Shown here: piece after piece, positions 1-36,687 of the stretch | Position numbering within the stretch: the first letter of the stretch is position 1 | Layout: each line of letters begins with the position of its first letter | IMG/VR virus record: IMGVR_UViG_3300044522_000174 | Span: 1 to 36,687 of that record | Strand: one strand, 5' to 3' | Origin: a virus | DNA: 36,687 nt | Notes under the pieces: generated by a model | Database searches by the model: none | Told to the model about the DNA's origin: nothing | The model's input: the letters and a program-made list of their open reading frames with translations, nothing else | Made by a program: the position numbers and the translations under genes

Positions 1-1205
1 ATACCTATAGGTATTGTTACAGCTAATTTTTCATTTTCTGTTATATTTTCAAATTCTGGGTTAGATTCCATTTCTTTATTAACAGCATCGGTTCCCATAA
101 GAAAAAAGTTAGCAGCTCTCCCATATACTCCTCCTATCATAGCAGGTGCAGATTCAGCTAAACCTAAAACACCTCCTGCTAATAATGAAGAGGCTTGTTT
201 TTTTTCTATATATTCTTTTGTAGTTCCTTTATCTCCTAATAATTTTACATTGCTTTCTCTTATTATAGGAGACACTTCTTTTTTTGCTGATTTTTTTATA
301 TAATCATCAATTTGGTTTTGATCTAAACCTTTATCTTTTAGTTTTTTTAATTCTTTAGGGCTTAATAAATACTCGGATGGCATTACCTCTGAAATTAAAT
401 CTGTAGCTAAAGATGCAGCTCCAGAAGACATTGAACTAGCTCCTTCTAACATTTTATTATATAAAGCTCCAAACCAGTTACCTTGTTCTGCTTTTTTTCT
501 TAATAAATTTCCAGAAGCTGATTCTATTACTTTCTTATTGTAATTTATAATATCAAACTTATCTTTTAATAAGTTAAACTTATCTAAGTTTTCTTTAACT
601 TTATTATTATGAAGAGTGATTTTTTCTTGAAACTCAGGCGTATTGTTTCCAATAGATAATTGATAATCAATTTCTAATTTTTCATCAGATAACTGCTTTT
701 TTGAAAGATCAATTTCCTTTAAAGATTTAGCGTATTCATTTTGAATATTACTTACTTCAGATATTTTTTGATCAATTTGTTTTTTATCTACTAAAGATTT
801 AGATTCTCTCCTAGCTTTTTGAGTTGATTCAGAAAAATCTTCCTTTCCTTTTTCTATAGATGCAGCTTTATTAACTTCTGGTATAGTGCTTTTAACTACT
901 TCTAAAAGTTCTTTTTTAGGCTGTATAGGTTTCTTTTTTAAAGATTCTACACTAGGAAGTCCTTTTAGTATTGGACTAGGTGGTCCACCTAAACCATCCA
1001 AAACCTGCTGATCTTCCTGTGGCTCTGTAACCAATGAAGTGTACAGATCCTGAGGTTGAGAACTGGATCCCCATAGCTCCTCTTGAGAAAGAGGATTTGA
1101 ATCTACTTTTTTTTTTACTATAGCGTCTGTTGGAGGAACAAAGTTACTTTTTTTAGACTTAGTTACAACTGCGTCAGATGGCGGTACGAAATTATTTTCT
1201 TCCAT
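1..1205 (-). CDS. Large internal virion-type protein, C-terminus cut by window edge
   Basis: The reading frame opens at an ATG at 1205 and stays open to position 1, giving 401 visible residues with no stop. The N-terminus carries two copies of a short motif, NNFVPPSDAVV and SNFVPPTDAIV, a repeat I associate with very large uncharacterised Bacteroidota phage virion proteins. The middle is charged and predicted coiled coil, rich in Lys, Glu and Gln. A hydrophobic Gly/Ala-rich stretch around residues 340-370 (LLAGGVLGLAESAPAMIGG) could contact a membrane. It is the third of three consecutive genes (small Ala-rich, medium, large) that resemble the order of T7 internal core proteins gp14-gp15-gp16, so a role in DNA ejection is inferred, not shown. 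The gene is far more AT-rich than its upstream neighbour. Any enzymatic domain, such as a transglycosylase, would lie outside the window. Confidence 0.7.
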   Translation of the reverse strand, partial: MEENNFVPPSDAVVTKSKKSNFVPPTDAIVKKKVDSNPLSQEELWGSSSQPQDLYTSLVTEPQEDQQVLDGLGGPPSPILKGLPSVESLKKKPIQPKKELLEVVKSTIPEVNKAASIEKGKEDFSESTQKARRESKSLVDKKQIDQKISEVSNIQNEYAKSLKEIDLSKKQLSDEKLEIDYQLSIGNNTPEFQEKITLHNNKVKENLDKFNLLKDKFDIINYNKKVIESASGNLLRKKAEQGNWFGALYNKMLEGASSMSSGAASLATDLISEVMPSEYLLSPKELKKLKDKGLDQNQIDDYIKKSAKKEVSPIIRESNVKLLGDKGTTKEYIEKKQASSLLAGGVLGLAESAPAMIGGVYGRAANFFLMGTDAVNKEMESNPEFENITENEKLAVTIPIG

Positions 1206-1208
1206 TTA

Positions 1209-2726
1209 TTATTTTTTTGTGTATGTATTTCCATCAGGACCTACCAATGATTGACCTTTCTTTAATTTAGCCCACTTTGAATTAAAGTCGGACTGTGTAC
1301 CTGAACCAGCAGCACTTTTTCTCAAGTCAACTAATCCTGACTGACTCTTAAGATATTGTTTGGCTTCAGTTACTGAATTAAATCCTGCAGATCTTAACTT
1401 AGTAGAGAACGCAGGGTTATCTGTACCTATGGTATGATTTATTTGTGTTTTTGAAGTCTCTCTATAGTTATCTTCAGTAATAGACTCTGATCCTTTATAC
1501 GTAACATAGTCCATCTGTAACTTACCATTTCTAATCTGTAGTTTAGTTACCTCATCTACAACTCCAGGACCTCTCTTTATAATTGCATTTTCGATTCCTA
1601 ACTGTGCACCAACAATTCTATTTGCTGTGTCCTTTATTGGTAGAACATCTCCCTTTCGTGGTTTCTTAGCCTCCTCTTTTAATCTTTGTGCTTCTGTAAG
1701 CTCTCCACCTCTTCCTCCGCCACCACCTGATGTCTTAACAGGCTCTGCCTCGTATCCAAGTTGTGATCTTAGGTTCTCCTTAACAGCCTTCCTAGCCTCT
1801 TCCATCTGTGCTGGAGTAAAGTCAGTTGGGTTATAGTTCCCAGTTCCGTCCCTCTTATAAACTATCAATTTTCCTGCCTTAGCAGCTTCCTTTTCTTCAG
1901 CAGAATACTTACTAGGGTCTGGCTGATATGTTGTCGTATATCCACCCACAGTGTCCATCAGAACGCTTCCAATTGATCTATCTGTTGATAGAACACTGTT
2001 AGCGACCTGGTCTGCCATTTTTGTGTACTCTGGTCTTGCTGTAGGATCTGATATCATCATTCCAGCAGTCATCTTCTTGAACTCTGCTATCTTGCTATTC
2101 TTAGCAACCTCAGCGGTCACGTTCACCTTTACAGGAATATCTCCCATTATCTTGAACATACCTGTTGCACTCTGTGGTTGAAACTTTGTAGTGTCTATCT
2201 TACCCTCCTTGTCATACTCAGCAACATACAAGTTACCACTTGCAGGGTCAATGAATGACTTCTTGTTCTGGAAGTTCTGCATGTTACCTAGAAGTTCCAT
2301 CTGGTCAGCAGCCTGTTGTCCAACCAATCCCTTGGCCTGCATGTCCACGAACCTGTCGTAGTTAGAGTTCCAGTTCTTAGTCACATTAGTAAATGAACTC
2401 CAGGAGTCCTTCTGATTCTGAAGGTTCATCTTGTACTGGTTAGGATCTATCTTTCCCTGCTTCAGAAGTTTTTGTTGTAACAGTGTGTACTGCTTTGTAG
2501 AGTTGGCCGAGTCCTGTATAAACGTACCCATCGACTGGCTATGACCAAAGTCAACCTTACCTATCTCGTCAACAAATCCCTGAGTAACCTCGTCGATTTC
2601 CTTACGTTTTGCCTCTCTACCCTCTTCAATCTTTGTTAGATTAGCTGTAAGGTCGCTTGCAATCTTACCCCAGTCAACTATTGGGTTACCTGCCTCGCCT
2701 CTGTCTTTATATCCGTAGTATTCCAT
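1209..2726 (-). CDS. Putative internal virion / structural protein (505 aa)
   Basis: The product is 505 residues, starting MEYYGYKDRG. It is hydrophilic and mostly helical, with a charged coiled-coil-like N-terminal third (about residues 25-60), Gln/Asn-rich helices, and a Gly-rich linker near residue 335 (SGGGGGRGG) that separates a shorter C-terminal domain. I recognise no catalytic motif, signal peptide or membrane segment. It lies between an Ala-rich 280-residue protein and a very large protein, the position T7 gp15 takes among the internal core proteins, so I infer an ejection or inner-core role. Stop and start are separated from the neighbours by only a few bases, so it is probably co-translated with them. 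GC content is clearly higher here (31 of 60 in 2281-2340) than in the downstream gene. Confidence 0.75.
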   Translation of the reverse strand: MEYYGYKDRGEAGNPIVDWGKIASDLTANLTKIEEGREAKRKEIDEVTQGFVDEIGKVDFGHSQSMGTFIQDSANSTKQYTLLQQKLLKQGKIDPNQYKMNLQNQKDSWSSFTNVTKNWNSNYDRFVDMQAKGLVGQQAADQMELLGNMQNFQNKKSFIDPASGNLYVAEYDKEGKIDTTKFQPQSATGMFKIMGDIPVKVNVTAEVAKNSKIAEFKKMTAGMMISDPTARPEYTKMADQVANSVLSTDRSIGSVLMDTVGGYTTTYQPDPSKYSAEEKEAAKAGKLIVYKRDGTGNYNPTDFTPAQMEEARKAVKENLRSQLGYEAEPVKTSGGGGGRGGELTEAQRLKEEAKKPRKGDVLPIKDTANRIVGAQLGIENAIIKRGPGVVDEVTKLQIRNGKLQMDYVTYKGSESITEDNYRETSKTQINHTIGTDNPAFSTKLRSAGFNSVTEAKQYLKSQSGLVDLRKSAAGSGTQSDFNSKWAKLKKGQSLVGPDGNTYTKK

Positions 2727-2730
2727 TTAT

Positions 2731-3573
2731 TTATTGATCAAAAGAATTTACATAATTATCGTACCAACTTCCAGCATCTTTTTGAAGCTGAGATAATGTT
2801 TTTCTTGGAGCAGTTACTCCAGAAACCATATTAGGGTTGTTCATTTGTCCAAGTGCTGATATATTAAAACTACTAGTTGGTCCAGACGCTTGAGCAGGAG
2901 CTCCAAATCTATCTCCTATTATAGACTGTTGAGCTGGGTTAATTGTACTTCCCATTCCTGTTGTATCACCTACAGTAAATCCTTTACCAATATCTGCAGG
3001 AGTAGCGTTATTCCCATACAAAGGAGCCGCCTGTAATGCCTGTCCAGCTAAACTAGTAACTCCAGATATAGCACCTGTAATAGCAGCTGTCTTAGCTGCC
3101 TGTGCATTTGCTGCAGCTTTCTGTGCTCCCATAGCACGTTCCTCATTCATCCTAGCTATCTGGTCCCTATTAGACATCTTTTCTTGCATCTGAGTAGACT
3201 CTAATGAGAACAAGTCCTGTCTCATCTGCTCTGTGATTCCAGTCTGAGCCTCTGTGGCTGCTGCCTGAACCTTACCAACACCTGCAGCAAGTGACCGTGT
3301 GTCAGACTCCTGTAGTGCCTGTAGTGCCTGCATCTGCTGTGCAGTGCCTTCTCTTCCAGCCTGTTGGTACGCCTCCATTGGTAGCTGTACGCCACCTGCA
3401 AACTCTCTCTGGTACTCTGCCTCTGCCTTTGCTGCTGCCTCTGCTGCTGCCTGCTCTGCTGCAGACTGAGCCTTTGACTGCTTGGCCGCTGCCGATAGGT
3501 TCATGCCTACTGAGGCTAGTGTTCCTGCTGCAGATATTCCAAGTCCTATTGCTGCCGCTGTTCCTATTGCCAT
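2731..3573 (-). CDS. Ala-rich internal virion protein, T7 gp14-like in character
   Basis: This 280-residue protein opens with a small-residue hydrophobic stretch (MAIGTAAAIGLGISAAGTLA) that could insert in a membrane. A long Ala/Gln/Glu-rich coiled coil follows (about residues 25-165), then a second Ala/Gly segment (AITGAISGVTSLAG) and a Gly/Pro/Asn-rich tail. Size, composition and its place at the head of a three-gene set resemble the membrane-penetrating ejection protein gp14 of T7-like phages. Similar Ala-rich proteins follow the tail genes in many Bacteroidota podoviruses. The function is inferred from composition and position. Its ATG lies one base after the stop of the GNAT-like gene, so the two are likely translationally coupled. 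The Ala-rich coding makes this stretch locally GC-rich. Confidence 0.75.
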   Translation of the reverse strand: MAIGTAAAIGLGISAAGTLASVGMNLSAAAKQSKAQSAAEQAAAEAAAKAEAEYQREFAGGVQLPMEAYQQAGREGTAQQMQALQALQESDTRSLAAGVGKVQAAATEAQTGITEQMRQDLFSLESTQMQEKMSNRDQIARMNEERAMGAQKAAANAQAAKTAAITGAISGVTSLAGQALQAAPLYGNNATPADIGKGFTVGDTTGMGSTINPAQQSIIGDRFGAPAQASGPTSSFNISALGQMNNPNMVSGVTAPRKTLSQLQKDAGSWYDNYVNSFDQ

Positions 3574-3574
3574 A

Positions 3575-3979
3575 CTATAATATTTTTATCATTTCTAAAC
3601 ATCCCTGGGATCCCTTTACGTACCCAAGTTCCTCGTATATTTTTATTAGACTCTCGTTCTTTAGAGACACGTACGTATACTTTGCTCCTACATTCTTTAG
3701 TATATTTCCTAGCGAGTTAACAAGAGTTGAAAGATACAGTTTCCTGTTCTCCTTGTCCTTGTACTCCATATTTGATACAATAAACTCAACCCATCCAACC
3801 TTAGAGTTTGTCATGTAGACAAATCCAGCGCAAACTGGAACCTCTCCGTCATATATAATTAAACCACCTGTAGCGTCCTCTGGTAAGAAATCTCTTGGAG
3901 GTGCTGACCATCTCCAGTCCTTCCACCACTTAGATAATATATCGTCGTAGTCGCTATGCTCTAACTTTCGTATATACAT
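3575..3979 (-). CDS. GNAT-like acetyltransferase-fold protein
   Basis: The product is 134 residues. The pattern fits a small GNAT-fold protein: an N-terminal strand-helix (MYIRKLEHSDYDDILSKWW), a central beta strand facing the acetyl-CoA side (GGLIIYDGEVPVCAGFVY), and a C-terminal helix-strand with NESLIKIYEELGYVKGS, the usual 'N..A...Y...GF' end of GNATs. The WWKDWRWSAPPRDFLP segment is characteristic of a phage subfamily found beside tail genes in Bacteroidota phages. No substrate can be named. The classical Q/RxxGxG/A pyrophosphate loop is not obvious, so catalysis is uncertain. The gene sits inside the virion block. It has a TACCTTTG promoter box only four bases before its ATG, so it may be transcribed separately as a nearly leaderless message. 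Confidence 0.7.
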   Translation of the reverse strand: MYIRKLEHSDYDDILSKWWKDWRWSAPPRDFLPEDATGGLIIYDGEVPVCAGFVYMTNSKVGWVEFIVSNMEYKDKENRKLYLSTLVNSLGNILKNVGAKYTYVSLKNESLIKIYEELGYVKGSQGCLEMIKIL

Positions 3980-3983
3980 ACTG

Positions 3984-3991
3984 CAAAGGTA
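3984..3991 (-). promoter_or_regulatory. Bacteroidota-type -7 box, GNAT gene
   Basis: The minus strand reads TACCTTTG here, an exact match to the TAnnTTTG -7 element of Bacteroidota primary-sigma promoters. The ATG of the GNAT-like gene begins four bases downstream, so initiation at the usual distance would give a leaderless or near-leaderless mRNA. I see no good -33 TTG at the expected spacing, which lowers confidence. Confidence 0.5.
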
Positions 3992-3999
3992 GTGAATTT

Positions 4000-4761
4000 T
4001 TAAGGATTACTTTTGAAAATACTTGACTGCACATTGTACAGCTGTATCCTACTAGTTGCTGAATTCTCTAGTTCAAACTGCATGAAGTATCCCCTCATTC
4101 CATAAGACTCAGCGTCCATATTTTTCGTATATAAGACCATATCAGTTACAAGTGGAATGCTACCATCTATAACAGTGGTATCTATGGTTATTGACTTAGC
4201 AGTCCTTGCCGTTACAACACCTATAAATCGTGTCGATGCAACTGCATTATTTTCTATTGTTCCAGCTAACACGTTGTCTCCTACACTAAGAATACTCCCT
4301 ATGTTTCCTGAGAACGTGACCACAACTGCCGATGGCACTGTTGACACAACAGACACTGGAACTCCAATTCCTTGAGATGACCTAAGCCTTAAGTCGTTAC
4401 TATTTGAAGAGCTCCTTATGTACGCAAAGTATCCGCCCTCCTTCTCAACAAACTGAGATGAAAGTATGTGTCCCTTAGACAGGTCTGTGTAGAACGTGCA
4501 GTTCCATGGGGTATCATTATCTGTAGAGAACGTGTTGAAGTTCTTCACCGATGTCGGATCCAAATTGAACACTCCAGCAACCTTTGAGGTAAACTGTTGT
4601 CCATAGAAATTATTTCTAATATCGTTTGTGTTATGCCTATACAGGTTCCCACCCTTAAATGTATATAGGTAGCTGTTCATCCCTATTATCTTCTCTGGTA
4701 TGTAAGAGAAGAATGATGTCCACCCCTGAGATGAGTCGCTGTATGCTATTGTGTTTGCCAT
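4000..4761 (-). CDS. Conserved tail structural protein (253 aa)
   Basis: The product is 253 residues, with the conserved opening YSDSSQGWTSFFSYIPE and motifs FKGGNLYRHN and FVEKEGGYFAYIR. I recognise this pattern from tail and neck genes of many Bacteroidota phages, where similar sequences are sometimes fused to the end of the stabilisation/muzzle protein. The second half (about residues 130-220) is predicted beta rich. There is no signal peptide or enzyme motif. It is the fourth gene downstream of the large muzzle protein gene and is separated from the next upstream gene by a single base, so it is most likely a co-expressed component of the tail or its distal hub. The precise location in the virion is unknown. 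Confidence 0.7.
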   Translation of the reverse strand: MANTIAYSDSSQGWTSFFSYIPEKIIGMNSYLYTFKGGNLYRHNTNDIRNNFYGQQFTSKVAGVFNLDPTSVKNFNTFSTDNDTPWNCTFYTDLSKGHILSSQFVEKEGGYFAYIRSSSNSNDLRLRSSQGIGVPVSVVSTVPSAVVVTFSGNIGSILSVGDNVLAGTIENNAVASTRFIGVVTARTAKSITIDTTVIDGSIPLVTDMVLYTKNMDAESYGMRGYFMQFELENSATSRIQLYNVQSSIFKSNP

Positions 4762-4762
4762 A

Positions 4763-5206
4763 TTATAAAGTTATAAAAGATAACTGATCACCATATATTG
4801 TCTCTCCAAACACTATTGCATACGCCCTAACGTAGTACGTAACTCCAGATGTTAGTTCAGTTGCGTTTAACGAGTAGGCTCCCTGACCCATTACAGTATC
4901 TGTTATTACACTATTTGCTGTGGTTGGATTCGTACTTGTTCCATAGACAAATCCTCTTATTGCGTTAACATCTCCACTATCGCTTATAAGGTTTCCATTA
5001 AATGTTGCTGTAGTTTCTCCAACAGAAGTTATAGACACTGTGTCTATACCAACGCAAGGAAGCAGATCTATTAAGTTACCACCTATTTGTTGTCTATAGT
5101 AAGAGCCATCAGAGTAGTATCCATCTGATGCTATAATAGTTAGCAACTCATCTAGGAATACCGACGTTGCGTTTGAAAAACTTGCCGAGTCTATATATAC
5201 AATCAT
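4763..5206 (-). CDS. Small tail protein with Ig/fibronectin-III-like domain
   Basis: This 147-residue protein has two parts. Residues 1-50 contain a module I know from phage tail and adhesin proteins (IIASDGYYSDGSYYRQQIGG). Residues about 55-147 look like one fibronectin type III or Ig-like beta sandwich, with the signatures TATFNGNLISDSG, GFVYGTSTNPT, LTSGVTYYVRAYA and a closing YGDQLSF strand. Such domains decorate phage tails and heads and often bind surface glycans weakly. It lies between two other small tail genes and is likely a virion surface component. Ligand and copy number cannot be inferred from sequence. Confidence 0.65.
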   Translation of the reverse strand: MIVYIDSASFSNATSVFLDELLTIIASDGYYSDGSYYRQQIGGNLIDLLPCVGIDTVSITSVGETTATFNGNLISDSGDVNAIRGFVYGTSTNPTTANSVITDTVMGQGAYSLNATELTSGVTYYVRAYAIVFGETIYGDQLSFITL

Positions 5207-5208
5207 AA

Positions 5209-5661
5209 TTAATAATCTAAAGAAACTACTTCTAAATGAAATTTTAAACCTTGAACTACTGTTTGAAATTCTTTTATATTTATATATAAATTAGTTGGAC
5301 TTATGACTCTAAATGTTGGACATAAAATAGTTGAATCTAAATTCATGTCAAGTCCTATACCTTCAATATAAATCTTAACCATATAATTATTACTTATCAT
5401 AGAAGTAGCAAGATATACGCTAACAACACTAACATTTACCTGGTTAATTACAGTAGCAGATATTATATCTCCTGAACGATTTAAAACAGTTCCGATAGGA
5501 GTCGTTTGTATATCTAATACTGAAAACCAACCTCTATTGGAAGGAATTGCAGCGTTCATAATTGAAGACTCAACATCTCTATGTTCTACAGCTGTAATAT
5601 TTGTACCTGACTCTAAATTAGTGTCTATCTTTGTTTGCAATAATTCTTTTCTTGTTGGCAT
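5209..5661 (-). CDS. Small tail/fibre-associated protein (150 aa)
   Basis: This 150-residue protein starts MPTRKELLQTKIDTNL and contains ITAVEHRDVESSIMNAA near residues 23-39, an N-terminal 'ITA.EHR.V' module shared by many small fibre proteins of Bacteroidota phages and probably used for virion attachment. The rest is beta-rich without recognisable catalytic residues. It is the first gene after the large muzzle protein gene and precedes the Ig-like protein, so a tail accessory or fibre role is inferred. The gene is unusually AT-rich (14 GC of 60 in 5281-5340) compared with its downstream neighbour (23 of 60 in 5041-5100), which suggests a different recent history. Confidence 0.6.
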   Translation of the reverse strand: MPTRKELLQTKIDTNLESGTNITAVEHRDVESSIMNAAIPSNRGWFSVLDIQTTPIGTVLNRSGDIISATVINQVNVSVVSVYLATSMISNNYMVKIYIEGIGLDMNLDSTILCPTFRVISPTNLYINIKEFQTVVQGLKFHLEVVSLDY

Positions 5662-5671
5662 TTTATATTTT

Positions 5672-8600
5672 TTAAATTGTTACTGAATAATCTGTTTCTG
5701 AATAATCTAATATTGAATAGTCTGGAAAAACGCAATTACACGCATTAATAAAAGACAACTCGTTATAACACAAATATATAGGTGTGCTTATTGTGTAATC
5801 CCAAACAAGGTATAGGTACTTATATCTATTTGGATTATCATATAGAAAGCTAGCCTCGTAGTTTCCAGTTGAAGGATTATACACTGGACTTGCCACGTCT
5901 AACTCATACTTTAACAAGTCAACCTCACTCTCTGAGTATAGAGTGTCAGACACTAGATACTTAAAGTTATTGTTATCAAACACAAATGTGTCATCAGTTA
6001 GTTTATTAGAGCTCATCTTAACCATACTTCCAAACGCAGGTATAGGTCCAAAAGATGCCATCGCTGTATCTGCATCGTATAGTGACACAGTATCGCTCTC
6101 CATTATTACGAAGTCAGTATTAGTAGAGCTTGTATGAGATCCAAGCTTCCAGTTGTAGTTGTTATGTATTGTCTTACCTATATCATCAACTGAGTTCAAT
6201 ACAACTCTAACTACAGTAATCTCTTCAGATTCAGCACAGTTAAATAGTAAGTTATATGTAGCGTCTACAGGGTACATCTCAACTTCTATTATAGATGGGT
6301 CTATTAGTGACTTATAAAAAGAATAGAATCCACTTCCAGTAATAGTATGATTTATTACTATTGCTCCATTATATCTTACAATTATACTAGAAGATCCAGA
6401 AGAGAAGTTATAATCAAGTACAACATCTCCTATTAAACTTCCAACCTCAACATTAAAAAACAATGGAGTTGATATATTATCTTGAGATATTATTGTTCCA
6501 CAGTTATATAGTATAGGCTCAGATGGTAACTTATTGTCACTAAGAGTTAGCACGTACTCCTTCATATAAGGGTCGTATCCTCCTATATTTTGAGTTCCAA
6601 ATCTACCCTTGAATTGGTTCCTAAACCAGTTATTCATTCCGTAACTAGATATAGGAATTAAGTCATCTCCCTTTAAGTTAAGAACTACACTCCTCTTTGT
6701 ATCAGTAAAGTACGAATCGTATCCGTACACAACAAAACTCTCTGGATTTCCACTTATTCCGTACTCCTCTATCCTTGCTATCTGAGTTCCAAGTACCTCT
6801 GGTGTAGCTGTTATTGCTCCACCACCAGCTGCGTCAGACAGTAAGTTCTTGCCAACTAATACGTTTGATACCTTATCCTCTTGAAGCACAAGAACATCTG
6901 TCTTCCTTCCGTGCATCACATTAATTGGTCCGAACGACTTCTCGCAGTCCTTCCAGTTCACAAGTGCCAGGTTAAACTCATTAAGTTTGTTTAGATTTGT
7001 CTCTGCGTTATATATTCCACTATATGTAATACCAGCATACCTGTGTGCCTCCTTGAAGTCCTCCTGTGAAACAGAGGTAACCCTACTACCTAAGTAGAAT
7101 GGAGATCCAGTTAAAGTATCTCTTATCTTATAGCTCTCTACCCCATTTCCAAATGAGAAACAGTTAAAGAATTCTAAGTCTATAATAGCGTTCTGAGACT
7201 CAGTCTGATTCTGATCATTATCTCCATTTCCACTCATGTGATACCCGTCAACTATATCAAAGCTCTGACTGTTCTCAAAGTATATCTCACCGTTTGAAGG
7301 CTCTGCTTTGGTCTCAAATATTAAAACTCCAGCTGCCGTCTGAACCTTTATATCTACTGTAACCCTGGATAATCTTTGATCTGGACTACCGCATGAAGGC
7401 ATTCCTGTTGTTGCCACAAACCTAAGCCTTCCTTGATTTCCTGAAATAGTTGTATCTCCAGTACTTGCATTCTCTGCCTGAAATAAAAAATTATTTACCC
7501 CATTTCCACTTAAACTAGCTAAAACAGGATCAAAATTTCCAAATGTAGGGGTTGTCCATTCTAAAAATGTTGTATAGACAACTGGATTACCAAGAGATCC
7601 TTCTCCGCCACCTTGAGTCATCTCATTCAGATTAGGTCCCTCTGAATTAAACCAGTCGAACATATTGTCGTAGTTATTTCCTGATACAAAGTTTTTTGAG
7701 TATGAGTAAAAATAATCTTTACACTTAGGGCCTCTATATCTCCTATCCGCATAAACAAAAAAAGATATCTGACTTCCAGCAGGTATAGCAAATGGTCTGT
7801 ACCGTCTATTTGTTGGACTAATATCATCCTCTGGATTATAAGCAGGATTTAACTCATCAAAGTAATACTGAACGTAGTATGTATTAGTTATAGATCCACG
7901 CCATCTAAATGAGTTAGGATCATACTCTGCAGAAAAACCTGACGGTCTAAGTTTCATATATAATCCTGCAGGCTCAATTATTGCTGAACCACCTGCATTT
8001 AAATTTCCACTTATAAAATTATTAGGCTGAGATACAAGATCTAAAACAGTTGTCTCAATAAGATTGTTGACAATACCATTTGCATCAGATTTAACTATAA
8101 GAGTTTGATTTTCAGATACCTTCTGTCTATTCTCTCCCTCTAATTTAAACCATATCTCTTCCGCAGTATCAGGATAAAATAATCCTGAGTACACGGTCTC
8201 ATAAGAAGATACAGACTGCTTTAGAACGAACTTATATTTTGTAGCCCAATCAGGAGGACGGCTATATATTGTAGCCCTAATATTATTTATAGAGTCTGAA
8301 TTATCAGGACCTATATATATTGTATTATTTGTGTCAACAAGAGCTGTAGAACTTCTTAGATAATTATCCATATACACAATTGCAAGCTCGTAATCTCTAT
8401 TACTATGTAAACTTTTCTTAGCTCCTAATTTGGTAAAAAAAGCATCTGTAATTGAATTCTTAAAGTACTGATACGCATATAAAAAAGTCCCAGTTGGAAA
8501 CTCTGTTTCAAATTTTACAGCAGGGCACTGTATCCCAATTATACTACTGCCTGGAATTGCATCTATTAAGAATGCCCCTCCTGTTGATGTTATTCCACTA

Positions 8601-10102
8601 TCTATATCGTCCCACTGAGGATATGTTGTGTCAGCTGGTTTTCCAACTTTATCCTTGTTATACACATCTGTTAAAGAGTTCCCTTTAGTTGCATCAGCGT
8701 ATGGCTTGTGTGTAGATACTGCGTCTTTAAACTCCTGACTTGTAGCCATCTCAAATACAGAACTATAGTCTTTCGACAATACAAAAATAAACGAATATGA
8801 AAAGTTATTTGCATCTCCTGGACCTGGAGATTCATTAGTATTAAACGCAGGATTTCCAGAGTACGAGTCATGTATAATTTCAAAATTAATTATTAATACA
8901 AAATCTTTTTTTAAACTCTTACCTGTAAGATCTATATTTAACATAGATAACGGAATATTTTTAATCGTAGTAGTATCTATTGTATATGGAATTCCATTAC
9001 TATATGTAACATTTACAGTGTCTTCTGATGCATATTTACTTACAACATCTAATGAATAGTCTACCTGACCTACATCGTATCCATCCACATAGTTCCCATA
9101 CATTATTCTATTTCCAATAGATGTCTGAGCCTTTGCTATCCTAGGGACATTGTCATATAGTCTCAACAACTCACTCTCTAAAAGTACAGTATATATCTTT
9201 CTATTTGTAAATACAAGTGACGTTGGTTTATTGTCAAGCCATTCTTCTTTTTTCTTATCAAACTTTTCTATTACATTTATTATATTTGAGTCTGAAGATT
9301 TAAAGCATATGTCAATTCCTACAACCTGTATTGGTCCAGTGTTAAACTTTATAATTATTGAATTAAAAGAATTTGTCATCCCTAAGTTTTCAAAATTATT
9401 ATAATCTAACTCAAACTGTTTTGGCTCAAATGCTATGTCTGAAAACTGAGAAAGAGCACTGTACTCTCCATTATCATATTTGTACCTATACGAAAAAGAT
9501 AGAAATTTTTCTAGAATATAGTTCTCGTCTCCTCCAGAGTCATATAACGAAACTTCTGGAGCGTTCATAGGTGGAGCAACTATAACAGATATGTCACTCT
9601 CATCAAATGTAGTGTAGCTACTATTTACATTAATTCTTCTTGGAGGATTCAAGTTGTCCGTCCAAAATAGTAAGTCATCAATCTTATTAATACCATTTAT
9701 AAGGTACTCCTTATCGAATTTTAAGATAGGATTTAATGATAAAGATACTAGGTGGTAAAATACAGTACTAGTATTTGTATTGTATGATAAGACAAGGTCA
9801 GCATCCGTAGATGTTACAAACCAGTATATAGTCTCGTTTGAACTGTCCTCGTACGCACCTATGCATATAGCGTCACCACTTATGTACTGTATATTTGGTG
9901 TTAATAGAGTGTTCCCTTTAGAGTTCTCTATAGCGCCAACACTTCCTAAGTCTGAGTTGCTAGAGGCTCCAAGTTCTGATGATCCAATTCTTATATTTAA
10001 AGCGTCAATATATTCACCTGGTTTAATAAATCTCTCGTCAAGATCCTTATTCATTTTACCAGCATAGAATAATGCCTCAGCTGTATTTAGTGCATCTGCC
10101 AT
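5672..10102 (-). CDS. Tail muzzle / stabilisation protein (1476 aa)
   Basis: This is the largest protein in the window. Residues 16-37 contain the family hallmark KMNKDLDERFIKPGEY followed by IDALNI. I recognise that motif as the start of the phage 'stabilisation' proteins, called muzzle protein in Crassvirales, which form the tubular tail below the connector and help keep DNA in the head. The rest is beta-rich with many aromatic and Asn residues, as expected for a propeller-like tail tube subunit with insertions. A Cys pair (NACNCVFPDYS) lies near the C-terminus. It follows the two connector genes with a two-base gap, the usual order for this group. GC content varies along the gene, lower in 7450-9700 than in 6650-7350, so it may be mosaic. 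The assignment rests on the N-terminal motif and gene order. Confidence 0.8.
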   Translation of the reverse strand: MADALNTAEALFYAGKMNKDLDERFIKPGEYIDALNIRIGSSELGASSNSDLGSVGAIENSKGNTLLTPNIQYISGDAICIGAYEDSSNETIYWFVTSTDADLVLSYNTNTSTVFYHLVSLSLNPILKFDKEYLINGINKIDDLLFWTDNLNPPRRINVNSSYTTFDESDISVIVAPPMNAPEVSLYDSGGDENYILEKFLSFSYRYKYDNGEYSALSQFSDIAFEPKQFELDYNNFENLGMTNSFNSIIIKFNTGPIQVVGIDICFKSSDSNIINVIEKFDKKKEEWLDNKPTSLVFTNRKIYTVLLESELLRLYDNVPRIAKAQTSIGNRIMYGNYVDGYDVGQVDYSLDVVSKYASEDTVNVTYSNGIPYTIDTTTIKNIPLSMLNIDLTGKSLKKDFVLIINFEIIHDSYSGNPAFNTNESPGPGDANNFSYSFIFVLSKDYSSVFEMATSQEFKDAVSTHKPYADATKGNSLTDVYNKDKVGKPADTTYPQWDDIDSGITSTGGAFLIDAIPGSSIIGIQCPAVKFETEFPTGTFLYAYQYFKNSITDAFFTKLGAKKSLHSNRDYELAIVYMDNYLRSSTALVDTNNTIYIGPDNSDSINNIRATIYSRPPDWATKYKFVLKQSVSSYETVYSGLFYPDTAEEIWFKLEGENRQKVSENQTLIVKSDANGIVNNLIETTVLDLVSQPNNFISGNLNAGGSAIIEPAGLYMKLRPSGFSAEYDPNSFRWRGSITNTYYVQYYFDELNPAYNPEDDISPTNRRYRPFAIPAGSQISFFVYADRRYRGPKCKDYFYSYSKNFVSGNNYDNMFDWFNSEGPNLNEMTQGGGEGSLGNPVVYTTFLEWTTPTFGNFDPVLASLSGNGVNNFLFQAENASTGDTTISGNQGRLRFVATTGMPSCGSPDQRLSRVTVDIKVQTAAGVLIFETKAEPSNGEIYFENSQSFDIVDGYHMSGNGDNDQNQTESQNAIIDLEFFNCFSFGNGVESYKIRDTLTGSPFYLGSRVTSVSQEDFKEAHRYAGITYSGIYNAETNLNKLNEFNLALVNWKDCEKSFGPINVMHGRKTDVLVLQEDKVSNVLVGKNLLSDAAGGGAITATPEVLGTQIARIEEYGISGNPESFVVYGYDSYFTDTKRSVVLNLKGDDLIPISSYGMNNWFRNQFKGRFGTQNIGGYDPYMKEYVLTLSDNKLPSEPILYNCGTIISQDNISTPLFFNVEVGSLIGDVVLDYNFSSGSSSIIVRYNGAIVINHTITGSGFYSFYKSLIDPSIIEVEMYPVDATYNLLFNCAESEEITVVRVVLNSVDDIGKTIHNNYNWKLGSHTSSTNTDFVIMESDTVSLYDADTAMASFGPIPAFGSMVKMSSNKLTDDTFVFDNNNFKYLVSDTLYSESEVDLLKYELDVASPVYNPSTGNYEASFLYDNPNRYKYLYLVWDYTISTPIYLCYNELSFINACNCVFPDYSILDYSETDYSVTI

Positions 10103-10104
10103 AT

Positions 10105-11022
10105 CTATTTAATCCATTTATCTTTACCTCTCATATTCATAAGAAGTCTACCTGGGTGAATATTTCCAATTCTTATTCTAGTATTCCTTAATATAGCAGT
10201 CTTCTCCTTCTTAGCTCTCTGTACAACGTACTCCTGAACACCGAACTTAGAGTTAAGTATCTGGTACTTAATGTAGGCGTATATGAACTCCTCTGCCATC
10301 TTGTTTACACTTACGCTAGAGTCGTCACCGTTCTCCATTCCATCTGATACGTACTCAAGGATACATAGTTCACCAGCCATTCCAGAACCAAAGTTTATAA
10401 CTCCAGACTTCTTATCAATTCTGTATGTAGGATTAATGTTAGCTGTTTCTGTATTAAGACCAAACCTAGAACCAATAGGGTAGTCAAAGTACCACATACC
10501 GTTGTAATTGAAACCTTCTCTGCCACTAAATGGACCAGATCCTGGGTACATGGTCTTCTGTTGGTTAGTTATTCTATCGTTGTCCATAATAGACGTACCC
10601 TCTAAGATATCACCATCCTGATCAAATAAAATTCTACAGTTGTTGTCCTGTAGGTAACTGTTACTATAGTTTGTCTGTATGTTTTCTGTAAGTGGACGAA
10701 GTATGCCGTCCTTATATAAAGAGATCCTTACGTAGTTTACATAGTTATCTGGAAGAACAAACTTAAGGTCGTCACATATGCTTATCTCAAGAACCTTTAT
10801 CTCCTTAAGAGCATCGTAATTTATCTCTTGAATTCCTCTCTTTGCATGGAACAGTACGTTGTATCTTGATACGTTATTTATTAACTTATCGTTACCAACA
10901 TACATCAACATAAAGTTATTTACAATATCCTCTAGAGACAGGTACTGGTACGAACCCCAGTTCTCTCCCTCTGGATTCTCTCCAGAATTTTCATAGTACT
11001 GATAACCAGTTAAGTATGCCAT
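10105..11022 (-). CDS. Head-tail connector / ring protein (305 aa)
   Basis: The product is 305 residues. The N-terminal segment GSYQYLSLEDIVNNFML and the following FHAKRGIQEINYDALKEIK and FVLPDNYVNYVRISLY are strongly conserved in neck proteins of Bacteroidota phages, and in a weaker form in marine cyanophages, where they are annotated as head-tail adaptor or ring proteins. The pattern of an N-terminal helical bundle, then beta strands, then a C-terminal helix-rich end (residues about 235-305) fits an adaptor that docks on the portal. It is flanked with two-base gaps by another connector upstream and the muzzle protein downstream, which supports a role in the neck. No enzymatic motif is seen. 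Confidence 0.8.
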   Translation of the reverse strand: MAYLTGYQYYENSGENPEGENWGSYQYLSLEDIVNNFMLMYVGNDKLINNVSRYNVLFHAKRGIQEINYDALKEIKVLEISICDDLKFVLPDNYVNYVRISLYKDGILRPLTENIQTNYSNSYLQDNNCRILFDQDGDILEGTSIMDNDRITNQQKTMYPGSGPFSGREGFNYNGMWYFDYPIGSRFGLNTETANINPTYRIDKKSGVINFGSGMAGELCILEYVSDGMENGDDSSVSVNKMAEEFIYAYIKYQILNSKFGVQEYVVQRAKKEKTAILRNTRIRIGNIHPGRLLMNMRGKDKWIK

Positions 11023-11024
11023 TA

Positions 11025-11717
11025 TTATCCTTGTATTTGTTTATTACTATTCTGCTCATTAGTACCAAATTGGTACACATCACCCTCTCTAATAGACAGG
11101 CCAGCATACTTTAATATCTTTGCCACTAGTAGAGGCTCGTCAGTAAGAGGAAGCTCAAAGTCTTGGTAGTCACTATTTTGATTAAATATAGGAGCCCCGT
11201 TTACCATTATATATGTCCACTTTGGATCCTTTGGTATTCTTATGTACTGAGACTTAACATTAGATGTGATTGTATCTGGGTACACTGTAATATAGTTTCC
11301 CTCCTGAGTGTAGGCTGGATATGACTTAGATGGTGACGTTAGGTTAGATGAAAGCAAGTTTAATACCTTGTCGTGTGACAACCTGTCTATCTCCTTTGAT
11401 CCATATCTAATTGTATTTGAGTAGTAGTAGTCCTCAGGAAGCTCAAATATGTTTGAACCTAATCCAAGTGGATCAAGAGTTGCTGTAGAAGATAGGCTAT
11501 CTATTACCTCCTCTACAAGTTTAACCATGTCCGCATATCCAGTACCAGACTGTCTATTGTTCATCTTATTTATCCACGTGTTGTACTGGTAAAAATAATC
11601 TTCAAATATATCTATCTGTGCCTGCTTAGCATATAAATTAAAGTCATCTGGAGTTATGTATCCAAAATTATTTTTATTTACAGCAGCCAGGACTGTGTTT
11701 CTTACTGAGTCTATCAT
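11025..11717 (-). CDS. Head-tail connector / ring protein (230 aa)
   Basis: This 230-residue protein begins MIDSVRNTVLAAVNKNNFGY and continues ITPDDFNLYAKQAQIDIFEDYF. This start is typical of the first neck protein in Bacteroidota podovirus-like phages, located directly upstream of the LSLEDIVNNF connector. ELPEDYYY and YPAYTQEGNYITVYPDT form the beta part, and the C-terminus is helical with a Gln/Asn-rich tail. It probably binds the portal ring as an adaptor, as inferred from family and order. A terminator and a TATCTTTG box lie just upstream, so this gene likely begins a separate transcription unit for the neck and tail genes, independent of the head genes before it. Confidence 0.75.
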   Translation of the reverse strand: MIDSVRNTVLAAVNKNNFGYITPDDFNLYAKQAQIDIFEDYFYQYNTWINKMNNRQSGTGYADMVKLVEEVIDSLSSTATLDPLGLGSNIFELPEDYYYSNTIRYGSKEIDRLSHDKVLNLLSSNLTSPSKSYPAYTQEGNYITVYPDTITSNVKSQYIRIPKDPKWTYIMVNGAPIFNQNSDYQDFELPLTDEPLLVAKILKYAGLSIREGDVYQFGTNEQNSNKQIQG

Positions 11718-11733
11718 TCTTAAAAACTTTTTA

Positions 11734-11741
11734 CAAAGATA
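11734..11741 (-). promoter_or_regulatory. Bacteroidota-type -7 box, neck/tail operon
   Basis: The minus strand reads TATCTTTG, matching TAnnTTTG, 16 bases before the ATG of the 230-residue connector gene and directly after a terminator. The placement fits a promoter that restarts transcription for the neck and tail genes. The -33 region is occupied by the terminator, and I see no clear TTG at the standard spacing. Confidence 0.6.
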
Positions 11742-11743
11742 GC

Positions 11744-11774
11744 AAAAAAAAACACCCCTTATTTTGGAGTGTTT
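11744..11774 (-). terminator. Rho-independent terminator after the 246-aa gene
   Basis: On the minus strand AAACACTCC pairs with GGGGTGTTT (nine pairs including one G-U) around a seven-base AT loop, and the second arm runs into a long T tract. It starts eight bases after the stop of the gene at 11783 and is followed by a promoter box. This is a textbook intrinsic terminator. Confidence 0.85.
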
Positions 11775-11782
11775 AATTTCAA

Positions 11783-12523
11783 TTACTTTACGTGATTTTC
11801 TAATAACTTGAGGACCTCAATCCCTTCGTCTGTCTGAAGGTATGATGCCAGTATATAATTTTTATCCTCCCCATATGGGACGGTTAGAACCTTCTTTTTA
11901 TTCTGTGGTAAGTTAAAGTAAATGTCTCTATCCTTATTCTTCATAACGATTACATTATACTCAAAGAACTTAGCGCAGGTATTCTGTAACTTCAACATAG
12001 GATCGTTAAGCATACTCAAGAAGTCTGTTGGGTACGACTTGGCGTAAACAAACACGTCTCTCTTAAGTTCTGCTGTGGACATCTTCTCGATGTTTGCCCC
12101 TAATAAAACTCTAGCTACTGCCTCTAGCATCTCAACATTTAAGTCTCTAGCTGCTAACTGAGCGTCTAGCTCTGCATTAAAGTATTCGATATCGCTTGCG
12201 GCATTCTTTTCATTGTTAACCTCTTCGAAGACATCTCCATATCCTGGATGCAAAGACAAGAAGTACTGTAGAACTGGATTTGTTTTAGGAACAACTAGTG
12301 CCCCATCAACAAAAACAATTGGCTCTAATATAGAGTTTCCGTCCTGTTCTTCCTCGAATGGTGATTTTTGATTTACGGCATATCTTAATGCCCTGTTTGA
12401 TGTTCCATCGAAGTGAAGTAGAGGTGATCTACGTGTGTTTCTTGATGACAACATGTAAGTAAGTGGAGTTGAGTCTCCCTTTAGAATGTAGATCTTATCT
12501 ACTGGTACTGCTTGATTTTTCAT
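11783..12523 (-). CDS. Conserved capsid-adjacent protein of unknown function (246 aa)
   Basis: The product is 246 residues. The N-terminal part (KGDSTPLTYMLSSRNTRRSP, then LLHFDGTSNRALRYAVNQKS and EEEQDGNSILEPIVF) and the helical centre (VEMLEAVARVLLGANIEKMS) belong to a family I have seen repeatedly next to major capsid genes in uncultured aquatic phages, always without known function. It has mixed alpha/beta character and no signal or membrane segment. It has its own cistron boundaries: a strong hairpin before it and an intrinsic terminator after it. It may therefore be made in amounts different from the capsid protein. A minor head or head-completion role is plausible but unproved. Its start codon lies in the recurrent ATCAAATG context. 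Confidence 0.7.
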   Translation of the reverse strand: MKNQAVPVDKIYILKGDSTPLTYMLSSRNTRRSPLLHFDGTSNRALRYAVNQKSPFEEEQDGNSILEPIVFVDGALVVPKTNPVLQYFLSLHPGYGDVFEEVNNEKNAASDIEYFNAELDAQLAARDLNVEMLEAVARVLLGANIEKMSTAELKRDVFVYAKSYPTDFLSMLNDPMLKLQNTCAKFFEYNVIVMKNKDRDIYFNLPQNKKKVLTVPYGEDKNYILASYLQTDEGIEVLKLLENHVK

Positions 12524-12549
12524 TTGATGTGATTTAATTTATTAAAATA

Positions 12550-12580
12550 AGGGGATGCGGCGATTATCACCGCATCCCCT
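12550..12580 (-). terminator. Strong GC-rich hairpin after major capsid gene
   Basis: GGGGATGCGG and CCGCATCCCC form a perfect 10-bp stem (11 with the closing A-T pair) with a nine-base loop, starting about 12 bases after the capsid stop. On the minus strand it is followed by TTATTTTAAT, a broken T tract, so it may act as a partial terminator or as a 3' stabiliser of the abundant capsid message. Confidence 0.75.
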
Positions 12581-12591
12581 ATTAAGGTATT

Positions 12592-14013
12592 CTAGTTTGT
12601 GAACAAGAAGAAGTTATTTGCTCCTAATGTACATAAAGCTCTTTCAGATAAGAAGTGAACTTCCATTGCATCTAAGCTAGAGTTTTGTGCTCCACCTGCA
12701 GAACCTGTGATCCAAGTCTTGTAACGTCTGTCTTCTGTTTCAGAAGCTCTGTAACGTACATGTAAGAATGGACGTTTAGCGTTTTTACCAAGAACCTGAT
12801 CGTATACTGTAGTAGATCCAGCTGGAACTAATACACCATTGATAGCTCCACCAACGATACCACCTCTTAATGAAGCGTCGTTCAAGTACTTCCAGTCAGT
12901 CTTGTAGAAGTCATAACCTCTACGGAAACCTGTGAATCCTAAGTTCAATGCCATCTCTTTGTCGTTATCAAACAACCCATAAGATGTACCACCTGCTCCA
13001 TAAGAGTTTTGTTGAGCTAACATATCGTCAATGTCGAAAGAGAACTGACGGTTGATGAACAATACATTCTCCTCGATAGCACCTTGCTTGTCAAGTCTCT
13101 TGATGATCTCATCAAAGTCAGACAAAGCGGTTGGATTACCACCACTGAATACGTTACCTCTATTTCCGATAACATAGAACATACCCTCAGATCCTTTGTT
13201 TCCTACAGATGTAGTAGCGATAGCTCCAGAAGCTGCCTCAGCAGGAACTGCCTCGATCATAGACATCTCTAAGTAATCCTCGAAACGCAAACGAGTTTCG
13301 TGCTCTGATTTAATGTACCACAAGAAACCTGTAGCTCCATTCTCAGTTGTAACCTCAACCCATCCAATCTGTGCCATGTCAGATCCAGTAACAGCGTACT
13401 TCTCTTTGATGATGATTGGGTTGTTAGAGAAGATAGAGTCAGAAGCCTCAACAGACTCAACCATACCTGCTGTTCCTTTTCTGAACTCAGAACCGTATAC
13501 AAAACAACTTAGAGTATCTGTAGCTGCAAATGTTTGTCCTGCTGCTGCGTAGTATGCAACATCAAATGTGTTTGCGTTAGCAGCAACGGCTGTGATGATA
13601 CCCTTGTTAGATTTTGAAGATGCATTATCAGAGATTAAAACTGTTTGACCAACTTTAAAAGCAATTCTAGCAGTACCAGAAAGGTTAGAAGATGGGATCA
13701 ATGTGTCAGAAACTGTGATAGTTGCAGTATCAGCTCCAGCTGCTGCTGCAGAGGCACAGTTAACGTACTTAGTGTGTAGACGACCTTGTTCAGCCCATTT
13801 GATAAGATCTGATGTAGAAGGCATCTCAGCTCCAACAGCTCTTAAGAAAGATGCTACTGAGCGATTACCATAACGCTCGAATTCTTTTTCGTACGTGTCT
13901 GGAAGGTACTGATTCAAAAAGTTGAAGTCAGTGATGTAATTTGTTGCAAGAGTTTGTCTCGTTGCACTTGGTTGTAATGCGTACCCTGGGGTACTAGCTA
14001 CTTCTGCTGCCAT
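12592..14013 (-). CDS. Major capsid protein (HK97-fold type)
   Basis: This 473-residue protein lies directly after the scaffold gene. The sequence has the features of Bacteroidota phage major capsid proteins: an N-terminal arm ending in LNQYLPDTYEKEFERYGNRS, an E-loop/P-domain region, FINRQFSFDIDDM in the A-domain, and the terminal ALCTLGANNFFLFTN, typical for this group. Residues about 86-176 are a Thr/Ala/Ser-rich beta segment (ITVSDTLIPSSN...FKVGQTVLISDN) that looks like an inserted surface domain before FVYGSEFRKGT. It probably forms the capsid shell, with the insertion exposed. A strong hairpin after the gene fits high expression. Its start is preceded by an A-rich AACACAAAATC rather than a Shine-Dalgarno site. 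The assignment is by family pattern and gene order. Confidence 0.88.
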   Translation of the reverse strand: MAAEVASTPGYALQPSATRQTLATNYITDFNFLNQYLPDTYEKEFERYGNRSVASFLRAVGAEMPSTSDLIKWAEQGRLHTKYVNCASAAAAGADTATITVSDTLIPSSNLSGTARIAFKVGQTVLISDNASSKSNKGIITAVAANANTFDVAYYAAAGQTFAATDTLSCFVYGSEFRKGTAGMVESVEASDSIFSNNPIIIKEKYAVTGSDMAQIGWVEVTTENGATGFLWYIKSEHETRLRFEDYLEMSMIEAVPAEAASGAIATTSVGNKGSEGMFYVIGNRGNVFSGGNPTALSDFDEIIKRLDKQGAIEENVLFINRQFSFDIDDMLAQQNSYGAGGTSYGLFDNDKEMALNLGFTGFRRGYDFYKTDWKYLNDASLRGGIVGGAINGVLVPAGSTTVYDQVLGKNAKRPFLHVRYRASETEDRRYKTWITGSAGGAQNSSLDAMEVHFLSERALCTLGANNFFLFTN

Positions 14014-14024
14014 GATTTTGTGTT

Positions 14025-15101
14025 TTAATTGTTTCTATTACTTTTTATTTTTAGTCCTCTCCCACTTCCACTATCGCTAGCTACAACTTTAAACCCTGAT
14101 TGGCTGATTGACTGTGGTACATTTCTAGTATCCATATCAATATTCTTAATTTTTTTTGCATTATCTAATAACGCTTCAGCCTTGCCTTGTTCGTAAAAGA
14201 ACGTGGCCATCTTCTCTGGATTCATAGCAGCTGCTAATGAACGGTGGTAACCAACAGGATCAGATATCATTCCATTTGCATCTATATACTTAGATATAAA
14301 GTTTGAAACATCTGATTGAATTTTCTTAGTCTCCTTAACATCTCCAGGTGAAAACTTAACTGTCTTATCTCCTATAACGAAATCAAAACCTTTGAAATCG
14401 TCAGAGAAAAGTTCCTCCGTCTTCTTTTGAAAATACTCAGATTTTCTGTAATTTTCCTCTTGTTGACTCTGTGAGTCTTGAACATATTTCTTGTAGGCGT
14501 TATAAGTCTCCTTCTCACCTTCAGAGACAAGACCTCCAGCTGACTCAACTGGTATCCTATAAGCCTCCTTTGAATCCTCAAAGTACTTCTTAGCCTTAAC
14601 AAGCTCTTTCTTCTTGGCGAGTTCTTTCTTCTTGATATCCTTTGGATCGTCTAGGTCCTCGTCGTACGAGAACTTGTCCTCAATCATATAAGCGATATCC
14701 TCATCGTCTAGATCTTCATCTGTCTGTGAGTAATACTCTGCCAACAATGAGTCTGAATCCATTGAGCTGTAGTCCCTGTTTAACTTAACAAAGTCTTCAA
14801 TCCCACGTCCAGTCTCTTTCTTATATTTGAAGTATGCAGATACGTCACCTGGTAACTCCTCTGCCTCTTCTCTCTTTTGAAATAACTCATCAATTGATGT
14901 TACCTCCTTATTGTATCTGTTCTTAATGTACGAGAGTACATCCTCGTCCTTTAGTCCTACCTCTTCAACTTGTTCAGTTGTAATGATCGGTTCTTCTTGC
15001 TGACTAAACTTCTCCTCGTGTTGATCTAGCAACTGTTGTTCTACCTCTTGAATAGACTTTTGCTCAGAGATGCCTGCATCCCTAACTGTGAAATTTTCCA
15101 T
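14025..15101 (-). CDS. Capsid scaffolding protein
   Basis: The product is 358 residues, highly charged and almost entirely helical. It is rich in Glu, Asp, Lys and Gln, with an acidic centre (TDEDLDDEDIAYMIEDKF), a Lys/Glu coiled coil at about 150-185 and a basic C-terminus (SGRGLKIKSNRNN). It lies immediately before the capsid gene with an 11-base gap. Acidic coiled-coil character with a basic capsid-binding tail and this position are the standard marks of phage scaffold proteins. No protease motif is visible, so maturation proteolysis, if any, is encoded elsewhere. The start ATG is in the repeated context ATCAAATG. Confidence 0.8.
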   Translation of the reverse strand: MENFTVRDAGISEQKSIQEVEQQLLDQHEEKFSQQEEPIITTEQVEEVGLKDEDVLSYIKNRYNKEVTSIDELFQKREEAEELPGDVSAYFKYKKETGRGIEDFVKLNRDYSSMDSDSLLAEYYSQTDEDLDDEDIAYMIEDKFSYDEDLDDPKDIKKKELAKKKELVKAKKYFEDSKEAYRIPVESAGGLVSEGEKETYNAYKKYVQDSQSQQEENYRKSEYFQKKTEELFSDDFKGFDFVIGDKTVKFSPGDVKETKKIQSDVSNFISKYIDANGMISDPVGYHRSLAAAMNPEKMATFFYEQGKAEALLDNAKKIKNIDMDTRNVPQSISQSGFKVVASDSGSGRGLKIKSNRNN

Positions 15102-15128
15102 TTGATTTGATTTATTTAATTTTTAATT

Positions 15129-15908
15129 TTATGTAAGTCTAACCTTAACTACACCTGCTGTATGATATAAACTTCCAATTGCGATTCCTGCTGCTGCTGC
15201 TGCAGCATCATTAGCATAATTTCCAGATACAGTTGGCAATAAAGCAACAGTTCCTGAAGCATCAGGGAGAGTAATCGTTCTATTATCAATAATATTAGTA
15301 GGAGCTAATAGATCGATTCTTTTAGTTAATCCAGATCCATTATCTCTATTAAATCTTAATGAATCTTTATACAATACATTTCCTAGTAACGTATCAGTAT
15401 CTATAATAGATATAGAAGTTCCGTTTAAAGTGGTTTTAATATTTCCAGTTATAATGTTATTCCCATTATCTACAGTCTGCTGTAATGTTCCAGCTCCACC
15501 AGATGGTCCCTGCGCTCCAGTAGGCCCTTGAACTCCCTGAACACCTTGAGCCCCTTGAGACGCTAACAGTGCCCAGTTTGTTGTAGCTAAGTTTGGAGTT
15601 GTAGTTCCAGACGTTGCTAGTATGCAAAAGTAAGACGCACCTCCATATCCTACAGCATCATCTGCAACATAAGATGTTCCTGAAACCCACGCCCCTTGCC
15701 AGTTTAACCCAGCAGGTCCAACTGGTCCTAACGGTCCTGCAGGTCCTTGAACACCTTGTGGCCCCTGCGCTCCAACACCAACTGTATCAGCTATGTCTTG
15801 TATTGTAAATGGCTGTGTGTCAGAATTTAATACTGCTGACTTTCTTTCTGTAAGGTTAACTCTTTCTGAGATTCCTATAAATCTTGTTCCCGATGGTACT
15901 GTACTCAT
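15129..15908 (-). CDS. Collagen-stalk fibre with carbohydrate-binding-like module
   Basis: The product is 259 residues. Residues 1-45 form an N-terminal attachment region containing QPFTIQDIADTV, similar to the KNFTIQSIVDLV of the tail fibre at 24611-26377. Residues 47-67 and 119-140 are collagen-like Gly-X-Y stretches (GAQGPQGVQGPAGP and GVQGVQGPTGAQGPSGG). Between them, residues 69-117 (NWQGAWVSGTSYVADDAV, then SYFCI and TTNWALLA) match the W..G.W..Y...D.V.Y.G..Y pattern of CBM5/12-type carbohydrate-binding modules. The last 100 residues are a beta-rich fibre end. Because it lies between portal and scaffold genes it may be a head fibre rather than a tail fibre. Glycan binding is inferred from the module pattern. 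Confidence 0.75.
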   Translation of the reverse strand: MSTVPSGTRFIGISERVNLTERKSAVLNSDTQPFTIQDIADTVGVGAQGPQGVQGPAGPLGPVGPAGLNWQGAWVSGTSYVADDAVGYGGASYFCILATSGTTTPNLATTNWALLASQGAQGVQGVQGPTGAQGPSGGAGTLQQTVDNGNNIITGNIKTTLNGTSISIIDTDTLLGNVLYKDSLRFNRDNGSGLTKRIDLLAPTNIIDNRTITLPDASGTVALLPTVSGNYANDAAAAAAGIAIGSLYHTAGVVKVRLT

Positions 15909-15918
15909 TTTTTTTGTT

Positions 15919-16188
15919 TTAACAATTCCACTTGTCTAACGCAAGTTTTTTTCTTGTTGGTTCTCCGTTTGGTTTTTTCATTGGTCCTGGCATTCCAGAC
16001 ATTCTAGCGCAGAATGATTTTCTACGATTTGCGTCATTACTTCCTGGCTTTAATTCAGATGGCTTCTTCGTTACGGCCATCTTTAACTTACTTCCTGGGT
16101 TCTCTTTTCTATAGGATGCAACACCCTTAGCGTTTAATCCTCCAGTTGCTGACTTACCCTCTTTTCGTGTCCAGGCTGCTGTCTTCAT
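15919..16188 (-). CDS. DUF6321 family small phage protein
   Basis: This 89-residue basic protein has the signature of DUF6321: AWTRKEGKSATGGLNAKGVA, then NRRKSFCARMSGMPGPMKKP and a terminal LALDKWNC. The family is frequent in phages beside portal or capsid genes and has no known function. The conserved Cys residues (SFCARM and the C-terminal Cys) and many Lys/Arg suggest nucleic-acid or metal contact, but that is inference. It sits between the portal gene and the collagen fibre gene and has a promoter-like TAACTTTG box only eight bases before its ATG. Confidence 0.85.
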   Translation of the reverse strand: MKTAAWTRKEGKSATGGLNAKGVASYRKENPGSKLKMAVTKKPSELKPGSNDANRRKSFCARMSGMPGPMKKPNGEPTRKKLALDKWNC

Positions 16189-16196
16189 TTTTTTTG

Positions 16197-16204
16197 CAAA
16201 GTTA
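16197..16204 (-). promoter_or_regulatory. Bacteroidota-type -7 box, head operon
   Basis: The minus strand reads TAACTTTG, a TAnnTTTG match, eight bases before the DUF6321 ATG and in the short gap after the portal stop. A TTTG lies 16 bases upstream (16221-16224), slightly shorter than usual for a -33 element. A transcript from here would be almost leaderless. Confidence 0.5.
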
Positions 16205-16209
16205 GTTAT

Positions 16210-18645
16210 TTATCTTGGTTCAAATTCAGCCATATCAAATCCATCCAAGCTGTCCTCGTTTGACTCAAAGTTTACTGGAGGAAGGTTGTTCTTACGCTGA
16301 TCAATTAGCTTTGACTGCTGTGTGTTCTGTATGCTTATTCTCTTGTCCTTTGCCTTCTCCTTAAGAGTGTCCTTCTGACTCATCTGCTCTGTCTCTACTC
16401 CTTTAAGCTGCATATTTAGATCAAACTCCATCCTCATCAGATCCATCTTAAGTTGAGCCTCTTGCTTCAGTTTCTCAATATCAAAGCCAACCTCAGCCTG
16501 TTTGATCTGCATCTTAGACTGCGTCTCTGCCTGTATAGCCTGCAACGCATTCTGAGCAGCTGCCTGCTGTGATTGTTGTTGAATTTTACCCTGCATCTCC
16601 TGCTGAGCCTGCTGATTCTTCTGTATTGTATCCTCCTTCTTCTTTCTCTGAAGTTTAAGGTACTGGTTAGCTAGTTTAAGGTTTCTAATCTCTCTTATAT
16701 CTATCGCGTCCTCAAGATATATTGAGTCTCTAGATAGAGCCATCTGAATGTTAGCCTCTAGCTGAGCCTTCTCCTCCTCATCTGGTGTAACCTCTATAAA
16801 GATTCCAAAGTCGTATATATGTAGGTCCTTTATATCTTCAAGTATACTCACATTATACTTACCAATCTGAAGTATGAACTCATCCTTAAAGTCTGAGTAC
16901 TCAAGTATATCAGCAACCCTACAAGATATCGCCTCTGATAGTGTTCTTGTAATGTATAGACTAGACTCAAGTATGTGTCTTGTAGCTGTGTTTGAGTTAA
17001 GAGCAGCAAGTTTTTGTATACCAACTAGAGAGTTAGGATCTGGCATAGATCCGTCACGTGCCTCGTTAAGACCTGTAACATCTCTAATCATTCCTAGGTA
17101 GTGGTTATAACTGCCAACAAGACTAGCTATCTTAGCCTGACCGCTGTTTGAGTTTAGCTCCTGTATTGGAACTCTTGCGTTATTGAACTCACCATCTCCA
17201 GTGTAGCTCCTACCAATTACACTACCAGTCTGAAAGTATAGTCTAAGGGCATCCTCTGGTGTATATGCGGATCCAGTTCCAAGGTCAACCTCATTAATAC
17301 CATCGGCATCAATAAATACACCATCTGGAACTACCTTAGATATAACCTGTTGTAACTTTAAGTGCACAACCTGTATAAGGTCAGCAAATGGAATCATTCT
17401 CTTAACGAGAGACTCTATTGCCCCCTTGTACATCCTTGGCGCAACTGCAATGTAGTTAGGCATAGCGTGCTGAGACGCTGACTTAGGTCTAACCATGTTG
17501 CGAGATAACTCCCACTTTAACATAATGTTTGTGCCCATAACCATTATACCATCGTACCACACGTCAATAGTCTTCTCAACCTTCTCGAAGTTACCCTCGT
17601 CCATCATCTCCTGCGGTGGGTTGAATGTGTCTTCCTTATCTATTATCTTAAAGTTACCGTTGTCAAGGTTCTTCTTCTTGTATACTATCCTCTTGGTCGT
17701 CTTATAATTAAAATATAACAGTGTAGCAGTGTCCTTATTAAAGAGGCTGTTACTATAAAACTGGGATGAACTGTAATAGTTATACCAAGACTGGCTATAC
17801 TTAGAAATCTCTTCAAGTTGTTCATTAGTAAGCGTGGTGTCTATCTTTACAAGCTCTGTTATAGGAAGTGTCTTAATCTCTCCCCAGTAGAAGCAGTCCT
17901 TAAAGTTTGGATCCTCTGTGTAACTATGAACCACATTTGCAGGGTCTACGTACTCAACTCTAACTCCATCTCCTGGAAGGAACATGTGCTTAACAACACC
18001 AATACCTAGAGTCGCTATGTCATAGTCTACCCTCTTCCTTGTCTCGTTGTAGTTGTTCTGATCTAGTATAGTATTAATGGCCTCCTCTTCGGCAATCTCT
18101 ATAGCTGGCTTGTACTTAAGCTCCATGTATAGAGCAAGTTCCTCATCGTTTTCTGGAAGTTCTTCTGGGTTTGTGTCGAACGCGTCAACACCTAGATTAT
18201 TTTTAATATCTGTAAGGATATCCTTAGAAAGCATGTCCGCCTGTATCATGTCCTGATACCTGGTCTTCTTCTGTAGTGATATAGAGTCCTGAGCGTATGC
18301 CTTTACTTTAAATAGACGGTCATTCATTCCGTTGACAACAACGTCAACAAACTTAGGTATGATTGGTACTGGAGTCCAGTCCAAGTTTAGGTGGCTTAGA
18401 TCTCCGTCTACAGCCATCTCGTTCTTATACTTGGCCACAGACTGTTCGCCCCTAGCGTATAACCTTAGCCTATGAAAGTCGCCCCACTGATTATAGAATC
18501 TTGAGTTATTGTTATCCTTTCTAAACCACTCATATTGAATAGATTGCCCAATTTGTAGTCCATACTCGTATGTCTCCTTTTCTCTATCCGATGCAAATTG
18601 ATCAGGAAAGCCTATAGGATTTATTTTTACAGTTACATCCTTCAT
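16210..18645 (-). CDS. Portal protein
   Basis: This 811-residue protein lies directly after the large terminase gene, overlapping it by ATGA. The N-terminal half has the portal clip/wing pattern of Bacteroidota and crAss-like phages, including YDIATLGIGVVKHMFLPGDG, VRVEYVDPANVVHSYTEDP and VHLKLQQVISKVVPDG. The crown is a long Gln/Lys-rich coiled coil (about residues 650-770, KKKEDTIQKNQQAQQEMQGK onwards), as in large podovirus portals with a barrel extension. It forms the dodecameric DNA channel at the capsid vertex, docking terminase during packaging and the connector proteins afterwards. The size is typical for the group (about 800 residues). The identification is by pattern and synteny. 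Confidence 0.85.
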   Translation of the reverse strand: MKDVTVKINPIGFPDQFASDREKETYEYGLQIGQSIQYEWFRKDNNNSRFYNQWGDFHRLRLYARGEQSVAKYKNEMAVDGDLSHLNLDWTPVPIIPKFVDVVVNGMNDRLFKVKAYAQDSISLQKKTRYQDMIQADMLSKDILTDIKNNLGVDAFDTNPEELPENDEELALYMELKYKPAIEIAEEEAINTILDQNNYNETRKRVDYDIATLGIGVVKHMFLPGDGVRVEYVDPANVVHSYTEDPNFKDCFYWGEIKTLPITELVKIDTTLTNEQLEEISKYSQSWYNYYSSSQFYSNSLFNKDTATLLYFNYKTTKRIVYKKKNLDNGNFKIIDKEDTFNPPQEMMDEGNFEKVEKTIDVWYDGIMVMGTNIMLKWELSRNMVRPKSASQHAMPNYIAVAPRMYKGAIESLVKRMIPFADLIQVVHLKLQQVISKVVPDGVFIDADGINEVDLGTGSAYTPEDALRLYFQTGSVIGRSYTGDGEFNNARVPIQELNSNSGQAKIASLVGSYNHYLGMIRDVTGLNEARDGSMPDPNSLVGIQKLAALNSNTATRHILESSLYITRTLSEAISCRVADILEYSDFKDEFILQIGKYNVSILEDIKDLHIYDFGIFIEVTPDEEEKAQLEANIQMALSRDSIYLEDAIDIREIRNLKLANQYLKLQRKKKEDTIQKNQQAQQEMQGKIQQQSQQAAAQNALQAIQAETQSKMQIKQAEVGFDIEKLKQEAQLKMDLMRMEFDLNMQLKGVETEQMSQKDTLKEKAKDKRISIQNTQQSKLIDQRKNNLPPVNFESNEDSLDGFDMAEFEPR

Positions 18646-20888
18646 CTTATAATTTCACTATATCTGCCATTGTTATTATATTTCGCAAAGGTAATGCTTA
18701 ATTTCGATTCTTTTTTTGCCGTAAGGTACACATTCTTTTGGTTAGCCATTATAGCAAGTCCAGAACTGATGGCAGCATCAAACTTTGTCCTATTATTTAT
18801 ATCAAACTTAGCCCACTCCTCTATTGTTCTAGTGAAGTACATGCTACCCATCTCGTCAGAGTCCCTGTACGTGCTCTCCATATCTAGACCTACGTACTTT
18901 TCTATGTACGACTCAATTGCAGCCGCGTGAGACTGCTTAACATCCTCAGACGAGTTAGGTATACCACCAAGCTCTTTCTCTGTCTTAGAGAGGTTAGTTA
19001 TGTGTTTATCTGGCCTATTCATAGAGAATCCCCTATAACCTCTGTTCTTTAGGTGGTACAGTAGCCTTGGCTTATTGTTCTCAACAAGTATCGGCATACC
19101 GTAGAACACGCACGCCATGAGCACCTCCTCAAAGAATATCTCTGCCGTCTGTGGCCTCGCTATGTACTCAAGGAAGAAGTGGTTACTCGGAGCATCGTCC
19201 ATGTTAAACTTGGTAAGTCCGTGAAGTGATCCGTTAGATCCACCACCACCAACAGTTCCTGATATATCATAAGGGTCACATCCAAATGCACCGATGTGGT
19301 CATTACCTGGATACCTCATCCCATTCTTATTGATAACATTATTCTGTAGCTGATTGCTTGGTATCCAAGACACTAGGAATCTACCCCTTGTATCTGGTGT
19401 CCAAACAACCCTTGTGTCCTTCTCTCCATTATGCCAACTAAACGATCCACGAGTTAGAACCCTGTCCTTTATAAGTGAGTCGTTGTAGTCTATCTGCTGG
19501 TATATCTTTGTAAGGTTGAATATAGATGACTTGCTCTCGTCCCTGAACGCGTGAGACTCTGTCCTGGAGAACTGCCTATAGAACTCATTTAAAGCATCAG
19601 CGTCTCCCTTAAGTGACTCAACCTCGTTCTCCCAGTAGTCAACAGCACCAGTCTTTATCATTGACTTGTCTATACTTTGCACTGGATTGGATGGCTCTCT
19701 GAATACTGGCATCCCATAAATATTTATGTAACCCTCAAAGTTCCACTCCATCGGTATATACAGCGAGTACATACCAGACTTAGTCTGTCCGTTGTTGTTT
19801 CTTGTTTTTATGTTTGAATCCTCGTACAGCTTCTTAAAGTTCGAACCTCCCTTTGCAAGCGCATTAGGTGTTGATCCCATTAGGCACTTACCGATGATCC
19901 TGCTACCTAATCGTAGACAGGTCTTGGTAACCCTCCAGTTGTTTAAGATGTTATCTGGTGCTAGCCACTTACCGCTCTCGTCGTGTATTAGTAGCTGTAG
20001 CTTCTGACCATCGTACGAGTTGTCTCCAGTATTCTTCCAGTCAATCGTAGTATCAAGACCCTGTATCTCAACGTCTCCGTCCTCGTACATATTCTTCTTG
20101 GTGATCTTGGATGCAGGAACCCTGAACGCAAGCTCTGTCTTTGGCTTGTCCATACCATCCTGTATAGGTTTGAAGAAGAAAGGGTAGTTGTTCACAATAG
20201 GCACAACCTTGTCAGTAAACATTGTCTTGGCATCGTTACCAGTCTTTGATAGTATCCCAAGTCTTGCATCCTTTGCAAGTGTTCCTATGTTGGCCAACTC
20301 GCTTGATCCCATAAACGAGAACCCAGAACGTCTAATCTTCAAGTATGTCATACCAAAGCACCTGTCGTCAGCCTTGCATGCCTCCCAGAATATAAAGAAT
20401 ATCCTGTTAGCCTCCCTGAAATCTGGAAGTCCAACATCAATCTTTGTCCACTGCAGGTACATGTACTGAGAACCAGTTATATAAGTATCTATTCCGTTAT
20501 TCTTGAAGAAGAACCCATTCTCCCTACGGTCAAACTCTCCCTCTATGTAGTCAACCCACTTGGCCTTAAACTCCTTTGACATTGTATGCCACTGGAATAT
20601 AGACTTAATATTTGATAGTTCCCTTGGATAGTCTGCTGGTTCCCAGTACTGATTATCCTTCTTCTCGTCCCTTTTATACACATCTTTTGGGACGGATGGT
20701 AGCGCTATATTGAGACCGTTTATCTCGTATATGTCACCAATGGTTCCGTCCTTAGATATTACAACCAGGTCGTGCTTCTCATCATAACCATAAGCCCAAG
20801 ACTTGCTCTTGTTCTTCATGTGTATGGTGTTAGCAGGCAGGAAGTCGCTAAGCCTTGTGTATAAGTTATTTAGATCTTTTTTCTGCAA
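18642..20888 (-). CDS. terL: Terminase large subunit
   Basis: This 748-residue protein is the ATP-driven DNA packaging motor and headful/cos nuclease. A Walker A-like segment KIRRSGFSF (184-192) is of the lysine-shifted type seen in crAss-like terminases. Walker B is LLIHDE (299-304), and the coupling motif is MGSTPN (337-342). The RNase H-like nuclease domain shows acidic residues in GCDPYD (Asp538), LVENNK (Glu603) and KFDAAISSGLA (Asp704), the expected three metal ligands. A leader of about 100 residues before the ATPase is longer than in T4-like enzymes. The start overlaps the preceding 90-residue gene by 23 bases, and the stop overlaps the portal start. All key residues appear intact. 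Confidence 0.93.
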   Translation of the reverse strand: MQKKDLNNLYTRLSDFLPANTIHMKNKSKSWAYGYDEKHDLVVISKDGTIGDIYEINGLNIALPSVPKDVYKRDEKKDNQYWEPADYPRELSNIKSIFQWHTMSKEFKAKWVDYIEGEFDRRENGFFFKNNGIDTYITGSQYMYLQWTKIDVGLPDFREANRIFFIFWEACKADDRCFGMTYLKIRRSGFSFMGSSELANIGTLAKDARLGILSKTGNDAKTMFTDKVVPIVNNYPFFFKPIQDGMDKPKTELAFRVPASKITKKNMYEDGDVEIQGLDTTIDWKNTGDNSYDGQKLQLLIHDESGKWLAPDNILNNWRVTKTCLRLGSRIIGKCLMGSTPNALAKGGSNFKKLYEDSNIKTRNNNGQTKSGMYSLYIPMEWNFEGYINIYGMPVFREPSNPVQSIDKSMIKTGAVDYWENEVESLKGDADALNEFYRQFSRTESHAFRDESKSSIFNLTKIYQQIDYNDSLIKDRVLTRGSFSWHNGEKDTRVVWTPDTRGRFLVSWIPSNQLQNNVINKNGMRYPGNDHIGAFGCDPYDISGTVGGGGSNGSLHGLTKFNMDDAPSNHFFLEYIARPQTAEIFFEEVLMACVFYGMPILVENNKPRLLYHLKNRGYRGFSMNRPDKHITNLSKTEKELGGIPNSSEDVKQSHAAAIESYIEKYVGLDMESTYRDSDEMGSMYFTRTIEEWAKFDINNRTKFDAAISSGLAIMANQKNVYLTAKKESKLSITFAKYNNNGRYSEIIR

Positions 20889-21138
20889 ATCCCTGTATTT
20901 TAGGTTCCGATACCTTAACCTCCTCGGTTAGTTTGTCGTTCTCTTGCTCTATCCTATTAAGTATCTGGAAGGCATCTTCGATTGCAAGCCTTTTTGTAGC
21001 TGCCGCGTTCTTTAACTTGTCAGCAGATAGGTCTGTCTCCATGCCAGTTATAATCTCGTCCTCTGCAACCTTTATTAGTTCATTAACTGCCTTGTATCCA
21101 GCAGCAATGATCTTCTGTTTTATTATGTTGTGGTCCAT
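20866..21138 (-). CDS. Candidate terminase small subunit (90 aa)
   Basis: This 90-residue, all-helical, charged protein begins MDHNIIKQKIIAAGYKAVNE. The conserved-looking core is LSADKLKNAAATKRLAIEDA, followed by a coiled-coil segment. It lies immediately upstream of the large terminase and overlaps it by 23 bases. Position, size and helical character fit a small terminase subunit that would recognise phage DNA and regulate the motor, but I see no clear helix-turn-helix. The call rests mainly on synteny. The ATG lies in the recurrent ATCAAATG context. Confidence 0.5.
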   Translation of the reverse strand: MDHNIIKQKIIAAGYKAVNELIKVAEDEIITGMETDLSADKLKNAAATKRLAIEDAFQILNRIEQENDKLTEEVKVSEPKIQGFAEKRSK

Positions 21139-21695
21139 TTGATTGTAATGTTTTTGGTGGTCATCCTGTACAGCTTCTCGTCGTTTATATAGAATGGGTA
21201 CTCACTGTCTGGCTCAAACGAGATCTCATCTCCAATGCTTAGACCAAGGTCTAGCAACTCTTGATTTATGTAGACAATAGTACCCATAAGTGGCTCCTCA
21301 TTGCTGTTCTTATTTATAGTAGATTCCATCTGTTTCAGTGGCTTAATAAAGCAGTACTTGGAGTGTGTGTTCCACTCACCGTTCTGGTTATACATGAAGT
21401 ACTGCTCATCATCTATAAAGAATAGGTCATCCTTAAAGAAGCTGGCTCCGCTCTTCTCTCTACCCTTCATGTCATAGTAAACCTTGAACACGTTGTGGTG
21501 AACTAGAAGTATATCGTTAACTTTTACTTTTCCGTCATAAGTTAAAGGTACACTTACAACTTCTGCAAGTCTGTTAGACACAGTGTGGTCCTCTTTAGAC
21601 GTGCTAGTTATAAAGTCAATCCCTCCAATATCTTTTATATTATCGTATCGCCTACCATCTAATGGTCGGACGATAAACATATCTGGGGATCTCAT
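21123..21695 (-). CDS. Protein with two putative GroES-like beta barrels
   Basis: This 190-residue protein is of a family I know only as hypothetical in Bacteroidota phages. By eye it resembles two chaperonin-10 folds in a row. In the N-terminal half AEVVSVPL, VKVNDILLVHHN and IDDEQYFMY follow the GroES order 'GEVVAVG, VKVGDKVLF, IDGEEYLIL'. In the C-terminal half MGTIVYINQE, LGLSIGDEISF, FYINDEKLYRM and NITIKW do so even more closely. This phage's own GroES reads KKGEVVKPG, CVKEGDIIYYD, MLVNDIKYTV and DIVVVL in the same order. It lies in the packaging block just before the terminase genes, so it may be a structural or assembly protein with GroES-like domains instead of a chaperonin cap. The fold is inferred from motif order only. 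Confidence 0.6.
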   Translation of the reverse strand: MRSPDMFIVRPLDGRRYDNIKDIGGIDFITSTSKEDHTVSNRLAEVVSVPLTYDGKVKVNDILLVHHNVFKVYYDMKGREKSGASFFKDDLFFIDDEQYFMYNQNGEWNTHSKYCFIKPLKQMESTINKNSNEEPLMGTIVYINQELLDLGLSIGDEISFEPDSEYPFYINDEKLYRMTTKNITIKWTTT

Positions 21696-21922
21696 CAGAA
21701 GTTTATGTTGTACTCTAGTGAGACTGGCATATTAATGTTAAACTCCTTCCAACAGAACACCTCAGAGTTCTTCTCTATCCATACCTTTATACCACCAGAC
21801 TTGTCGTCTAGCAGTATAGAGTGCACTGTGTAGCTCTTATCCAGAACCTCCTGACCGACGATGAAGTGCATCGCGTCGCTCTTGTAGTTAGGCCCTATAG
21901 ATATCTTTCTAATATCATTCAT
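21695..21922 (-). CDS. Small conserved phage protein, unknown function (75 aa)
   Basis: The product is 75 residues: MNDIRKISIGPNYKSDAMHF, then IVGQEVLDKSY and a C-terminal EFNINMPVSLEYNINF. This is a family I have seen upstream of terminase genes in Bacteroidota phages. The sequence is predicted to be mainly beta strands with no membrane segment or catalytic motif. The stop overlaps the next gene's start (TGATG), so the two are co-translated and may work together. The start lies in the recurrent ATCAAATG context. I cannot assign a function. Confidence 0.6.
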   Translation of the reverse strand: MNDIRKISIGPNYKSDAMHFIVGQEVLDKSYTVHSILLDDKSGGIKVWIEKNSEVFCWKEFNINMPVSLEYNINF

Positions 21923-21927
21923 TTGAT

Positions 21928-24609
21928 TTATATTCCTCCGTCTTGTATTATCCAGTTATTTGGTGCTGCTAATAATATATTTTTACCTGTTGTTCCTGCC
22001 GATGTATACTTAGCTGTTCCAAAACTTATGTTTGTTGAAAGTGGTGATGTTGTGTTTGGTTGAACACCATTTACTATCCATCCATTATATATTGCATCTA
22101 GGTTAGTTGATGAGAAGTTTAGATTTGTTTTTCCTAACATGAAATTACTGAAATTAGTTACCTTACTTACATTCCAGTTACCTATGTTTTGATTGAATGT
22201 TGTTGCGTTTTGAAACATACCGTTCATATTAATAACTTCAGAAGTATTCCAGTTATTCAATGGTTGATTAAAAGAACCAGCAGAGCTAAACAGACCTTTC
22301 ATATTTACATTAGCTCCAAGTGTAGTATTTATACTCCAATTGTTTATATCAGGACTTCCATTATTGTTAAATCCAGATGCTTGAAACATACTTTCAAATA
22401 CTGTAACCTTACTTACATTCCAGTTACCTATGTTTTGATTGAATGCTGTTGTGTTTTGGAACATACCTTGCATATTAGTAATATTTCCTGTTGTAGATCC
22501 TACTCTTTCCCAATTAGCTAATGGTTGATTAAAGGCGTCAGCATTGTTGAACATATTAGTAGTAGTAGTCACTTTGCTTATATTCCAACTACTAATATCT
22601 CTATTGAAATTAGATGCATTAGCAAACATAAGTGTTATATTAACTGATGCTGCTGTAGTATTTATAACCCAATTATTTATAGGTGCTGTGTCATCTCCAT
22701 TTGTAAAATTAGATGCTCCATTAAACATACTTGCAAATGTGGTAACCTTACTTACATCCCATGGCGTAGTTCCTGTTCCTAAGTTAGAGTTTAATCTTAT
22801 TGCACTTTGGAACATACTAGACATATTAGTCACATTACTAGTATTCCAAGGTAATTGATTCGCTACTCCAGATGCAAATCCATTATTAAATGCAGTTGCA
22901 CCTCGGAACATATAAGACATATTCCCTACTTTCGATAAAGAAGATCCTATTCTTTCCCAGTTATTAAGATTTTGATTAAATGATGCTGCACCGTCAAACA
23001 TTTCATCCATATTAGTAACTTCTGAAGTATTCCAATTTCCAATATTGCTATTAAATAATGGAGAATTAGAAAACATAGCAGTCATATTAGTCACATTACT
23101 AGTATTCCAAGACCCAATTGGTTGGTTGAAGACAGAAGCACCAGTAAACATACTATTAGTAGTAGTCACTTTGCTTATATTCCAACTACTAATATCTCTA
23201 TTGAAATTAGATGCATTAGCAAACATACCGTTCATCAATACAGATGCTGCAGTAGTATTTATACTCCAATTATTTATAGGTGCTGTATCATCTCCATTAT
23301 TAAAATTAGATGCACCGTTAAACATATTTGCAAATGTTGTCACCTTACTAACATTCCATGGTGTTGTTCCTGTACCTAGGTTGGAGTTGAATTTAGATGC
23401 GCCTTGGAACATATTATTCATCAATACTGATGTTGCAGTGGTGTTTATAGTCCAAGATAACTGGTTTGCTACTCCAGATGCAGATCCATTATTGAAATTA
23501 GATGCTCCTCGGAACATATATTCCATATTTGTTACTTTTGATAAAGAAGAACCTGACCTTTCCCAGTTACTAAGATTTTGATTAAATGATGTTGCATAGT
23601 CAAACATCTGGTTCATATTAGTCACATTACTCACATTCCAACCGCTAATATCTTGATTAAAATTACTTGATGAGTTAAATGAACCAAACATACTGGTCAT
23701 ATTAGTAACTGCTGAAGTATTCCAATTTCCAATATTGCTATTGAATAATGGACAATAAGAAAACATATAAGACATGTTAGTAACTGAACTTGTATTCCAT
23801 TCATTTATTCTACCAACAGTAGTTAGTAATGAACAATATGAAAATACATTTGATAAACTAGTCACTCCAATTAAATTAGGAATATCAGTTATTCCAGACA
23901 TAGTTACATTACTACAAGAATTAAAAGAATTTGCCCCCATTCTTAACTTACCCCAACTAGATATAGACTTTATTTTTAATCTATCATTAACATTTGTAGG
24001 ACCAAATCCAAAAGTAAAATCATCACCAAACACCCTTACTGGATACTCTCCTGATGCTGTATATGTGTGTATTCTATTTGCATAAAAATTAGCACTATTC
24101 ATGGTACTATACTGGCCATCACCCCAGTCTACCCATATTGATTTCCCAGAGGCGACAGTTATTGGTAACTGTATTTGATTAGCTGCTGATGAGCTTTGTT
24201 TTATACTTAATGATATATTTCCAACAAATGTAGATAACGGTGTAATTGATAGTGCAGCTGTAGTTATTGGAGTCATAGTTATTATAACATCAGTTCCAGC
24301 AAATAATGGAGCACTAGATACACCTCCAAAGTTTATTGTAACTGAACCTGTTCCAGTAACTGTGTACTTCATTTGATAACTCTGTCCTTGAATAGGAGTT
24401 AAACCAAATTGAAGCACAGCTGCACTTCCTGTAGTGTGATTATATCCACCATTTACAAGATTTGTTCCAGCAGGCGCCCAATTAGTTCCAGTTCCAGTTA
24501 TGTTAGCTTGTTCTGTTATACTAACTGCACTAGTTTCAGTTGTATTCCAAACAGATTGAAATAAACTTAATTTTTTTGTTCCGTATGTTTGAAACGCTAG
24601 TCTATTCAT
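21928..24609 (-). CDS. DUF285/BspA-type repeat fibre (adhesin) protein
   Basis: This 893-residue protein has three parts. An N-terminal head (1-40) begins MNRLAFQTYGTKKLSLFQSV. A beta-sandwich/PKD-like region (about 40-205, with IWVDWGDGQYSTM and HTYTASGEYPVRVFG) follows. A long array of DUF285 repeats runs from about residue 235 to 870, with the unit core NWNTSxVTNMxxMFxxAxxFN. DUF285 arrays are known from BspA-like surface proteins and Mycoplasma lipoproteins and form elongated binding surfaces. On a phage this is most likely a receptor-binding fibre. The array contains an in-frame duplication of about 199 codons. The gene is AT-rich and lies between the packaging and fibre genes. There is no signal peptide, which fits a virion protein and not a secreted adhesin. 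Confidence 0.8.
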   Translation of the reverse strand: MNRLAFQTYGTKKLSLFQSVWNTTETSAVSITEQANITGTGTNWAPAGTNLVNGGYNHTTGSAAVLQFGLTPIQGQSYQMKYTVTGTGSVTINFGGVSSAPLFAGTDVIITMTPITTAALSITPLSTFVGNISLSIKQSSSAANQIQLPITVASGKSIWVDWGDGQYSTMNSANFYANRIHTYTASGEYPVRVFGDDFTFGFGPTNVNDRLKIKSISSWGKLRMGANSFNSCSNVTMSGITDIPNLIGVTSLSNVFSYCSLLTTVGRINEWNTSSVTNMSYMFSYCPLFNSNIGNWNTSAVTNMTSMFGSFNSSSNFNQDISGWNVSNVTNMNQMFDYATSFNQNLSNWERSGSSLSKVTNMEYMFRGASNFNNGSASGVANQLSWTINTTATSVLMNNMFQGASKFNSNLGTGTTPWNVSKVTTFANMFNGASNFNNGDDTAPINNWSINTTAASVLMNGMFANASNFNRDISSWNISKVTTTNSMFTGASVFNQPIGSWNTSNVTNMTAMFSNSPLFNSNIGNWNTSEVTNMDEMFDGAASFNQNLNNWERIGSSLSKVGNMSYMFRGATAFNNGFASGVANQLPWNTSNVTNMSSMFQSAIRLNSNLGTGTTPWDVSKVTTFASMFNGASNFTNGDDTAPINNWVINTTAASVNITLMFANASNFNRDISSWNISKVTTTTNMFNNADAFNQPLANWERVGSTTGNITNMQGMFQNTTAFNQNIGNWNVSKVTVFESMFQASGFNNNGSPDINNWSINTTLGANVNMKGLFSSAGSFNQPLNNWNTSEVINMNGMFQNATTFNQNIGNWNVSKVTNFSNFMLGKTNLNFSSTNLDAIYNGWIVNGVQPNTTSPLSTNISFGTAKYTSAGTTGKNILLAAPNNWIIQDGGI
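22560..23760 (-). repeat. Tandem duplication of about 600 bp inside DUF285 gene
   Basis: Positions 22560-23156 and 23157 to about 23760 align at an offset of 597 bases, drifting to 606 after small in-frame indels. The best-preserved part is an exact 71-base repeat, 22560-22630 against 23157-23227. The rest is diverged but clearly homologous. A 597-base unit equals 199 codons, so the protein gained a whole block of DUF285 repeats. Confidence 0.8.
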
Positions 24610-24610
24610 A

Positions 24611-26377
24611 TTATAGGTTTCCTGAAGTTATAAATGTATTTGGAGCTAGCATTCTCTTTAATGTAAAACTTAACTTAGGAAACATAGTTAAAGCTGAATT
24701 ATTATTTAAAGTTACACCAACTGCTGGAGTTACTGTTAATAGCGTTGAGTCCATTGTTACAAATGTACACTCAAATCCATCTGGTAAAACTAAAGGAACC
24801 GTTAGTACTAAAGGAGTTGCTGGCACTGGAGCTGTAAATATAATTACCCTTCCATTATCAGTTGAAGCTAATGTATAGTTAGCTGTTTTTTCTAAGACAC
24901 TGTATATTAATGGAACATCTCCTGATCCAACTAAAGACGTACCTCCAACTGTTTTTATATTTACATTAGATACAAGTGCGTCTTGTTTATTATTAAATGT
25001 AGTGAAATTTGCAGAAGTTAGCACACCCCTATTTGTAGCAGAAGCGTTTGGTACATTCAATGTAATAACTGGTGTTGATGTTGAATTTACTACAGTACTT
25101 GATAGGTCAGTTTGACTTATACTAGTAAGTGTTATAGCTGCCACTGACGTAACAGTCCCTATCCCTCCACTCCCTCCAGATGTGATTGGAATGTTTAGTG
25201 TGTTACCTATAAGTGTAGCTGCACCAGATCCAGTCGTTGTAAGTGTTATCTTTCCTTGTGTGATTGTCGTATCAATTGCAATAACATTTGGTGACGAAGT
25301 AAGTAACCCGAATCCAGGTGTAACTGCTTGAGCTACGTTGTACTGTACAAATGTAATTGGTGTAGTACCAACCACAACCGTTCCTACAGTATTACATATG
25401 AATCCCTTTCCTCCATTTGAATCTCCTGACAGTATAAGTGTGTAGTCACCATAACGAATCTCTCCTGTAGGTGTATTGTCTGAGTCTGCAGATCTAATTA
25501 ATGTATAAGGTGTTACAGAGTCTCCTACAACATCTACAGTGTACACACCGTTTTGAAGTGCACTTGTTTGTTGCCAAACTAATACCCTGTCTAGGTAAGA
25601 AGGAAACTCTCCGTCTACCTGTAACGCTCCATCTGTTGTTGCTGTCAATGTGGCTCCAACTCCTGCTATTCCGTTATCGTAATCAGCTGTTAGGTTACCT
25701 GTTGTGGCTGTGTAAACTGGAGAATTAAAGTTGACGTTTCCTGAGATATTGTCTACGTACTGCTTTGTTGCAGCACCTAGAGCAGCTCCTGGATCACCAC
25801 TAAGAACTAGTAGTCCTGACATTGTGTCTCCAGCTCTATTTACTGGCACATAACCTAACTCTGCCTGCTTAGAATTAAAATTAATCCAATCTGTATTACT
25901 TAATAGCCCCCTGTTTGAAACAGAAGCACTAGGTATATTAAACGTATGAGCTGTTCCTACTGAACTTATATTGAAGTTCGTTCCTGTAGTTCCTACCTCT
26001 AAAGATTGTGCGGCTGCACTTAGGTTGTTTATAGATGTTATTCCGCCTCCACCTCCACCACCTGTTGAAGATATTATGCCTCCTGATATTGTTATATTGT
26101 CTCCTGCTACTATAATATCTCCATTAGCTGCTAGTATTTCAGAACTAGTACCCCCTGGTATTTTAAATTTATTAGCAGTTATGTCTGTAATAGTTTCATT
26201 TCCTGCAATTGTAACCTGTTGAAGCGTCGGAGTTATTCCAGCAGCTGCACTAACCAAGTCAACTATACTCTGTATAGTAAAGTTTTTAGTGGCGTTATCA
26301 TTTTCAACATCTGTTCCAACTAATAAATCATCAACGTCTGGTAGTGCTACTTCTTGGTACTGGCTAATTTTTGTCAT
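24611..26377 (-). CDS. Tail fibre with collar-type domain (588 aa)
   Basis: This 588-residue protein has an N-terminal anchor (residues 1-42: MTKISQYQEV, GTDVENDNATKNFTIQSIVD) that is shared with the 1255-residue fibre. A Gly-rich linker occurs near 106-112. Residues 173-210 carry the classic tail-fibre collar motif (LGYVPVNRAGDTMSGLLVLS followed by LGAATKQYVDNI). Residues about 220-355 form a beta domain frequently seen in phage fibres (VDGEFPSYLDRVLVWQQ, NGVYTVD). The remainder is repetitive beta fibre with a second 'TSANFTTFNNKQDALVSNV' unit near 475. It likely forms a trimeric fibre for host recognition. The start overlaps the coiled-coil gene upstream by 14 bases. There is no endosialidase-type chaperone domain at the end. 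Confidence 0.82.
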   Translation of the reverse strand: MTKISQYQEVALPDVDDLLVGTDVENDNATKNFTIQSIVDLVSAAAGITPTLQQVTIAGNETITDITANKFKIPGGTSSEILAANGDIIVAGDNITISGGIISSTGGGGGGGITSINNLSAAAQSLEVGTTGTNFNISSVGTAHTFNIPSASVSNRGLLSNTDWINFNSKQAELGYVPVNRAGDTMSGLLVLSGDPGAALGAATKQYVDNISGNVNFNSPVYTATTGNLTADYDNGIAGVGATLTATTDGALQVDGEFPSYLDRVLVWQQTSALQNGVYTVDVVGDSVTPYTLIRSADSDNTPTGEIRYGDYTLILSGDSNGGKGFICNTVGTVVVGTTPITFVQYNVAQAVTPGFGLLTSSPNVIAIDTTITQGKITLTTTGSGAATLIGNTLNIPITSGGSGGIGTVTSVAAITLTSISQTDLSSTVVNSTSTPVITLNVPNASATNRGVLTSANFTTFNNKQDALVSNVNIKTVGGTSLVGSGDVPLIYSVLEKTANYTLASTDNGRVIIFTAPVPATPLVLTVPLVLPDGFECTFVTMDSTLLTVTPAVGVTLNNNSALTMFPKLSFTLKRMLAPNTFITSGNL

Positions 26378-26612
26378 CTGTGATCTCTCCTGTTTGTAGG
26401 TTTATGTTTACGTTTCCGTAAACTTCTAATAATTTTTTTTCTTGCTCTTTAAAATCTAAAGATACTATCTCTAATTTAGAGAATATGTCTTCCTTAAATA
26501 CATTAATTTTTTTGATTTCAATCTCAGCGTCTGCGATCTTTCCTTTTAACGTATTAAACTCTGAGTTTACTCTTCTTAAGTCTTCTAATTCTTGTTCTGT
26601 TATTGTTTTCAT
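26364..26612 (-). CDS. Small coiled-coil phage protein (82 aa)
   Basis: The product is 82 residues. MKTITEQELEDLRRVNSEFN starts a long coiled coil that ends in the conserved tail YGNVNINLQTGEITD. This 'coiled coil plus YG..NINL.TGEI' arrangement recurs in small proteins of Bacteroidota phages, with no known function. It lies just before a tail fibre gene and overlaps it by 14 bases, so a fibre-assembly or virion-bridging role is possible but unproved. The start is in the ATCAAATG context and a TATCTTTG box lies 16 bases upstream. Confidence 0.65.
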   Translation of the reverse strand: MKTITEQELEDLRRVNSEFNTLKGKIADAEIEIKKINVFKEDIFSKLEIVSLDFKEQEKKLLEVYGNVNINLQTGEITDDKN

Positions 26613-26617
26613 TTGAT

Positions 26618-26956
26618 TTAATTTTTTACAAAGATAGTCATTTTATCAATTGATTTTATCGCGTGATCATTCTCTATTTTGTCTAGTATCCAAACGATAA
26701 CCCTACCAAATCTTGTAAGCGTTCCTGTCAATTGATTCTTTCCTAATACACTAGATATAGTCTCTCCAATGTCACCGAACCTGTACCCTTTATTGCTTAT
26801 AAGTACTTTATTAAATAGGGTTCTAAACTCTCTATTTCCGAACTTGTCTATATTAACTGCTGAACTCTTAAAATAACCTAATTTATCTTTAACAAAGAAC
26901 CAATTAATTAAACTTAAAGGGAGAAATAATACGTAGGCAATTATAAATAGGATCAT
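26618..26956 (-). CDS. Conserved phage membrane protein, ETISSVLGKN family
   Basis: I place the start at the ATG at 26956, which forms an ATGA overlap with the upstream gene. An upstream in-frame start would overlap that gene by 41 codons and add an unlikely charged leader. The resulting 112-residue protein has one N-terminal membrane segment (MILFIIAYVLFLPLSLINWF). The soluble domain contains KSSAVNIDKFGNREFRTLFN and GDIGETISSVLGKNQ. I recognise the latter from a widespread family of phage hypothetical proteins in unrelated tailed phages. The conserved part faces either side of the membrane and its role is unknown. The location among fibre genes may be incidental. Confidence 0.65.
   Translation of the reverse strand: MILFIIAYVLFLPLSLINWFFVKDKLGYFKSSAVNIDKFGNREFRTLFNKVLISNKGYRFGDIGETISSVLGKNQLTGTLTRFGRVIVWILDKIENDHAIKSIDKMTIFVKN
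26629..26636 (-). promoter_or_regulatory. Possible -7 box before coiled-coil and fibre genes
   Basis: The minus strand reads TATCTTTG 16 bases before the ATG at 26612, overlapping the last codons of the preceding membrane protein gene. It matches TAnnTTTG. The overlap with coding sequence and the lack of an obvious -33 TTG make it a candidate only. Confidence 0.4.
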
Positions 26957-27378
26957 AATAATATTGCTTCTGCTTGTATAAATAAATCGTCTACCTGTTC
27001 GTTCGTCATTTGTAATGCAGACTGCAATAATAGAACTGTCTGACTTGTTCTCTCTACCGTTGTTCCGTAATTCCAAATGTAATTTGCGGCTGTCTTTGAA
27101 GGCTCAGGCAATGTTTCTAACGTTTGTTCTATTGAAGTTTCTAGTTGCATTAATTTTAATATAGTTCTAATTCTCCATAACTGCACCTCGTCTGGAACAG
27201 TTAAAGTCGGTGTATTTACATACTGTATATACGCGGGAATCTCGTCTTCTGAAATTTCAAATGCATTCGGAAATTTAGTAAATATTGGATGGTCTTCTAT
27301 CTCTCCTACGTAGTTGTCTAAATTTACTATTGTATAGCTATTTGTTCCTACTGAGTTAATTTGTCTTATATGTCTCAT
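26953..27378 (-). CDS. Fibre-associated small protein (141 aa)
   Basis: This 141-residue protein has an N-terminal beta part (MRHIRQINSVGTNSYTIVNL) and a helical C-terminal part with LWRIRTILKLMQLETSIEQ, AANYIWNYGTTVERTSQTV and a terminal QVDDLFIQAEAI. I have seen this pattern in small proteins encoded directly after long fibre genes in Bacteroidota phages. The placement, joined to the 1255-residue fibre gene by a TAATG overlap, suggests a fibre chaperone or tail adaptor, as with other phage fibre-assembly genes. That role is inferred, and I know of no direct evidence. Confidence 0.55.
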   Translation of the reverse strand: MRHIRQINSVGTNSYTIVNLDNYVGEIEDHPIFTKFPNAFEISEDEIPAYIQYVNTPTLTVPDEVQLWRIRTILKLMQLETSIEQTLETLPEPSKTAANYIWNYGTTVERTSQTVLLLQSALQMTNEQVDDLFIQAEAILL

Positions 27379-30300
27379 TATGTAAAGTATTGTAAAGTTA
27401 GTGATACTACTCTTGCTGCTATAAATGCGCTGTGTGTTATTACAAATTCAAATCCTGTATTTGTTGAATTTCTTCTTAAAAAACAAACTCTACCAGTAGT
27501 TGCAACCGCTGAGGTTGATGTGTTAAACATACCTGTACCATAATATAAAATATCTAATGACGCGGTAAATCCTGTTGGACTTAATGGAGTTGGCATATCG
27601 GTAGGCAATGGAATAAAAGCTTGTGTAATATTTCCAGCAGTGCTATAAATTAAATTTACTCTAACGGTAACTAAACTACCTACTTGATTCCATTTATAAG
27701 TGTTTGCTAAAATAGTTGTAGGAGCAGTTCCACTCCAATTTGGAGTCAAACTATATGTTTGTTCTGCTACGTCTTTATAAACTTGTTCCGTTGGAACTGC
27801 ACTTGAAGCAGTTTTGTTAGCTAATATTGTAAAAGCAGATTGAGGCGATACACTTATTGTTAAATCTCCACTTCCTAAAATGCTACTTCCGTTAATAGAT
27901 TTAATATTTACAGTAGATTGTAAAGTATCTTGTTTTCCACTAAACTGACTTTGAATTCCACTTGTAACACCTTTTACGTATGCTAATTCAGTAAGACTTG
28001 GATAAGTTGCAGTAGGTAAACTAACTACGTTTTTATTCGCATCAAATGAAGCAATAGTATTTATAGTTTGTCCTGAAGCATTTAGTCCTGTACCTGTAAT
28101 AAGTCCATCACTATCTATTTTTGCTTTTTCTACAAAATTTGTTTTAAATTCAGCAATATTAGCCCCATTAGTCGTCATAAAAATACCACCTATTCCATTT
28201 ATTGAAACACCTGATACACCAGCACCATTATTAGATTCAGCACTTACACCATCAGAATTTTGAGAAATAGCATTTATACCATAACCATTAATTGAAGAAG
28301 CAACTATTGAACCTGATGTTATAGACCCATCATTGTTAATAGAGGCTTTAACTACGTAATCTTTTTTAAACTCTACAATATTTGAAGTGTTTGTTGATGC
28401 TAGATTAAACACTCCTGCTGGGGCAAGGATGCCGTATACTTCAATTCCAACACCTGAAGCATTAACCTCAATTCCAACATCATTACTATTAACTTGAATC
28501 CCTAAATCAAGACTATTTGTAACGATGCTTGTCGCTCCTGTAAATGTTTTATCTCCAGCAAATGTTTGTGTAGTTGTTGAAACTAATCCTTTTTGAGTTG
28601 CAGTTGCTAATGGCACTAAATTTTCAGCAAGTGAATGTTCCCATAATGATGCAGAGTCATTCCAATATAATATCTCATTGTTTAATGCTGGAGTTTTCTC
28701 AACATCAGCTAAATCCTTTAGGTATATGTTAGGTATTATAGCAGAAGATATGGCCGCTGTTCCCCTTACTGGATCAGTACCGCCAAATAGAAATTCATAA
28801 TAGGCTCCAGTGCCCCCACCTGTTTGGATTCCGTAAAACTTTAGAACTATCCTGTCTGTACTTAAGAAAATTCCATTATTCCACAATGCTGTAGAGATAT
28901 ATTCAATATAGAATCCTCCATTAGCAGGTACAGGAACTTTAGCACTTTCAGATATAAACACTTCAGTTCCAGCTAAATCTCTTTTATAAATGCTATAGAA
29001 AAAATCAGCCCCACTAGATGTAGAACCACTTACTCTTCTTATATTTCCAATTACCGTAAAGTTAAATACCCCAGGATTACCTAATAGGACACTAGGATCA
29101 CTAATTACTACCCCGCAAAGCGTGGGGGCTGCCAAAGTACCATCAACTAAAGGCGTTGGAACATCAACTGCTACAGTATTGTATCTTGAGTCTGCTATAT
29201 TTCTAACTAATGCCGTATAACCTGCTATAACAGGATCAGGAAATGTTGTAGCGTATAAGTCTAATGTAGATGGTAAGTCAGCAGATGTAAGATATGTATT
29301 ATTATCAACTGAACCATCTGCCTTTAAGAATTGATAATCAAATCCGCCGTCTTTTATTAATTTCTGAGCAGTTAATTCTCCTGCCTGATTCACTGTTAAT
29401 TTATTAACTGAATTTTTTGCTAACTCAATAAAATTACCTGTTGATGAAGTTCCGCTGTTTATAACTAAACCTTTATTTGAGTTACCTAAAATAACGTCAA
29501 TAGCTATTGCGCCATTCCCATTTACTTGTAAACCTATTCCATTAGAATAAATAGATGCCCCAATATCTTCAGAACTAACAAATAAACCAGTTCCAATATC
29601 AGAAGTTACATACATTGCTGTTCCACTATAAGAATTTGCTTTTACACCAATTTGTTCTAGAGAATCACCATATACAGCTACTCCTGATTCAGAGTATCCC
29701 TGAACACCGTATCCATTATCTGAAGTTCCATAAACACCTGTTGACGATGGTGAAGTACCATAAACCCCATAAGTTTCATTTGATTCTCCTTTTATACCAT
29801 AACCTTGAGATGAAAATGAAGTAATACCATCCCCTCCACCATCTCCAATTGTAATAGTTATACCATTAGTAGTAGTTGCTCCTTCATCTGTAACTGATTG
29901 CAAATCTTGTGAACCTCCTCCGCCACCTTCTACTGTAACAACATTACCACTTGCATCAACACCTATCGCCTGTCCAGCAGTTGTAGGGGATGCACTTGTT
30001 AGTCTTTCAAGTCTTAATCCTGATGTATCTTCTGCTTCAGAGTATATGTGTAATGTGTTTGTTGGCTCTACAACACCTATTCCTATTTTACCGCCTGATG
30101 TAGGAGTAATAAGTGGAGTACCTGTAAGTTCATCATTAGTTCCTGTTCCAAATAATACACCGCCTAAATTAATACTATTAACTGCTCCATCTGGCAATGA
30201 AATACTTTTTCCAATTATTATATTATTACTTCCAACATTATTGTCAGCAAAAGACACACCCACATTGAATCCGAAGAAATTTGAATATTGAGCATCTATT

Positions 30301-31145
30301 GTCTCTGAACCAGCATTACCCCCAATAAAATTTGAACGAAAAGAGTTTGTTGCTGCACTACCAGCATTGCCGCCAATAAAGTTTGAACCATTAGAACCTG
30401 TTGCATAATAACCAGCTTCCTGACCTATAAAATTAGAATTATAAGCATTTGTTGCACCATTACCAGCATTCTCTCCAATAAAGTTTGAAGTATTAGCACC
30501 TGTTGCTTGTTTACCAGCTTGATAACCAAAAAAGTTTGAATTAGTGGCATTTGAACCATCTCCAGTTCCAATTAATCCTGTTGAAAAAAGACTACTGTCA
30601 TTTACAATAGTTATAGGTGAATCTCCACCTCCGCTACTAATATCTATAAGTGATATCATGTAGTCCTCGTCCTCCTCTATAAATCCGTTGCCATCCTTAA
30701 AGTCTACGTTTACAACAAGGAAGTTAGGTTCTGGTATGTACTCCTCTACAGAGACTATATTGTAGCTTCCGAACAGGTTTATATTCTTAGCCTTGTAAAG
30801 CAAAACATTTGTTCCCACTAAGAAGTTAAGGAACTCAACTACGTCATTTCCCTTTAGAGTTGTCTTACTTAATAGGAATGTACTTATTGCAGAAAAATTA
30901 ACAGTCTGCCCTATCTCTGTCTCAAATGAAAGTGTTCCAGTAGGCCTTGTCTCTGGCGGAGTTATTGTGAAGTACTTGTACAGTAGATCTACCCCAGTGT
31001 TTATTACCTGGTTGTTGTTAAAGTAATGTGATAGCTTCCTTGGAGTAAAGTTCTTAGTCTTATTATACGTGTTTACGTCCGTTCCTATCCACTTGTCGTC
31101 TGCCGTTACGTACTCATCTATATTATAAACACTTATTTTTGTCAT
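27378..31145 (-). CDS. Giant repeat-containing tail fibre (1255 aa)
   Basis: This 1255-residue protein starts with the same anchor as the shorter fibre (MTKISVYNIDEYVTADD, GTDVNTYNKTKNFT). After a globular region to residue 200 come six exact 17-residue repeats (203-304, SNFIGxNAGxxAT pattern, like the heads of trimeric autotransporters). KIGIGVVEPTNTLHIYSEAE (353-372) follows, and then nine 10-residue repeats (451-540, VYGTSxxxTG pattern). The QFLKADGSVDNNTYLTSADL motif common in Bacteroidota fibres occurs near the middle. The C-terminal 110 residues form a beta tip (VTVRVNLIYSTAGNITQAFI) with no recognised chaperone. It is probably the main long host-recognition fibre. The gene begins inside the stop of the small basic gene before it (ATGA). 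Confidence 0.85.
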   Translation of the reverse strand: MTKISVYNIDEYVTADDKWIGTDVNTYNKTKNFTPRKLSHYFNNNQVINTGVDLLYKYFTITPPETRPTGTLSFETEIGQTVNFSAISTFLLSKTTLKGNDVVEFLNFLVGTNVLLYKAKNINLFGSYNIVSVEEYIPEPNFLVVNVDFKDGNGFIEEDEDYMISLIDISSGGGDSPITIVNDSSLFSTGLIGTGDGSNATNSNFFGYQAGKQATGANTSNFIGENAGNGATNAYNSNFIGQEAGYYATGSNGSNFIGGNAGSAATNSFRSNFIGGNAGSETIDAQYSNFFGFNVGVSFADNNVGSNNIIIGKSISLPDGAVNSINLGGVLFGTGTNDELTGTPLITPTSGGKIGIGVVEPTNTLHIYSEAEDTSGLRLERLTSASPTTAGQAIGVDASGNVVTVEGGGGGSQDLQSVTDEGATTTNGITITIGDGGGDGITSFSSQGYGIKGESNETYGVYGTSPSSTGVYGTSDNGYGVQGYSESGVAVYGDSLEQIGVKANSYSGTAMYVTSDIGTGLFVSSEDIGASIYSNGIGLQVNGNGAIAIDVILGNSNKGLVINSGTSSTGNFIELAKNSVNKLTVNQAGELTAQKLIKDGGFDYQFLKADGSVDNNTYLTSADLPSTLDLYATTFPDPVIAGYTALVRNIADSRYNTVAVDVPTPLVDGTLAAPTLCGVVISDPSVLLGNPGVFNFTVIGNIRRVSGSTSSGADFFYSIYKRDLAGTEVFISESAKVPVPANGGFYIEYISTALWNNGIFLSTDRIVLKFYGIQTGGGTGAYYEFLFGGTDPVRGTAAISSAIIPNIYLKDLADVEKTPALNNEILYWNDSASLWEHSLAENLVPLATATQKGLVSTTTQTFAGDKTFTGATSIVTNSLDLGIQVNSNDVGIEVNASGVGIEVYGILAPAGVFNLASTNTSNIVEFKKDYVVKASINNDGSITSGSIVASSINGYGINAISQNSDGVSAESNNGAGVSGVSINGIGGIFMTTNGANIAEFKTNFVEKAKIDSDGLITGTGLNASGQTINTIASFDANKNVVSLPTATYPSLTELAYVKGVTSGIQSQFSGKQDTLQSTVNIKSINGSSILGSGDLTISVSPQSAFTILANKTASSAVPTEQVYKDVAEQTYSLTPNWSGTAPTTILANTYKWNQVGSLVTVRVNLIYSTAGNITQAFIPLPTDMPTPLSPTGFTASLDILYYGTGMFNTSTSAVATTGRVCFLRRNSTNTGFEFVITHSAFIAARVVSLTLQYFT
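29526..29795 (-). repeat. Nine 10-residue (30-bp) repeats in giant fibre
   Basis: Fibre residues 451-540 fall into nine consecutive decapeptides: IKGESNETYG, VYGTSPSSTG, VYGTSDNGYG, VQGYSESGVA, VYGDSLEQIG, VKANSYSGTA, MYVTSDIGTG, LFVSSEDIGA, SIYSNGIGLQ. The register is unbroken. Such short beta units suggest a beta-helix or solenoid shaft. Confidence 0.8.
30234..30539 (-). repeat. Six 17-residue (51-bp) repeats in giant fibre
   Basis: Fibre residues 203-304 fall into six 17-residue units starting at 203, 220, 237, 254, 271 and 288. Each begins SNF(I/F)G, and most continue with AG. The DNA shows matching repeats of AATAAARTTTGAA-like segments. The pattern resembles YadA-type head repeats. Confidence 0.85.
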
Positions 31146-31276
31146 CTTCCTTGTCCTTTATAGGATTTTTTATAGTTCTTGCTCTGTTTTAAGGACGAAG
31201 TCTTTGATTTAGAATGAATCCCTGGTCTATTTATATCCTTCTTAACAGACTTAATAGATACTGTTTGTTTAGCCAT
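31142..31276 (-). CDS. Small basic RPG(I/V)H..YKGQGR protein (44 aa)
   Basis: This small gene encodes 44 residues beginning MAKQTVSIKSVKKDINRPGI and ending KNYKKSYKGQGR. Lys, Ser and Arg dominate. Short proteins with RPG(V/I)H.K.K.S and a terminal Y.GQGR are common in Bacteroidota phages. No function is known, but strong basicity suggests binding to DNA or RNA. It overlaps the end of the spanin-like gene by 46 bases, and its stop overlaps the giant fibre's ATG (ATGA), so it may couple lysis-block translation to fibre synthesis. Confidence comes from the recognisable family ending. Confidence 0.75.
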   Translation of the reverse strand: MAKQTVSIKSVKKDINRPGIHSKSKTSSLKQSKNYKKSYKGQGR

Positions 31277-31719
31277 ACTACTATTATAAATGATATTATT
31301 ATTATCCAGAGAATATTGAAAGATTTTCTTTCAATCTGTTTTTTCTTTAATTTTTCAACAGTCTTCGTAGACTGTTGCTTATCTTCGATCTTAGACGCTA
31401 TCTTTTTCTCTGTATATATAGACCTATCTTTTGTCTTCTTATACGTTAAAACTACGTTCTTGTATACCTTACCGTCTATCACTATGTCCTTGCACGTGTC
31501 TAGTGGAGTTATTACAAATTCGTCTATAACTATGTCCGTCTCGTTCTTGATATCGACAACCTCTTTTGTCGCAATTTTAACCGATATTTGCGACACAGAG
31601 TCCTTCTTAACCTCGTCTATTACTACCTTTCTAGTAGAACATGATGCTAGCAACACTGCACATGTTGATAACAACACGCATATCCAGAAGTATATGTAGT
31701 TCCTGTTATGATTTGTCAT
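31231..31719 (-). CDS. Lipoprotein with C-terminal membrane anchor, u-spanin-like
   Basis: This 162-residue protein has an N-terminal signal segment (IYFWICVLLSTCAVLLASC) with a lipobox LASC at residues 24-27. The periplasm-type middle part is charged, with a coiled coil near residues 100-132, and a transmembrane helix lies close to the C-terminus (about 134-151, NILWIIIISFIIVVWL). A lipid anchor in the outer membrane at one end and an inner-membrane helix at the other is the definition of a unimolecular spanin, known from phage T1 gp11, which fuses the two membranes in the last lysis step. It directly follows the enzyme gene by an ATGA overlap. The sequence itself is not similar to T1 gp11 as far as I can see. 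The call is by topology and place. Confidence 0.7.
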   Translation of the reverse strand: MTNHNRNYIYFWICVLLSTCAVLLASCSTRKVVIDEVKKDSVSQISVKIATKEVVDIKNETDIVIDEFVITPLDTCKDIVIDGKVYKNVVLTYKKTKDRSIYTEKKIASKIEDKQQSTKTVEKLKKKQIERKSFNILWIIIISFIIVVWLNKQYLLSLLRRI

Positions 31720-32099
31720 GATATGGTTATGGTTATATCCTTTGCCTTCTGCATCTTTTTAAATAAAGAGTCGAACGCCTTCCTTGACTTTGTTATATAG
31801 TCCAATGATCTGTTCTGACCAACAAGTATACATCCCTCTGTGTCATGGTTCGAGTTACCTGCATGAATACGCACACCCTCAAAGTTAGGAACATTTATTA
31901 GTAACGGAAGCAGCCTCTTGAACCTATTGGACTGGTTAATTATAACCTTGTACGTCCCCTTAGCTATTGCTGTCTCTCCCTTTATCTTTACATCTCTCTC
32001 AACGTCTTCTAGGGTGTAGCACTCAAACTTTCCATCAATGGTTAGCTCACCTATCGTCGAGTTGCTCGTCCTGTGCAGTCTCTTTACCTCTATTTTCAT
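31716..32099 (-). CDS. DUF5675-type, L,D-transpeptidase-like lysis enzyme candidate
   Basis: The product is 127 residues. The core IHAGNSNHDTEGCILVG (78-94) has a conserved His79 and Cys90 spaced as in the catalytic H...S.GC motif of L,D-transpeptidase-like folds. The family (DUF5675 as I recognise it) occurs in Bacteroidota and their phages. Strand-rich beginnings such as GTYKVIINQS fit that fold. It lies between holin-like and spanin-like genes, the normal place of an endolysin, so peptidoglycan modification or cleavage is the likely job. No signal peptide is present, so access to the wall would need a holin. The start codon lies inside the preceding membrane-protein gene (53-base overlap). 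Confidence 0.7.
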   Translation of the reverse strand: MKIEVKRLHRTSNSTIGELTIDGKFECYTLEDVERDVKIKGETAIAKGTYKVIINQSNRFKRLLPLLINVPNFEGVRIHAGNSNHDTEGCILVGQNRSLDYITKSRKAFDSLFKKMQKAKDITITIS

Positions 32100-32241
32100 T
32101 TCTCTTAAATGTTTCGTAAATTTTAACCGATGTATATACTATAGATAGAATAAGTAGCAGTATCTTTAGTGCATTCTCAATGTTTGTAAATGTCATAAAG
32201 AATGTTAACGAGTTTATTATGTATAACTTAGTTGACTCCAT
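32047..32241 (-). CDS. Small membrane protein, holin candidate 1 (64 aa)
   Basis: This 64-residue protein has a hydrophobic N-terminal half, likely two short membrane segments (LYIINSLTFFMTFT and ALKILLLILSIVYTSVKIY), then a hydrophilic charged tail (KRNENRGKETAQDEQLDDR). Size, topology and a gene overlap of 53 bases with the enzyme gene fit a holin or an antiholin. TAATG coupling to the upstream 60-residue membrane gene suggests the two act as a pair. Holins share little sequence, so this stays a topology-based call. Confidence 0.6.
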   Translation of the reverse strand: MESTKLYIINSLTFFMTFTNIENALKILLLILSIVYTSVKIYETFKRNENRGKETAQDEQLDDR

Positions 32242-32423
32242 TAGCTCTTTATTAACTTTACTATATCAGTAAATCCTTGAATGCTAACATATGCCGTAGC
32301 TATAACAACCCAGTCCTGAGACGTTAGGTCACCTGCAAATAATGCCATACAAGCTATCGCAAAAACTAGTAGTTTCCTGCTTATAAACTTGTTCAGTATT
32401 ACATCTATCTGCTCCCTGCTCAT
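32241..32423 (-). CDS. Small membrane protein, holin candidate 2 (60 aa)
   Basis: I use the ATG at 32423, one base after the upstream stop. A TTG start five codons earlier is possible but would overlap that gene. The 60-residue product has a basic N-terminus (MSREQIDVILNKFISRK), then two hydrophobic segments (LLVFAIACMALFAG and WVVIATAYVSIQGF) joined by a short DLTSQD turn, with a positive end (VKLIKS). This hairpin topology fits class II-like holins. It precedes the second small membrane protein and the enzyme gene, so it belongs to the lysis set. Confidence 0.6.
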   Translation of the reverse strand: MSREQIDVILNKFISRKLLVFAIACMALFAGDLTSQDWVVIATAYVSIQGFTDIVKLIKS

Positions 32424-32424
32424 C

Positions 32425-32691
32425 TTACCACAGTGCAACCATACCAGTTGCGCTTGTTGTTGATGAGAATACTCGAACTATCTGTATCGGTAGAACAACT
32501 CCTGCTGGAACTGAGTTCAGTGTTACGTCGTCTCCTCCTGCAGTAAGAACGCGTATAATTCCTCCAGAACCAGTGTATAGCACGCAAGGTTCTGTTGATA
32601 ATCCATCAGCAGCGCTTGGAGATGCTATGTTTACTGTGTCAGACTTTACTACATCTTTAGCTCTAGTCTGTTGTAATTTTTGATATGCCAT
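32425..32691 (-). CDS. Small conserved virion-type protein (88 aa)
   Basis: This 88-residue protein starts MAYQKLQQTRAKDVVKSDTV and ends with IQIVRVFSSTTSATGMVALW. I recognise the opening 'YQKLQ..RA.DV..SDTV.I' and the 'P.Q...V...GTTA...VALW' end as a common small beta-rich family in Bacteroidota phages, probably a virion surface or decoration protein. It is not in the head cluster here but at the start of the lysis block, so its role is less certain. It is joined by a TAATG overlap to the Cys-containing small gene upstream. Confidence 0.65.
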   Translation of the reverse strand: MAYQKLQQTRAKDVVKSDTVNIASPSAADGLSTEPCVLYTGSGGIIRVLTAGGDDVTLNSVPAGVVLPIQIVRVFSSTTSATGMVALW

Positions 32692-32849
32692 TACTTTAAT
32701 ATTTTGTTAATTAGTAGATCTGGGTTATTTAGTGTCTGCTTTCTCTTTGAGCATCCACAGTCCTTGTTCGCTGCCTTTGCAACCTTCTCGACAACTGTTT
32801 TAATTCCAGTTGCTGTTGTTATCTGTTCTATTCTGTCTCCTAGTAGCAT
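32691..32849 (-). CDS. Small protein with DCGC motif (52 aa)
   Basis: This short gene encodes 52 residues, MLLGDRIEQITTATGIKTVV then EKVAKAANKDCGCSKRKQTL and NNPDLLINKILK. The 'GD.IE..T..TGIK..V' helix followed by a DCGC cysteine pair and basic residues recurs in small proteins of Bacteroidota phages. The cysteines could bind metal, but two are too few for a zinc finger alone. The stop overlaps the next start (TAATG) and the gene begins one base after the preceding stop. The function is unknown. Confidence 0.7.
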   Translation of the reverse strand: MLLGDRIEQITTATGIKTVVEKVAKAANKDCGCSKRKQTLNNPDLLINKILK

Positions 32850-32850
32850 A

Positions 32851-33177
32851 TTACTTCTTTTTAGCAACCTTTCCTGTCATCTCTCTTGACTCTAAGAAAT
32901 CCTTACTTATAGTTCTTCTCTGTTTAGTGTACTCCTTCTCCTTTGCGAACTTCTCTGATAATTTTTTTGCAGCTGTAGTTCCAAGTCTCTCTTGATCTAG
33001 AATCTCTCCAGATCCAGAGATCATTCTAACAGTTTTAGTAGATCCAGATCCAACTGTATCTAATTTTTTTTCATAAGGTCCAGTCTTTAAAGGAGAAGTC
33101 TCCTTCTCGTACCCCTTTGGGTTCCCAACTATCTCTGTGTCCTTGTTAAACGTAGGTAACCCTCTCTTGTATGCCAT
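32851..33177 (-). CDS. Basic phage protein of unknown function (108 aa)
   Basis: This 108-residue, Lys/Glu-rich protein starts MAYKRGLPTFNKDTEIVGNP. The centre has a beta segment (STKTVRMISGSGEILDQERL), and the C-terminal half is helical and very basic (KKLSEKFAKEKEYTKQRR ... MTGKVAKKK). It is in a run of small basic genes and is separated from neighbours by one to six bases. I do not recognise the family beyond a general likeness to small structural or DNA-associated phage proteins. Confidence 0.55.
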   Translation of the reverse strand: MAYKRGLPTFNKDTEIVGNPKGYEKETSPLKTGPYEKKLDTVGSGSTKTVRMISGSGEILDQERLGTTAAKKLSEKFAKEKEYTKQRRTISKDFLESREMTGKVAKKK

Positions 33178-33183
33178 TTTGTT

Positions 33184-33456
33184 TTATTTTTTAGTTCCTC
33201 TTGCTCTCTTGTCTCCAGGCATCGCGCACTTAGATCCTCGATTTGATGACGCGCTCTTCATAACTATACCACTCTTTGTGTGGCTCGCGTCTAGTCCGTC
33301 TCCGTTACCGTACGTGCCACGTTTTCTGTTAATAGCATTAAGCTCGACACGCTTCTTTACCTGATCTGGGGACTTGTTGTACTCCTTCTGGTAGTCGTTG
33401 TGCCTCTTCTTCGCCTCTGGATTGGCAGCGTAATATTTTGCTGTTCTTCCTGGCAC
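33184..33456 (-). CDS. Small basic MPGRTAKYY-family protein, GTG start
   Basis: The 90-residue product begins at a GTG (TAGTG overlap with the previous stop). I keep that start because the family's conserved opening is MPGRTAKYYAANPEAKKR. The centre reads NAINRKRGTYGNGDGLDASH and the end is basic. I have seen this family in many phages of Bacteroidota and in marine phages without a known role. Conserved Asn, His and Lys/Arg recall the surroundings of HNH nucleases, but a complete HNH motif is absent. RNA or DNA binding is plausible. Confidence 0.65.
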   Translation of the reverse strand: MPGRTAKYYAANPEAKKRHNDYQKEYNKSPDQVKKRVELNAINRKRGTYGNGDGLDASHTKSGIVMKSASSNRGSKCAMPGDKRARGTKK

Positions 33457-33560
33457 TATTTTTTCTTCTTGGCGATCATCTTCATGAAGTCAAACTTCTC
33501 TTTCTTCTGACCAGGTTTTACTTCCTTTTTAACCTCTGTTTTTGCTACTACTTTTTTCAT
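33456..33560 (-). CDS. Very small basic protein (34 aa)
   Basis: This ORF encodes 34 residues, [20 protein letters not shown] then [14 protein letters not shown]. Its ATG overlaps the stop of the 43-residue gene (ATGA) and its stop overlaps the GTG of the next gene (TAGTG). That unbroken coupling and the lack of spacer are the main support. '[12 protein letters not shown]' endings occur in small phage proteins near PLKKG-type genes. The function is unknown, and it could be a translation-coupling cistron. Confidence 0.5.
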
Positions 33561-33688
33561 TTTTTCTTTGATTTACCTGCCTTAGATAAGGCGATTGCTA
33601 TTGCTTGTTTTTGTGGCTTACCACTCTTAATCTCTGTTCTTATGTTTGCGCTAATAGTCTTAGCGCTGCTTCCCTTTTTTAATGGCAT
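33557..33688 (-). CDS. Small MPLKKG..([15 protein letters not shown]) protein (43 aa)
   Basis: This gene encodes 43 residues beginning [20 protein letters not shown], with the hallmark [20 protein letters not shown]. The family (DUF6496-like as I recognise it) is very common in phages and prophages. It has a helix ending in 'QAIAIAL.KAG' and basic ends, and its role is unknown. The downstream 34-residue gene starts inside its stop codon. The strong family hallmark makes this a real gene despite its size. Confidence 0.8.
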
Positions 33689-33692
33689 GACT

Positions 33693-33890
33693 CTATTTTT
33701 TTACGTTACCTTTTAAGTATGACATCTTTCCGTTCAATGATTTTGCTGACTCGTACTGCGCAGCCTTCTTCTTTATCTTCTTTTCCTGCTCCAGCATCTC
33801 CTTAGTGGGCTTCTTTCCAGAACCCTTGTTATCTCTGATGTTGTCCCATAAACCTCTCTTAGATGTGCTGCCGTCTTTTCGTGTCATCAT
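33693..33890 (-). CDS. Small basic [15 protein letters not shown] protein (65 aa)
   Basis: I start this 65-residue protein at the ATG-ATG pair at 33890. A longer frame back to 33944 would begin upstream of the promoter box and overlap the divergent gene. The product reads [18 protein letters not shown], then [20 protein letters not shown] and a basic end. The 'W.NIR...GSGK.PT.EML.QE..I' pattern is shared by many small phage proteins of unknown function. It heads the minus-strand block of small basic and lysis genes and is driven by the palindromic promoter. Confidence 0.7.
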
Positions 33891-33898
33891 AAATGTTT

Positions 33899-33914
33899 TA
33901 TCTTTGCAAAGATA
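33899..33914. promoter_or_regulatory. Palindromic dual -7 promoter / operator
   Basis: The sequence TATCTTTGCAAAGATA is a perfect 16-base palindrome. Each half is a TAnnTTTG -7 box, so it can drive transcription to the right (regulator gene, ATG at 33929) and to the left (small-gene block, ATG at 33890). On the left-going strand a TTG lies 22 bases upstream (33937-33939), a possible -33 element. No clear -33 is seen for the right-going strand. As a perfect inverted repeat it is also a natural binding site for a dimeric regulator. Confidence 0.7.
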
Positions 33915-33928
33915 ATAATATAAATCAA

Positions 33929-34393
33929 ATGAAATACAAGCCATACGCAGACTACCTCAAGTACTGGAGGGCAATAAAGACGCTCATTCGTCACAAGTAC
34001 AACCTAAGCAGCTCCGATATAGACATACTACTTTTCGTCTACAGCGAGCAGTACTTCCGTCACAAGCAGTTCTGGGAGTTCGAGTCTGGACTCACCTGGG
34101 AGAAGGACCGATTCAAGAGAATGATCGCTGACGGCTGGATCACACTATGGAGGCCGAACAAGAATGGTGAGGCTGCCCTTTATGAGGCCTCCTACAAGAC
34201 TCGCAGGGTTATAACCGATATATACGAGAAGATCGAGCTCAAGGTTCACGTATCAGAGAACCCTACATCTAACCCTCTGTTCAAAAAGGACGCGTCATAT
34301 AGTGAGAGAGCCTCCAGGCCCATTATTCGTAAGATGAATCGTACGCGTAAGGAGCTCAAGAGGCTTAGGGATATCGAGGATCAGAAGATCTAG
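33929..34393 (+). CDS. Winged-helix (MarR-like) regulator, only plus-strand gene
   Basis: I choose the ATG at 33929, since an in-frame ATG at 33893 lies before the promoter box. The 154-residue protein fits a winged helix-turn-helix: helices LKYWRAIKTLIRHKYNLS and SDIDILLFVYSEQYFRHK, a probable recognition helix TWEKDRFKRMIADGWITLWR, a wing with NKNGEAALYEAS, and further helices (YKTRRVITDIYEKIEL). The basic tail is KKDASYSERASRPIIRKMNR onwards. MarR-like proteins bind palindromes as dimers, and a perfect 16-base palindrome lies in its own promoter. It is convergent with groES; the two stop codons share CTAG at 34390-34393. It may control itself and the neighbouring small-gene block. No ligand can be predicted. 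Confidence 0.75.
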   Translation: MKYKPYADYLKYWRAIKTLIRHKYNLSSSDIDILLFVYSEQYFRHKQFWEFESGLTWEKDRFKRMIADGWITLWRPNKNGEAALYEASYKTRRVITDIYEKIELKVHVSENPTSNPLFKKDASYSERASRPIIRKMNRTRKELKRLRDIEDQKI

Positions 34394-34647
34394 AGGACCA
34401 CGACTATGTCTCTCTCCAGGATCACCGTATACTTGATGTCGTTTACCAGCATCGTGTATCCAGCGTTCTTATCGTAGTAGATTATGTCTCCCTCCTTCAC
34501 GCAGTCCACATTAGTTCCAGGCTTCACAACCTCTCCCTTCTTGTACCTGAACTGGTCGGTCTCGTTTCCAGTGAGCAGCAGACCCGACTGGGTCCTGATC
34601 TGCTCTTCTATTGTATTGATTACTAGGTATTTATTGATTGGTTGCAT
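34390..34647 (-). CDS. groES: Phage co-chaperonin GroES
   Basis: This 85-residue protein is slightly shorter than bacterial GroES (about 97). It has the family order: a beta start (MQPINKYLVINTIEEQ), a mobile loop with SGLLLTGNETDQF, in which LLL stands for the GroEL-binding Ile-Val-Leu, then KKGEVVKPG, the CVKEGDIIYYDKNAG barrel strand pair, MLVNDIKYTVI and a closing DIVVVL. The phage's own GroEL is encoded just upstream, and the TAATG overlap couples them. The order groEL-groES is reversed from the usual bacterial groES-groEL. It caps the GroEL chamber during folding of client proteins, probably phage capsid or tail proteins. It resembles other phage-encoded GroES more in size than host types. 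Confidence 0.85.
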   Translation of the reverse strand: MQPINKYLVINTIEEQIRTQSGLLLTGNETDQFRYKKGEVVKPGTNVDCVKEGDIIYYDKNAGYTMLVNDIKYTVILERDIVVVL

Positions 34648-36254
34648 TATGCTCGTGTCATTGTTATTATTGCGTTAGTACTAAGTATTGTTGTGGCTAC
34701 ACTGACCGCGTTCTTAAGCGCGTTCTTCGTCACCTTCAGTGGGTCGATTATACCCATCTCGTACATGTCACCGTACATGTCGTTCTTCACGTCGTACCCA
34801 GTGTTGGCATCTGATGCGCACTGCTCCATGATGTCGTAACCGTCGTTACCTGCGTTCTCGTGTATCTGCAGCAGCGGAGCCTGAATCGCCCTTGCCATGA
34901 TCTGCATCGCCACGTACTTCTCTGGGCTGATGTCTTCTATCATGTCATCCGCATCTGCGATGATCCTGTATGACTCGTTGAACAAGGCCAACCCCCCTCC
35001 TGGAAGGATTCCCTCTTCTAGTGCTGATCTAACCGCGCAGACTGCGTCGTCTACCCTGTCCTTTCTCTCCTTCTGCTCTAGGTCGGAGTTACCTCCCACG
35101 TATATAACAGCGATTCCACCTGTCAGGCTGGCTATCCTGTGCTTGATGAACTCCTTGTCGTTCTTCTTCTGTGCAGCGTCATGAGCTAACCACAACTGAG
35201 CAACCCTGTCGGTTACCTCCTTATCCTTGCTCGCTGGCTTGATTATAGAAGACGTGTCTCTACCTATGATGATCCTGTCTGCCTTGCCCAGGTCCTCTAT
35301 TGTTATAAGACTCAAGTCATCACCTGTACTCTCTGAGAAGTACTTTGCTCCCAATGATATAGCAATGTCGCTCATCAGTTCGTTCATCTTGTACCCGAAC
35401 TCTGGCGGTGCTATGTTACAGAACTTCAGCTTGTTTTTCACCACGTTAACTGCCAACGTGTTGATCACGTTCTGGTTGCACGGCCCGATAATGAGCAGCT
35501 TCTTGTTCTCCTGTATCACCGTCTTCAGCACTCCTTCTATAGACAGGATGTTGGATATCTCCTGGTCTGTAACCAACACCAGAACATCGTCCATGATGCA
35601 CTCGTCGTTCTTGAAGTCGTTCACGAACATGTTAGACGTGTAGCCCCTTCCAATCTTGATACCGTTTGTGAACTCTGAGTACGTCTCTGCCGTCTGTGAG
35701 TTCTCGATTGTAACAATCCCATTCTTACCAACCTTTGTGTAAGCACTCGATATTATCTTACCGATCTCGTTATCGTTGTTGGCCGAGATTGATGCCACGT
35801 TGTGAAGTGTCTTTCCACTCACCTTCTTGGATGATCTCTCCAGGCTGTGGATGATGCCATTGGCAACACTGTTTATGTTCTTGATCACCTCTGTCACGTT
35901 GTGCTTCTCGTTCAACAGGTCCTGTCCCTGTCTCACGATGGCCTCCGTCAGAACGATTGCCGTTGTTGTTCCGTCACCAGCACTGGTGGCTGTACGGTCT
36001 GCTGCCTCTTTTAAAATTTTTACAGCTAGATTCTCTACTGGATCTAATAAGAATATAGATTTAGCTACTGTTATCCCATCTTTCGTCACTGTGATTCCAT
36101 GAGTATGATTAGGACTCTCTATAAGTACTGTTCGGCCTCTTGGACCAAGAGTACTCTTAACTGCCTTTGACAAAATTGTAATACCATTAATTAACTTGTC
36201 TCTTCCTTCCTTATCAAATAATATGTCCTTAGGACTATATCCGAATTCTTCCAT
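34647..36254 (-). CDS. groEL: Phage chaperonin GroEL
   Basis: The 535-residue protein is nearly full length (548 in E. coli). The ATP site is intact: STLGPRGRTVLI (34-45), GDGTTT (93-98, Asp94 corresponding to the essential Asp87), RVDDAVCAVRSALEEG (the Asp398 region), ILPGGGLAL and GIIDPLKV (Asp495 region). The C-terminus ends NAIITMTRA and has no Gly-Gly-Met tail. The middle domain is shorter in places, with unusual Cys residues (NDECIMDD, IGPCNQNV). It likely forms a folding ring for phage proteins such as the capsid. Chaperonins are known in a few large phages but are not common. Base composition changes sharply inside the gene near 36000. A tandem pair of TATATTTG boxes lies upstream. 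Confidence 0.92.
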   Translation of the reverse strand: MEEFGYSPKDILFDKEGRDKLINGITILSKAVKSTLGPRGRTVLIESPNHTHGITVTKDGITVAKSIFLLDPVENLAVKILKEAADRTATSAGDGTTTAIVLTEAIVRQGQDLLNEKHNVTEVIKNINSVANGIIHSLERSSKKVSGKTLHNVASISANNDNEIGKIISSAYTKVGKNGIVTIENSQTAETYSEFTNGIKIGRGYTSNMFVNDFKNDECIMDDVLVLVTDQEISNILSIEGVLKTVIQENKKLLIIGPCNQNVINTLAVNVVKNKLKFCNIAPPEFGYKMNELMSDIAISLGAKYFSESTGDDLSLITIEDLGKADRIIIGRDTSSIIKPASKDKEVTDRVAQLWLAHDAAQKKNDKEFIKHRIASLTGGIAVIYVGGNSDLEQKERKDRVDDAVCAVRSALEEGILPGGGLALFNESYRIIADADDMIEDISPEKYVAMQIMARAIQAPLLQIHENAGNDGYDIMEQCASDANTGYDVKNDMYGDMYEMGIIDPLKVTKNALKNAVSVATTILSTNAIITMTRA

Positions 36255-36283
36255 TTTATTAAATTTTATTAAATTATATGCGA

Positions 36284-36302
36284 CAAATATACAACAAATA
36301 TA
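36284..36302 (-). promoter_or_regulatory. Tandem TATATTTG -7 boxes before groEL
   Basis: The minus strand has TATATTTG at 36295-36302 and again at 36284-36291, both matching TAnnTTTG and separated by three bases. The groEL ATG lies about 30 bases downstream of the second. The upstream copy reaches the HNH gene's stop. No clear -33 TTG is seen at normal spacing for either box. Confidence 0.5.
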
Positions 36303-36687
36303 TTAATATTTATTACTCTTTTTTAAGTTGTCAATAGCCCATAGAGGTTGGAAGTTTGTATAATGGTTTAATTTTATTACCTCTTCTTCTGTCTTGGCGC
36401 TTGATACTGGTATGATGTGGTCTAGATGCCATTCTCCGTGATTACCTATTGTCATTCCATCTGTGAATTTATTTTCTATATATATTATAAATTCTTTTAC
36501 AGTGCAACAAAGTATCTCCTCTGTCTTAGCTCCTTTTTTAAATTGATTATCTCCTCTTTTAAAAGCACTTCTCACACAAGCTCTTACACTACCCCTTAAC
36601 TTAAATAGATCATCTGTATTTTTTCTTTCTTTATGATATTTTTTATTGTATTCATATAAAGAACTTTTATTAACTTCCCTATATTCT
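36303..36687 (-). CDS. HNH homing-type endonuclease, N-terminus cut by window edge
   Basis: The frame is open from the right edge, giving 127 visible residues. I read it as one partial gene, not as one starting at the internal GTG at 36575, because upstream codons are family-like (KYHKERKNTDDLFKLRGSVR). The C-terminal half holds the HNH site: GEWHLDHIIPVSS, then NHYTNFQPLWAIDNLKKSNK. The N-terminal 'LF.LR..VR...R.AFKRG' and TEEILCCTVKEFIIYIENKF are typical of free-standing phage HNH nucleases, which cut DNA and often spread as selfish elements, though some help packaging. It is upstream of groEL, from which it is separated by the tandem promoter boxes. Confidence 0.85.
   Translation of the reverse strand, partial: EYREVNKSSLYEYNKKYHKERKNTDDLFKLRGSVRACVRSAFKRGDNQFKKGAKTEEILCCTVKEFIIYIENKFTDGMTIGNHGEWHLDHIIPVSSAKTEEEVIKLNHYTNFQPLWAIDNLKKSNKY

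Follow-up and report, generated by a model that had tools for sequence, protein, structure and literature searches.

Introduction

In divergent MarR-family autoregulatory loci, a protein with a winged-helix MarR-like fold is encoded divergently from its neighboring gene and a palindrome lies in the gap between the two. To our knowledge, work on bidirectional promoters has dealt with E. coli and its relatives and hardly with other bacteria. E. coli bidirectional promoters with shared or overlapping -10 elements use one short pseudo-symmetric element for both strands, with transcription starts within or beside that element (Warman et al. 2021; Warman et al. 2026, PMC12825309). Polymerases do not occupy both sides simultaneously, and when one side is strongly activated, the opposite one is repressed (PMC12825309). 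At PacrA/acrR of E. coli the regulator gene is divergent from its target operon across a bidirectional promoter, and repression of both RNAs by the TetR-family protein AcrR has been shown (PMC12825309).

We analyzed a stretch of viral DNA of 36,687 nt, the record IMGVR_UViG_3300044522_000174, here called the window, which carries a locus comparable to these systems. As in the E. coli promoters, a short symmetric element would serve both strands with starts predicted within or beside it, and polymerases would exclude each other. In contrast to the sigma-70 -10 element of E. coli, which need not be conserved together with one gene, the phage site consists of Bacteroidota TAnnTTTG boxes placed head-on with a spacer of 0-8 bp and is tied to one regulator family across many phages. 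The divergent arrangement of regulator gene and putative target is shared with PacrA/acrR, whereas binding and regulation by the phage protein are inferred. The locus also shares the fold, the divergent gene and the palindrome in the gap with divergent MarR loci; it differs from them in a regulator that is very distant in sequence and lacks a Pfam MarR match, in which no ligand site was identified, and in a half-site spacing that is not fixed within the family. Both bidirectional promoters and regulators divergent from their targets are already known in kind. A Bacteroidota -7 bidirectional promoter that is conserved with a phage regulator family and forms a spacing series was not found in the searched literature, outside of which most subscription papers lie.

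Results

The palindrome and its gene surroundings

The sequence TATCTTTGCAAAGATA is its own reverse complement and is present in a single copy in the window. The first-pass annotation had described a self-complementary 16-mer that supplies one TAnnTTTG box for each strand and separates a plus-strand regulator from a leftward gene block; all of this holds, and perfect symmetry even extends to 18 bp (Table 1). The palindrome lies in the short gap between the minus-strand ORF starting at 33890 and the regulator starting at 33929, with 8 nt to the left and 14 nt to the right of the 16-mer. TATCTTTG is present on both strands, separated from an ATG by 16 nt in one direction and by 22 nt in the other, in agreement with a -7 element of sigma-ABfr, the housekeeping sigma factor of Bacteroidota, for which the consensus TAnnTTTG has been reported (PMC7366714). 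No other head-on pair of such boxes is found in the window. At other likely promoters of the phage, boxes of this kind lie at a similar distance from the ATG. Symmetry in itself was rejected as evidence, since 47% of dinucleotide shuffles of the 36.7-kb window also hold a perfect palindrome of at least 16 bp.

Table 1. Features at and around the palindrome in the window.
Feature	Position	Strand	Remarks
Perfect 18-bp palindrome TTATCTTTGCAAAGATAA	33898-33915	none	conserved 16-bp core 33899-33914
TATCTTTG, predicted -7 element of the rightward (regulator) promoter	33899-33906	+	sigma-ABfr consensus TAnnTTTG
TATCTTTG, predicted -7 element of the leftward promoter	33907-33914	-	sigma-ABfr consensus TAnnTTTG; stricter box of the family
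MarR-fold DNA-binding regulator, 154 aa	33929-34393	+	phrog_17028 (unknown function); no Pfam match
First leftward gene, small basic 65-aa protein	33693-33890	-	unrelated genes take its place elsewhere in the phage family
Second small leftward gene	33557-33688	-	phrog_2423
Small leftward gene	33184-33456	-	phrog_6437; many phages have a relative next to the site, on one side or the other
GroES co-chaperonin	34390-34647	-	tail-to-tail with the regulator, 4-nt overlap
GroEL chaperonin	34647-36254	-	adjoins GroES

The regulator is the only sizeable, real-looking plus-strand gene. Portal, terminase and virion genes follow further to the left on the same strand as the small leftward genes, for which a proposed role in lysis found no confirmation in family searches. 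The closest annotated genome, MW202828, is circular, podovirus-like and 60.9 kb long, and its portal shares 71% identity with that of the phage. Identity to the portals of Maribacter phage Panino and Flavobacterium phage elemo is about 47-51%; the phage therefore belongs among the flavobacterial podovirus-like phages. Of 65 related clusters, 60 have GroES downstream of their regulator.

Some further elements were observed elsewhere in the window. Upstream of GroEL two tandem TATATTTG boxes are located on the minus strand at 36284-36302, 11 bp apart, and a TTGACA starts nearby at 36334. At 11734-11775 TATCTTTG directly follows a stem-like sequence and a T run on the minus strand (ACACTCC...GGGGTGTTTTTTTTT, read leftward), which may represent a terminator and a subsequent promoter within the structural block. 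The product of 21928-24609 is 893 aa long and contains many DUF285 repeats (9 stretches, E 7e-175). The 162-aa protein encoded at 31231-31719 begins with a lipoprotein-like sequence and has a hydrophobic stretch at its C-terminal end, and family searches gave no confident function for it.

Conservation of the site with the regulator

A blind scan for the exact 16-mer in 2.9 million viral contigs, which in IMG/VR are often fragments, returned 114 contigs. Among the 145 neighboring ORFs starting within 80 nt of the 16-mer, gene calls in the relatives being simple ORFs, 81 are regulator homologues as recognized by a one-pass HMM built from the window protein alone, with their ATG at 12-15 nt from the palindrome. 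These homologues fall into 21 clusters at less than 85% identity, the most divergent being 32% identical to the window protein, while the 16-bp core is identical across all 81 regulator-linked sites. The genes on the leftward side vary and comprise at least four kinds, the left sequence diverging just beside the site: the leftward gene is exchanged while the palindrome stays. The suggestion that the same palindrome would be found at the same locus in related phages is thereby borne out very widely. In two further phages, L070 and L106, a small gene on the same strand is located between the palindrome and the regulator, whose homology was confirmed in both records; there the same perfect palindrome (L070:7244-7259 and L106:624-639) is located between a holin-like membrane gene and this small gene. 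When genome contigs were scanned for the palindrome, the titles among the matches listed were mostly from Bacteroidota, as judged by eye. A regulon sharing the same palindrome was considered and rejected, as eight long relatives hold one copy per genome even at one mismatch.

Position and conservation of the palindrome are, to judge from these comparisons, far beyond chance. The frequency of such palindromes in shuffled windows would be compatible with a chance occurrence without function, but dozens of diverged phages keep the palindrome at this locus although its flanks have been exchanged, which contradicts such an origin and makes it hardly credible.

We also approached conservation from the protein side. 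Protein searches yielded 66 regulator clusters (<85% identity), a sample that leans to palindrome-bearing relatives because one search profile was built from palindrome-bearing loci. The region upstream of the regulator was searched with the loose pattern TAnnTTT[G/A]-N0-9-[C/T]AAAnnTA. A loose head-on pair is present in 57 of the 66 clusters (shuffles: mean 0.56, maximum 4) and a strict pair in 42 (shuffles: 0.085). Within the same phage loci, 69 of 75 regulator gaps hold the loose pair compared to 7 of 47 other divergent gaps; for the strict pair the numbers are 49 of 75 and 2 of 47, both of the latter having been fetched by the palindrome itself. As a further control, 2 of 45 divergent gaps of two Bacteroidales chromosomes hold the pair. 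The leftward box reads TTTG in all 57 clusters. The regulator-side box reads TTTG in 42 and the off-consensus TTTA in 15, so that of the two predicted promoters the leftward one appears to be under the stronger constraint. Could the site be a promoter of the regulator only, or of the leftward genes only, the other half being chance or leader sequence? The off-consensus regulator-side boxes would fit, as would the presence of TTTGCAAA at 5 of 94 ordinary boxes. We regard this as unlikely, however: both boxes recur in most clusters at variable spacing, whereas a second, opposing box accompanies only 2 of 94 ordinary -7 boxes.

The pair is absent in 9 of the 66 clusters, including that of MW202828. 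Upstream of the MW202828 regulator (L033:5880-5930, approximate) the sequence GTCACAAAAATACTTAAATTTGTGAC forms an inverted repeat with two -7-like boxes tail-to-tail, and a search starting from this regulator returned one partial relative only. The regulator homologue of Cellulophaga phage phi38:1 is not divergent, and transcript data of this phage would therefore not bear on the site. In phi13:2 the homologue is divergent, but the boxes lie apart. The regulator tree, which is based on few columns and has many unresolved forks, serves for description only.

The regulator protein

In sequence searches the regulator showed no Pfam family at E 0.1 and did not match a curated MarR model; its best family match is phrog_17028 (E 5e-11). 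The label of a MarR family member by sequence is unjustified. The AlphaFold model, computed with 21 homologues, has a pLDDT of 88.8 and the order helix-helix-strand-helix-helix-wing. Foldseek ranks MarR proteins first (probability 1.0, E about 5e-3, TM about 0.45), and VIA-align superimposes the model on Tm0710 (2a61) over 103 residues with Z 10.9 and rmsd 3.3. The earlier designation as MarR-like is thus correct with regard to the fold: the model indicates a MarR-like winged-helix protein, which justifies the term MarR-fold. Among the conserved residues of the predicted recognition helix and wing, R61, W74 and R75 are invariant. Compared with MarR autoregulators the palindrome is rightly placed, yet the half-site spacing varies across the family, and binding is putative.

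Promoter pair or operator

Over the 57 clusters with a pair, spacers of 0, 1, 2, 3 and 4 bp were counted 17, 3, 8, 9 and 4 times, and spacers of 5, 6, 7 and 8 bp 9, 4, 1 and 2 times. Since the nn bases of the -7 box are free, a protein reading the dyad should make them covary. At spacers above 0 we counted 8 matches compared to 6.8 expected (p 0.35), and at spacer 0 matches in 13 of 17 clusters compared to 9.6 expected (p 0.048), both p values being optimistic as clusters are not independent. TC occupies the nn position in 26% of ordinary boxes but in 44% of the halves of family sites. Because of the variable spacing and the lack of nn covariation above spacer 0, what is conserved appears to be two overlapping sigma-ABfr -7 elements that make up a bidirectional promoter. 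For the same reasons, a rigid operator common to the entire family is not supported. An added symmetric constraint in the spacer-0 lineages is possible.

The spacing series also bears on whether the palindrome works as RNA, be it a hairpin, a terminator or a structure in the leader, or serves as a site of recombination. A short hairpin could form, and the frequent exchange of the leftward gene just beside the palindrome would suit recombination. On the other hand, no terminator-like site was found at the palindrome on either strand, pairing of the arms is lost above spacer 0, and the half-site is common to ordinary promoters, leaving a terminator or RNA hairpin without support and such functions in general very improbable.

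The -33 motif (TTG/TTTG) showed no clear enrichment upstream of either box at any distance over the 57 clusters; it was likewise not found in F. johnsoniae (PMC7366714). Together with the TTTA boxes on the regulator side and the clusters without a pair, this counts against a bidirectional promoter, and the fact that deep lineages conserve the full 16 bp, TC bases included, is slightly more than two -7 boxes need. The reading of the palindrome as a promoter is nevertheless well supported by the box pair, its position and its conservation. We consider it likely that the palindrome is a bidirectional promoter of Bacteroidota type, composed of two opposed sigma-ABfr -7 elements that meet head-on with no spacer and whose directions compete.

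Discussion

With the Bacteroidota -7 element centered about 7 nt before the start (PMC7366714), rightward transcription is predicted to begin near 33910-33912 and leftward transcription near 33901-33903. The right half would drive the leftward late block and the left half the MarR-fold regulator. The boxes had been termed back-to-back, which is not quite right: they face each other, and each predicted start sits inside the opposite box, so two polymerases could not occupy the site together and the directions would compete. At the level of sequence, the abutting opposed elements correspond to those of a bidirectional promoter; that both boxes are active and that competition is relevant we infer. 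Exclusion of polymerases on overlapping -7 boxes would couple the two directions without an operator. The regulator may act back on the promoter, probably as an autoregulator, and perhaps binds the dyad itself in spacer-0 lineages. GroES and GroEL are transcribed leftward in the direction of the site, and the intervening stretch showed no terminator-like sequence on their strand, so antisense read-through over the regulator may be a further input.

The palindrome might at the same time be the operator of the regulator, a dimer on the dyad shutting or setting both directions. Several observations are consistent with this: the MarR-like fold with its conserved recognition-helix and wing residues, the single site per genome in long relatives, perfect symmetry retained with regulators of low identity, the excess of nn matches at spacer 0, the low frequency of TC in ordinary boxes, and the precedent of an autorepressor at a bidirectional promoter in PacrA/acrR. 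Against it stand half-sites up to 8 bp apart that show no covariation once separated, and decaying spacer-0 sites that lose the TTTG of the regulator side only, which a symmetric operator would not predict. Such a double role is tentative, and the proposal that one bound dimer switches both directions at once is possible only. It is doubtful, though conceivable, that the regulator reads the host core promoter element, its half-site being the -7 box (TTTG/CAAA), which it would bind alone or as a pair of variable spacing, and decides which polymerase wins. If this were true, the protein could control the host-type promoters of the phage generally, and the site would be a self-setting switch.

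The putative bidirectional promoter comes as a natural series of sites with spacers of 0-8 bp, strong and weak boxes, and with or without symmetry, in which polymerase competition versus a bound regulator is directly testable. Since the site stays together with the regulator gene and the GroES/GroEL block across very diverged phages, it is likely to be a control point of the infection programme.
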